Virus record (IMG/VR): IMGVR_UViG_3300049477_000066
Location: 1-43,695 of that record
Source of the DNA: a virus
Direction: 5' to 3' (one strand)
DNA: 43,695 nucleotides
Shown here in pieces: positions 1 to 43,695 of this stretch. Within the stretch, counting starts at the first letter, position 1, and the number at the start of each line of letters is the position of its first letter. The notes beneath the pieces are model-generated. The model was not told the origin of the DNA. It ran no database searches and worked only from the letters and a program-made list of their open reading frames with translations. A program made the position numbers and the translations under genes.

Positions 1-165
1 GCTGAGTACGATGCCAAGGTTAAGACTCCTGTTTATAACTATGGCAACGGTGGCTACTACGGCAAGAACTACTACACAAACAACACAAAGTTCTGCCACA
101 AAACAAGACAGTGGATTGCAGACGACGATGCTGTGGGAAAGAACCTACCCAGACAAGGGAACAAT
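1..165. repeat. Assembly overlap with 43531-43695 (same genomic locus)
   Basis: Bases 1-165 match 43531-43695 except at positions 25, 33, 37 and 38. Positions 39-165 (127 bases) are identical. The simplest explanation is a circular assembly graph opened at a 127-mer, with the first 38 bases taken from a variant strain. A genuine short terminal repeat of the virion DNA is less likely but not excluded. Confidence 0.9.
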
Positions 166-381
166 ACTGGGACTCAGTCTGGGACGGGTAATCTAATACT
201 AAGGGACGGAAGATTAATCCAAGTTAATATGCTTAAGCGTTATGCCAAGCAATTCAAACAGGAGATGGGACGTAAGCATCTTGGACTGCAAGAATTAAAG
301 GATTACATAGAAGCTATATTCAACATGCTAACAACAGAGGAGACAAAGAGTGAATCAAACAACACAACAGCAACGCTATAG
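1..381 (+). CDS. C-terminal part of the JAB/JAMM peptidase (continues from 43069)
   Basis: This is the end of the gene that starts at 43069 and runs off the right edge. Reading frame 1 from base 1 matches the frame at 43531, and bases 1-165 repeat 43531-43695. Joined across the junction the protein is about 280 residues. The piece here lies outside the JAMM core: a Tyr/Gly/Asn-rich stretch, then a charged helical tail ending in a Thr/Asn-rich terminus. The stop at 379-381 lies inside the E1 gene, whose GTG start is at 350, so the two are translationally coupled. Compared with the right-hand copy, residues read Thr and Asn where that copy has Ala and Ala, which looks like strain variation. Confidence 0.85.
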   Translation, partial: AEYDAKVKTPVYNYGNGGYYGKNYYTNNTKFCHKTRQWIADDDAVGKNLPRQGNNTGTQSGTGNLILRDGRLIQVNMLKRYAKQFKQEMGRKHLGLQELKDYIEAIFNMLTTEETKSESNNTTATL

Positions 382-1009
382 CATGGTGTATATGACAAGA
401 CATAAGGATATTATTCCTGAGTCTGTCACTAATACACCTATCACTATCATCGGCGCTGGTGCTATTGGTTCTCATGTATCCATGGGACTAGCACGAATGG
501 GATTCGCTAATCAAATGGTGATGGACTTCGACACTGTCGACGAGTTCAACATGGGATGCCAAGGTTATATGCCCAGCGATATCGGCAAGCTCAAGACAGA
601 TGCGCTAGCTCTAAAGTTCAACGAGCTAACAGGCAGCAGGCTATCCACTATGGGTAAGTACAGTGGTGGATATATTCCCGGCCGTATTATTATTGCAGCA
701 GCAGATAGCATGGCAGTGCGCAAGTTGATATGGGAAAACAGTAAGACTGCAAACCTATTCATTGACATCCGCATGGCCGCTGAGTACGCTCTTATCTATA
801 CTTCAAAGATGGAAGGGTATGATAAGACATTGTACTCTGACGAGTCTGCCGAACAGGAGAGATGCACAGCTAAGGCCACAGTCTACACTGCTATGCTAGC
901 AAGTGGTGCCGTGTGTAAAATTGTTAAAGACCATCTGGTTGATAACAAGAATACAAGGAGTGTCGTATGGAACATACAATCAAACGATTGCCGCTGGTTC
1001 AATGCGTGA
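350..1009 (+). CDS. E1-like ubiquitin-activating enzyme, ThiF/MoeB family
   Basis: A 219-residue ThiF/E1-type protein that would adenylate the C-terminus of the phage Ubl and pass it to the E2. Visible features are a Rossmann nucleotide loop GAGAIGSH at residues 35-42, an Asp pair at 60-61 (MDFD), the family pattern N-x-G-C-Q ... D-I-G-K-L-K at 67-82 (Cys where Arg is usual), and Cys172 in ERCTAKATVYTAML, placed like the catalytic Cys of ThiF-type E1s. It starts at GTG 350 after GAGGAGA and overlaps the JAB end by 32 bases; an ATG at 383 is an alternative. No separate Ubl-fold or SCCH domain is present, so this is a minimal E1. It follows Ubl, E2 and JAB in the same operon. Confidence 0.88.
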   Translation: MNQTTQQQRYSMVYMTRHKDIIPESVTNTPITIIGAGAIGSHVSMGLARMGFANQMVMDFDTVDEFNMGCQGYMPSDIGKLKTDALALKFNELTGSRLSTMGKYSGGYIPGRIIIAAADSMAVRKLIWENSKTANLFIDIRMAAEYALIYTSKMEGYDKTLYSDESAEQERCTAKATVYTAMLASGAVCKIVKDHLVDNKNTRSVVWNIQSNDCRWFNA

Positions 1010-1131
1010 TCTGTTTCGGTGAATGTAAATGCAAGTACAGAGTTTACGAAGAGGATGATGCAAATGAATACAACAAAGAACATGATGGTAGCGATAGACA
1101 TCGAGACAGTGAGCCAAGGACAAAGAGCTAA
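967..1131 (+). CDS. Small Cys-rich protein, overlapping its neighbours
   Basis: A 54-residue ORF in a different frame, starting at ATG 967 with an excellent AAGGAG site six bases upstream. Residues 13-22 carry the cluster C-x2-C-x3-C-x-C (CVICFGECKC), which could bind zinc or iron, followed by a very acidic tail. It overlaps the E1 end by 43 bases and the exonuclease start by 68, bridging the two. The ribosome site and the Cys cluster argue that it is translated. No family is recognised and it could be a chance ORF. Confidence 0.55.
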   Translation: MEHTIKRLPLVQCVICFGECKCKYRVYEEDDANEYNKEHDGSDRHRDSEPRTKS

Positions 1132-1714
1132 CGCTTACACTGACGGACTCATGCCTAAGACTGGCAATCTAAAAGACCCTGCCAAGATTAAGGTAGCGAT
1201 TGAAGAGAAGAGAGAAGAGGCAAGATCAAAGCATGGACTACACTGGTGGACTGGTAAGATTATCAGCGTTGCCATGTGCGGTGTTGACCATAAGCTTGAG
1301 CATGTTATAGCTGGTCATGACGAGGCTGATATATTAACAGAGCTTGCCAATAGTTTGAATCATAAAGCGGTAACACTGGTAGGTAAAAACTCTAAGGACT
1401 TTGACTTCCCGTTTATGATAGGCAGATACATGGCCAACAACCTATCAGTGCCTAGAGTTTTTAAAGACAGAAGTAATTCACTGGATGTTATGGATATATT
1501 CTCTAGGAATATGTCATCAGCACAGTATGGCAAGCTTGCTGATTACGCTCATGGTCTAGGCTTAGGTGAAAAGTTATTACATGGTGGTATGGTACAGAAT
1601 TTATATAACGAAATTCTTGCAGGCGACATCAGTAAATGGAAGGACATTACTGATTACAATATGCAAGATGCAAAGCTTACGGCTGAAATAGCAAGGAGAT
1701 ATTACTATGCGTGA
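1064..1714 (+). CDS. DnaQ-like (DEDDy) 3'-5' exonuclease
   Basis: A 216-residue ribonuclease-H-fold exonuclease. Exo I motif is AIDIET (Asp12, Glu14), Exo II is in GKNSKDFDFPFM, and Exo III is Y-N-M-Q-D near the C-terminus, giving the DEDDy signature of the polymerase-B proofreading type. It stands alone, with no polymerase domain. The start is ambiguous: ATG 1064 sits nine bases after GAGG, while 1055, 1058, 1082 and an upstream GTG 1019 are in frame. It probably trims 3' ends during replication or recombination, alongside the primase, SSB and Sak4-like genes downstream. Confidence 0.75.
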   Translation: MNTTKNMMVAIDIETVSQGQRANAYTDGLMPKTGNLKDPAKIKVAIEEKREEARSKHGLHWWTGKIISVAMCGVDHKLEHVIAGHDEADILTELANSLNHKAVTLVGKNSKDFDFPFMIGRYMANNLSVPRVFKDRSNSLDVMDIFSRNMSSAQYGKLADYAHGLGLGEKLLHGGMVQNLYNEILAGDISKWKDITDYNMQDAKLTAEIARRYYYA

Positions 1715-1934
1715 TATGACAGGTAAGTGTTACTACATTGGCAAAGGTGACAGTACATCAATGCTTGCTTTTGTATCTAACGAAGAGGCAATAATGATGT
1801 ACACAACCAGTCCTCCACTTATTATCTCAGATGCAATGGAGGCAATAATACGCAGGATGGCGCAATCCAAAGACATAGAAGAGAGAGCATTGGCAGATGG
1901 ACTAATGGAATACGCAGGCAATATGTATGAGTGA
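1707..1934 (+). CDS. Hypothetical protein, 75 aa
   Basis: Starts at ATG 1707 after AAGGAG and overlaps the exonuclease end by eight bases. The sequence is mixed alpha/beta without Cys clusters or membrane segments. Residues 40-75 look helical and carry a run of Met, Ala and Glu. No family recognised. It overlaps the next gene by eight bases, so it belongs to the same tightly packed operon. Confidence 0.7.
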   Translation: MRDMTGKCYYIGKGDSTSMLAFVSNEEAIMMYTTSPPLIISDAMEAIIRRMAQSKDIEERALADGLMEYAGNMYE

Positions 1935-2316
1935 GAAGGTAAGATTGGTTAGAAGTTTAGGTACTAGAATGCATTACGCTCATGGCAAGTACAATACAAT
2001 TATGAACCTTGAGGCAGTGAGGCAGATACTAATAGACGGAGAGGACATAGAAGTTGTTCCGTCTAATAGATTTGAACCAACGTCGCCACCACATTTAGAA
2101 AGGAACTTGCTACTATCTATACTCAGAGTTCAAGAATGTGAAGGGCGAGAGATTGGTGATCTGTTGAATAGGATAATAAGAAATGGAGGGCTTAGCAATT
2201 ACGCCGAGCTATTAGAGAGGAGAGTGTTAAATGGTAAACCCAACAGCGGAAAAGTTTGCAAAGGAAATGAGAAGAAAGATGGCAGAGAAGAACGTGAACA
2301 ACAAGACCATCTCTGA
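1927..2316 (+). CDS. Possible PhaR-like DNA-binding protein (PHB accumulation regulator fold)
   Basis: A 129-residue protein. Residues 13-95 resemble the PHB/PHA-accumulation regulator domains: KYNT followed by N-L-E-A-V-R-Q-I-L, then GEDIEVV, then a Leu-rich helix and L-L-N-R-I-I-R-N-G-G, which tracks the family pattern of YDT, L-x-x-L-V, GEDF-x-V and L-x-x-L-I-R-x-Y-G. The usual NRRLY core is degenerate. The last 29 or so residues overlap the next gene out of frame and are hydrophilic. PhaR-type proteins in bacteria repress polyester-granule genes; a phage copy could bind phage or host promoters. The assignment is by eye only. Confidence 0.45.
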   Translation: MSEKVRLVRSLGTRMHYAHGKYNTIMNLEAVRQILIDGEDIEVVPSNRFEPTSPPHLERNLLLSILRVQECEGREIGDLLNRIIRNGGLSNYAELLERRVLNGKPNSGKVCKGNEKKDGREEREQQDHL

Positions 2317-2590
2317 GTACACAGGTGTATCAACCAGCTCAGTGGCCAAGACGGCCAACGGTTCAGTCGATGCGCTCGCTAGTAACTACGCGAAGATATC
2401 GGCAATGCTTGGTATCAATTTGAATTGCTTGAAGGAAGCATCTGGCATCGTTGAGATTGCGCCACAGATTAAGAAGTACCCTAATCATAAAGGTTCATTG
2501 CCTAGAGCTAGCAAGAATAAATTAGAAGAGATGTTTGAGTCACTGTCAAAGGAACTCTCTGACCTTAAGCAAAGGCTAGGTGAGCAATGA
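2231..2590 (+). CDS. Helix-turn-helix-type regulator (XRE/Cro-like N-terminus)
   Basis: A 119-residue protein. Residues 15-55 read as a Cro/XRE-type helix-turn-helix: a Lys/Asn-rich helix, ISEYTGVSTSSVAKTANG, then a helix with L-A-S-N-Y-A-K-I-S-A-M-L-G. The C-terminus (85-119) is a charged coiled coil that could dimerise. It starts at ATG 2231 after GGAGAG and overlaps the preceding gene by 86 bases in another frame. It sits inside an early operon rather than at a divergent promoter, so it is more likely a transcription modulator than a lysogeny repressor. Confidence 0.6.
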   Translation: MVNPTAEKFAKEMRRKMAEKNVNNKTISEYTGVSTSSVAKTANGSVDALASNYAKISAMLGINLNCLKEASGIVEIAPQIKKYPNHKGSLPRASKNKLEEMFESLSKELSDLKQRLGEQ

Positions 2591-2895
2591 GAAGAGATCA
2601 GTTCATAATGATGATGGACATGGTTGCGCTTCATCAGTTCGAGAAGGGTGAAGGCTGCTGTCATTCTATTTACGCTGTCTTCACATTAAAGGATAGGCTA
2701 ACAGCAGATAAAGCGCAGCGCCTATTCGCAAAGCTTATCCGTCCGACGATGGGAAGAAAGGATAACTATGCTTACTGGCTAACCATTGGTGATGATTATA
2801 CAAGTTCGCCTAATGGCAGGCTGTATCGAGATTTGTGCCTTGGACTATTTAAAGAGTTAGTATTAGAGCGTAAGCTATATAGGCGTTTATGGTGA
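2587..2895 (+). CDS. Hypothetical protein, 102 aa
   Basis: Begins with an ATGA overlap on the preceding stop. The sequence has a Met-rich N-terminus, a small Cys pair (GCCHS) near residue 24 and an alternating alpha/beta pattern with conserved-looking W and Y residues. No membrane segment and no recognised domain. Its coupling to the HTH gene suggests co-expression. Confidence 0.65.
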   Translation: MRRDQFIMMMDMVALHQFEKGEGCCHSIYAVFTLKDRLTADKAQRLFAKLIRPTMGRKDNYAYWLTIGDDYTSSPNGRLYRDLCLGLFKELVLERKLYRRLW

Positions 2896-3032
2896 CAATA
2901 ATTCGCAGGCTGATATGCTTTGATTGCGGAATCAACTGTGATCTGTACGAGACAGAGCATGAGCATGGCGTCAGGAATATAATGTGCAAAGATTGCATAA
3001 GAGAGCAGGAGAAAGACAGCGATGAAGACTAG
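2892..3032 (+). CDS. Zinc-ribbon microprotein, 46 aa
   Basis: GTG start at 2892 overlaps the preceding TGA (GTGA arrangement), and the stop at 3030-3032 overlaps the next ATG region. Two Cys pairs (C-x2-C at CFDC and again at CKDC, with an extra Cys between) form a probable zinc ribbon, followed by an acidic tail. No strong ribosome site is seen, so expression would depend on coupling. Confidence 0.55.
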   Translation: MTIIRRLICFDCGINCDLYETEHEHGVRNIMCKDCIREQEKDSDED

Positions 3033-3219
3033 GAAGAAAAAGAAACTAACCGCGACGATGTGGGCGGTGAAATATAAAAATAAATTGTTCACGCACAAAT
3101 TGTTTCGCACTAAATTGGAAGCAATCGACTCAATGACAAGCGGCGGACTTTATTGTAGCTGGAAAGAATTGGCTTATCTAGGCTACCGCGCAATCAAAGT
3201 AAAGGTGACTGAAATATGA
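3022..3219 (+). CDS. Hypothetical basic protein, 65 aa
   Basis: Starts at ATG 3022 with AGGAG about ten bases upstream. Lys-rich N-terminus (KTRKKKK), then a compact sequence with several aromatic residues. It marks the start of a stretch with lower GC and different codon choice (AAA, AAT, TTA, GCG) than its neighbours. No family recognised. Confidence 0.6.
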   Translation: MKTRKKKKLTATMWAVKYKNKLFTHKLFRTKLEAIDSMTSGGLYCSWKELAYLGYRAIKVKVTEI

Positions 3220-3437
3220 AATGGAGTGACAGTATTAATATGTCTTTAAGTCACAGAGATATTGAAATATTCAAGCACTCATTAGAGCTATTAAGAAAAA
3301 AGATTGCAAAATCTGCATCTGTAGAGCGTAGCCATTTTGGCGCTGGAAGCTTAACAGAGCTAGAAGAATATATTGAGCATTTACAGAGATGCATTGATGC
3401 GGCGTTAGAAAATCAAGTGATGACTACAGGTGAATAA
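3216..3437 (+). CDS. Hypothetical protein, 73 aa
   Basis: ATGA overlap with the preceding gene. Predicted mostly helical, with heptad-like Leu spacing at residues 14-35 and 46-65, so probably a small helical hairpin. It lies in the AT-rich insert. No recognised domain. Confidence 0.6.
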   Translation: MKWSDSINMSLSHRDIEIFKHSLELLRKKIAKSASVERSHFGAGSLTELEEYIEHLQRCIDAALENQVMTTGE

Positions 3438-3464
3438 TATAGGCAATCAAGCTGAGGGGGGATT

Positions 3465-3677
3465 ATGACATTTATAACACAGAAACTTAAGCCGTTTACC
3501 GTTCCTGATTTTGTTACAGTGGAAAGCGTTCCAAACCAAAGGCAAAATGGCGTAGATTTTAAGGAAGGTATCCATATTAGGGACGTACCAAGAGAAACAC
3601 TTGAAAAAATGTGCGAAGAATTTAAAGCGGTTTTGTTGCAAAAAGCTGGTTATGAAACTATAGATAATCAAGGTTAG
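3465..3677 (+). CDS. Conserved-type small phage protein, 70 aa
   Basis: Starts at ATG 3465 after GGGGGGA. The layout, PDFVTVESVPN ... IHIRDVPRETLEKMCEEFKA ... KAGY, resembles small proteins common in phage genomes that end in an L-x-x-L-C-D-E-F-R helix and K-A-G, whose function is unknown. I recognise the pattern but cannot give a function. Confidence 0.6.
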   Translation: MTFITQKLKPFTVPDFVTVESVPNQRQNGVDFKEGIHIRDVPRETLEKMCEEFKAVLLQKAGYETIDNQG

Positions 3678-3685
3678 GGGGATTT

Positions 3686-3919
3686 ATGGATGACGGAAAT
3701 ATTGATGATTACGATGGGTACTCCATGGAAACAAGCGATGTTAAAACAGTCACAATCGTAGCAGCGGAGTACGCGAAATTAAAAGCGATAGACGCAAAAG
3801 TGAAAAAGCTAAAATCATTATTGCTATTAACTGACCCAGTAGTTTCAATGAATGAAGTAAACGGAATTGCACTTGAACAGTGGCAAGAATTTATTAAATG
3901 TTTTCCAGATGAGGCGTGA
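3686..3919 (+). CDS. Hypothetical protein, 77 aa
   Basis: Good ribosome site AGGGGGA before ATG 3686. Acidic N-terminus (residues 2-16, many Asp), then a Lys/Leu helix (AKLKAIDAKVKKLKSLLLL) that is likely a coiled coil, then a short C-terminal helix. It belongs to the AT-rich insert. No family recognised. Confidence 0.6.
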   Translation: MDDGNIDDYDGYSMETSDVKTVTIVAAEYAKLKAIDAKVKKLKSLLLLTDPVVSMNEVNGIALEQWQEFIKCFPDEA

Positions 3920-3920
3920 G

Positions 3921-4019
3921 ATGAAAGAATTTCCAGACTTAATACCTATTTTAATTATAGTAAATTTAATCACAGCATTTGTTTACGGATTAATTTATGC
4001 AGGGTGGTCAATAAAATGA
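3921..4019 (+). CDS. Single-pass membrane microprotein, 32 aa
   Basis: ATG 3921 follows GAGG six bases upstream, and the stop overlaps the next ATG as ATGA. Nearly the whole protein (residues 6-28) is a hydrophobic segment, LIPILIIVNLITAFVYG and onward, with short charged ends. It is probably a membrane-inserted microprotein. Coupling on both sides supports translation. Confidence 0.55.
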   Translation: MKEFPDLIPILIIVNLITAFVYGLIYAGWSIK

Positions 4020-4279
4020 GCGCAGGATTTTTGATTAGTGATATTGGGATAGATAAAACTGCAAGTTATTTTGACTTAACGCGCGAGCAGGTGTTGGCGA
4101 TGATGGCAGGCGGCGCAACTACTTCTGATGATATTTACAGACTGAAAAAAGCAGGCAAAGAGCTTAGGGAGTTAATTGAAATGGCAAAAACACCTGATAG
4201 CGGTAGTCCTAATTATTTACCTAACGGAGTACCGCAACCTAAAAAAGAAAAATCACAATGGGGGAGAAAATGGTTTTAA
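4016..4279 (+). CDS. Hypothetical protein, 87 aa
   Basis: ATG 4016 overlaps the preceding stop (ATGA). Residues 5-60 contain a helix-turn-helix-like stretch, IDKTASYFDLTREQVLAMM, which could bind DNA, followed by a Lys/Glu helix and a Pro/Ser/Asn-rich tail. The stop lies inside the next gene. The HTH idea is tentative. Confidence 0.55.
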   Translation: MSAGFLISDIGIDKTASYFDLTREQVLAMMAGGATTSDDIYRLKKAGKELRELIEMAKTPDSGSPNYLPNGVPQPKKEKSQWGRKWF

Positions 4280-5121
4280 GAATTATAATGTTGTTACTGC
4301 TACTTGCCTGCGAAAAACCACAACCGCCGACACCTAAGCCGGAACCTGTGCCACCTGTAAATGTTGGCGAGTTAAGTAGAGGGTTCACATTAGACAACGT
4401 GGAAAATATTTCAGGCATTGTTAAATCAATCAAAGCGATGCCGTTCAAGCCGTCTGTTCGAATAGTGTTCGATTTCCCCGAAAAGCCAGCAGGTTATCGA
4501 GATGCAGTTGAGTCGATTTGCCAGATTGCTACTTGCTTAGGTCAACCAAGTGACTCGGTTTATAGCGGTAAAATGTCAGTGACGCAATTTAAGCAGCGAT
4601 TTAAAGAATACGTTGACGCCTTTCCTCAAATTAATTATTGGGAAACAACAAACGAAGCCAATATGTGCGACGAGTGCGACCCTGTAAGTAGAACAAAACT
4701 AATTATAGCACAGGCCGACGAGGCATTAAAGATTGTTAAAGCTGCTGGAAAAAAATCGGTCTTTGTGCCATATTGGAACACTAAAACCTGCGCCGACAAC
4801 AATGGGGATTATTATGAATGGACAGTTAAAAATATTTCTGCATACGTTAAAGCCGAAACGGATATTGTTGCACTTAGTGTCTATGGTTTTGATTGTGATG
4901 GCAGCGAACCTAGTCATACTATGCTTGATCGTGAGCTTGATAGGTTTGCCAGCTTATTTCCCAAAGCACACATTATGGTTGGTGAATATGGCAAGCAAGG
5001 CTCGACAAGTATTATGCGACATTATCTATCATATCGACGCATTGGATTCGGCGGTTATTGGTGGGGAAGCCAAGACTTAATTAATACCAGTGGTGCTATG
5101 TGGAAGGAGTTTGTAAAATGA
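4270..5121 (+). CDS. Lipoprotein glycoside hydrolase-like protein (clan GH-A-type TIM barrel)
   Basis: A 283-residue exported lipoprotein. It has a short signal peptide with lipobox LLLAC (Cys14), a Pro-rich linker (residues 17-30), then a (beta/alpha)8-like domain. Glu129 in WETTNE fits the acid/base Glu that follows Asn in clan GH-A enzymes, and Glu239 in IMVGEYG fits the nucleophile Glu at the end of strand 7. The aromatic GGYWWGSQD near residue 263 also suits a sugar cleft. ATG 4270 follows GGGGGAG and gives a normal signal peptide. The gene ends the AT-rich insert and looks like a moron that alters the infected cell surface or degrades host polysaccharide. The substrate is unknown. Confidence 0.7.
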   Translation: MVLRIIMLLLLLACEKPQPPTPKPEPVPPVNVGELSRGFTLDNVENISGIVKSIKAMPFKPSVRIVFDFPEKPAGYRDAVESICQIATCLGQPSDSVYSGKMSVTQFKQRFKEYVDAFPQINYWETTNEANMCDECDPVSRTKLIIAQADEALKIVKAAGKKSVFVPYWNTKTCADNNGDYYEWTVKNISAYVKAETDIVALSVYGFDCDGSEPSHTMLDRELDRFASLFPKAHIMVGEYGKQGSTSIMRHYLSYRRIGFGGYWWGSQDLINTSGAMWKEFVK

Positions 5122-5306
5122 AATGTCAAAGATGCGAGAAGGATGATGGAAAAGATTTACGCTACAAATTAAAGTGGACGATGTTCGGCAAGTTATTGTA
5201 TCCACCACTACAGTCTTATGAAAAGCTGGGAGAGATAGAGATGGATATTTGTGGTGAATGTTCAGAACAATTAGTAAAGGTTAAGTATGCAGATAAAAAC
5301 GAATGA
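5118..5306 (+). CDS. Zinc-ribbon protein, 62 aa
   Basis: ATG 5118 overlaps the glycosidase stop (ATGA) and lies eight bases after AAGGAG. Cys pairs at CQRC (residues 3-6) and CGEC near residue 46 suggest one treble-clef or ribbon zinc site. GC and codon use return to the level of the replication genes. It overlaps the Sak4-like gene by 20 bases. Confidence 0.65.
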   Translation: MKCQRCEKDDGKDLRYKLKWTMFGKLLYPPLQSYEKLGEIEMDICGECSEQLVKVKYADKNE

Positions 5307-5982
5307 TACTAATGCACGTATTGAGCGTGTGACTTCACTGTCGATGGCAGATAGTGGCAAGGGTAAGACATACTTTATCGGGACGATCTGCAATCATGGC
5401 AAGCCGTTTATAATAGACACTGAGGGTGGGCTGGCAACGATAGCAAATAAGCAATTTGATTATGTCAGTGTTAACTCTTGGGAAGAACTAAGAGAAGCAT
5501 GTGCATGGTACTACAACAACTGGCAAGCGAAAGGTTATACGCATCTAGTCATAGACTCTATCACTAGGGCGCAGCAATACCTTGTCAACCAAGTAAGTAA
5601 AGATGGCAAGCTAACACAGTCGCAGTGGGGCGAAGTGCTTACGCATCTGCGTGTGCTAATTGACAAGCTCACAAAGACATGCCCTACTAGTTTGCACATG
5701 ACCGCTATGGCAATGGAGTCGAGAGATGAATTGACTGGAGCGATCAAGATATACCCAAACATACAGGGTTCATTCAGGTATGACTTGGCCGGATATTTTG
5801 ATATAGTCGTGTACCATAATTGCGGAGAGCGTGACGGTAAGCAAGTGTACTGGATTCAAACGCAAGGCGATGAACGTATATTAGCTAGGTCTAGGTATCA
5901 GCAAGTGAAGGAATTTAAAAAGATAGAACTAAATAACTATTGCATTATCGCAGAGTTATTAACTAACGGAGGAACAAAATGA
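5287..5982 (+). CDS. Sak4-like RecA-fold ATPase (single-strand annealing/recombinase)
   Basis: A 231-residue RecA-fold NTPase. Walker A is DSGKGKT at residues 22-28, Walker B is HLVIDS near residue 95, and a sensor-like segment (LHMTAMAMES) follows. Length and layout match the phage Sak4/AAA_24 ATPases that promote annealing and recombination of single-stranded DNA. The SSB gene starts at its stop (ATGA-type overlap), and this ATPase-SSB pairing is typical for Sak4. It probably serves recombination-dependent replication. Confidence 0.72.
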   Translation: MQIKTNDTNARIERVTSLSMADSGKGKTYFIGTICNHGKPFIIDTEGGLATIANKQFDYVSVNSWEELREACAWYYNNWQAKGYTHLVIDSITRAQQYLVNQVSKDGKLTQSQWGEVLTHLRVLIDKLTKTCPTSLHMTAMAMESRDELTGAIKIYPNIQGSFRYDLAGYFDIVVYHNCGERDGKQVYWIQTQGDERILARSRYQQVKEFKKIELNNYCIIAELLTNGGTK

Positions 5983-6395
5983 CAATGGACTTTAACTTCT
6001 TTAAGCCTACTCAGGAAGATTTCGATGAGGCGTTGAAGGATGTAACGAATCTAAAACACAATGAATCCTATAGCTTTCTAATCACGGAGGTTAAAGAGGA
6101 CGTTGACAATGAAGGAAAGCCACGAGTTATACTTAAGACAAGTATCCTTGACACTGACCAGAAAGGTAAAAACTATAGCTTCTTTATCAGAAGCAACCCG
6201 ACTGGGAAGAGACAGTGGATTGAAATCCTTAGCTGCTTCTACTCTCATGAGCAGATCATTGCTGGGTTATCTCCTGCCTCTTTAGTCGCTAAGCAGTTCA
6301 GCTCGACCTGTAAAGTGACCGCGAAGGACGGGAAGGAGTATGCTAACTTTTATACTTTCAAGCCTACTACTAAGACAGATGACATACCTTTTTAG
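5979..6395 (+). CDS. Single-stranded DNA-binding protein
   Basis: A 138-residue protein with an OB-like body and the diagnostic acidic SSB tip DDIPF at the extreme C-terminus, the tail that recruits partner proteins in bacterial SSBs. It starts at ATG 5979 after GGAGGA and overlaps the Sak4-like gene by four bases. The body is divergent from host SSB, but the tip and the pairing with the ATPase make the call fairly firm. Confidence 0.75.
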   Translation: MTMDFNFFKPTQEDFDEALKDVTNLKHNESYSFLITEVKEDVDNEGKPRVILKTSILDTDQKGKNYSFFIRSNPTGKRQWIEILSCFYSHEQIIAGLSPASLVAKQFSSTCKVTAKDGKEYANFYTFKPTTKTDDIPF

Positions 6396-6786
6396 CCCGA
6401 CAGATATAATCACTTACGCTTCCCGATTTGTAGGAACACCCTACACTTGGGGAGGCAGTAGTGCTGATGAAGGATTTGATTGCTCAGGCTTTATCTATGA
6501 AGTTCTTAGCGCGTATGGAGTAGAGAAGCCAGCGATCAGACCTACAGCACAGTCGCTCTATGAGTTCTACTCAAGACGCAAGCCGCTTATGTCAGAGGTC
6601 AGGGCAGCATCGCTTCTGTTTTTTGGCGAATCTCTAGATAAGATCACACATGTAGCAATCGCTAATAACGATTGGCAAATGATTGAAGCTGGTGGTGAAG
6701 GAAGCAATGCTAATAGAAAAGGCACCGTAAGATACAGGCCAATAAGCAATAGGAAAGATTTCCTAATTGCTGTTAGCATACTTTAA
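6379..6786 (+). CDS. NlpC/P60-family cysteine peptidase (probable endolysin)
   Basis: About 135 residues. The classic NlpC/P60 layout is present: ASRFVGTPYTWGG, then F-D-C-S-G-F with the catalytic Cys, and T-H-V-A-I with the catalytic His, followed by a polar residue region. Members cut gamma-D-Glu-diaminopimelate or similar peptidoglycan bonds. ATG 6379 overlaps the SSB end by 17 bases; an upstream ATG 6340 sits behind AAGGAG but would add an odd hydrophobic stretch within the SSB overlap. It is the best endolysin candidate in the genome, although it lies in the replication operon. Confidence 0.75.
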   Translation: MTYLFSPTDIITYASRFVGTPYTWGGSSADEGFDCSGFIYEVLSAYGVEKPAIRPTAQSLYEFYSRRKPLMSEVRAASLLFFGESLDKITHVAIANNDWQMIEAGGEGSNANRKGTVRYRPISNRKDFLIAVSIL

Positions 6787-6798
6787 CAGGAGAGCAAT

Positions 6799-7017
6799 AT
6801 GTTCATCTACAACCCGAAGTCTGGAAAAGGAATCCAGATAGACAAAGATGTCTACGTCAAGTATGACAGGAAAAAGAAAAGAGTTATCGTCATCTGCCCT
6901 GAGACAGTTAAGCTTAGAGTAGTTGAAGTGCCAGACAGCTACGATGACATGAAGATACTTGAGACTGCTGTGAAGCTTGCACCAATGGGAGCATCCAATG
7001 CCATCACCACTGTATAA
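6799..7017 (+). CDS. CsrA/RsmA-like small RNA-binding protein (divergent)
   Basis: A 72-residue protein whose first 44 residues follow the CsrA pattern: M-F-I-Y-x-P-K-S-G-K-G-I-Q-I in place of M-L-x-L-x-R-K-x-G-E-x-I-x-I, then alternating strands ending C-P-E-T-V-K-L-R-V. CsrA dimers bind GGA motifs in mRNA leaders. The Arg of the usual HREEIY segment is not clearly kept. Good AGGAG site before ATG 6799. The assignment is by eye and could be a coincidence of beta-strand patterning. Confidence 0.45.
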   Translation: MFIYNPKSGKGIQIDKDVYVKYDRKKKRVIVICPETVKLRVVEVPDSYDDMKILETAVKLAPMGASNAITTV

Positions 7018-7243
7018 ACAGAAGTGTCATAAGTGTGGCAACCAGTACAAGTATGATATCAACTTTGGTTATAGCTGTGACCCATGCCGAGTGTATCCAA
7101 CATGCACAGTATGGAGCAAGAAGAACAACCATGAGAACGTGATACGCAATTGCTTGCGCTGTTCTAGAAGATTTAGAATAGAAGGGAGAGATAACCATGT
7201 CTGCGCTAAATGTAAACAATCAAACGACTGGCACGATACTTAA
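6998..7243 (+). CDS. Double zinc-ribbon protein, 81 aa
   Basis: ATG 6998 follows GGGAG and overlaps the CsrA-like gene by 20 bases. Four C-x2-C pairs are visible, CHKC, CDPC, CLRC and CAKC, enough for two zinc ribbons in tandem. Such proteins often bind nucleic acid or the replication machinery, and the next gene is the primase, which it overlaps by 47 bases. It could act as a detached zinc domain for the primase (inference). Confidence 0.65.
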   Translation: MPSPLYKQKCHKCGNQYKYDINFGYSCDPCRVYPTCTVWSKKNNHENVIRNCLRCSRRFRIEGRDNHVCAKCKQSNDWHDT

Positions 7244-8207
7244 GTATTACGCCATCAAACGTGGTGATACATACGCTGGCCATCAGCTTGCACCGCTTTA
7301 TTCAATAGACGTACTAAGAAAGATATTGAACAAGCCGCCGCATGAGATGCACGAAAGCATTATAGACTACGACGAGATGGGTAATCCTATTGGATGTCCA
7401 CTGTATGTCGACATTGATGACCAATGGAATCTACCAGAGGCATACGAGACAAGTAAATATATATGCAGTGCGATCTCTGAATGTTTTGGAGCAGAGCCTA
7501 TCCTGTACTACAGTGGAGGCAAAGGCTTTCATATCATAGGCCCTGTGTATATCAGACACCCACGCTGCCATGAGATAGCAAAGATGATAGCTCTTGAAAT
7601 GTCGAAAGATGTTGATGAGCAAGTGTATCGAAGCAGAGGTATGCTAAGGATACCGTCGTCATGGAACACTACTGGAAGTAAATATAAAGTAGAGATCAAC
7701 ACAAGCGACAGCCTAAAGGATGTCTACGAGATATCAAAGGTGCAGCCTGAGTGGAAGCAGCGACCATCATTCCCCGACATAAATGTCGACAGGTATATTG
7801 AGAAGTTGCCGACCATCTCTGAGTATTTCGCAGATAAGATATCAACCATTGATGCTCCATGTATTAAGAAGATATGGGACAACTACGAACCAGACGAAGG
7901 CAATCGACACAGCACGATATATCTTCTGGCTAAGTACATGATGTCAGTAGGCACAGACATGCCACACCTGATATCAATGTTTGCATCACATAAATTCTGG
8001 AAGTCATACGAGAGAAGAGAGTATGAAAAGGTAATTCGCTCAGTGTACAATAGCGGCAAGGCAATGCTTGGCTGCAAGAAAGGTGTACACGCTGAACTAA
8101 TGAGGCAACACTGTCAGCTACTTTGTCCTTACAACGATAACTTTGTTATCAAACTAAGGAAGGACGATGAAGAAAGGACAGAAGGCAGTGCTGGAGAAGC
8201 AAATTGA
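7197..8207 (+). CDS. Archaeo-eukaryotic-type primase (AEP/PrimPol-like)
   Basis: A 336-residue AEP-fold protein. Motif I is LYVDIDD (Asp72, Asp74), motif II is SGGKGFH (residues 106-112), and the third acid lies near Asp138 in DEQVYRSRGMLRIP, followed by the basic N-T-T-G-S-K-Y-K-V-E-I segment typical of these primases. The C-terminal 130 residues are helical. It would lay primers for replication, and some relatives also polymerise DNA. Start ATG 7197 after GGGAGA. No other primase or polymerase is seen in the window. Confidence 0.78.
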   Translation: MSALNVNNQTTGTILKYYAIKRGDTYAGHQLAPLYSIDVLRKILNKPPHEMHESIIDYDEMGNPIGCPLYVDIDDQWNLPEAYETSKYICSAISECFGAEPILYYSGGKGFHIIGPVYIRHPRCHEIAKMIALEMSKDVDEQVYRSRGMLRIPSSWNTTGSKYKVEINTSDSLKDVYEISKVQPEWKQRPSFPDINVDRYIEKLPTISEYFADKISTIDAPCIKKIWDNYEPDEGNRHSTIYLLAKYMMSVGTDMPHLISMFASHKFWKSYERREYEKVIRSVYNSGKAMLGCKKGVHAELMRQHCQLLCPYNDNFVIKLRKDDEERTEGSAGEAN

Positions 8208-8853
8208 GAACGCTATTCTTACCTACCTTAACTACTTACCTTCATGCTTCGCTTGGAAAAATAACTCCACTGGCGTATATGACCCACGCGCAGGGGTGTT
8301 TCGTTCCAATAAGAACAGATTCGCAATCAACGGGGTATCGGACATACTTGGCATCTGTAATGGAAAGCTGCTGGCCTTTGAAGTTAAACGTGACGGAGGC
8401 AGAGCAAGTAGAGATCAACTTAAGTTTATAGATAGAATAAGATCACTAGGCGGAGTAGCTGCCGTAGTGTATTCAGTACAAGAAGTTAGGGAACTAATGG
8501 AGGAGCATTGTGGAATTAAGACCTTTTCAGAAGCAGGCGGTATCAGCAGTGATGAACGACCTGACGATACACAGGACACTAGCGGTGGTAGCACCAACAG
8601 GTTCGGGCAAGACAGTAATATTCGGAGCGATAGTCAAGGAATACCAGCGCCGTCATCCAACAAAGAAGGTGATGATTGTAAGTCATCTAGGACTACTGGT
8701 AAAACAAACAGCGGAAAGACTGGGAAAGGAGTGGGGCTTACAAAATATAGGAATACTACAAGCCTCCGTCTACCCAAGCGTCCACGACAAAATAATAATA
8801 ACAACGATGCAATCATTGAGAGAGGACACGAAGTCGATCAAGTGGGCGAATAA
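8167..8853 (+). CDS. VRR-NUC nuclease with a C-terminus overprinted by the helicase gene
   Basis: Residues 1-118 form a compact VRR-NUC (PD-(D/E)xK) domain: G-V-S-D-I with Asp59, F-E-V-K with Glu72 and Lys74, and Gln84 in SRDQLKF, the usual structure-specific nuclease pattern. The frame then stays open for another 110 residues, rich in Ser, Thr, Gly, Asn and Lys, while the helicase gene begins at 8510 in another frame. That is 344 bases of dual coding. The tail looks disordered. The nuclease probably works with the helicase on branched DNA. Start ATG 8167 overlaps the primase end by 41 bases. Confidence 0.72.
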   Translation: MKKGQKAVLEKQIENAILTYLNYLPSCFAWKNNSTGVYDPRAGVFRSNKNRFAINGVSDILGICNGKLLAFEVKRDGGRASRDQLKFIDRIRSLGGVAAVVYSVQEVRELMEEHCGIKTFSEAGGISSDERPDDTQDTSGGSTNRFGQDSNIRSDSQGIPAPSSNKEGDDCKSSRTTGKTNSGKTGKGVGLTKYRNTTSLRLPKRPRQNNNNNDAIIERGHEVDQVGE

Positions 8854-10111
8854 TATAAGTTACTCCACCGTCAACGATCTCGATGATGCAATTAAGAAAT
8901 TAAATGTAGGACTACTTATCATAGACGAGATGCACCTATCTGGCTGTACCTCGTACCAAGATATCATCAGCATGTTCTCTGACTCACAAGTGGTAGGCTT
9001 TACGGCCACACCATTCAGAAGCAACAAGCTCATGACTAATATATTCGAGAAGGTTTCATACACCATATCAATGCAAGACTTGATTGAGCTTGGCTTCTTA
9101 GTTGAACCAATCATGAGACTTACACCATTCGACCCATTCAATCTGTCAGAGATGTACGCATCAATGATTAAGATATACAGGGAAAAGCATTTGCATCAGA
9201 AGGCGCTCGTCTATCTTAGAACGATTGACGAAGCCAAGCTGTGTCGCAATATGTTTGTCGATGCTGGCATCACATGTGAATCAGTGACATCAAATATAAC
9301 AGGCAACTTTAGAGATGATATCCTAGAACGATTTAGAGATGGCCAAGGCCCCGATATCTTAACGACAGTAGATGTGCTGACAGCAGGCTTTGACTCTCCT
9401 AACGTGAGGGCGATCTTTATGCCCTACAAGATACAGTCTGTCACTACGTTTTTACAACGTATAGGTAGAGGGCTTAGGCCATTCAAAGGTAAGACCCATT
9501 GTGATGTGTATGTAGGCAGTGACATGCCTGACATAGAGAAAGGCTTCTGGGAAAAGATTACCAAGCAGATGCTTAACCAAGGCAAGAAAAGCTACGACAA
9601 CCTTGAAGACTTGGTTGCTTATGGTGAGAATGACTTCTCGGCCGAAGAGTATTCATGGACGAAGGAAGTTGTCAGCATGGCAAAGAGTGTGCAGAACAGT
9701 GGCATGAAAAACTTGTTCGACTTGATCGTGACTAAGCGACTGCCTGATTCTGTATTAAGAGAGATGATCAAGCATCCGCCACTTGCTAAGGCAGTAAACA
9801 TCCCAGCTTCACAAGCGCAGATCAACATGCTATACAGCTTAGGGTTGAAGATGTCAGGCAAGCCAATCAGCAAGGGTGAAGCATCCGCACTGATACAAGC
9901 AACGCTAATGTCTAGAGGTCAGATAGAACAGGACGAGATAGTCCATTCTGGTCTGCATAAGGGCAAGCACTACAGTCAGGTTCCTAATATGTATTGGGGT
10001 ATTCTGGCACAGAAGAGTCCACAATCAGGTGTCTATCAATCATATTTAAAATATAAAGATAAAGTAATGGGGAGGATTCATGCGAAAAATAACAGTCAAT
10101 CAAGCTCTTAG
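8510..10111 (+). CDS. Superfamily 2 DNA helicase
   Basis: A 533-residue SF2 helicase. Motifs in order: RPFQKQAV near the start, Walker A APTGSGKT (residues 28-35), motif Ia VSHLGLLV, Ib ITTMQSL, II IIDEMH (DExH type), III GFTATPF, IV KALVYLRT, V TVDVLTAGFDSP, and VI QRIGRGLR. The C-terminal 160 residues are helical and unassigned. GTG 8510 follows AGGAG. It is likely the replicative or branch-processing helicase, coupled to the VRR-NUC gene. No DnaB-type helicase is present. Confidence 0.85.
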   Translation: MELRPFQKQAVSAVMNDLTIHRTLAVVAPTGSGKTVIFGAIVKEYQRRHPTKKVMIVSHLGLLVKQTAERLGKEWGLQNIGILQASVYPSVHDKIIITTMQSLREDTKSIKWANNISYSTVNDLDDAIKKLNVGLLIIDEMHLSGCTSYQDIISMFSDSQVVGFTATPFRSNKLMTNIFEKVSYTISMQDLIELGFLVEPIMRLTPFDPFNLSEMYASMIKIYREKHLHQKALVYLRTIDEAKLCRNMFVDAGITCESVTSNITGNFRDDILERFRDGQGPDILTTVDVLTAGFDSPNVRAIFMPYKIQSVTTFLQRIGRGLRPFKGKTHCDVYVGSDMPDIEKGFWEKITKQMLNQGKKSYDNLEDLVAYGENDFSAEEYSWTKEVVSMAKSVQNSGMKNLFDLIVTKRLPDSVLREMIKHPPLAKAVNIPASQAQINMLYSLGLKMSGKPISKGEASALIQATLMSRGQIEQDEIVHSGLHKGKHYSQVPNMYWGILAQKSPQSGVYQSYLKYKDKVMGRIHAKNNSQSSS

Positions 10112-10331
10112 TGCAAGGAGTGTTATCCATCATCTGTGTACACAGCGCGAGCTTGCAGTCGAAGAGAAGGTAAAGCTTGTTAAGCTTGCTTCATTTATCG
10201 GTCAATTGCCCAAAGATAAGGGCGACGAAGAGATTGACCTACCGTGTCGGCTAGGATTCAAGAACGTAATTGGGTTGATTAATGCGGTGGAGTTAGCTAT
10301 ACTCTCCCCTGTATTAGACATTCAACTATAG
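10080..10331 (+). CDS. Hypothetical helical protein, 83 aa
   Basis: ATG 10080 after GGGGAGGA overlaps the helicase end by 32 bases. Predicted largely helical with a hydrophobic final helix (VIGLINAVELAILSPVL). No family recognised. Confidence 0.65.
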   Translation: MRKITVNQALSARSVIHHLCTQRELAVEEKVKLVKLASFIGQLPKDKGDEEIDLPCRLGFKNVIGLINAVELAILSPVLDIQL

Positions 10332-10340
10332 GAGAGTACC

Positions 10341-10631
10341 ATGACAGAACAAAGAGATATCAAAGAAACATTAGAAGTGCTTAAAGCTGTTGAGACATTG
10401 ACTGAAACTGTTGGGCTAGTAGCCGCAGATGGAAAGGTAAATGTTGCAGACTTGGTGCATTTACTTAATGTAGTTAAGAACGTCCAAGTATTTGTTGAGG
10501 CAGTTAAAGGCGCGAAGCTTATCCCTGCCGAGGTAAAGGACTTATCACAAGAAGAACTCGTACAAGTTGGTGCCGCTGCCTTGGCCATTGCTAAGAAAGT
10601 GACATTGATTGTTAAGCCAGTAGTAGCATAA
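10341..10631 (+). CDS. Hypothetical helical protein, 96 aa (possible lysis-cluster member)
   Basis: ATG 10341 after TAGGAGAG, a leader also found before several genes at 39.9-41.7 kb. The sequence is Val/Leu/Lys-rich and helical, with an Asp-Gly-Lys turn (AADGKVNVAD) that recalls an EF-hand-like or TerB-like acidic loop, and a hydrophobic C-terminal stretch ending in VKPVVA. It overlaps the next gene by one base (TAATG). Function unknown. Confidence 0.65.
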   Translation: MTEQRDIKETLEVLKAVETLTETVGLVAADGKVNVADLVHLLNVVKNVQVFVEAVKGAKLIPAEVKDLSQEELVQVGAAALAIAKKVTLIVKPVVA

Positions 10632-10852
10632 TGGGAGCTGCATTATTAGCAGCTTTACAGGCAATCCCTGCGCTCGTCCAAGCAATTGGACAGCTTGGGG
10701 ATTCCATTAAAAAAGCTCAGGAAATGGCAATCGACAATAAGTTTGAGAAGCTAAAGGCTGAGGTTAATGAACTGACTAAGCAAATAGAAGGAGCTACCAC
10801 AAATGAGGAACGCCTTAAACTTGTTCGCTCTCTTAATCGTATGGGTGCTTAG
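10631..10852 (+). CDS. Small amphipathic/coiled-coil protein, possibly inner-membrane lysis protein
   Basis: 73 residues: a hydrophobic Ala/Leu segment (residues 2-22) followed by a charged coiled coil (27-68). This is the general shape of an inner-membrane spanin or holin-like protein, though the membrane segment contains Gln and Pro and is weak. The lipoprotein gene starts inside it in another frame, as in Rz/Rz1 pairs. The link to lysis is inference. Confidence 0.6.
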   Translation: MGAALLAALQAIPALVQAIGQLGDSIKKAQEMAIDNKFEKLKAEVNELTKQIEGATTNEERLKLVRSLNRMGA

Positions 10853-11090
10853 CTCTAGCTGCACACCTCATACTCCACCTGAGACAGAGCTGTGCATACA
10901 GAACAACGATCAAACGATGGGGTGTGATGACCCACGATTACCAGATGACCAGCAAACTTACACTAGGTCTACAGATGAAACAATAAACTATCTCTGTACA
11001 AACCCTAGAGACTATATGGCAATCAAGGACTATTGTATTGATCTTAGATCAGCTCTGATTAAGTGCGAGAAGAGAAGAAGCAAACCTTAG
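10803..11090 (+). CDS. Small lipoprotein, candidate outer-membrane spanin (Rz1-like)
   Basis: 95 residues with a signal peptide and lipobox (WVLSSSC, Cys20), then Pro/Thr-rich sequence and four further Cys that could form disulfides in the periplasm. ATG 10803 lies inside the previous gene, a 50-base overlap that recalls Rz1 nesting. The mature part is longer and less Pro-rich than typical Rz1, so it could instead be an unrelated surface lipoprotein. The stop at 11090 directly abuts the stop of the opposite-strand gene at 11091. Confidence 0.6.
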   Translation: MRNALNLFALLIVWVLSSSCTPHTPPETELCIQNNDQTMGCDDPRLPDDQQTYTRSTDETINYLCTNPRDYMAIKDYCIDLRSALIKCEKRRSKP

Positions 11091-11282
11091 TTACTTGCCT
11101 ATCTTGATAATAACTTCAATGAAATCCTTAAGTCCTTTCGATTTTGTCATGGGCTTATCCATCATAGGCATGCCGCAACCTTCATGCTCGTCTTCGACTT
11201 CTTCGCCCTCATACTCGTCGTCTGGGTGCTTCTTAAGGTCAGCGTTCCTTGGTCGTTTCATTGCTTCTTTGAATAGTGTCAT
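11091..11282 (-). CDS. Small acidic protein, 63 aa
   Basis: Last gene of the leftward operon. ATG 11282 overlaps the preceding TGA by one base. The centre is strongly acidic (DDEYEGEEVEDEHEG) with a Met-rich turn and a basic C-terminal helix. No family recognised; it could be a minor virion or inhibitor protein. Confidence 0.6.
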   Translation of the reverse strand: MTLFKEAMKRPRNADLKKHPDDEYEGEEVEDEHEGCGMPMMDKPMTKSKGLKDFIEVIIKIGK

Positions 11283-14221
11283 CACTTAAGCCTTTTGTTT
11301 CTTTTTCTAATTGCCATGTCTAGGTCTTGAAGCTTCACAAGATTACGCTTTCTTTCGCCACTCAGTCTATTGAAGTTCTGCCGATCAAGTATGAACTGTT
11401 GTTGCGGCCCTACCTCTTCGACCAGTGACTCAGTAGGAGTGAACCCCCTACGTTCCATGTTCCTTATGCCTCTGGCTATTTGATCTAGGAATGGCACTGG
11501 CAATAAGTTCCTAGCTATATAAGCTAATCTGCCTGCTGCTGGACTGTTGGTTAACATATCACCTTTCTCGTCCCTTGCTATCCCAGCTATATTCAATGCG
11601 GCATCAGGTAGCAATCCAATGTACGATTCAGGAATCTTTTGCAATGGAGTCTGTACGTCAGGCGCGATACCTTGACCAGTGACAATGTTTTTGTTGTTCA
11701 GCAATTCAAATGGAGTCTTAAGAAGAGGGCTGATCTTCTCTTGCATCTTGCCAACGACACCAGTGCCAAGCATATTCATGGCATCTACGAGTGATGAACT
11801 AGGATTGCCGATCAGTACCGTTTCACCTCTAGGCCCTTTCTTTGTTGACTTCTTAACCATACCCTCAAGCATGTAGTCAGGTGTCCCAAGCCTTGTCCTA
11901 TCGTCAAGGCTCTCGCCCATGTTCTCGCTTACTTTAGACAGGTTAGCTATCTTTCCTACTCTCTCAGGGTCAAACAAAGCATTGGCATAAATACCAAAGT
12001 TCCGACTAAAGAACGTCCAGTATGGAATTATCCGCTTCATTACCTCGTCTTCAAATACTGTTGTGTCGTTGTAGTCAATGAATATGTTATTGACTTTGTT
12101 TGCAGCATCATCGACAGCTTCTTTAAAGTATTCAAACTCTGCTCTAACGCGACCCGGCGTAGACGCTTTCTCTATGATTGTGTCAGGTGACAGCTTTGCC
12201 TTGCTGTAAATATCATGGGTCTTGCCCTTATACCTTTTAAGAATGTTGGCAATCCTTGGGTCTGTCTTGGCCTTGGCTTCCATGATGCTTTCAAACACAG
12301 TGATTCTTGATGTGTTCTCCATGGTCGAACCAAGCCTACCAACTGTTGCCCATAGTCCTTTGAATGGTGTATTGACAGCGTGGATGAACTGATCGGTCAT
12401 CGTTTCATTATCGACTATATTCTGTACGCCCTTCTCGCCCATAGTTATTTCGGCAAGCATTCTATTTTCCCTGACTAGATCAGCGCTAGACTTGTACAAG
12501 CCTGACTCAATAACCCCTGAGTCTGCTGCTAACTTTAGGGCATCGTCAGTATATCTCGCGATCTTTCCTGAATTTGTCGGGTCAAGTCCTGCATATATTC
12601 TAGACGGCATATTGATAGAAGATAATTCCTTAAGCTCTTTTGCATTGTGTCTTATTCTGCTCAGTTTTTTGCCTCTGAAATAATCAACCAATTCAATCCC
12701 TGCTCTTGGTGCTAGCTGTGCAAAGCCGACCATCTGTCCGACAGCAGTGTTGAGTGCAGCTTCCGGCCCATCAGCAAGGTATGCCTTGGCCACGTTATCT
12801 GACATGTTGTTGACCATCCATGATGAACCACCAACTAATTGAGCTGACTTGATAATGCCAAGAAACCCATCGTATGCTTTGAGTGTTCCCCTTGCTAGCT
12901 CGGCAGCTCCAGCTCCAGTCTCAGCTTCATTGGTTGCTGACAGTAACTTGGATACACCACTCCTGATACTTGACTTGCCTTTGCTTTCAGCCAATGCTGC
13001 GACTAATGAAGCCGCTTCCTTCTCTGACTGATCTAAAAACAATTTGGCATACCTGTCTGAGCCTAGCGCTCTAATCTCTTCGCGATCTACTTCTCCAACC
13101 ATAAGCTTAAAATCGCTAGAGAATCTAGGTTTTGCACCCGGCTTCCCGATCTTAATACCCTCTGTTGGCAAGTCTGTTATTTGGTGTAGGTCAGCTGAGT
13201 GGAACTTAAGTGGAACGAACTGGAGGTGAGCGTCGCCTCTTGCAACCATCTGCTTATTAAATATTTCCCCTAGCTCATCATTCATTTTAGAGTGTGCGAC
13301 TAATGCGTCCTGAACTAATGGGTCATCAGCATGCTTGGCTATGTTCTCCATCGAGAAGTCATTGCTCAGCCTTGTGGCCTCATCCCATATATCCCTGCTA
13401 TTAGTGTTCGGGCTAGCCTCAGTCAGACGTTCCCTTATTAGGTTTCTCATTGTGATCTGGTCTTTTCCCATCAGCTCTCGCGCCCTGTCGAACTCTTCCA
13501 GCTTGGCCTTTATCTGTAACTCAGTGGCACCACTATCTATTAATGGCTTAATAATTGCGTTATCTACAGCTCTTGATGATTCGTCATGGTATCTTGCGTA
13601 TGGTATATACTTAGTGTTTTGCGCCACCTTTAGTCTGTTTACTGCCTTGGAATAGGTTAGATCAGAGCTTCCGCCAGCAGCTTGGAACGCTGAGTAGGTA
13701 GTTCTATTAACAGACCCGATGATGCTATCTAAATGTTTTTCTGCTTCTTTACCAAGCCACTTAGCACCAACACCAAGTGACGGCAGAGCAGCTCCAACCG
13801 TAGCACCAGCAGCAACCTTGGCTGCTCTGTCTAAGACTGTATCAGTTTCATCACCGGCCAACGCTCCAAGCGTGGCACCAGTCACGGCCTTGGTCAGCTT
13901 AGCTCCTGCACCTAATGCTTTTGCACCGCGTCCAAAAGCTCCAATGATGTTTGGAGATGTAGCTACGTCAAGCCCAAAGTCCATAATGAACTCGCCTGCC
14001 TGCGTAACCATATTCCTATCTTCTTGGGGAACTTCACCTACTACCGCTTTTCTTAATCTACTTGCGGGGAATACATCCTTGCCGCTGAATATATCGGACA
14101 GGTAATCGCTCTCGTCTAGTTTGCCTTCTGCTAATTGAGTAATACCAGACCGCATAAGCTGGCCCGATACATTGAGTGCATGGAAGATATTTTCTGTTAT
14201 GCTTCTTTCTTGAGATGCCAC
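11282..14221 (-). CDS. Large internal virion/ejection protein (polyvalent-protein-like)
   Basis: 979 residues, the largest protein in the window. Residues 90-150 are Gly/Ala-rich with amphipathic helices (FGRGAKALGAGAKL, AAGATVGAALPSLGVG), the rest mostly helical. The segment I-I-P-Y-W-T-F-F-S-R-N near residue 740 is a motif I associate with large phage polyvalent or ejected proteins. It follows three smaller structural genes at the end of the tail module, where podoviruses keep DNA-ejection proteins. Start is GTG 14221 after AGAGG. Role: probably carried in the capsid and ejected with DNA. No lytic transglycosylase motif seen. Confidence 0.6.
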   Translation of the reverse strand: MASQERSITENIFHALNVSGQLMRSGITQLAEGKLDESDYLSDIFSGKDVFPASRLRKAVVGEVPQEDRNMVTQAGEFIMDFGLDVATSPNIIGAFGRGAKALGAGAKLTKAVTGATLGALAGDETDTVLDRAAKVAAGATVGAALPSLGVGAKWLGKEAEKHLDSIIGSVNRTTYSAFQAAGGSSDLTYSKAVNRLKVAQNTKYIPYARYHDESSRAVDNAIIKPLIDSGATELQIKAKLEEFDRARELMGKDQITMRNLIRERLTEASPNTNSRDIWDEATRLSNDFSMENIAKHADDPLVQDALVAHSKMNDELGEIFNKQMVARGDAHLQFVPLKFHSADLHQITDLPTEGIKIGKPGAKPRFSSDFKLMVGEVDREEIRALGSDRYAKLFLDQSEKEAASLVAALAESKGKSSIRSGVSKLLSATNEAETGAGAAELARGTLKAYDGFLGIIKSAQLVGGSSWMVNNMSDNVAKAYLADGPEAALNTAVGQMVGFAQLAPRAGIELVDYFRGKKLSRIRHNAKELKELSSINMPSRIYAGLDPTNSGKIARYTDDALKLAADSGVIESGLYKSSADLVRENRMLAEITMGEKGVQNIVDNETMTDQFIHAVNTPFKGLWATVGRLGSTMENTSRITVFESIMEAKAKTDPRIANILKRYKGKTHDIYSKAKLSPDTIIEKASTPGRVRAEFEYFKEAVDDAANKVNNIFIDYNDTTVFEDEVMKRIIPYWTFFSRNFGIYANALFDPERVGKIANLSKVSENMGESLDDRTRLGTPDYMLEGMVKKSTKKGPRGETVLIGNPSSSLVDAMNMLGTGVVGKMQEKISPLLKTPFELLNNKNIVTGQGIAPDVQTPLQKIPESYIGLLPDAALNIAGIARDEKGDMLTNSPAAGRLAYIARNLLPVPFLDQIARGIRNMERRGFTPTESLVEEVGPQQQFILDRQNFNRLSGERKRNLVKLQDLDMAIRKRNKRLK

Positions 14222-14232
14222 AGAGCCTCTAT

Positions 14233-15159
14233 CTATTTAATAGGTTTAATTATTTCCATTGTCATATCTTCAAACTTTTTTATTACAGCGTCGTCGGTGA
14301 GTTCCTTACGCAGAGCTGCTAGGGATTTTATCCTCTCATTCATTGAAGCATCATCAGCTCTTGCGCGCTCAAGTACGGAATTATCACCTGTTGTTCTAGC
14401 ATTTCTTCGCAATACTATGCCTGTCTGAATGTCATTCATTAACCTAGCACCCTCTTGGATAAGTTGTTTGGCCCGGAGTCCTTGTGATGCTCTTTCCAAT
14501 GAGCCACGCTGAGCAAGCTCGGAATCTGCCCGATTTGATTGTCTCAGTGCTAACAAGTCGGCTAGTCCAGACTTATTCAAACCTGACTGTAGCTCTAACA
14601 GCTTAAGCATATCATCGCGTCCACTCTTTGACGCTTCTGCTGCTGATATCTTATCACCCTTGCCTACATCAAGCTGAGACAATGCGAACGTGCTTGGCTG
14701 GCCAGACCTTGACTGTGAGCGCTCTCTCATCAAGTCAGCCTTTAAAAACTCTGGGCCTAAGTCTCTCCTGAACAACGAGGTAGCTGCATCTGATGCCTGC
14801 TTAGTTGTCTCGATTAACTTAGAAGCTTCTCCTAATTTGCCCTGTCGTATTAGGTCGCCAATGGAGGTAGCTATTGTTTCTTGACCGACTTGTGATCTAT
14901 CTATAATTATATCCGTGCTTGGGTAATCAACTTTGAATCCTTCTTCTGGATAAGTATATTTTTTAGTGTCATCTTCAAAGCGAACACGTTCACGCCCTAC
15001 TCTAGTTACCTTGGCTTTTTCTACTGGAGCTACTGGAGCCACTGGAGCTTCTCGACCCATTACATAGTCAGTATCTTTGCCAAAGTCAAATGGGTCTAAG
15101 GTATCAGGTAGACCATACTTCTGTGTTGCTTGCTGTGGTTTTCTTCCTTTATCGGCCAT
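14233..15159 (-). CDS. Putative internal virion protein, 308 aa
   Basis: Charged, helical, Ser/Asp/Lys-rich protein with a Pro/Ala/Val repeat (APVAPVAPVEKAKV) near residue 45 and long helices over residues 130-300. ATG 15159 is preceded by GGGGGGAG only one base away, which is unusually close; TTG 15183 in frame is the alternative. It sits between two other helical proteins before the 979-residue protein, as in podoviral ejection-protein clusters. No enzyme motif seen. Confidence 0.6.
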   Translation of the reverse strand: MADKGRKPQQATQKYGLPDTLDPFDFGKDTDYVMGREAPVAPVAPVEKAKVTRVGRERVRFEDDTKKYTYPEEGFKVDYPSTDIIIDRSQVGQETIATSIGDLIRQGKLGEASKLIETTKQASDAATSLFRRDLGPEFLKADLMRERSQSRSGQPSTFALSQLDVGKGDKISAAEASKSGRDDMLKLLELQSGLNKSGLADLLALRQSNRADSELAQRGSLERASQGLRAKQLIQEGARLMNDIQTGIVLRRNARTTGDNSVLERARADDASMNERIKSLAALRKELTDDAVIKKFEDMTMEIIKPIK

Positions 15160-15169
15160 ACTCCCCCCG

Positions 15170-15781
15170 TTACTTTGAACCAAATACTAGCTTGGTTAGA
15201 TTATCAGCATAGGCGTCGCTCTGCTTGGTCTTGGTATCAACAGCCTGTCCAGCCTTCTGCGTGCGTGCTGCGAGCTGATCGCTCAATGGCCCAAAGATAG
15301 AGTCTCTTATTCTGTCTGATTTGTCTCGTTCAGCAGCGGCTAGTTGTTGTGCTTTAAACCCTTCACGGACTGCTAGTGGGTCATATCCAATAGAGGTCTG
15401 ACTAACAGATGTCTCAGGTTTACCAAGGTTCGCAGATGTCGCAAGCTCAGCTGCATGATAAGCATCAAGCCCACGACGCTTCGCGAAATCCTGAATTGAT
15501 GATAATCCTGAGTCGAAATCACCTCCGCCTAAATACTCCACGCCTGACTTGAATATACCACCAGTCTTATCCGCTACGTCTTTGAATCCTCTAGCCGCAG
15601 CAGTTAAACCCGGCTCGATATTCTCCCTAGCATAAGCGGACAGTCTGTCCAGCTTAGCATTTTCATTGTCTATATAATTCCCAAACTTTCCAGCTTGACG
15701 CCCGAAGAACCCAAGCGAATCATCATGCTCGCCTTGTGCTCGTCTTAGCTTCTCTAATTCTCTCTGTTCTGATCTAGCCAT
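15170..15781 (-). CDS. Putative internal virion protein, 203 aa
   Basis: ATG 15781 after AGGAG. Helical and charged with an N-terminal Arg/Glu region, central Gly-rich turns (YLGGGDFDSGLSS), and C-terminal helices. No enzymatic motif. Its position between adaptor genes and the 979-residue protein suggests a virion-internal or ejection role (inference from gene order). Confidence 0.6.
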   Translation of the reverse strand: MARSEQRELEKLRRAQGEHDDSLGFFGRQAGKFGNYIDNENAKLDRLSAYARENIEPGLTAAARGFKDVADKTGGIFKSGVEYLGGGDFDSGLSSIQDFAKRRGLDAYHAAELATSANLGKPETSVSQTSIGYDPLAVREGFKAQQLAAAERDKSDRIRDSIFGPLSDQLAARTQKAGQAVDTKTKQSDAYADNLTKLVFGSK

Positions 15782-15789
15782 ATAAACTC

Positions 15790-16425
15790 CTATCCGCCGA
15801 AGCCGTAGTTACCGTTACCAAAACTAGATTGATATCCACCTTCCCCTGCCCCTTGCGCTTGGTCTAGCCCACCCTTAGCCCCGGCCGGATTCCCAGTCAT
15901 TGCACTGACTCCTGCCATACCCAACCCAATCCATCTTCCGCGCTTTGCTTGCTTGGCAAACTCACGCGCTCTCAAGTTAGCAGCCTGCATGTCTTGTATG
16001 TTTTTAGTTGCCTCGGTAACTCCGAACGCAGCCTTCTGTCTAAACTGTTCTTGGTCTGCAAAGTCAGCACCTCTGAGAGCTGTTCCTTGTCTGGCGAAAT
16101 CAAATATGCCAGACCTTAGATTCTGCGCACCTTGTCTTACGCCTTGACGAGCTATACGCTCAGACGCTCCAGATGATAAGCCACCACTTAGCGCGGCTTG
16201 ATCTGCTTGCGATGCGAACAGACCTGAGCTTTGTGCGCGCAATTCATCCAGCGCTCTGGTCTTGTCTGTTTCAAGAAGCTTTAATTGTTCTTCTGTACTG
16301 CGACGAATAGCAGTAGGGTCTGTGTCTCTTACTTTGCGTAAGTAGTCCCTGTCTTGGGTATCAATTTCCATTTGAGCTGCTGGCCCACCGCCAATCCATC
16401 TCTCTACCTTCTTAAATATTCCCAT
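15790..16425 (-). CDS. Putative internal virion/ejection protein, 211 aa
   Basis: Long Gln/Ala/Arg helices (residues 30-160) suited to coiled-coil assembly, a Gly/Ala hydrophobic segment (WIGLGMAGVSAMTG, about 166-179) and a Gly/Asn/Tyr-rich C-terminus ending in GNGNYGFGG. This resembles small podoviral internal proteins that insert into membranes during DNA injection. It overlaps the adaptor gene by one base. Confidence 0.6.
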   Translation of the reverse strand: MGIFKKVERWIGGGPAAQMEIDTQDRDYLRKVRDTDPTAIRRSTEEQLKLLETDKTRALDELRAQSSGLFASQADQAALSGGLSSGASERIARQGVRQGAQNLRSGIFDFARQGTALRGADFADQEQFRQKAAFGVTEATKNIQDMQAANLRAREFAKQAKRGRWIGLGMAGVSAMTGNPAGAKGGLDQAQGAGEGGYQSSFGNGNYGFGG

Positions 16426-17129
16426 TATAAATCTCCACCGTTGCTGTCCTTATAGTGGGACATGTCTAGCTCAACTTGGTTGTTGTCATCAGGTGCCATA
16501 TCACTCAATGTAGAAGTGATTTCAATCTCTATTTCTTTTTCCAATAGCTTAATGTCTTCTGCTCTTGGGTCACCGTCTTTCAGGTACGCTAACGTCTTTG
16601 CGTATCTGATAACATACGTTTCAAATTCATCAATGTCACATATATCAGAGTCGAGAATTAAATCTCTGGCATTTCTAATGTAATAAATAATAAGCTTGCC
16701 AGTACGACCATTGGCAGGATGTAACCTAATCTTTCTACCGCTTGCCAGACTATTGCTAGGTGACCATTGAAGTATCGGATTAGTAGTTTGGTCATTGTAT
16801 ATGTCCCTTGAAATTGCATTAAGGATATCTTTAACCTTCTTAACTTCATGCGATTGAACATTGGCACCTGATACGCCGTCTTTGAACACGATCTTTCTGA
16901 TCTTGTTCGCGTAAATGTCGACAGGATAATCAACGAATGTTTGTCCGTATGTGATGTCTACTTCTACATCAGTTAAGAAGTAGTCTTCATATATAGTGTG
17001 AATCTTACGCTCTGCGGCTTTGACGCCATCGCGAATCCATCTATTCAAATCTGTTGCTGCAATAAAGTCATCGTCTTGAAGATCAAGATCATTGACGACA
17101 GCTTGGCGCAAATCAGCTAGTGTACTCAT
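16425..17129 (-). CDS. Head-tail adaptor / tail tube accessory protein (P22 gp4/T7 gp11-like)
   Basis: 234 residues beginning with the pattern L-A-D-L-R-Q-A-V-V-N-D-L and N-R-W-I-R-D-G-V-K-A-A, seen in podoviral adaptor proteins that dock under the portal. A beta-rich middle (VDITYGQTFVDYP) and C-terminal helices follow. It is directly downstream of the nozzle-type protein in the transcript, a pairing typical of short-tailed phages. Family assignment is by pattern and context. Confidence 0.55.
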   Translation of the reverse strand: MSTLADLRQAVVNDLDLQDDDFIAATDLNRWIRDGVKAAERKIHTIYEDYFLTDVEVDITYGQTFVDYPVDIYANKIRKIVFKDGVSGANVQSHEVKKVKDILNAISRDIYNDQTTNPILQWSPSNSLASGRKIRLHPANGRTGKLIIYYIRNARDLILDSDICDIDEFETYVIRYAKTLAYLKDGDPRAEDIKLLEKEIEIEITSTLSDMAPDDNNQVELDMSHYKDSNGGDL

Positions 17130-17278
17130 TCTAAAGCCTCCAGCCTCTCGTTAATGTCGGCAAGCACCAACTCTATTTTACGCAGTGACTTTTCGATGGA
17201 AGAAAAATTCTCCCTAAGCTTTTCATCTACGTCAAGATATAGAGTGTCGACCTCTGCATTGTATTCAATATTACTCAT
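17126..17278 (-). CDS. Small coiled-coil protein, 50 aa
   Basis: Starts at ATG 17278 (MSNIEYN), overlapping the preceding stop by eight bases; its stop overlaps the next start by four. Residues 18-49 are a clear Leu/Ile/Glu coiled coil. It is probably a small structural or assembly factor of the tail. Confidence 0.6.
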   Translation of the reverse strand: MSNIEYNAEVDTLYLDVDEKLRENFSSIEKSLRKIELVLADINERLEALE

Positions 17279-19562
17279 TGGCTCCCTCTTCTGCTGTCTT
17301 GAACTCTCCACCCTCGTTATCTAGCGTAGAGAACTCATACGACAAGTAGTTAAGCTCGAACCGTTGCAGCTTATTGTAACCCTTAATCACCCATTTTGCA
17401 CCAACCGTAGGGCCAATTGTGCCACCACCGACAACTACTAGGGTTGTATTAGATCGGCTGATAATCCTATGCTCTTTGCCATATTGCTCTGACTCAAAGA
17501 ATATAGCGTCGCCAACGATATCTGATGGCCAAACGATGGTTCCCATCATGGACACTACTAATTGAGTCGGGTCGTTAGGTGCAACGTAGTCGACATCTGC
17601 GACTCCGTATGTGTCGGACTTATATAGGATAATCTTGGCAGGCTTTATTCTGATTTGCTTGCGCCTGCATCTCATCGACCTTCTAGGGAAGTGTCGTTGT
17701 TTTGTAAAAACATTAGGCATACGCCAAATGAAGTCTGGGTCACCCCATAGAAATGACGGGTCGCCCCATATAATTGTATTGATGAACTGAACTTCCTTCA
17801 TTGGGAGTATTTGACGCCCATCGTCGTTAATAGATTCAATGTCATAGGCTATCTTGCCCTGCGTCGAAGTGGATACCGTCAGCTCTCTAACCCACTTTCT
17901 TGTGTGAGGATTCCCAAAGTCCAAAGCCCCCGATATGAAGTCAAACGGGACATGGGTCTTTAACCAGTCGACAGCAGGAATACCAGTATCACGCAGTACG
18001 TCATTGTAGTAATCGTCCCTGTGTCTGTAGATATAGCCTTGGTCGTCACATCTGTAGATTTCATTATCCAGCCCTATGGCCGATGACGAGAAGAAAGAAG
18101 CTCCATTTGCCGTGGTAAACCCACCAGAATTAATGTTGTAAACCCACCAAGTATTGTTTTCGCTGTTGTTGTCGCCCATGCTCCAGATGATTCGCTCATG
18201 GAACAGATCGTATGTACCCCATATCTTCGCTCGTTTTTCAGGGGAATTGGTGAACAATCTATATGAATCCTGTAGCTCTTTGCATACTGGAAGTATTTCT
18301 GCCTTGAATCCATCGGTGACATAGAAGCCATTATTGCCAGCAAAGTATGCCCTGTCTCCAGTGCGAACGATGCTGTTATGGTTCAAGCAACCAGCAGAAT
18401 CAGAGATAACTCTTGTGCGGATATTCCCGTTGCCAAATGAATCAATCGCGCTCTCTACTCTGTAGATATAAGTCTCAGTCATTATGATAGGCGAACCATT
18501 GATATGTGTTCCACCAGTCAACGTATCATCTACGTCCTTGTAGAATGATGGGTCGAACCCATCGGCCGTTCCGGGCAACATCTGATAGAACCTATACGGT
18601 CTTACGATGTCTCCGCCTGATGTTTCTTCAATCGCGTATAAGCAATAGACGATATCGTTTACCGCTATAATGTATTTACATCTTGGAGTCTTATATCTCT
18701 CAAGTTGTCCACCAGTCGTATAGAGTGTTACTCCAGTGACCAGTGCTGCATCCGTGACGTTGTCCACGAAAGTTCCAGCGAATCCGTTAGCGACCTCGCC
18801 GACTTTGTAATAAACACCGAAGTCTGATGCTGTATATTCTTTCGTTCGGTATATAGCAATCTTAACATTGTTTACGTCAATTCTATTGCCAGCTGGGAGT
18901 ATAGACTGAAACAGCTGGACGTTGACATAGTTAACTGCGTCAATTGGATTAAGTTGTTCAACTAGGTCTTTATAGAATGGGACTCCTACCATCTTAAATT
19001 GAGTGTCGCCTACATAGTAGGTGTACTCATAGACGATAGCGTAGTCATACTTTTTACCAGCACCCGGAACTTGTGGGTTGAATACTGTGCCTACTGGATA
19101 CTCTGGTAGCCCAAGTTCATGAGACTTAATAGCTCCAGTGTTATCCCTGTATATTCTCATGGGAGAGTCGAAGTCGACAGGTGATACTTGCCCAGTGTTG
19201 GCCACTAGTAATTGATCTTTCCATTCCACAGCGTTTGGATATACACCGCTGCCATTGTAATTAAAAAACACAGTGGCATTAGGAGTGGCGACAAGCGCTA
19301 CTGTGCCCAAGTCTTTGTCGAAGTAATAGGCGTTTGCACCTCTGATGATGAATAAGTCTTCATTCATCTTCCAGATGCCTGCTATCCGCTGAGTAGCTTC
19401 TTGGTCATAAGCGACCACGAACCCAGCCCTAAGTTCAAGACCTCTCTCAGTGATGATGAAGTTTACTGCTGACTTGTATTTGTTGTCTGGAGCATTGATA
19501 TACTTATCTGTTATACCACCAGAGAAATCAGCAATAGGTCTTGTTTGATATTGAAGTGGCAT
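17271..19562 (-). CDS. Tail nozzle/hub protein (P22 gp10/T7 gp12-like stabilisation protein)
   Basis: 763 residues, almost entirely beta. The N-terminal pattern (DFSGGITDKYINAPDNKY, then a region on sequence rank and offset, LELRAGF) matches podoviral nozzle proteins that open with F-x-G-G-I and L-R-x-G. Repeated YxxD and W-x-V-Y-N blades suggest a propeller-like body. It sits next to the adaptor gene. The role would be sealing the tail tip and the DNA channel. Confidence is moderate, based on the N-terminus, length and gene order. Confidence 0.6.
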   Translation of the reverse strand: MPLQYQTRPIADFSGGITDKYINAPDNKYKSAVNFIITERGLELRAGFVVAYDQEATQRIAGIWKMNEDLFIIRGANAYYFDKDLGTVALVATPNATVFFNYNGSGVYPNAVEWKDQLLVANTGQVSPVDFDSPMRIYRDNTGAIKSHELGLPEYPVGTVFNPQVPGAGKKYDYAIVYEYTYYVGDTQFKMVGVPFYKDLVEQLNPIDAVNYVNVQLFQSILPAGNRIDVNNVKIAIYRTKEYTASDFGVYYKVGEVANGFAGTFVDNVTDAALVTGVTLYTTGGQLERYKTPRCKYIIAVNDIVYCLYAIEETSGGDIVRPYRFYQMLPGTADGFDPSFYKDVDDTLTGGTHINGSPIIMTETYIYRVESAIDSFGNGNIRTRVISDSAGCLNHNSIVRTGDRAYFAGNNGFYVTDGFKAEILPVCKELQDSYRLFTNSPEKRAKIWGTYDLFHERIIWSMGDNNSENNTWWVYNINSGGFTTANGASFFSSSAIGLDNEIYRCDDQGYIYRHRDDYYNDVLRDTGIPAVDWLKTHVPFDFISGALDFGNPHTRKWVRELTVSTSTQGKIAYDIESINDDGRQILPMKEVQFINTIIWGDPSFLWGDPDFIWRMPNVFTKQRHFPRRSMRCRRKQIRIKPAKIILYKSDTYGVADVDYVAPNDPTQLVVSMMGTIVWPSDIVGDAIFFESEQYGKEHRIISRSNTTLVVVGGGTIGPTVGAKWVIKGYNKLQRFELNYLSYEFSTLDNEGGEFKTAEEGANE

Positions 19563-19981
19563 TATAGTGTCACTACCTTTAAGTCAACTTGGTTGTTGTT
19601 CGAGTACACATAGAAGCTTGTGTTGTCGATCTTCTCGACTGTCGGATAAAACTCTTTAAACACAGTGGTAGCTGTTGGCGCGTAGAATAGCTTTCTGATA
19701 CTAGCGTCAAACGTAGTTGCGCCCGGTACTGGTATGGTCGCTCTGTATTCACCATTACCCAGTGAAGACCAAACAAGATCGACACCGATCACGAATGTAT
19801 CAATATCCTTTGCAATGTTTAAGCTGATTTCTTTTGAGTCACCACCGTCATGATTGTGTACGGCCATTCTCTCCATGTACTCTTCAAGGATGTCAAATAC
19901 GGTGTTGCCCTGATCTCCAGCGGCAGGCTTCTCGTATGGGCCATTGGTGTATAGCTCTGTCCCTACAATATCAATTGGCAT
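19562..19981 (-). CDS. Putative tail protein, 139 aa
   Basis: ATG 19981 after GGAG. Beta-rich with an N-terminal helix and an H-N-H-D-G-G motif (residues 42-47) like those of small tail or baseplate connectors that bind metal. It overlaps the nozzle gene by one base. No further family evidence. Confidence 0.55.
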   Translation of the reverse strand: MPIDIVGTELYTNGPYEKPAAGDQGNTVFDILEEYMERMAVHNHDGGDSKEISLNIAKDIDTFVIGVDLVWSSLGNGEYRATIPVPGATTFDASIRKLFYAPTATTVFKEFYPTVEKIDNTSFYVYSNNNQVDLKVVTL

Positions 19982-19982
19982 A

Positions 19983-20504
19983 TTAGACTCCGTATTTAGT
20001 GAATATCCCTAGTATATCTTCTTTCATTTGCAATGTCACAAGTTCACCATCTGGAACCACGGCTTCTATTGCAGTCTTGGCGACTGTTACTCTGTATGTT
20101 TGGAGAGCTACCAGAGCTGAGGCAAAGTTAGCTTGCATCTGATTTATTTGGGCGACTGTCAACTGTCTCTCTATATTATAGCCAATCAGCATATCGAAGA
20201 CATCATTGCAACACTGTCTTATCGACGTTCCTATGTTGATTCTTGCAGCAATCAGATGCTCGGTATCTTCTGCGCGATCAACATCAGCTTGCGCTTTTAA
20301 TGTTATAAATGTTATGCCAGAGATTTCTTGAGTAGCTATGACATCTGCTGGGTCATGGTCACCTTGGTCTGACTGCATACGGATTGGAAGCCGCCCTTCT
20401 TTTTTTACTTGCTGTGCTATCCACGCATCGGCAAGCTCTGACGTTGGAAATTTAGCTGTCCAGACTCTTCCGTCTTTAAGGTTGGTTATGGTTATCTTTT
20501 CCAT
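19983..20504 (-). CDS. Putative tail-fibre-associated protein, 173 aa
   Basis: Directly follows the 755-residue fibre in the transcript (one-base overlap), the usual place for a fibre chaperone. The N-terminus looks like a small beta domain (MEKITITNLKDGRVWTAKFP), and the C-terminus is helical and ends VTLQMKEDILGIFTKYGV. It could be a fibre-assembly chaperone, but no family motif proves it. Confidence 0.5.
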   Translation of the reverse strand: MEKITITNLKDGRVWTAKFPTSELADAWIAQQVKKEGRLPIRMQSDQGDHDPADVIATQEISGITFITLKAQADVDRAEDTEHLIAARINIGTSIRQCCNDVFDMLIGYNIERQLTVAQINQMQANFASALVALQTYRVTVAKTAIEAVVPDGELVTLQMKEDILGIFTKYGV

Positions 20505-22771
20505 TACGCTATCCCTCCAGATTTTTTAATCCACATGAAGTTTAAAAACTCTGACGTGTTTAGGTTGGTCGCTGGAATATCTTCATTGAATCTTATATCA
20601 ATCAAGTCGCCTTTGGCAGCTTGGAACTTATGAGAGCCAGTTGATTGATATGGCCTCGATGAAGTGTTTTGGCATAGGTCGTATGTACCATAGCCGATAA
20701 CGCTGGCATTTTTCATCAATTGAGTATTGAATAGATTTCCTATGGCAGCAGATAAGTTTGCAGTCGTGTTGCACCAAAAGATTTCATAAGTTCCATTAGC
20801 TGGTATAGTAATTCTACCAGTGCCAGTGTTCATTATTTTATGTGTGTCTACGTCCAGCCCAGCTGTTTGATCTTCGTATATAATTATATTTGCGCTTACT
20901 ACAGCTTGACCTGAGTTGGTTCTATATGAAGCTTCGACTATCTCGCTCGCTGCTATCTGTTGGTTGCCTGCGATCTTTGTCACAGATATAAAGGTCTCGA
21001 TAACCCCTATATTTCTGTTCACAAGCCATGACGTATCCGCAGAAACTTGAACATATAGCTCTAGGTAATCGCCTGCAACTAATGGAAGAGGGATAGTACA
21101 TGGCGCATTTAACCCTGTATTGGCTGCGCCACTCATATAAGACCGAACAAGCACACTGCCGTTCTTATATAGCATAGCGAAACCGCTTTCATCTATTGCC
21201 ACGTTATCAATTAGCGCTGCAAAAGAAACCGTGTAGGTTCCCGACTCCTTAATATTTATTCGGTCATTGGCAAGGTCAACCCCACCCACGGTGTCTTGAA
21301 TCAAGGTATCGAAAGTGACCTTGTGCGGCCCAATTGAAACATAGTTTTGTTGAACTTGATTGTGCATTGAACATACAATCAACCTTTGCCCATGATCTTC
21401 ACTGACAACTTGACTTGAAGACTTGCCGACGACTGGGACTTTGAAAACCACATTCACACTATCGCCCGCGCCGAAAGTGAAGGGCACTGTACTTGTGACC
21501 GGGTTGTTGTGATCCGAGTATGTTCCGACTGAATGTCTGACCGGCCTGAATGTGATTTGTGTGTCCGATACTCGGAATACATTGACTGGAAGATACAAAT
21601 TTGTGGTGTCAATGATCGCGCCTGAACCGATCCACAATTCGCCTGAAGTTGTTTCAAGAAGTTTTGACGAATCAATTGTGAAAGGAAGATTGACCGTCAA
21701 GTCAGTTGCCGTCGGTGCCCCGCTTGTTGATACATTCAACGCGACTTCATACGAGTCGCCATCTTGCGTGTACAATGCTGAATAGGTTGTATTCGATACC
21801 CATGAACCCGTGAACCCGGTCAATGTTTTCCAATCAGTTTTCAGCGAACCCCTTGACGCTTCCTTCGGCCCGACGATCACGTCGTCAAAGTCGATGTCGT
21901 AGGCAAGTGCCGAAGTTGTGGCAACGTGAATGATCAAGCGATAGTCTTCTTCAACCGTCGCGGCGTCTGACTGCCATGAAGACAAATAATTGTTCGGGTA
22001 TGAAGTCGCGTCTAGGTTCTCGCGGTCAACGCGAATTAGTTTTGACTGTGTCACGTTGTATAAGAAAAACCGAACGTCGCCGTCGACAAAATTTGCCGAG
22101 GTCAAATATACCATCATGTTCCTGATAACCGCTGGTAGGTAACCTTTCTGTATAGTGAAGTCGTATGACCATCCTTGGCCTTGGCAGTTTGAAGCTGGCT
22201 TTGAGAATCTAAAATGACCAGCACCATTCATTGGGTCGGTTGTTATTCTGGTAAGAGTTACAGTCAAAGGCACGGCAAGCCCAGTGCCGTTAACTGGCTC
22301 CGTTCCAGCTGCATCGGTGTATCCTGACCAGCCAGCTACGTCCACATCAGCAGTTCCATTCTCTATGAAATTGATTCCGCCTGAACCAGAGCCGCCAAGC
22401 GAGACTAGATTTACGCCATCATCACCGTAGTAAAGCCCTTCATCTGTGGCAAAATATATAAGCTTTGCCTCTCTTGGTAATGCTAGTATCGTAGCTTTTG
22501 TGCCAGAGATAACAGCATTGCTGTATTCATATCCGTTATTGGCAGCGTTGTTACACAATGCCAACTGAGCCTTGCCAGTAGTGCTTGGCCCATCAGTTCT
22601 AAAGTTTGTGATTAAATGTTGACGCTGTTGAACCTCTTGCTGAGCCGCCGAGTCATCAACATATACTCTATCGTTATCTGTTCTATAGTAGATTAATCCC
22701 TTGACTGATGCGGCTACTGCTCCAGCTATGTTTTGTAATCTTGCTTTTACCAGCTGACCATATATGCGCAT
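20504..22771 (-). CDS. Tail fibre / receptor-binding protein with C1q-like jelly-roll domains
   Basis: 755 residues. The N-terminus (1-55) and a Gly/Ser hinge (SLGGSGSGGINF, about residue 125) precede a beta sandwich with carbohydrate-binding-like features. The C-terminal third holds two similar domains: one with I-K-E-S-G-T-Y-T-V-S-F and L-V-A-G-D-Y-L-E-L-Y-V, another with I-P-A-N-G-T-Y-E-I-F-W and A-K-G-D-L-I-D-I-R-F, the G-x-Y and G-D pattern of C1q/TNF-type jelly rolls. Such folds form trimers that bind cell-surface ligands. The middle (about 21400-22110) has clearly higher GC and different codons, pointing to domain swapping. Confidence 0.7.
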   Translation of the reverse strand: MRIYGQLVKARLQNIAGAVAASVKGLIYYRTDNDRVYVDDSAAQQEVQQRQHLITNFRTDGPSTTGKAQLALCNNAANNGYEYSNAVISGTKATILALPREAKLIYFATDEGLYYGDDGVNLVSLGGSGSGGINFIENGTADVDVAGWSGYTDAAGTEPVNGTGLAVPLTVTLTRITTDPMNGAGHFRFSKPASNCQGQGWSYDFTIQKGYLPAVIRNMMVYLTSANFVDGDVRFFLYNVTQSKLIRVDRENLDATSYPNNYLSSWQSDAATVEEDYRLIIHVATTSALAYDIDFDDVIVGPKEASRGSLKTDWKTLTGFTGSWVSNTTYSALYTQDGDSYEVALNVSTSGAPTATDLTVNLPFTIDSSKLLETTSGELWIGSGAIIDTTNLYLPVNVFRVSDTQITFRPVRHSVGTYSDHNNPVTSTVPFTFGAGDSVNVVFKVPVVGKSSSQVVSEDHGQRLIVCSMHNQVQQNYVSIGPHKVTFDTLIQDTVGGVDLANDRINIKESGTYTVSFAALIDNVAIDESGFAMLYKNGSVLVRSYMSGAANTGLNAPCTIPLPLVAGDYLELYVQVSADTSWLVNRNIGVIETFISVTKIAGNQQIAASEIVEASYRTNSGQAVVSANIIIYEDQTAGLDVDTHKIMNTGTGRITIPANGTYEIFWCNTTANLSAAIGNLFNTQLMKNASVIGYGTYDLCQNTSSRPYQSTGSHKFQAAKGDLIDIRFNEDIPATNLNTSEFLNFMWIKKSGGIA

Positions 22772-22774
22772 GGA

Positions 22775-23377
22775 TTACTCCCTATTGATCTTGATGAAAA
22801 TATTCACCGCAATGTTCTTTGCTCTAGTCTCGTTGGCACCAGTAGAAAGAGCTGTAGGCTGTGTCGCTCCGCAACCGTCACCACTACCGCCGCCTACTGC
22901 CAAAGTACCACAAACGATACCGCCCGGCGCTCTTGTCTGTGGTAAGTCGTGAGAGTGGGCCTTAAGCGCATCGGCTTGATATGTACCAAGCGCTCTGTCG
23001 CCGTCAGGGTCTTGGTTACCATCAACCCTTCCATTGTTTTTACCTCTTAAGGTCATGCCTCTTGCATCAGGTATTACTGTGAATCCAGTCAGCGTAGCAT
23101 AGTCTGAGCCTAGAACTGATCTACCATCACACAGAACCCATGTGGAATCTGTTTCGGCTTGGAACTGAACCTCAGTAAGCATTGACTCTCTTAGTTCGCC
23201 AAGCACGCCCTCAATGCCTCTTCGCTTGTACTCGACCAAAGCAGCACCATCGGACACTAGGATGTCTTGGGTTTCGTAATCCCAGTACATCATGCCTCTC
23301 GCTTGTCTAACGGTAGCTCGCTGTGCTGTCGTTATCCATTCCATTTGAGCTTGGTTAAGCTTGCCAAGAACTTCCAT
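22775..23377 (-). CDS. Phage tail-collar domain protein
   Basis: About 200 residues. The C-terminal half carries the tail-collar pattern: W-V-L-C-D-G-R-S, then I-P-D-A-R-G-M-T-L-R-G, D-R-A-L-G-T-Y-Q-A-D-A-L-K-A-H-S-H-D and a Gly-rich end. This domain forms trimeric fibre tips or collars in many phages. The N-terminal part is helical and probably joins the tail. Start ATG 23377 after GAGG; a few upstream in-frame codons would overlap the large fibre gene. Confidence 0.75.
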   Translation of the reverse strand: MEVLGKLNQAQMEWITTAQRATVRQARGMMYWDYETQDILVSDGAALVEYKRRGIEGVLGELRESMLTEVQFQAETDSTWVLCDGRSVLGSDYATLTGFTVIPDARGMTLRGKNNGRVDGNQDPDGDRALGTYQADALKAHSHDLPQTRAPGGIVCGTLAVGGGSGDGCGATQPTALSTGANETRAKNIAVNIFIKINRE

Positions 23378-23378
23378 C

Positions 23379-25538
23379 TTATACCTCAATGCCTATTAAT
23401 CTGTAGTTTCCTACTGGTAATGGTACATCATTAGAAATTGTTACGGTAGTCAATGTCTTCTGGATGACTACTCCCATGATCTCATCACCATTTGCGGTAT
23501 CTGCTAACTGCCATATACAGTTACGAGCATCATCAACAGAGGCAGATACGTCAATAGCTAAAGCTAATTGAGCCTCTGTCTTTAATTGGTTGTAGGTATT
23601 GTGTCCCACTTTTCTATTAGATGCACCATCGTTTACATATAGGAAGCCTGTATCTGTCCCAAAAAACAGTCGGCCTAACTCCGCACCAGCAAACAACCCT
23701 GCGATTGCTGCTGCTGTACCGTTTTGCGCTCTGAGTCCATAGGCTTGTCCGTCTAAGTATAAGTCGCCATAACGCAATGCGACAGACCCTAAGTCTACCG
23801 TGGTATCAACGTAAGGCACAACTTGGTCAAGCCGAATGTCGATACCAGATGATTGGTTGCTGTTGTTGCGAAGCAGCAATTGGTTGCCTGCTACAGTACC
23901 GCCGTTGACCGTCTGGCCTCCGACTCTACCAGCAAGCATGGCAAACTGAGTATGACCAGCGTCTCCAGTCGTCAGACCTGATATTGAGCTATGATCTATT
24001 TCGGTGTCTGGTGAAGAGGCCAGCCATACTCCGTTTACTGCATCGTAAAATAATGAGTCACCAGCCTGAGCTGGCAATGTTCTTCCAAAGTCTCTGAACA
24101 CTACATCTCTTAGAGACATAAGCTCAGTGGTTAGGAATGTCTGGGTTGCTGTCTTAATTGCTTGGGCAATGAAAGCATCTCTATACAGAAGTGCTGCCGT
24201 ACCTAGATCGTATGTATTGTTAGTTGATGGTACAAAGTGAGAAGACAGTGAAATTGTTCCCGTGTCACTGACTATATCATTGCCATCAATCGTGATATTA
24301 TCAACAGACAATGACCCTAAAATATCAACGATACCTGTTGAAGAGATTCCTAATGTGTCTAATTCAGATGCGATCTGAACAATCCCAAGACCGTTTGAAG
24401 AAATAATTAAGTCAGCATCAATTGTGTCAGTGGTGATTGTGTTTCCATTAATGAACACATCGTCAATGTTCGCTGAGCCTGCGATCAATCCAGCCGCAGT
24501 TACATCGCCTGTCGTATCTAGATCATTGTCTCCAAAATCTATAGCGCCACTGCTGTCAACAATAGAACCCTGACCAATGACCAATGTTTCAAGTCCGGCA
24601 GTGATTGTATGAGTACCGCTATCAAGCGTTCCAGTTGTTTGCAAGTTGTTTCCAATAAAGTCAATAGCACCTGATGATGATTCAATCTGGTCTACGCCAA
24701 TCGTCATCGTATCAACAGTATCATCAACAACAAAAGACACACTCGCTTCAATGGTCTGGCCAAAGATGTTGCCTAATGTTTGTAATGTCTCATCATCAAA
24801 GTCGATAATGCCAGATGTGTCAGTGATAGAGCCTTGCGTATTGTCACTGGTAATGGTCATTGTCCCTGTACCGATGATCGCAGTCTCTACATATAAATCT
24901 TTCCATCTCTCAGTGGCAGTACCTAAATCATAAACAAGATCATCTACTGGTCTAAAGTCATCATCTGATTGTACATAGCCAGTATGATCGCCGGGGTCGT
25001 CGCCATTGGTTGCGTGCAATGTTAAGTTTTGGTTGGCGGTATTACCACCGTATAAGTGTTGGCCTGCTGCTTTGCCTGCGTATGGAAGCTCTGTCAGTGG
25101 GTCATAGTCAGTGTTGCCGTATTTTTTGTAGTAGAAATATAGTGTACCATCTTCTAAGGCTTGGATGACTGTGTCCATGCCCCAGTCGATATCTGCGACT
25201 TTGTGCCATGTAGCTGCTACATCTCCATCAGCTTTAAAGAAAGAATACATTGCTGCTTTACCATCACCATCATCTTCAACGATGCGCTGGTCGTAAGCAG
25301 TTGGTGCTACGTCACCAGGATTCGGAGTGTTCAATCCTGTAGGCAGATCGGCAGGGGTAGCAACAGACGGCTTTGTTCTTGGATAAAGCACAGAGAAGAC
25401 GTAATCCATTGCCTCTTCTAAGTTTAATGTACCGCCCGGAATAGCTGGGTTTGAATATTGAAATTCACTCAGCGAGTGCTCCAGCAAATGCTGTGCGCCT
25501 GATACTACTTTAAATCGTGAATGTTCATGTACTGACAT
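23379..25538 (-). CDS. Long repetitive tail fibre protein
   Basis: 719 residues. Repeats of about 40 residues with the core S-S-G-A-I-D-F-x-D-N-x-L-x-T-T-G run over residues 240-440, and a second motif D-L-G-x-A-x-x-R-x-x-D-x-Y appears at least three times. This suits a beta-helical or beta-prism fibre shaft. The N-terminus has HEHSRFKVVSGAQHLLEHSLSE and may dock to the virion. The C-terminus (640-719) has the fibre signature L-F-F-G-T-D-T-G-F-L-Y-V-N-D-G. ATG 25538 after AGGTGG. Confidence 0.72.
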   Translation of the reverse strand: MSVHEHSRFKVVSGAQHLLEHSLSEFQYSNPAIPGGTLNLEEAMDYVFSVLYPRTKPSVATPADLPTGLNTPNPGDVAPTAYDQRIVEDDGDGKAAMYSFFKADGDVAATWHKVADIDWGMDTVIQALEDGTLYFYYKKYGNTDYDPLTELPYAGKAAGQHLYGGNTANQNLTLHATNGDDPGDHTGYVQSDDDFRPVDDLVYDLGTATERWKDLYVETAIIGTGTMTITSDNTQGSITDTSGIIDFDDETLQTLGNIFGQTIEASVSFVVDDTVDTMTIGVDQIESSSGAIDFIGNNLQTTGTLDSGTHTITAGLETLVIGQGSIVDSSGAIDFGDNDLDTTGDVTAAGLIAGSANIDDVFINGNTITTDTIDADLIISSNGLGIVQIASELDTLGISSTGIVDILGSLSVDNITIDGNDIVSDTGTISLSSHFVPSTNNTYDLGTAALLYRDAFIAQAIKTATQTFLTTELMSLRDVVFRDFGRTLPAQAGDSLFYDAVNGVWLASSPDTEIDHSSISGLTTGDAGHTQFAMLAGRVGGQTVNGGTVAGNQLLLRNNSNQSSGIDIRLDQVVPYVDTTVDLGSVALRYGDLYLDGQAYGLRAQNGTAAAIAGLFAGAELGRLFFGTDTGFLYVNDGASNRKVGHNTYNQLKTEAQLALAIDVSASVDDARNCIWQLADTANGDEIMGVVIQKTLTTVTISNDVPLPVGNYRLIGIEV

Positions 25539-25546
25539 ATTTCCAC

Positions 25547-25840
25547 CTATAAGACAGAGTCGAAATCATTACCAGCACCGACTTGGATAACTTCAAATCC
25601 CGGCCATGCGACCACTTCTTCTTGAGTAGCTAACACTACCCTACTAGAACCAGCTGCGCCATCAAGGTATTTAAACGATGTCGCCAAGCATGGGTCGCCT
25701 ATGGCTGTATGGATTGGAGCTTCGTATAGGACTTCTACACGTTCAGATGCGTCACGAAAATATGCAGACTTTACACCTGTTTGCATTAAGCTGCGAATCT
25801 TGTCCCTTGTATATGTGTCCTTGAATGATTCTTCGGCCAT
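25547..25840 (-). CDS. Hypothetical virion-region protein, 97 aa
   Basis: ATG 25840 after AGGAGAAGG, overlapping the previous stop by one base. An N-terminal basic helix is followed by a beta-rich domain. It directly precedes the long fibre in the transcript and may connect the fibre to the tail. No family recognised. Confidence 0.6.
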   Translation of the reverse strand: MAEESFKDTYTRDKIRSLMQTGVKSAYFRDASERVEVLYEAPIHTAIGDPCLATSFKYLDGAAGSSRVVLATQEEVVAWPGFEVIQVGAGNDFDSVL

Positions 25841-26046
25841 TACCTTCTCCTATTTATTTTAATTCCCTTAGAGTCTATTAAGTGCCAGTGGATATCGTCT
25901 ATCTTATCTTGCATTGACTCTGTTTCCTTCTCTATCGTATCGACTCTACTCTCGACAACCCCTTGAGTTCTCCACATGGCAAGACCATTAGTGACCAGCC
26001 CTGCAAGCATAACAACAAGTAGGCCAACTGCAACTTCTCTTCTCAT
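25840..26046 (-). CDS. Single-pass membrane protein with coiled coil, 68 aa
   Basis: ATGA overlap with the upstream gene. Basic N-terminus, a membrane helix (residues 6-25, AVGLLVVMLAGLVTNGLAMW), a coiled coil (33-55) and a basic tail. The topology fits an inner-membrane spanin-like or holin-accessory protein, but it lies among virion genes far from the NlpC peptidase, so the role is open. Confidence 0.6.
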   Translation of the reverse strand: MRREVAVGLLVVMLAGLVTNGLAMWRTQGVVESRVDTIEKETESMQDKIDDIHWHLIDSKGIKINRRR

Positions 26047-26567
26047 TGCGCAAGTCCTCCATTCGCTATCTTATCTGCCAGAGCATCGGTCATTAGCATG
26101 TCCCAATCGTCTGGGTCACCTACTTCTTGGTCTAGAACCTGACTACAGAATGATAAGAATACTTCATTGCATGTCATCCGTCTAAAGTTTCCGCCTAAGC
26201 TATTGAAAGTGATAAATCCAATGAGCTTTAAAAACAAGCCAAACAGTTGCAGCCCGTCGTACTTTCTGCCCAGTATGTTGTTGCGCCAAATATAGAACAT
26301 GCCACTATTGATTTTAATGTCTATTGGTATCCATTTAACAAATAGATAATGCTTTTCAAACTCTTCAAACGAGTCCTCGTTGACGCCTTCTTTGCCTGTT
26401 GAATGGATGACTTGCCAGTTCTTTCTGAACTCATCGAAGTACGCGAACGCTCTATGAGAGCTAGCTGAATCCTTCCATGGTGGTTCGCCTTGGAATAGCA
26501 TTATAATCCAAGCCACTATTGGGAACTTGATTTCTCTTGGTCTGCATTTTATATAACCAAGCTTCAC
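26043..26567 (-). CDS. Possible permuted papain-fold (NlpC/YiiX-like) hydrolase
   Basis: 174 residues, start GTG 26567 overlapping the preceding stop. His38 in SSHRAFAY, then W-Q-V-I-H-S-T-G-K-E-G-V, then Y-D-G-L-Q-L-F, then a Cys in MTCNEVFLSFC. That order, His early and Cys late, is the circularly permuted NlpC/P60 arrangement of YiiX-like amidases. Alternative: a structural protein with chance similarity. If real, it would be a second wall- or lipid-cleaving enzyme, in the virion operon. Confidence 0.45.
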   Translation of the reverse strand: MKLGYIKCRPREIKFPIVAWIIMLFQGEPPWKDSASSHRAFAYFDEFRKNWQVIHSTGKEGVNEDSFEEFEKHYLFVKWIPIDIKINSGMFYIWRNNILGRKYDGLQLFGLFLKLIGFITFNSLGGNFRRMTCNEVFLSFCSQVLDQEVGDPDDWDMLMTDALADKIANGGLAQ

Positions 26568-26962
26568 ACAACCTCATGTAAATCAAAGTTTATCCCAATT
26601 GTTTTCTGGCTAATTGACGTGTAGATAATTTTTATAATTAGTCCTGCCGATAGATCAGCATCATACTTGGATTTCTTGTGGTAGAATCCATCAGGAAGAT
26701 TGGTGTTGTATCCAAACTGTCCAACCTTTCCGGCTTGAGGATGCCATACTTCTAGGTTTGCTGTGTCTCCAAATTCGCAATTTAAAAATTCCAGCCCATC
26801 CATTTTGCAGTTAGTATAGGTGACTGTGTATTCAATTGTGTTCACTCCAACTACACAGGCGTACCTTATGCCAGTGTTCCTTGTGAATAACTTCTTCCCA
26901 TGTATTGTCTTAGCTGCAAACGCCAAGCCCTCTACATGGGGGCTATTTGCTATTGTTATCAT
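26564..26962 (-). CDS. Hypothetical virion-region protein, 132 aa
   Basis: ATG 26962 (MITIANSP) overlaps the upstream TGA as ATGA. The sequence is beta-rich with several isolated Cys and reads like a compact jelly-roll-type domain (NCKMDGLEFLNCEFGDT). Perhaps a minor tail or capsid-decorating protein; no family recognised. Confidence 0.6.
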   Translation of the reverse strand: MITIANSPHVEGLAFAAKTIHGKKLFTRNTGIRYACVVGVNTIEYTVTYTNCKMDGLEFLNCEFGDTANLEVWHPQAGKVGQFGYNTNLPDGFYHKKSKYDADLSAGLIIKIIYTSISQKTIGINFDLHEVV

Positions 26963-27348
26963 AAACACTCCGCAACGGTTACTGTCATGTTAGCAGTCTC
27001 GCCTATCAAATAAATATTTGTGGTGTCAGACAAGTCGATTGTCATTATAGCACCCCCGGCCATTGCAAATGCGTTGGCCGTAGTCATTGCAGCGGAGAAG
27101 CTCCAGTATAGAATTTTATTGGCAGTCCTGTTGTAAATTATAATCTTTGTTCTATCCGCTAGATTAGCTCCGTCAACACGCGCTACGATTGCCGCCAAGC
27201 CTGCGGTTATGTTCCCTTGAACAGGCGTCCCCTCTATCTTGTTTTCTGTACACAGCTTACCAGAAGGGCTGACTCCGGCTACGTTAAGCTCAGTAGAGCC
27301 AACTATTCTGATAGGACTGCTCGCTTGTTCGCCAGTTAAATCTGCCAT
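26959..27348 (-). CDS. Hypothetical virion-region protein, 129 aa
   Basis: Beta-rich, Ala/Ile/Thr-rich, acidic, with few charged clusters, like small capsid-decoration or tail proteins. It shares an R-I-V-G-S-T-E-L-N start and overlaps both neighbours by one and four bases. No family recognised. Confidence 0.6.
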   Translation of the reverse strand: MADLTGEQASSPIRIVGSTELNVAGVSPSGKLCTENKIEGTPVQGNITAGLAAIVARVDGANLADRTKIIIYNRTANKILYWSFSAAMTTANAFAMAGGAIMTIDLSDTTNIYLIGETANMTVTVAECL

Positions 27349-27899
27349 TATACCTCTATACCAACCAATGTTGAGTATAAGTCCTGTGGATTATCTCTGT
27401 TTGTAATTTTTACCCTTACTTTGGCAAGAGCAATTTGCTTGAACACTTTCTTTAGGTCTATTTGGACATGTGGGTCTGATGCTTGCTTGAATGTAACATA
27501 CTTAGTTGTGTACACTCCTGACGCAACAGCTGTCTCTTTCTGTACTTCTGCTTTATACTCTCCTGACGCAGACACAAAAACAGTCAGACCTTTGAACGTC
27601 TTCGCTGCTGTGACTGTGTAGTCATGATTGACAGATGAGCCTTTAGCTACAGCTGCGCTTGTTTGGTAATCTTCAACCTCTGTGCCGGGGTCTTCTGCTA
27701 CGACCGTGAATACTGGGTTGGACTCAGTGCCAAAGGCATTGCCAGCATCATCTCTTAGCTTTGCTTTTGTATGGGCGTCACCAGCGCTGTCCACTGTCAT
27801 GCCTTGAGATACGGTTGTGTAGTCAACGATCTTTGACTGGACTCTTTCGTCTGCATCCGCTTCTGTTTTTATCGGCAATGAGCTGTCAATATCGGTCAT
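27348..27899 (-). CDS. Putative virion structural protein, 183 aa
   Basis: Beta-rich with an N-terminal extended segment (SSLPIKTEADADERVQSKIVDY) of the kind seen in phage decoration proteins, then an Ig- or jelly-roll-like domain with F-K-G-L-T-V-F-V-S-A-S-G-E-Y. It lies between the 57-residue coiled-coil gene and small beta proteins. The call rests on composition and position. Confidence 0.58.
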   Translation of the reverse strand: MTDIDSSLPIKTEADADERVQSKIVDYTTVSQGMTVDSAGDAHTKAKLRDDAGNAFGTESNPVFTVVAEDPGTEVEDYQTSAAVAKGSSVNHDYTVTAAKTFKGLTVFVSASGEYKAEVQKETAVASGVYTTKYVTFKQASDPHVQIDLKKVFKQIALAKVRVKITNRDNPQDLYSTLVGIEV

Positions 27900-27902
27900 A
27901 TA

Positions 27903-28076
27903 TTACCCCTTTGTTTCTTGCTGAAGTTCTTTTATTCTTTTTTCTTGAACCGCTATGTTTTCTTTAAGTCTGTCTATGTCTGCTAGTCGCTCTAATATCT
28001 TAAACTCCATCTCGTCTTTAGACAAGGTGACACGTTTAAGCTCAATTTTCTTGCGTTCAATTTCTAAGTTACTCAT
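27903..28076 (-). CDS. Coiled-coil protein, 57 aa
   Basis: Starts at ATG 28076, overlapping the preceding stop as ATGA, and ends four bases before the next gene. Nearly every residue from 3 to 55 fits a charged coiled coil (EIERKKIELKRV, LERLADIDRLKEN, EKRIKELQQE). It is too short for many gene callers but is well placed in the operon. Perhaps an assembly or oligomerising factor. Confidence 0.6.
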   Translation of the reverse strand: MSNLEIERKKIELKRVTLSKDEMEFKILERLADIDRLKENIAVQEKRIKELQQETKG

Positions 28077-28750
28077 GCTCTTACTATCCCTATTGATGCG
28101 TTAAAGTTAGCAGAAGAGTTACTGTTGTTGTCAACTTTTACTGTTACAACATCGTCAGCCACTAGAAGTATGCCGCCATTTGAAGTGTCAAATCTAAAGT
28201 CTTCATTGTATTCAGTGTAATATGTGCGCTTCACTTGGACTATTGATTCATTTATGTAGACCGTATATTTGGCTTTGTTTTGCCCGCTGACAGGTACGTG
28301 TCTTAGATACGCTTTCTCTCCAGTTGGCACAGTATGCGTGATGATAGTGATGTTTGTTTGCATCGGCGATAGCAGGACAGAGTTGTAAGCATAAACCGTC
28401 GCCGCTATCTTCAGCCCGCTTGGTACTCCGCCTGTAGGCGGAGAGCCGGGAACAAACCCTTGAGCTGCGTCTTCGCAATCCTGCGTCCATTCTTTTATTG
28501 ATGGCAAGCTTGCTATCTGATTGTCGTCTTCGTCGTATGAGAAGCTACGATATAATGATGGAGCTGATGTCGACAACCTACCAGTACCGTCCTCAACGAC
28601 AATACCGACAGGCTTAATGAATACTCTGGTTTTATATTGCTCTACTAAATATCCATCATCGTCAAAGATGTTGCATATTTTTTGCAATATACCATCGGCT
28701 TCTAGGCGAATCCAGTCTTCAATATTGTAGCTGTCTGGCCTGAACGCCAT
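28073..28750 (-). CDS. Putative virion structural protein, 225 aa
   Basis: ATG 28750 follows AAGGA at six bases. First gene after the capsid terminator, so its transcription depends on read-through or a promoter not seen. Residues 1-85 mixed, then a beta-sandwich domain with repeated hydrophobic strands (KIAATVYAYNSVLLSP, IVQVKRTYYTEYNEDF, VTVKVDNNSNSSANF). Could be a head-completion or tail-tip protein; no family recognised. Confidence 0.58.
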   Translation of the reverse strand: MAFRPDSYNIEDWIRLEADGILQKICNIFDDDGYLVEQYKTRVFIKPVGIVVEDGTGRLSTSAPSLYRSFSYDEDDNQIASLPSIKEWTQDCEDAAQGFVPGSPPTGGVPSGLKIAATVYAYNSVLLSPMQTNITIITHTVPTGEKAYLRHVPVSGQNKAKYTVYINESIVQVKRTYYTEYNEDFRFDTSNGGILLVADDVVTVKVDNNSNSSANFNASIGIVRA

Positions 28751-28763
28751 GTGCAATCCTTAT

Positions 28764-28790
28764 AAAAAAAAGGGGGGATTGCTCCCCCCT
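28764..28790 (-). terminator. Intrinsic terminator after the major capsid gene
   Basis: Read on the minus strand: AGGGGGG, loop AGCAAT, CCCCCCT, then eight T (sharing the last stem T). A seven-pair GC stem plus T-run is a strong rho-independent terminator. It lies directly downstream of the capsid stop at 28801 and should cap capsid mRNA and reduce expression of the tail genes beyond. Confidence 0.9.
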
Positions 28791-28800
28791 AAGAAAAGGA

Positions 28801-30066
28801 TTAGTAAGAAACTGAGTGGATAATACCGTTGTAGCTTGGAGCGTGGACGATCAAGTCACCATAGAAGCGTGTATCTACGATATACTTGTACCCTGTGGTA
28901 CTACGAATATCGAAATACTCTTTTCCGTCTGGTGATGAACGACGCTCAAAGAACTGGTTAGAGTGAAGTTTCAATGATCTCCAGTCCATCAAGTAGATGA
29001 CATCGTCATCCATCTCTTGAACGCCGATCAATGTGAACTTACCTTTAACGCCAACGATGTCGATCTCAGTCCAACCATAAACACTAGCGCGAGTATCCTT
29101 CACGACATATTGACGGCCTTGACCGCCTAAGCCGTTACCAGTTTCGAGCTGCTTCATGGCAGAACCTAAGTGTTTGTACGACATAATTGCTTCTGTCGGG
29201 TTACCTTTGCCCAACACTTTAGAAGCAGTCCAGAAGTCAAACAACTTCTCGATTAGAGTAGTTGCTGTGATACCTGAACCGTCAAAGTTAGGACATTGTA
29301 GGTAAGGGTAAAGAAGCTTGTTCACGCCAAACAAAGAGGTTGAGCCACCGTTTGACAATGAAAGCAACTGACTCTTTAACGATGTGAAACCGTTTGAAGC
29401 AGTGGTGCCTCCACGAACAAAGAATTTGTCACCAGCGATTACACCAGCAGCGGCCAAGTCAACGCCTGCGCCTGACAAGTCTTTGTTTGGAACAAGTTCA
29501 ATTGTGCTTTCATCAATCTTGATAGACTTGATGTAACCAGTAGCACGCAATGTACCGACAATACCTACTTCTAGGTACTGACCGATAGTCAAACGAGCTG
29601 GTCGGTCTACACCGATGATGCCTGCAGCCAAGTTATCAAAGGCGTTGGCAGCATCAAAGCTGGCCAAGTGAGTACCGTTCATCAATGCCATTGAAGCTAC
29701 TTGCTTGAAATAGTCAACGAACACTTCTAAACGATCTGGAAGAATTTTCAAGAACGATGTCTTCATGTCGCCATGTTGAGACAAGTCGCGATCATTGAAA
29801 ACCATTGAACCCCAAATCTCTTTATAAGAAGAGATTGTCCCTAATACTGGACGATCTTCTGTGATGTCGGCCTCAGCAGTTAATGCGCCGAAGGCGAATG
29901 AACTGGCCTGTCCACCCATGAATGGAAACTGGATTTCGCCGTTCTTCCATCCTTGGTCTTTGGTTACTTTGTTCAAGAAGTAGTCACGCTTCATGACTTC
30001 TTCAACCATAAGGTTGTACGGCATGTACTTCTTAAGCATGCTGTTAAATGTTGTATCTGTTGCCAT
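28801..30066 (-). CDS. Major capsid protein
   Basis: 421 residues, placed between the scaffold gene and a strong terminator, the usual high-expression slot. The start M-A-T-D-T-T-F-N-S-M-L-K-K-Y-M-P and the pattern of an N-terminal helix, a beta-rich P-domain (IQFPFMGGQASSF, EIWGSMVFNDRDL), and the C-terminal D-T-R-F-Y-G-D-L-I-V-H segment match HK97-fold coat proteins. Start ATG 30066 after AGGAG. The encoding DNA uses a more regular codon set, as expected for the most abundant protein. Confidence 0.85.
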   Translation of the reverse strand: MATDTTFNSMLKKYMPYNLMVEEVMKRDYFLNKVTKDQGWKNGEIQFPFMGGQASSFAFGALTAEADITEDRPVLGTISSYKEIWGSMVFNDRDLSQHGDMKTSFLKILPDRLEVFVDYFKQVASMALMNGTHLASFDAANAFDNLAAGIIGVDRPARLTIGQYLEVGIVGTLRATGYIKSIKIDESTIELVPNKDLSGAGVDLAAAGVIAGDKFFVRGGTTASNGFTSLKSQLLSLSNGGSTSLFGVNKLLYPYLQCPNFDGSGITATTLIEKLFDFWTASKVLGKGNPTEAIMSYKHLGSAMKQLETGNGLGGQGRQYVVKDTRASVYGWTEIDIVGVKGKFTLIGVQEMDDDVIYLMDWRSLKLHSNQFFERRSSPDGKEYFDIRSTTGYKYIVDTRFYGDLIVHAPSYNGIIHSVSY

Positions 30067-30082
30067 CCCTGACTCCTGTTAG

Positions 30083-30928
30083 TTATAACCCCTGCGCGGC
30101 TGCGAACTTTCTTAGCTCGTCTAGGCTGGTTATCGGCTTATCAATCGCCGAAGCATTCCCGCCCTTCACCGTCGGCAGCGTTGGTTGTTTTGTTGGTGCT
30201 GCTTTATTGGTTGCTAAATAACTATAACGCTTCGCAATTCGTTCGACAACTGATTTAATTGGAGGCTCTTTACCTGTTCGCAAGTATTCAAAATGACCAT
30301 CCTTGATCACTTCGTCAGCAAAATTAAGACCGTTCTTTTCCATAGCAGCAGCTACGGGACTGACAGTCGGAGTTGCTGCAAGCATTTCTAGTTCCCGAAT
30401 ATCGGACTCTACATTTGTTTCAACTACTCTCTGTTCATAATCACTAAGCTTTTGCTTGTAAACTTCGTTCTCTTTTTGCAGTCTGCGTTCACGTTCGACT
30501 ATTTTCCGATCTTCTTCTGGCAGTTGTTCTTCCTTGAGCCTTGCCTGAACATAATCGAAAATTGCCTCGTCTTTTAAGCCGATAGCTTTCATCAGATCAG
30601 AGACATTTCCTTGATCTCTTAACTGCTTGAGCTGTTGATACCCAGCGACTAGCTGCTTAGACTGACCTTCAAGCTCTGAATATTTCTGCTTGTAGGCATC
30701 TAGTCCGTCAGCTTTTGTGTAAAGATTCCTGAAATACTCTTCCGACTCTTTGTCTTTGACTACGCTGGCAAGTCTGTCATCAAACTTGCGCTCTTCGTCT
30801 AGGACTTTGTAGGTCAGTGTTGGAGTATAGGCTTCTTCTCCAGTCGATTCAGATGCAGCTTTCGACCCACCCTCCTCTTCTGAACCCTGTGTACTCTCGA
30901 CTACTTCCCCTGTTACGTCTCCTTCCAT
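30083..30928 (-). CDS. Capsid scaffold protein
   Basis: 281 residues, acidic and almost all helical. A disordered Glu/Ser/Gly N-terminus (1-35), long coiled coils (80-200, with QARLKEEQLPEEDRKIVERE), and a Lys/Pro-rich then helical C-terminus (ITSLDELRKFAAAQGL) that would contact the coat. It is immediately upstream of the capsid gene in the transcript. ATG 30928 after AGGAGGAAGG. Confidence 0.78.
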   Translation of the reverse strand: MEGDVTGEVVESTQGSEEEGGSKAASESTGEEAYTPTLTYKVLDEERKFDDRLASVVKDKESEEYFRNLYTKADGLDAYKQKYSELEGQSKQLVAGYQQLKQLRDQGNVSDLMKAIGLKDEAIFDYVQARLKEEQLPEEDRKIVERERRLQKENEVYKQKLSDYEQRVVETNVESDIRELEMLAATPTVSPVAAAMEKNGLNFADEVIKDGHFEYLRTGKEPPIKSVVERIAKRYSYLATNKAAPTKQPTLPTVKGGNASAIDKPITSLDELRKFAAAQGL

Positions 30929-30941
30929 ATCCTTCCTCCTG

Positions 30942-33011
30942 TTATTGGGCTTGCGGCCCAGTTATTACTTGTTCAGGTTGCGCCTGTCCAAGACCTTGCA
31001 GTATAGGGGCCTGCTGAACCTGATTGCTTTCGGCGTTCATTTCAGCTACGACCTGTGGTGGGAGATTCTCAATTGATTGAGTGTAAAACCCTTGTTGCTC
31101 TAATCTCTGTACAAGCCACTGCATAGAAGCAGAAGGGACTTTAATCCTTTCGACCCTCTGTGTCATTGGGTTATACCAAGATGCGTTAACAGTAATAAGG
31201 AATCCGCCGCTAGGTATCATCCCGAGGTTACCCTGAGTGATGGCGGATTTCTGTTCATCCATATACATCGCATGCTCGCTGCGTCTATTTACATACCCCT
31301 CTTGTACTTCGGGGTTTAAGAATCTGAAATCAGGCTTCTTCATTCTATGGGTTAGTGCGTTAATCATATACTCATGATTATCTTCTGGATTCGCTGGGAT
31401 GTAAACACCTCTATCCAGCGCCAATATATCATTCATTGCGTTATCAGCATTGACTGTCAAGTTAGAGAACGTCCGACCCTCATTACCCATGGGTAAGTTT
31501 TTAATCAACTCACCTATTTGGTCTGGCCCTAGCTGATTGCCTGCATACTGGAGAGTTTGAGTAATGGAAAGTATCTTGCCAAACTTGCTTTCAATGTCGC
31601 CTGATTGTGGAATAAGTTTAAAATCATATCCGTCATCGGACATAGTCTTAAACTCTTCTATGTTCATGACCTCTGTTCTACCAGCAATTTTGATTACATG
31701 CTGGTCTGTCAGATATTTCTTGGCCATAGCTAGGATTGTTTTAAATAAGCTACGCTCAAATCTTTCGTACTTTGTAATATATGGTACGAATTTCTTTTTT
31801 TCTCTCATTGATCTGTATAGCAATTGGTATGGGTCGCCTAGCTGCTCTTTGTCTTCTTTGACATCAGACAGACCACAGGCTTCATACATCTCACTAATCT
31901 GAGATAACTGATAACTCATATACTGTTCACCAGTTCTTCCCGGCTGAACTGTAGGTGGCGCTCCAGATACTTTATAAACTCTGACGCCATCTACCTTCCC
32001 ATGGCTGACGATCTTTGCACCCTGTTGGATGTAAACCTTATCATCACCGACCGTGATCTGATGTTCGGCCATCTTGCTTGCAGATCGGTTGATTTCAATC
32101 TGATATGGTCTGCATACCTTAATGATTGATATTCCTCTTGGTGTAGTTGTTAAGTCGTCAAACACTTGACCTATTAGCGGATAAATACCAAATGGCAATT
32201 CGTCTTCTGTGATTTTCATTTTATCGGTGAATAGAACATACCAGCCATTCGGGTTTACGATTGATGGCTTAACAAATAACTCCATCACCATGACCTGATC
32301 TTTGCGCTCTCTGTATTCACCAGTGTTAGCATCGAATAATTTGACAGTGCCTTGGCTTGAAGCTGCTACATTCTCCAGTTGATCTGGTGCCAGCTTGCCA
32401 ACCATTAGCTTGAACTCTTCGATATCTACCATGGATTCGTGAATCCACCAGCGAGATTCTTCTTTGCTTCTGGCATTAGGGTCACGCTTAAGGTCAAAGC
32501 CAAACACTCTGTCGACTACGAACTCGCCAAGTCTAGACTCCTTGCCTTCTTCGTCTACGACCTTGGTGCCCTTACCGTAATCGAATCTTATCTTACCCCA
32601 GCATTCGCCAATGATTACTTGGTCGCTGACGAACTTATCACGAAGTTCTTCCCAGTCGTTTGTCTCTTTAACCCACCGCATCACAGAGTTATTCATCTCC
32701 GCCTTCTTCACATCCTGCACTTCGTCCTCATTGAACGGTACGGCTTGTGTCGACGGGTTCCCGTCCAGTGTGGCATTGATAAATATATTTGTGATTCTAT
32801 GGATATGGTTCTTTGTAAGCCTGATTGATTGGTCTTGGCTTATAATTCCGCGCTCTCTGAACTGCTCGATCATTGTCCTGCTGCTCTGCGCCTTCTTGTA
32901 ATGCTCGCCAGCTCTTAGCAATACGTTTGTGCGCTGCTCCGCGCATAGCTTTTCGTCGATACGCTTACCCTCTTCATACATCTTTCTGAGTTTTTCAAGG
33001 GTATATTCCAT
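30942..33011 (-). CDS. Portal protein
   Basis: 689 residues from ATG 33011, which has AGGAGC upstream; longer in-frame starts run into the preceding gene. The sequence has the P22-type portal order: a helical N-terminus (YTLEKLRKMYEEGKRID), N-H-I-H-R-I-T-N-I-F-I-N, a G-E-C-W-G-K-I-R-F-D-Y core, a wing and crown region, and a long helical C-terminus rich in Gln. It sits between terminase and scaffold. The portal forms the dodecameric DNA gate at one capsid vertex. Confidence 0.85.
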   Translation of the reverse strand: MEYTLEKLRKMYEEGKRIDEKLCAEQRTNVLLRAGEHYKKAQSSRTMIEQFRERGIISQDQSIRLTKNHIHRITNIFINATLDGNPSTQAVPFNEDEVQDVKKAEMNNSVMRWVKETNDWEELRDKFVSDQVIIGECWGKIRFDYGKGTKVVDEEGKESRLGEFVVDRVFGFDLKRDPNARSKEESRWWIHESMVDIEEFKLMVGKLAPDQLENVAASSQGTVKLFDANTGEYRERKDQVMVMELFVKPSIVNPNGWYVLFTDKMKITEDELPFGIYPLIGQVFDDLTTTPRGISIIKVCRPYQIEINRSASKMAEHQITVGDDKVYIQQGAKIVSHGKVDGVRVYKVSGAPPTVQPGRTGEQYMSYQLSQISEMYEACGLSDVKEDKEQLGDPYQLLYRSMREKKKFVPYITKYERFERSLFKTILAMAKKYLTDQHVIKIAGRTEVMNIEEFKTMSDDGYDFKLIPQSGDIESKFGKILSITQTLQYAGNQLGPDQIGELIKNLPMGNEGRTFSNLTVNADNAMNDILALDRGVYIPANPEDNHEYMINALTHRMKKPDFRFLNPEVQEGYVNRRSEHAMYMDEQKSAITQGNLGMIPSGGFLITVNASWYNPMTQRVERIKVPSASMQWLVQRLEQQGFYTQSIENLPPQVVAEMNAESNQVQQAPILQGLGQAQPEQVITGPQAQ

Positions 33012-33012
33012 T

Positions 33013-33267
33013 CTATTGCTCCTGATCAGACATAAGTTTCTCGTACAGCAATGGGTCAACAAGCGCCAAATCTTCGACAGTATCAACATTTCTATCTGGC
33101 AATACTTCCCTTTCGTTCGGCAGTAGTTGCTGATTACCTAAGTGTTCCTTAATAACTGTTGGACAGTCTATATTAATTGAGATGTGTTGACCATCCTTGA
33201 CTGGTAGCATTATAACAACCCTTCCCATATCCTTCAAGCTCTTAACCAGCTCGATAATCTCAGCCAT
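33013..33267 (-). CDS. Hypothetical protein between terminase and portal, 84 aa
   Basis: ATG 33267 overlaps the terminase stop by eight bases; no strong ribosome site, so it is probably translated by coupling. Residues 1-45 form an alpha/beta domain (VVIMLPVKDGQHISINIDCP), then Asp/Glu/Leu-rich helices. In this position many phages keep a small head-completion or packaging accessory protein. Confidence 0.6.
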   Translation of the reverse strand: MAEIIELVKSLKDMGRVVIMLPVKDGQHISINIDCPTVIKEHLGNQQLLPNEREVLPDRNVDTVEDLALVDPLLYEKLMSDQEQ

Positions 33268-34870
33268 CGAGTAGGTCGTTGAACTCCTGCATCTCTGCTG
33301 TCGCGTATTCCCCGATGATTGATTGGTAGTAATCCTCTGTCTCTTTTTTTGTCCAACCCCTAACTCTTTCTCCATTTCCATTCCCCTCTCCTTCACTGCC
33401 GACAGCGACTATATTACCGCTAGCAAGCAAGCTTTCCCAATCTATAGGTACAGTAACAAGAGCATATCTTAAAGCATCTACTAAATCATCCTTGTTCTTT
33501 GTCTTGTCTTTGTTATTTCCCAGCCCCTCAATCTCATGGACTAGCTTTAACCCCTCATCTTCTAGGTCTGTTGGGTCATAATTGATTTCAAGTATGCCCA
33601 TCTTGAGCGCGGTATTTAGCGCGAGTTCACCGATGGCATGGCTCTTATTCGCCTTGGCCCAAGACTCACCAGCACGTTCTACGATTGTCCCGAAGTCTTT
33701 GGACGAGTAGTCATACGACTGCATGACTGGGGTTATGTTGCCTCTAAGCTTGGTATATTCCTTAAAGATGTCATCAGCAGTTGTGATTATGTTGTCCATC
33801 CTGCGCATCTTGAATGCTTTTATCTTTTTTAGGTCTGGAGATACCGCTAAAAAAACAATCCCTGCTGGGTGTGCATCACCACCACTACCGATGTCTACGC
33901 CTGTGTAGATTTGCCAGTTAGGAGGTGCGCCTCTGTAGTATCCGCCACCAGTTGTCTTGTGAAACGGTTTAAGATTGCGTTCTCTATCGAATCCTGTGTA
34001 CTTTAGGCCACCAGTTTTGACAAATTTACCATGGACACGCCTATTAACCTCGGCTTGGTTCTTACAATTAGATATAACAGTGGAGATTCTCTGCTTAGTC
34101 CATCGACTCGGTGTGCCATCTGCATAATATTCGCAATCAAACATGGAAATTTGGCGCTTCCATGCGTCCGGCCACTTCTCTCCAGCGTTTCCGACCTCTT
34201 CGATCACTGAACGCCAGAACTCTTGGCCTATTGTTGCAGTAAATGCCATGGAAAAGTAGCCATCTGTCGCAAAAAGTCGCGCTTGTAGCTCTGGAAGTAT
34301 GTTTTCTGGCAGTTCTTCGTCACAATCTATGGCAAAAACTGTACCAGATTGCAAATCATGCACGTTTTGGTTGTATGTTTTGAAGAAAATCTTGTATCCG
34401 CTGTTAAATTCTATGCTTCTAAGCATCTTATTCTGCCAAGTGTCCTTCCATCCGTACACTGGATGGTCTTTATAAGGGCCTCTTGGTAGATAGTATGGAA
34501 CCCACTTCTCTTCAAACTCAGTGTTGGTGGTGTCTTGGTTCGGGTACAGATACCAACTGTATGGCATGGTCTTCGGGTTGATCTTGAACGCTTCCGGCCA
34601 TAGATCATTCCATATATCTGGTCTTGTAGCTATGTCTAGCCTGTCCATGATCTGAATAGTCGACTTGCCAATCTGGTTAGCAGCACAGATCAATCTTTTC
34701 TTATTGAACTTCGCATCCTTGTATTGGAGCTGCCACTTGTACAGGTTCAGCCCATGCAAGTGCGGCAAGCCTTCAACAAGCTTTAGCTTATGTTCGAGAA
34801 GCCTCAGCTTTTCAGCTTTAACCGTGAGTAAATGTTTATCGTTATTCAGGGACACCAGTAACTCCGCCAT
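33260..34870 (-). CDS. terL: Terminase large subunit
   Basis: 536 residues from ATG 34870. ATPase domain: L-I-C-A-A-N-Q-I-G-K-S (Walker A-like) near residue 62 and V-F-A-I-D-C-D-E-E-L-P (Walker B with catalytic Glu). Nuclease domain: T-G-V-D-I-G-S-G-G-D as the first acid, Y-D-Y-S-S-K-D-F-G in the middle, and D-D-L-V-D-A-L-R-Y-A near the C-terminus. This enzyme drives DNA into the capsid and cuts it. It overlaps the His-rich gene by 29 bases. With the P22-type portal, headful packaging is plausible and would fit a circularly permuted genome. Confidence 0.9.
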   Translation of the reverse strand: MAELLVSLNNDKHLLTVKAEKLRLLEHKLKLVEGLPHLHGLNLYKWQLQYKDAKFNKKRLICAANQIGKSTIQIMDRLDIATRPDIWNDLWPEAFKINPKTMPYSWYLYPNQDTTNTEFEEKWVPYYLPRGPYKDHPVYGWKDTWQNKMLRSIEFNSGYKIFFKTYNQNVHDLQSGTVFAIDCDEELPENILPELQARLFATDGYFSMAFTATIGQEFWRSVIEEVGNAGEKWPDAWKRQISMFDCEYYADGTPSRWTKQRISTVISNCKNQAEVNRRVHGKFVKTGGLKYTGFDRERNLKPFHKTTGGGYYRGAPPNWQIYTGVDIGSGGDAHPAGIVFLAVSPDLKKIKAFKMRRMDNIITTADDIFKEYTKLRGNITPVMQSYDYSSKDFGTIVERAGESWAKANKSHAIGELALNTALKMGILEINYDPTDLEDEGLKLVHEIEGLGNNKDKTKNKDDLVDALRYALVTVPIDWESLLASGNIVAVGSEGEGNGNGERVRGWTKKETEDYYQSIIGEYATAEMQEFNDLLDG

Positions 34871-35063
34871 CTGCCAATTTATGTACATGATCAGGAGAAT
34901 CATTCTCAGTCATTGTCCTCTCACCTTCACCGTATGTGTGGGCATGGGTGTTATCCATCGCAGGAATTGCTCCGCTTGTAAGGCTTCCGTCTGGCAATGA
35001 GTGAACGTGATCGCTATTGTCACTATTGCTCATGCGTTTTAGTTGTTTCATATCTAATGCCAT
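34842..35063 (-). CDS. Small His-rich protein with DHVH repeats, 73 aa
   Basis: ATG 35063 after AGGAG. Two copies of D-H-V-H-x-L-x-D-G (SLPDG, KLADG), plus T-H-A-H between them, in a Thr/Gly-rich context. Clusters of H-x-H could bind zinc or another metal. It overlaps the terminase start by 29 bases and belongs to the packaging operon. No recognised family. Confidence 0.6.
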   Translation of the reverse strand: MALDMKQLKRMSNSDNSDHVHSLPDGSLTSGAIPAMDNTHAHTYGEGERTMTENDSPDHVHKLADGGVTGVPE

Positions 35064-35206
35064 TTATGTCTCCTAGAATCCTCTGCAATATACCGTTCCA
35101 ACTTTTCTTTTAATGAGTAATTTAGTTTGTACGCCTCTTCTGCGCATCTTGCTTTCTTGCTGGTGACTTGACCATACTTATTCCTCGTTGGCCCATTCGA
35201 CGTCAT
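35054..35206 (-). CDS. Hypothetical basic protein, 50 aa
   Basis: ATG 35206 has GGAG six bases upstream; the ORF is open further upstream but would overlap the terminase small subunit more deeply. Basic, helical, with S-K-K-A-R-C-A-E-E-A-Y-K. Overlaps its upstream neighbour by 29 bases and its downstream neighbour by ten. No function assigned. Confidence 0.5.
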   Translation of the reverse strand: MTSNGPTRNKYGQVTSKKARCAEEAYKLNYSLKEKLERYIAEDSRRHKWH

Positions 35207-35891
35207 CTCCTTCTCCAGCTCTGACAGTCTTGCTGTGACCAATGAGTATAGGTTGTAGATTACTTGCTCCATCTTCACCAAGCCTTGTTTCTAGTTCTTT
35301 AAGCCTAGCATTAATTTTATCCATGTCAAATCCTACGACCTTATCGTCTGAGCTTGCGTTGGAATTAATATTAATCTGACGCTCAACTGGCTTGCCCATT
35401 GACCTGTCTTCTACTTGTTTGATCGTTTGTAATAGAACAAATGCTTTCTTAGGGCATGTCTGAGTAATAGTCTCAAACTCGCCGTCTTCGTTCTTTATAC
35501 GCTTCTGTACTGTGATTTCCATCGACATCAAATCTTTATATCTAGACATGGCCATATCGACCATGGTCATCATATAGCTGTCATATTCTTTATTCGGTAG
35601 AAGCAGCCATGCTAAGAATTTTTTGTTTTTCAATATCTCAGAAAAGTAAATCCTACCGCAAACGTCCTGATATATATCGACAGGCTTAACTGTTTTGCCT
35701 GTGATTCCGGCCTCGCTTATCCTTTCCCAGAATGAACGCTTGAGTGCGTACATAATATAACTAGGTCTAAGCTGCTTCTCCATTTCGTCTTCGCTTAGAG
35801 CCATGTCTTGTTCGGTCAATGAAGCTACGTATTCTTTTAGATTTCCCGTCAAGAATGACAGGATTCCCCCGTTGATAACTTCGCCCTGCAT
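35178..35891 (-). CDS. Putative terminase small subunit
   Basis: 237 residues. Helical N-terminal half with K-R-S-F-W-E-R-I-S-E-A-G-I and F-L-A-W-L-L-L-P-N-K-E-Y-D, then A-F-V-L-L-Q-T-I-K-Q-V-E-D-R-S-M-G-K-P-V-E-R, a segment common in small terminases, and a coiled-coil tail (NARLKELETRLGEDG). It lies two small genes before the large terminase. The call rests on motif resemblance and gene order. Confidence 0.55.
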   Translation of the reverse strand: MQGEVINGGILSFLTGNLKEYVASLTEQDMALSEDEMEKQLRPSYIMYALKRSFWERISEAGITGKTVKPVDIYQDVCGRIYFSEILKNKKFLAWLLLPNKEYDSYMMTMVDMAMSRYKDLMSMEITVQKRIKNEDGEFETITQTCPKKAFVLLQTIKQVEDRSMGKPVERQININSNASSDDKVVGFDMDKINARLKELETRLGEDGASNLQPILIGHSKTVRAGEGDDVEWANEE

Positions 35892-35894
35892 CTA

Positions 35895-36227
35895 TCACCC
35901 CATAGGTAAGATAGGCATGTCTCCAGCGTTTTCCTCTGCTGGTATGTTCATGCCACCCAGCAAGTCTTGTCCGATGGCCACAGGCCCAGAACCTTCCGAC
36001 ATCATCTTCTTGATGAAGTCTTCCTTAATCTTCTCTTCTTTTTGCTGAGACTTCAAGTGATCTGATGCATTTCTTCTGTTATCTTTTTCATCATTCGCTT
36101 GAGCTATCTGTGCATCCATCATCCTTAAAAACTTATTCTTCTGCGTCTTCAGGTCTGATATCTGATTGTCGGTTTCAATCTTGGCTTTTTCGTTTATGAA
36201 ATAGACACTGTCTAATAGATTGGCCAT
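35895..36227 (-). CDS. Coiled-coil protein, 110 aa
   Basis: Charged helices over residues 10-75 (Lys/Gln/Asp/Glu-rich) form a long coiled coil, followed by a Gly/Pro/Ala tail with G-P-V-A-I-G-Q-D-L-L-G-G-M. Second gene of the leftward operon. No family recognised; possibly a packaging or minor structural protein. Confidence 0.6.
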   Translation of the reverse strand: MANLLDSVYFINEKAKIETDNQISDLKTQKNKFLRMMDAQIAQANDEKDNRRNASDHLKSQQKEEKIKEDFIKKMMSEGSGPVAIGQDLLGGMNIPAEENAGDMPILPMG

Positions 36228-36229
36228 GA

Positions 36230-38158
36230 CTATCTCCTGCCCTTCTTCATGTTCTTTCTGATTTTATCAATGGTCGTGCTTCTTAAATCATCCTGCACTG
36301 CGTTTAAATCTTGCATGGCCTTGAGGTCTTGTGCGCTCATTTCATTTTCATTCAGCATCTCCATGCGCTTAACTCTTGCATCATTCTCTCTTAAGCGCTC
36401 GTCCAATGTTGGAACTGGCTGAGCTGCCTGTGGTGCTTCCTGTGCAGCTGCATCTTTCTTCTTGCTTTTCAGAAGACTCCAAAGGACAGAGCCTACCCCT
36501 AAAGCGCCAAGTCCTACCCCTGCACCAGTCATTAGCTTGCCTCCGATGCTCATGCCTTTCTTGCCGACTTCTCCTGCAACTTTCTTGACGATCTTATCCT
36601 CTGCTCTTGCTATAGCACCAGCAGCACCAGTAGCAGCATTTGCTTCTTTTCTTAGTGCATCAATAGATGAAATCGGTACATCATCGGCCACAGTGAGCTT
36701 TGGTTTAGCGGTGGATTTTCTTGGAGCCTCTAGCTCTAGATTCTGTGGAATAACAGGAGGTAATTCCTTAGACATAATCGGAGCTATCTCTGACTGAATA
36801 TCAGCAGCCCTTTGAACATCTGCTATAGATGATACGCCCTTTGGTATAGCTGGTGGAACATCAGAAGCTCTAACTAAAGCATTGTCTAATGAAGACCCTG
36901 CTTCTCTTAGTGCGTTCTTTGGTGTGTTGGTCAGCACATGTGGATTGGATTTGAAACGACCAACCTGATTATCTAAGTCTTCCATGGCATCCTGCAATGC
37001 TTGGATAGCATCGTCTGGGTCTGTCGCTGCCATGATCTTAGGGATATGTTTCTCCTCTATCATCTTCGCGATGTCGTCTGACATCTGGCCAAACACTGTA
37101 TCGTTAACCCCGTTACCGCCGGGTATTTTACCAACTGTTTTATGGAACTCACCTAGCGAATTTTGATATGAGCGACGGACTTGATTGACCATCTTATCGC
37201 GCTTGCCTTGACTAATAGCCCCGACTGCATCGTAAGCAGCCTCGGCTGGGACAGGAGGTGGTACAGCGTCAACAGCTTTAGCTGCTACGGATGTAGGGGT
37301 TGCTTTGGTAACTTTTGGTTCTCCTACAGAATAGGGAGTCTCGGCAGAGCCTTCGTCTATGATGTCTTGGATAGAACTTATGCGCTCGTCATTAGTTAAT
37401 GGCCTACTTGATAATGTTGCTCTTGCTCCATCAGGGCCGAATCCATCAGGCTCAATAGTCACATGCCTAGGGCCTTCTGGGAAATTGACAACTTTCTCTT
37501 GCTTTACCACTGGCTCAAATTTTAATGAATTACCATCGCTATCAATGCCATGTCTTTCGAGCTTCTCTGGTGCCCAATATTTGAGATCGCTAGGTCTAAC
37601 TTCCTTGCCTAGCTTGGTGGTTATTTTTTTTTCAGCATCCCTGTCAGCTTTCCATTTGGCATGTTGGTGGGAAATGTCGCTGGGTTTGCGAGTATCTTCT
37701 GCTTCGTTTAAAATATCAGGTTGGTCGAATTTAATTGTCTGCTCCCCGGTGCCTTTATTATATAGACCATCCTTTACAATCTCTAAGATGCCTTGATTCT
37801 TCAATCTTTTATATTCTTCTGGGGTAAGGCCAAGTGCGCCTCTCAATCTATTATCTAGTCTTTTCTTTTGGATATATTGATTGGCAGCTCCAGCAGTGGC
37901 AGCTCCTCCGACACCAAAAGCGGCAGCATTAACTCTATTGTCTTCGTTCTGCTTGCGCTCTGCTGCTCTGCGTTTAATTCCTTCTAAACTGTTAGGGTCT
38001 TCAATGGCAGCTTGATCTGCGGTCATGCCCATAGATGATGGGACTAACGCCATGGCAGCTGGGTTAAGTCCTGACGCCATGCCCAATAGAGTCTCAACTA
38101 AATCCTGCTCTGCGTTTAAAGTCTCTGCTGATCTAGCTGTCTTCTTCTTCGCTGCCAT
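36230..38158 (-). CDS. Large unknown protein, first gene of the leftward operon, 642 aa
   Basis: Lys/Ala-rich N-terminus, small Ala/Gly membrane-like stretch (residues 79-93), a long charged middle with many Asp, Pro and Lys, and a C-terminal hydrophobic segment (MTGAGVGLGALGVGSVLWSLL) followed by basic and helical sequence ending in KNMKKGRR. Membrane-like segments in a soluble, charged protein resemble internal ejection proteins, but its place before the terminase is unusual. No catalytic motif seen. Confidence 0.6.
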   Translation of the reverse strand: MAAKKKTARSAETLNAEQDLVETLLGMASGLNPAAMALVPSSMGMTADQAAIEDPNSLEGIKRRAAERKQNEDNRVNAAAFGVGGAATAGAANQYIQKKRLDNRLRGALGLTPEEYKRLKNQGILEIVKDGLYNKGTGEQTIKFDQPDILNEAEDTRKPSDISHQHAKWKADRDAEKKITTKLGKEVRPSDLKYWAPEKLERHGIDSDGNSLKFEPVVKQEKVVNFPEGPRHVTIEPDGFGPDGARATLSSRPLTNDERISSIQDIIDEGSAETPYSVGEPKVTKATPTSVAAKAVDAVPPPVPAEAAYDAVGAISQGKRDKMVNQVRRSYQNSLGEFHKTVGKIPGGNGVNDTVFGQMSDDIAKMIEEKHIPKIMAATDPDDAIQALQDAMEDLDNQVGRFKSNPHVLTNTPKNALREAGSSLDNALVRASDVPPAIPKGVSSIADVQRAADIQSEIAPIMSKELPPVIPQNLELEAPRKSTAKPKLTVADDVPISSIDALRKEANAATGAAGAIARAEDKIVKKVAGEVGKKGMSIGGKLMTGAGVGLGALGVGSVLWSLLKSKKKDAAAQEAPQAAQPVPTLDERLRENDARVKRMEMLNENEMSAQDLKAMQDLNAVQDDLRSTTIDKIRKNMKKGRR

Positions 38159-38197
38159 ATTGTTGTCTCCGTCTGTAAGTTATTGAATATACATGAT

Positions 38198-38226
38198 ATG
38201 ATATATCACTAATTACTAAAAAGCAA
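38198..38226 (-). promoter_or_regulatory. Candidate leftward sigma70-type promoter
   Basis: On the minus strand: TTGCTT (38226-38221), 17-base spacer, TATCAT (38203-38198), about 40 bases before the first late gene at 38158. The -10 overlaps a GATATATC palindrome. Weak consensus, but it is the only candidate in the short leader. Confidence 0.4.
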
Positions 38227-38283
38227 TACAGGCCATTTTTAAGGGTGGTATCCAGCCGTGTCAGCCATATAAAACCGCGGGGC

Positions 38284-38298
38284 AAACAAATTTTGTTT
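38284..38298. promoter_or_regulatory. Operator-like inverted repeat
   Basis: AAACAAA-T-TTTGTTT, a perfect seven-base inverted repeat with one central base, inside the divergent control region. Typical of a dimeric HTH protein site; candidates are the products of 2231-2590 or 1927-2316 (inference). Confidence 0.4.
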
Positions 38299-38817
38299 AT
38301 GCACACCGAGTTATAGCTAATAGACTAGAGGCAACCTTAAAAGCCTGATATCACATAGCTGAAATGCTGCTATGCGTATCGAATCTAAGTTTCCTGCTTT
38401 CACTCTTACTAAGGTCGATTTACTGAGAAGCATGCTTCCCCCACCCACGACCACAAGACAAACACTACGAACAAACTTGCGTAAGAGATCAGAGTACATT
38501 CTTAGATATCCCATAATAGATGTGATGACATTAACGGGGCTAGCGTGGCCTGTGCGTAGGCAGTGTTTCGCTGAGCTGTGGTACGTCGTCATTTCCATCT
38601 TATGCCTATGTGGGGAGGAATTGTAATTGCTCTAAGTTTACAGCCAGAGCAGAGAGATGCTGATACCCACATTACCACAGAAGATCACATCTTGTTTTTC
38701 ATGTCAATAGGTGTGATTATTAGATATCGCAGTGTTCCTCTCCGTCGCTGCGATGTTCCTTCATGATGGTGGGTAGGTCTGCTAGGATTGTGGGTCTACT
38801 CACTTTCATGAGGTTGT

Positions 38818-39063
38818 ATGGCAACTAAAAAACATAATGAGAAGCGCAGTCAGCTTGTGATGAAGCGTCGCTATGATTCAGGAGATGCGCATGTGTCTAT
38901 CTGTAGATGTGGTCGATACTATAAGAGCAAGCAGATATTCGTCCAAAACCTAACACGCAGAGTCAGGCCTATATACGCTTGTTATCAATGCACGCATCAG
39001 ACGAAGCGGAAAGAGAAGGCGTTCGCTCGTATATCATCATTGCTGAGTCATGTGAATGAATAA
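38818..39063 (+). CDS. Small basic zinc-ribbon protein, 81 aa
   Basis: ATG 38818 after GAGG. Strongly basic (many Lys and Arg), with C-R-C-G (residues 29-32) and C-Y-Q-C (about 55-58) as a likely zinc site. It lies alone in the control region between the divergent operons. It may bind DNA or RNA, for example the nearby repeats. No family recognised. Confidence 0.6.
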   Translation: MATKKHNEKRSQLVMKRRYDSGDAHVSICRCGRYYKSKQIFVQNLTRRVRPIYACYQCTHQTKRKEKAFARISSLLSHVNE

Positions 39064-39203
39064 GGGTAGGTATGATAGAGTGGAGTTCTGGAATCTCCGA
39101 AGCTTTGCCGATACACCATCTTAGTCTATTGATTAGCCGCATCGTGTCATTAGTGTCTGTAGGTAGGACTGTTAGGTTCATGCGGTTAGTTTAGCTTTTT
39201 TTT

Positions 39204-39258
39204 GGGGGTATGGGTAGGGCATATTGATGGGGGTGAAGCGGTACGTCCCCCACCCCCC
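39204..39258. other. G-tract / C-tract palindromic block
   Basis: Four G tracts (39204-39208, 39212-39214, 39217-39219, 39229-39233), followed by CCCCC at 39247-39251 and CCCCCC at 39253-39258. The G tracts could form a quadruplex (one loop is nine bases); alternatively GGGGG pairs with CCCCC over a 13-base loop. A run of eight T precedes it (39196-39203). Confidence 0.5.
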
Positions 39259-39601
39259 TATCGAGCTGCGACGCACTGCCCTATAGACTAACCCTATATG
39301 CTGCACCGTGTCCAGGCCATTAGCCAAACTTATCAACTAACCTGTAACCCATCAGATATTCTACTTATACAATCCGCTAGCTCGCATGCTAGTCTGATCG
39401 GTTAATCATTCGATAGCTATCTGATTAGTAGATGATGGTCATATCATTATTAGATTGGACTGTGGGTAGGTGGGTAGGGTATATGAGCGAACGTGAGCAT
39501 ATAGCTATGTTTGTTTGATCCCTCAAACTCCTGTCTGCCTACCCAAACAATTGTTCACTTGACACGACATAACCGATCGGCTACACGACTGACCGCATAA
39601 C

Positions 39602-39623
39602 ATTCTACAGAAAAAAGTAGAAT
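39602..39623. terminator. Hairpin before the rightward promoter (weak terminator)
   Basis: ATTCTAC, loop AGAAAAAA-type, GTAGAAT, then CTTTTTA on the plus strand. Seven AT-rich pairs plus five T: a weak intrinsic terminator that could insulate the promoter at 39652 from upstream transcription. Confidence 0.45.
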
Positions 39624-39651
39624 CTTTTTACATTATATACAAATAAAATAG

Positions 39652-39680
39652 TTGACGTTCCATATCTGCAAGCGTATAAC
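39652..39680 (+). promoter_or_regulatory. Rightward promoter of the early operon
   Basis: TTGACG (39652-39657), 17-base spacer, TATAAC (39675-39680), with AT-rich DNA upstream (39621-39651). Close to the sigma70 consensus. Transcription would begin about 50 bases before the gene at 39738 and could run through the Ubl cassette and the replication genes. Confidence 0.75.
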
Positions 39681-39737
39681 TGCTTCATTGAAATTTGCTG
39701 CATCTATTGACTGCGGCAACTAACGGGAGATAGGACA

Positions 39738-39920
39738 ATGAATAACTCATTAGATATGGAATTAATTAGACGTATTGACGCCCAATTCTCTATTTTAATT
39801 GCCGCTGAAAATAAGCGCATTAACGATGAACTTATTTCCAATCGGCCAGCAACTCCCGATCAAATTGCATCTGCAATAATTCAAGTTATAAGAGAGAGAC
39901 AAATAGCCACCAAACTATAG
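39738..39920 (+). CDS. First gene of the rightward operon, 60 aa
   Basis: ATG 39738 after GGGAGATAGGA. Entirely helical, acidic then basic, with I-A-S-A-I-I-Q-V-I-R-E-R. As the promoter-proximal gene it is probably made first after infection. No family recognised. Confidence 0.65.
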   Translation: MNNSLDMELIRRIDAQFSILIAAENKRINDELISNRPATPDQIASAIIQVIRERQIATKL

Positions 39921-39932
39921 GAGAATGACACT

Positions 39933-40649
39933 ATGCGAAACATGAGAGACTCTCTGCGGCAGTGCGCCAAAGAGACCAACGCCGATAACGCTATACGGCA
40001 TAAAAGATTAGCGAGTAGTAAAACCTTTACCTATTGCGACAATAATCTGACGCGATATGGTATAGATTCTAAAGGTGAGCTGGTCGAGCTGCACTGCAAT
40101 AAAGATTCTGCTTCATTAGCGGACACTGAATTTGCTGCGGCGACCCATAGCTCTGAGTATCGCACATTCCAGCGACGCGATGAAGCAGCGCAGGAGTTAC
40201 TGATACAAAGACTAGCTGCGTCTAAAGAATTAATGCACCTTAGCGCTATTGAGCAACGCAAACGCGCTGCGGCAATGTATAAAATGCTGATGGTGCAATC
40301 GGGCTTAGCTACTCCAAAGAAAGAAAAGAAAGCAAAGGTCTATGACACAGTGCAGCCAGCACCAGTCAAGCGCAACGCTGACACAGCGAGTTACTATGCC
40401 CTACTAGATAAGATGCAGCGCGTAAAGCTGCCATCTTCCCTAGATAGCGATATACCTGTGACACGTCGCAATGTACGACAAGGTGCATCAGATAGCGTCA
40501 CGACTAGGTGCGTTGCCATGCCTGACAAGTATCGGGTAGGCGGAACGATGCACAATGTCAAAGTAGACGACAGTGAGGCTACCTACAACAGACTGCGTAA
40601 CAACATGGCACAGCGCACGAGATGCGATGCGTCTAACTTTGAGTCATAG
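39933..40649 (+). CDS. Hypothetical early protein, 238 aa
   Basis: ATG 39933 after TATAGGAGAA. Charged and helical at the N-terminus and centre (residues 75-140, many Arg, Ala and Glu), with a Lys-rich linker (KKEKKAKV) and a less structured C-terminus. Four scattered Cys. No recognised domain; perhaps a host-takeover factor. Confidence 0.65.
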   Translation: MRNMRDSLRQCAKETNADNAIRHKRLASSKTFTYCDNNLTRYGIDSKGELVELHCNKDSASLADTEFAAATHSSEYRTFQRRDEAAQELLIQRLAASKELMHLSAIEQRKRAAAMYKMLMVQSGLATPKKEKKAKVYDTVQPAPVKRNADTASYYALLDKMQRVKLPSSLDSDIPVTRRNVRQGASDSVTTRCVAMPDKYRVGGTMHNVKVDDSEATYNRLRNNMAQRTRCDASNFES

Positions 40650-40658
40650 GGGGAATAA

Positions 40659-40826
40659 ATGAGTAATAATAACAACCCATACTATACGGTATGGATAGGC
40701 GGTGGGGAATATAATTCATACTACCTAGAACTAGGCGACGCCATAAAACTAAGGGACTCTCTGGTCAAGCATGGGTATGACGATGTCATTATAGCTAATG
40801 CGGTAGGTGAGATATGGAACGGCTGA
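40659..40826 (+). CDS. Hypothetical protein, 55 aa
   Basis: ATG 40659 after AGGGGGA. Asn-rich start, then a small alpha/beta fold (YTVWIGGGEYNSYYLELGDA, YDDVIIANAVGEIW), the layout of small fold-complete phage proteins. Its stop overlaps the next ATG by 13 bases. No family recognised. Confidence 0.6.
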   Translation: MSNNNNPYYTVWIGGGEYNSYYLELGDAIKLRDSLVKHGYDDVIIANAVGEIWNG

Positions 40827-41008
40827 AACTTGACGAGTTATCACTAGAGGCAAAACGCAGGGCAGCACAGGACTGGCATGACGCGCTGCCATTAAAGGCA
40901 CAGTGCATCGCTGTCACTTGCGACATCTTGGACACTATCCATAAACTGATACTGCCATACGGCAATGGAGAGTATAACGCGGAGGGTAAATTATATGCTG
41001 ACCTTTAA
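40814..41008 (+). CDS. Small protein with an ELSLEAK motif, 64 aa
   Basis: ATG 40814 after GGTGAGA. Residues 5-20 read L-D-E-L-S-L-E-A-K-R-R-A-A-Q-D-W, a motif (S-x-x-A-K-x-x-A) frequent in small phage proteins and shared with the next gene. The rest is helical. Function unknown. Confidence 0.6.
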   Translation: MERLKLDELSLEAKRRAAQDWHDALPLKAQCIAVTCDILDTIHKLILPYGNGEYNAEGKLYADL

Positions 41009-41186
41009 TCAGTTATCACCGAGAGCAAAGTTCTATGCTGCATTGCAGTACATTAAGGGCTGGCGAGAGACTCATGAGAGCGAAGAGTGGAGCGTGCTAG
41101 ATGCGTCGCGTCTATTGCGTAGCGATGAAACCATGGTGTATGACGCACTTGGTAATTACATAGGAGAGAAACATGAGCAAGCCTGA
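40995..41186 (+). CDS. Small protein with a QLSPRAK motif, 63 aa
   Basis: ATG 40995 after GGAGGG at eight bases; a longer in-frame start would overlap more deeply. Residues 3-14 read T-F-N-Q-L-S-P-R-A-K-F-Y, paralogous in layout to the preceding protein. Overlaps it by 14 bases. Function unknown. Confidence 0.6.
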   Translation: MLTFNQLSPRAKFYAALQYIKGWRETHESEEWSVLDASRLLRSDETMVYDALGNYIGEKHEQA

Positions 41187-41352
41187 AGCGGTTGCATCTG
41201 TAGTATTAATGGTGACGCTGTGGATCATAGTGCAGTTCATCTATATCCCAAAGGCACGTAACAACTATTGGTTCAATGCGTTATGGGAAGTAACCATATC
41301 CATGCTGGTAGTGTTGGGCATAGCTCATGCACTTGTTAGCATAGTGCGCTAG
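41173..41352 (+). CDS. Two-helix membrane protein, 59 aa
   Basis: ATG 41173 after AGGAGAG. Two hydrophobic segments (residues 7-25 and 38-55) separated by a short basic/aromatic loop (PKARNNYW). It overlaps the previous gene by 14 bases. Perhaps a membrane protein of takeover or superinfection exclusion; could also be a holin by topology, though far from the peptidase. Confidence 0.6.
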   Translation: MSKPEAVASVVLMVTLWIIVQFIYIPKARNNYWFNALWEVTISMLVVLGIAHALVSIVR

Positions 41353-41364
41353 CTATACGCGGCG

Positions 41365-41392
41365 TTACTTATCGTGGAATGTGTGATAAAAT
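41365..41392 (+). promoter_or_regulatory. Candidate promoter ahead of the Ubl cassette
   Basis: TTACTT (41365-41370), 16-base spacer, TAAAAT (41387-41392), with TG one base upstream (extended -10). It lies in the 125-base gap before 41478 and could give the Ubl cassette its own transcription start. Weak -35, so only a candidate. Confidence 0.35.
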
Positions 41393-41440
41393 ATCAAGGT
41401 ACCTTAAGTATAGTGCGTAGCTTGAGAGTTAAAAGAGAAG

Positions 41441-41459
41441 CTGTCGGATGACCTGACAG
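41441..41459 (+). other. Hairpin before gene 41478
   Basis: CTGTC-G-G-A-T-G-A-C-C-T-GACAG: five perfect pairs, extendable by two GC pairs past a bulged T. It ends 18 bases before the ATG at 41478. First of three hairpins each placed before a gene start. Confidence 0.5.
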
Positions 41460-41477
41460 TTAAACATAGGAGAGTAT

Positions 41478-41648
41478 ATGTCTGACGGTAATAGACTGAC
41501 GACAATAAAAACTAGAATCAAGGCGATCTTAAACTCCAAGGCTGATGGATACATAGAGGCTGACGAGTGGCTGATGTCTGATGTCCATGAGTGTGAGCAA
41601 TTGGATGTCAATCAATGCCTATCCATGGCAGTGATGGCAGTAGATTAG
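41478..41648 (+). CDS. Small acidic protein before the Ubl gene, 56 aa
   Basis: ATG 41478 after TAGGAGAG. Residues 8-18 basic (IKTRIKAILNSK), then Y-I-E-A-D-E-W-L-M and a Cys-x8-Cys region, acidic overall. The I-E-A-D-E-W recalls a truncated EF-hand-like acidic loop. It may be part of the Ubl cassette by position and shared hairpin-plus-leader arrangement. No family recognised. Confidence 0.55.
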   Translation: MSDGNRLTTIKTRIKAILNSKADGYIEADEWLMSDVHECEQLDVNQCLSMAVMAVD

Positions 41649-41656
41649 ATTTAAAG

Positions 41657-41676
41657 ATTGGACAATTACGTCCAAT
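41657..41676 (+). other. Hairpin before the Ubl gene
   Basis: ATTGGAC, loop AATTAC, GTCCAAT: a perfect seven-base stem ending 20 bases before the Ubl ATG. No T-run follows, so not a terminator. Could stabilise the 5' end of a processed mRNA or bind a regulator. Confidence 0.6.
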
Positions 41677-41696
41677 GCTAAATAGGAGAGTATCAA

Positions 41697-41897
41697 ATGG
41701 CTAAGAATGTAACAGTAGAAACAGTAGGTTCAACACCTAAGATCGTCACAGCTAACACTGTGTCGGAAGCAGTACGTCTGGCAGGGCTTGACCCATCAGG
41801 CTACAACTTCCAAGTCCATGGTAATGCTGCGGATGGTCAGACATTGCTTCGCGATTACGACCATGTGTTGCTAACTAAAGCAGTTAAAGGCGCATAG
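41697..41897 (+). CDS. Ubiquitin-like protein (beta-grasp, ThiS/MoaD-like)
   Basis: 66 residues with beta-grasp order: strand (NVTVETVG), strand (PKIVTAN), helix (TVSEAVRLAGL), strand (YNFQVHGN), and L-L-R-D-Y-D-H-V-L-L-T-K-A-V-K-G-A, which follows the ThiS/MoaD ending of L-x-D-x-D-x-V-x-L and Gly. It would be adenylated by the E1 at 350-1009 and transferred by the E2-like gene that follows. The C-terminus is Gly-Ala, not Gly-Gly, so either the Ala is trimmed by the JAB protein or a single Gly is used. ATG 41697 after TAGGAGAG. It is flanked by hairpins on both sides. Confidence 0.75.
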   Translation: MAKNVTVETVGSTPKIVTANTVSEAVRLAGLDPSGYNFQVHGNAADGQTLLRDYDHVLLTKAVKGA

Positions 41898-41908
41898 TTC
41901 TATCGCAA

Positions 41909-41936
41909 ATGCCCTAAGTAATAACGCTTAGGGCAT
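41909..41936 (+). other. Long hairpin between Ubl and E2 genes
   Basis: ATGCCCTAAG, loop TAATAACG, CTTAGGGCAT: ten perfect pairs, 11 bases after the Ubl stop and 24 before the E2 ATG. It lacks a T-run (CTTCAAATTA follows), so it is more likely a processing, pausing or partial attenuation site that could raise Ubl above E2 levels. Confidence 0.7.
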
Positions 41937-41960
41937 CTTCAAATTAAGTAGGAGACTTGT

Positions 41961-43079
41961 ATGAGTAAAAGAAAGTATGAATCCTACTCTATTCGTGAGG
42001 TTGTTGAGAAGTATCCGCCGTTCGTCAAAGACACAGAGGTACTAGCGATTGCTGATTCCTTATTGTTTTTAAATCGAGCGACAATCAACACATCAGCTAT
42101 CAATGACCTGTCATACTTCAAATGTTTCTACGTTGATAAGCTATTCACTGTAGAACAGGTCGCTGAAAGGCTGCACGAAATAAGAGTTAGTGGATTCGAT
42201 AAGAAGTATATGGCAACCAAAGACAAAGCACCTATTGGTGTTGTCGCTATACCAGAAGAACTTATTTCCCAATGTGTAAGATCGAATGGCATAGGCGAGG
42301 CAAAGAATGCCGTAGTCAACGCTGTTGATCGGATGTCATCAGCTTCATTAGCTCTTAACACTAGGATTTCTGATTTAGCCATAGCAAGGGAGAGGCTAGC
42401 GACTGCCATTAAATTAGAAGAAGTTAACATAGCAGAGATGATTTACAATGGCATCGACGCTATCCATAAGGATGGCCATTGGAAATTCCTTGGGATATCA
42501 GGCGACAGGATGCTGACGTTCGTATCTGACTTCATCTATTTAAGGTATGAGGATGAGCAGATTCCGTTAGGTCACTACCTTATGAGGCTTGACCTTTATA
42601 GCAGAACATTGAGAATGTTTCCGCTTAGTAAGATGAGAGATGGATATTTCCATCCCCATCTATCATTAGATGGTAACCCTTGCTGGGGTGATGCTGCTCC
42701 TGCTGTGACGGATGCCTTTACCACTATGGATATGGTCACACTGACAAGGTTGAGTAGAGCATTACTCACCACCTTCGGACATAATCCATGGATTAATGTC
42801 ACTGACCTTAAGGAAAACCTATCTGCGTTCCCTCGTAATTCAGTGGCCACTCATAGGCTAATGGAGAATACATGGACTTGGAATTACAGAGTCAACGAGA
42901 TGCCTGACATTATAGCTTCATACTCCGACAACCCTCAAGAAATTAGAGAGATGTTGTTGCGTATGAAAGGCTATCTTTCCGCAGACTTTGAGGATGAAGT
43001 TGAGGATGAAGAGAGCGAGGACATGGCATCGAGTGGTGAATGGATTACGGAAGATGAAGAGGTAAGTTATGCAGATTAA
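41961..43079 (+). CDS. E2-like ubiquitin-conjugating protein
   Basis: 372 residues. The C-terminal half shows the E2 (UBC) fold pattern: strands H-Y-L-M-R-L-D-L-Y and L-R-M-F-P, then Y-F-H-P-H-L at 229-234 and G-N-P-C-W-G-D with Cys241 as the candidate catalytic Cys, equivalent to HPN...C of classical E2s, followed by the helix R-L-S-R-A-L-L-T-T-F and N-P-W. The N-terminal 170 residues are an extra helical region (coiled coil near 120-160). The last 30 residues are very acidic. It takes activated Ubl from the E1 and transfers it to targets. ATG 41961 after TAGGAGA; overlaps the JAB gene by 11 bases. Confidence 0.75.
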   Translation: MSKRKYESYSIREVVEKYPPFVKDTEVLAIADSLLFLNRATINTSAINDLSYFKCFYVDKLFTVEQVAERLHEIRVSGFDKKYMATKDKAPIGVVAIPEELISQCVRSNGIGEAKNAVVNAVDRMSSASLALNTRISDLAIARERLATAIKLEEVNIAEMIYNGIDAIHKDGHWKFLGISGDRMLTFVSDFIYLRYEDEQIPLGHYLMRLDLYSRTLRMFPLSKMRDGYFHPHLSLDGNPCWGDAAPAVTDAFTTMDMVTLTRLSRALLTTFGHNPWINVTDLKENLSAFPRNSVATHRLMENTWTWNYRVNEMPDIIASYSDNPQEIREMLLRMKGYLSADFEDEVEDEESEDMASSGEWITEDEEVSYAD

Positions 43080-43695
43080 AATAAAGAAAGAAGCGATGGA
43101 TAAAATTAAATACTTTGTCGCTAAGTCATCGGTAGAAATATCAGGGCTAGGCAAGGTAGAGATTATCAATGGCGAGTTCATTGTCACTCATGTTGTTTTG
43201 TGTGAGCAAGTTAATACTGCCGCCACTACTGACATGAAGGAAGAGGACATCGGCAAGGTCATGTCTGAGATGAGAGGCATCAATGGTGCTGTCACGTTCT
43301 GGTGGCACAGTCATGTGAACATGGGTTCCAATATGTCTGGCACTGATTGGGCAACAATCAAAGACTTCGGCAAGAATGGTTACTTAATAGCTACGGTTAT
43401 CAATAAGAGACATGAGATGCAGACTGTTTATTACCAAGGTAATATCCAAGGTGCACCTAGCCTCTGTATTGATAACGTCAATCTTGTTGTCGATGAGGTG
43501 AGAGATGATGCTCTAACAAAAGCTTGGGATGCTGAGTACGATGCCAAGGTTAAGGCTCCTGTCTATGCCTATGGCAACGGTGGCTACTACGGCAAGAACT
43601 ACTACACAAACAACACAAAGTTCTGCCACAAAACAAGACAGTGGATTGCAGACGACGATGCTGTGGGAAAGAACCTACCCAGACAAGGGAACAAT
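43069..43695 (+). CDS. JAB/JAMM metallopeptidase (deubiquitinase-like), N-terminal part
   Basis: First 209 codons; the gene continues at window base 166 (equivalent to the run-off at 43695) and ends at 381, about 280 residues in all. JAMM signature is complete: Glu23 in V-E-I-S-G-L-G, then H-S-H at 80-82, seven residues, Ser90, two residues, Asp93. The fold pattern (strands T-H-V-V-L, A-V-T-F-W-W, then Y-L-I-A-T-V-I) fits. In ubiquitin-like systems such enzymes trim the Ubl precursor or remove it from targets. ATG 43069 overlaps the E2 end by 11 bases. The gene is followed by E1, completing Ubl-E2-JAB-E1. Confidence 0.9.
   Translation, partial: MQIKIKKEAMDKIKYFVAKSSVEISGLGKVEIINGEFIVTHVVLCEQVNTAATTDMKEEDIGKVMSEMRGINGAVTFWWHSHVNMGSNMSGTDWATIKDFGKNGYLIATVINKRHEMQTVYYQGNIQGAPSLCIDNVNLVVDEVRDDALTKAWDAEYDAKVKAPVYAYGNGGYYGKNYYTNNTKFCHKTRQWIADDDAVGKNLPRQGNN
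43531..43695. repeat. Assembly overlap with 1-165
   Basis: Right-hand copy of the overlap; see the left-hand entry. Differences at four sites change Thr to Ala and Asn to Ala in the JAB protein, with one synonymous change. Identity is perfect over the final 127 bases. Confidence 0.9.

Follow-up and report, generated by a model that had tools for sequence, protein, structure and literature searches.

The window analysed here, the whole 43,695 nucleotides of the IMG/VR virus record IMGVR_UViG_3300049477_000066, contains a complete phage-borne four-gene kit of the ubiquitin-like (Ubl) type, encoding a Ubl of 66 aa, an E2-like protein of 372 aa, a JAB metalloprotease of 280 aa and an E1 of 219 aa. 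We propose, with a probability of about 0.72 that refers mainly to the conjugation system, that these proteins constitute an autonomous system for reversible Ubl conjugation, at work in the DNA-replication phase of the phage. A preliminary description of this DNA had claimed that the early region of the phage holds all of a Ubl/E2/JAB/E1 pathway; our results support this and indicate that the cassette is also conserved and widespread among phages. Elsewhere, complete pathways for Ubl conjugation are known as bacterial anti-phage defences and from plasmids (PRTRC), and the phage examples known to us are lone Ubl or JAB parts of tail assembly. A search of the open-access literature, with subscription papers and preprints outside its scope, found no report of a phage-encoded Ubl cassette, nor does one appear in the available portions of a jumbo-phage survey (PMC7824862) and of the 2006 survey of ubiquitin-related operons (PMC1779556).

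Layout of the cassette

At its end (43531–43695), the window repeats its first 165 bases with 4 mismatches, a near-repeat without strand that serves as the circularisation overlap. The genome is therefore circular or terminally redundant and ~43,530 bp long; across the cut, the JAB gene is complete. All four ORFs were recovered where the preliminary description had placed them, and the cassette, which it had described as cut by the window ends, is joined at the 165-bp overlap. On the plus strand, the gene for the Ubl (41697–41897) is followed by those for the E2-like protein (41961–43079), JAB (residues 1–209 of 280 at 43069–43695, and the C-terminal part past the origin at 1–381, where bases 1–165 duplicate 43531–43695) and E1 (350–1009, GTG start). 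The E2 and JAB genes overlap by 11 bases and the JAB and E1 genes by 32 bases. Clear purine-rich SD-like sites precede the genes for the Ubl (taggagag), E2 (taggagac) and E1 (gaggagac), and the site of the JAB gene (gaagagg) is weaker than the other three.

The next gene, also on the plus strand (1019–1714), encodes a PolB-type 3'-5' exonuclease (PF10108, 3e-8; phrog_403, 8e-16), and further along the same strand lie genes for Sak4 (5287), primase (7197), a resolvase/endonuclease (8167) and a helicase (8510). The cassette thus leads directly into the replication/recombination arm of the phage, with the terminase, portal and structural genes on the opposite strand. The genes 5' of the cassette are small ORFs and one for a 238-aa protein without a match.

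The four proteins

The Ubl, recognised by its ORF, relatives, profiles, AF2 model and Foldseek matches, is a beta-grasp ubiquitin-like modifier with the tail LLTKAVKGA. The closest of 13 aligned relatives end in VKGGR, VKGGKI, VKAG, VKGGAN, KVKGA or KVRGG, and other sister-phage homologues have VKAGA or RVEGGE at the equivalent place, so that the window tail KGA corresponds to G or GG in most relatives and to KAA in one phage subgroup. As a single sequence, the window Ubl gave only weak library matches, and phmmer linked it to the cognate gene of one close relative (L086) at 2e-6. The Ubl profile matched SAMP2 (4e-11), as well as MoaD/ThiS. In the AF2 model (pLDDT 92) the order of elements is that of a beta-grasp fold, and Foldseek returned TtuB, MTH1743, ubiquitin, SAMP2, SUMO and sulfur carriers at probability 1.00, with E-values of only 0.003–0.03 because the protein is short. 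The SAMP2 match, the model and the VKGG tails of the homologues bear out the earlier assignment of the 66-residue protein to the beta-grasp Ubls.

The E1 of the window phage is a minimal single-domain enzyme of the ThiF/MoeB fold (PF00899, 5e-14, above the gathering score). Its GAGAIG loop (residues 35–40, positions 452–469, plus strand) and Cys172, both of which the preliminary description had pointed out, are present; C172, located in CTAKAT (863–865, plus strand), is predicted to be catalytic. In alignments with other phage E1s, K82, D119 and R124 are invariant together with C172, and the GxGxI nucleotide-binding loop is present. The nearest solved structures are those of MccB, the NEDD8 E1, UBA5 and the Bub E2-E1.

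The catalytic JAB/MPN+ domain of the metalloprotease, identified by motif and profiles, carries an exact JAMM motif, HSHVNMGSNMSGTD (43306–43347, plus strand), as had been noticed from the sequence alone. The pattern comprises E23 and H80-S-H82-x7-S90-x2-D93, and none of the residues E23, H80, H82, S90 or D93 varies among 15 relatives. Among solved structures, the JAB profile agrees best with the Rpn11-like protein of Caldiarchaeum subterraneum (3e-7) and with Rpn11/PSMD14 (~2e-6).

The 372-aa protein consists of a helical/coiled N-terminus, a UBC-like core at residues ~155–275 and an acidic C-terminal tail. Its putative active-site signature, H231-P-H-LSLDGNP-C241 followed by x-G (42651–42683, plus strand), places the His 10 residues before the Cys, as in the canonical E2 signature HPN...C of, for example, UBE2D. 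The His-Pro-His and Cys241 singled out in the preliminary description belong to a pattern in which G204, H231, P232, C241 and G243 are invariant across 17 E2 relatives; the sister-phage versions read FHPHVNSEGTPCWG and PHPNVNESGGICWG, and that of L092 reads HPNVNESGGICWG. The protein matched the cognate sister-phage genes in phmmer (1e-10). A search of 19 phage records with PF00179 (UQ_con) gave matches in 3 of them, each time the E2 gene by coordinates and nothing else (E 0.001–0.003), and UQ_con was the sole Pfam family matched by more than one of the 17 members; the window protein itself had no Pfam E2 match. A sequence search of the PDB returned many weak E2 matches aligned at the HP...C motif. 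In the AF2 model, the core (~161–270) mostly has pLDDT 80–93 and forms a helix, a strand meander, the active-site loop and two helices, while the remainder is low and the mean of the whole model is 61. Foldseek with the full model found nothing significant in the PDB (the best match was the UEV domain of TSG101, E 0.46); in BFVD, an E2 of the giant virus Yasminevirus ranked second (probability 0.96), between unnamed or uncharacterised viral proteins of ~420 aa at ranks 1 and 3. Judged by sequence and model, the 372-aa protein is likely, not proven, to be an E2, which is the weakest of the four assignments.

Relatives in other phages

A scan with three E1s retrieved viral records of 22–183 kb (L086–L093 and L103) that carry the cassette, mostly in the same order, and several of which contain a terminase. 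All four genes are present in seven close viral relatives, and in one record (L089) a single extra gene separates those for the Ubl and E2. In the E1 tree the window groups with L086, L087 and L089–L092 (support 100/95). The 45-kb L087 record comes from a related phage, to which the window is 43% identical in the terminase, 36% in the portal and 45% in a protein of 421 aa. It encodes E2, JAB and E1 at the equivalent position, but for most of the remaining early genes no counterpart can be recognised, so the cassette outlasted the turnover of most of its early neighbours. The L087 Ubl, which could be aligned with its relatives, was too short or too diverged for this blastp comparison.

Across the viral scan we found 83 E1 loci, which at 90% identity fall into 62 clusters; in 53 of these, ORFs occupy all four positions as judged by motif and adjacency. 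Against the phage profiles, the window E1 scored 2.6e-48 and JAB 5e-16; on such scores the similarity of the cassette proteins to the cognate phage genes is far beyond chance. Simpler searches were less productive: there was no match in phages for the cassette at the DNA level or for the window E2 in tblastn, tblastn with the Ubl gave only chance matches to tail fibres, and scanning for patterns from a single protein, E1 or E2 of the window, found nothing where alignment queries succeeded.

In annotated phages, tblastn with E1 led to Fipvunavirus phages of Flavobacterium and to Crassvirales. There the E1 is annotated as a thiamine biosynthesis protein, the preceding gene as a metalloprotease or hypothetical protein and the one before it as hypothetical. 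All four proteins of this cluster (ThiF-metalloprotease-hypothetical, phrog_15670) are homologous to those of the window by profile and are encoded in the same order, although they are deeply diverged. The crAss-type hypothetical protein bears the E2 motif YxHSH...CxG, and the gene before it encodes a Ubl whose K-x-K-S-G end hardly varies and is continued by an extension of 0–200 aa. In hhalign comparisons of the two branches, for which the crAss-type target sets had been cleared of sequences also present in the window sets (L005 and L041), the probabilities were 100% for E1, 99% for JAB, 92% for E2 and 90% for the Ubl, as opposed to <1% for cross-family controls. When the two bridging sequences were left out of the window side as well, E2 still reached 90% and the Ubl 80%. 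The crAss-type family profiles alone missed the window Ubl and E2, which were linked by the closer set and profile-profile comparison. IMG/VR records may be fragments or mis-assigned; the deeper branch is carried by isolated phages of two groups, phiCrAss001/PhiCrAssBcn and the FpV phages (including FpV4). By homology, then, cassettes of this kind, previously labelled as thiamine biosynthesis or unknown, are found among the replication genes of many unrelated phages.

The thiamine label touches on a different explanation, namely that the genes form a sulfur-carrier or cofactor/nucleobase-thiolation module (ThiS/MoaD and ThiF with an accessory Cys protein and JAB) that tags no proteins. Besides the annotation, the minimal, ThiF-like E1, the MoaD/ThiS matches of the Ubl profile and the matches of sister-phage Ubls to PF02597 (ThiS, E 0.0014–0.004) fit such a module; across whole phage records the ThiS model itself had no match. 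Sulfur carriers need no E2, whereas nearly every relative retains, besides E1, a JAB and an E2-like protein in which HP...C is invariant, the JAB profile is closest to deubiquitinases of the Rpn11 type, and neither a rhodanese nor a thiotransferase adjoins the cassette in the regions examined. Because E2 and JAB are conserved, we consider a function in thiamine or sulfur metabolism distinctly unlikely, and retain protein conjugation as the preferred reading.

Strong purifying selection acts on the Ubl core in crAss-type relatives, a lineage other than that of the window: in one crAss-type group its dN/dS is ~0.05–0.09, versus 0.3–0.5 for the extension. In the crAss-type group, the values are 0.04–0.16 for E1 and 0.2–0.5 for JAB, and E2 evolves fastest (~0.55). 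That E2 evolves fast while the Ubl and E1 stay fixed would be in keeping with an E2 whose partners change.

The genomic context is also shared. In the cultured gut phage phiCrAss001, the cassette (gp79-gp78-gp77-gp76) adjoins genes for primase (gp80), UDG (gp74) and exonuclease (gp70), and in crAss-type and Flavobacterium phages it usually lies between primase and recombination genes. Its neighbours across lineages include primase, DNA polymerase, helicase, Sak4, resolvase, exonuclease and UDG. In at least two phage lineages, the cassette is part of a DNA-replication/recombination block, not of a defence or moron locus.

Known Ubl systems and the proposed role of the phage cassette

The preliminary description had likened the cassette to the bacterial Bil operons. 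The likeness holds for gene order, and Bil likewise encodes the Ubl, E2, JAB and E1 as separate genes, but it does not extend to the architecture of the proteins, in which BilA has two Ubl domains, BilD has one inactive and one active adenylation domain, and BilB has a CEHH motif with the His after the Cys (PMC11354881). In contrast, the window Ubl is a single domain of 66 aa, its E1 has one ThiF domain in 219 aa, and its E2-like protein has the His 10 residues before the Cys, which is invariant in 17 relatives; past C241, there is no C-x5-E-x1-H-x4-H pattern in the window E2 sequence. Bil is, moreover, a bacterial anti-phage operon (ISG15-like), whereas the window cassette is phage-borne and lies among replication genes. 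CBASS type II (Cap2/Cap3) and the Bub-type E2-E1 fusions (L117–L119) have the E2-E1-JAB chemistry that is predicted for the window, and similar E1 domains. However, CBASS combines a fused E1-E2 (Cap2) with a CD-NTase, whereas the window has separate E2 and E1 genes and its own Ubl. No CD-NTase was matched among the cassette and adjacent proteins scanned, and the best PADLOC E1-E2 match to the window E1 covers only ~70 residues. Membership in Bil and in CBASS was rejected on these defining features.

The archaeal SAMP2/JAMM1 system and the ubiquitin operon of C. subterraneum resemble the cassette in single components, SAMP2 being the closest PDB entry to the window Ubl and the Rpn11-like protein to JAB. 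SAMP systems lack an E2, and the C. subterraneum operon adds a RING E3; both are cellular. Nearer is PRTRC, found on plasmids and mobile elements (operon type 6d of Iyer et al. 2006), in which the order Ubl (C)-[F]-E2 (B)-JAB (A)-ThiF is that of the phages apart from F. The PRTRC E1 profiles are related to the phage E1 (hhalign 98–99%) and those of JAB weakly so, and protein C has KGA near its end like the window Ubl. The differences are that ParB, E and F were not seen in the phage cassettes, no F-like gene lies between the window Ubl and E2, and PRTRC-B has no His before the Cys (PYFNTW..GKICIG; PMC1779556), whereas the phage E2s have HPH or HPN. The Ubl and E2 profiles did not match PRTRC C and B, a comparison that involved only three similar PRTRC sequences, and the window E1 scored 44 bits against the PRTRC ThiF model TIGR03736 (cut-off 144.75), indicating a distant relation. 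By gene order and its related E1, PRTRC is the nearest known system to the phage cassette, which is a Ubl-conjugation operon in kind but constitutes a separate branch borne by phages.

Given these relations, the cassette could be a phage-carried anti-phage defence of the Bil/CBASS type that is directed at competing phages (superinfection exclusion). It has the same four functions in the order of the published BilA-D naming, and its E1 weakly matches CBASS E1-E2 models. A one-domain Ubl, a minimal E1, a His ahead of the Cys and the lack of a CD-NTase among the proteins scanned speak against membership in Bil or CBASS, however, and the site is a core replication block in unrelated phages rather than a moron or defence site. 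On plasmids, no cassette was seen beyond the PRTRC ThiF matches, and in the scan of bacterial genomes, among the matches listed, it occurred only in contigs of Planctomycetes MAGs. We therefore regard a defence function as unlikely.

The preliminary description had also suggested a decoy or counter to host Ubl defences. In that case JAB might, for example, strip host Ubl tags, or the Ubl might compete for the host E1 and E2. Ubl conjugation to phage proteins does take place in hosts (Hor et al. 2024, cited in PMC12660748), and the proliferation of JAMM proteases in the viral-like Borg elements has been proposed to be a response to host tagging (PMC12660748). A decoy, however, needs just one or two components, whereas here the catalytic residues are all kept, the active sites of E1 and E2 are conserved family-wide, and the cassette lies in the replication block in at least two lineages. 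The carriers of the cassette, among them phages of Bacteroides and Flavobacterium, show no sign of linkage to host Bil. Counter-defence is accordingly very improbable.

An autonomous, reversible conjugation system remains the best explanation. JAB may mature the Ubl by trimming its tail; E1 would adenylate the Ubl C-terminus and take up the Ubl as a thioester on C172, pass it to C241 of E2, and E2 would attach it to lysines of target proteins, from which JAB could remove the tag, reversing the conjugation. This chemistry is in itself quite probable. The role and the targets are the weakest part of the explanation. The cassette is a conserved part of an early replication/recombination block, and its likeliest role would therefore be to modify proteins early in infection; taken alone, a role in the replication phase, which is drawn from gene neighbourhood only, has roughly even odds. 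The likely targets would be nucleic-acid or regulatory proteins of the phage, the host or both. Virion proteins had been named as possible substrates in the preliminary description, and no evidence points to them.

In wider terms, tailed phages, including gut crAss-like phages, may carry a complete Ubl conjugation and deconjugation pathway as a long-retained part of replication, a regulatory layer of protein tagging that predates the divergence of several lineages and is independent of host Ubl immunity; to this broader statement we give an equal chance of being right or wrong. If true, phages themselves, a cultured gut phage included, run ubiquitin-like signalling, and the targets and purpose of the tagging would be directly testable in phiCrAss001 or in the FpV phages of Flavobacterium. 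It would also extend the known pre-eukaryotic ubiquitin systems by E2s with active sites of the canonical HP[N/H]...C type and by SAMP/ubiquitin-type Ubls.

Cysteine-rich and additional E2-like proteins

In a sister branch and in L087, the 45-kb record of a phage related to the window phage, the E2 protein carries a long C-terminal run of CxxC pairs. Such E2s are encoded in the two bridging sequences (L041:3849-5054 and L005:4091-5218), in L087:3910-5124, in L102:3636-4823, and in a planctomycete contig (L112:1329-2318), and those counted contain about 23-27 cysteines in total. The array resembles tandem zinc ribbons or RING/B-box modules and possibly represents a built-in E3; a Pfam search gave no match for it. 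In L102 and in L086, a close viral relative with the full cassette, E1 is directly followed by another E2-like protein (L086:6717-7469, motif HPYVSSSGGICFG; L102:6908-8257, motif HPNIKNDAICMG, with 46 cysteines).

Variation in gene order and Ubl tail

The loci L099 and L100 have a different gene order, with a 705-aa protein bearing the E2 motif followed by E1 and then JAB. A very divergent candidate cassette in a human gut phage (MT835544, L085:3257-8291) comprises genes for a 78-aa Ubl-like protein, a 491-aa protein with PQPHIDDYQCFRG, JAB and E1, followed by a protein bearing a reverse-transcriptase-like YADD motif. Glycine in the Ubl tail is general, with the exception of one crAss-type subgroup (L015, L020, L047, L054, L067 and L084), in which the tail is K-x-x-K-A-A, without glycine.

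Window ends and early arm

All 4 mismatches between the two copies of the end repeat (43531-43695 and 1-165) fall in positions 25-38; two strain variants have therefore been joined in the assembly, inside the JAB gene. The early arm also encodes a 287-aa protein with a lipoprotein-like leader (window 4258-5121), for which no clear family was found.

Matches in bacterial genomes

Among the matches listed in the scan of bacterial genomes, close ones came only from Planctomycetota (Planctomycetes) MAG contigs (L111-L114), which carry an HPH E2, JAB and E1. These could be viral contigs within the bins or a cellular reservoir of the cassette.
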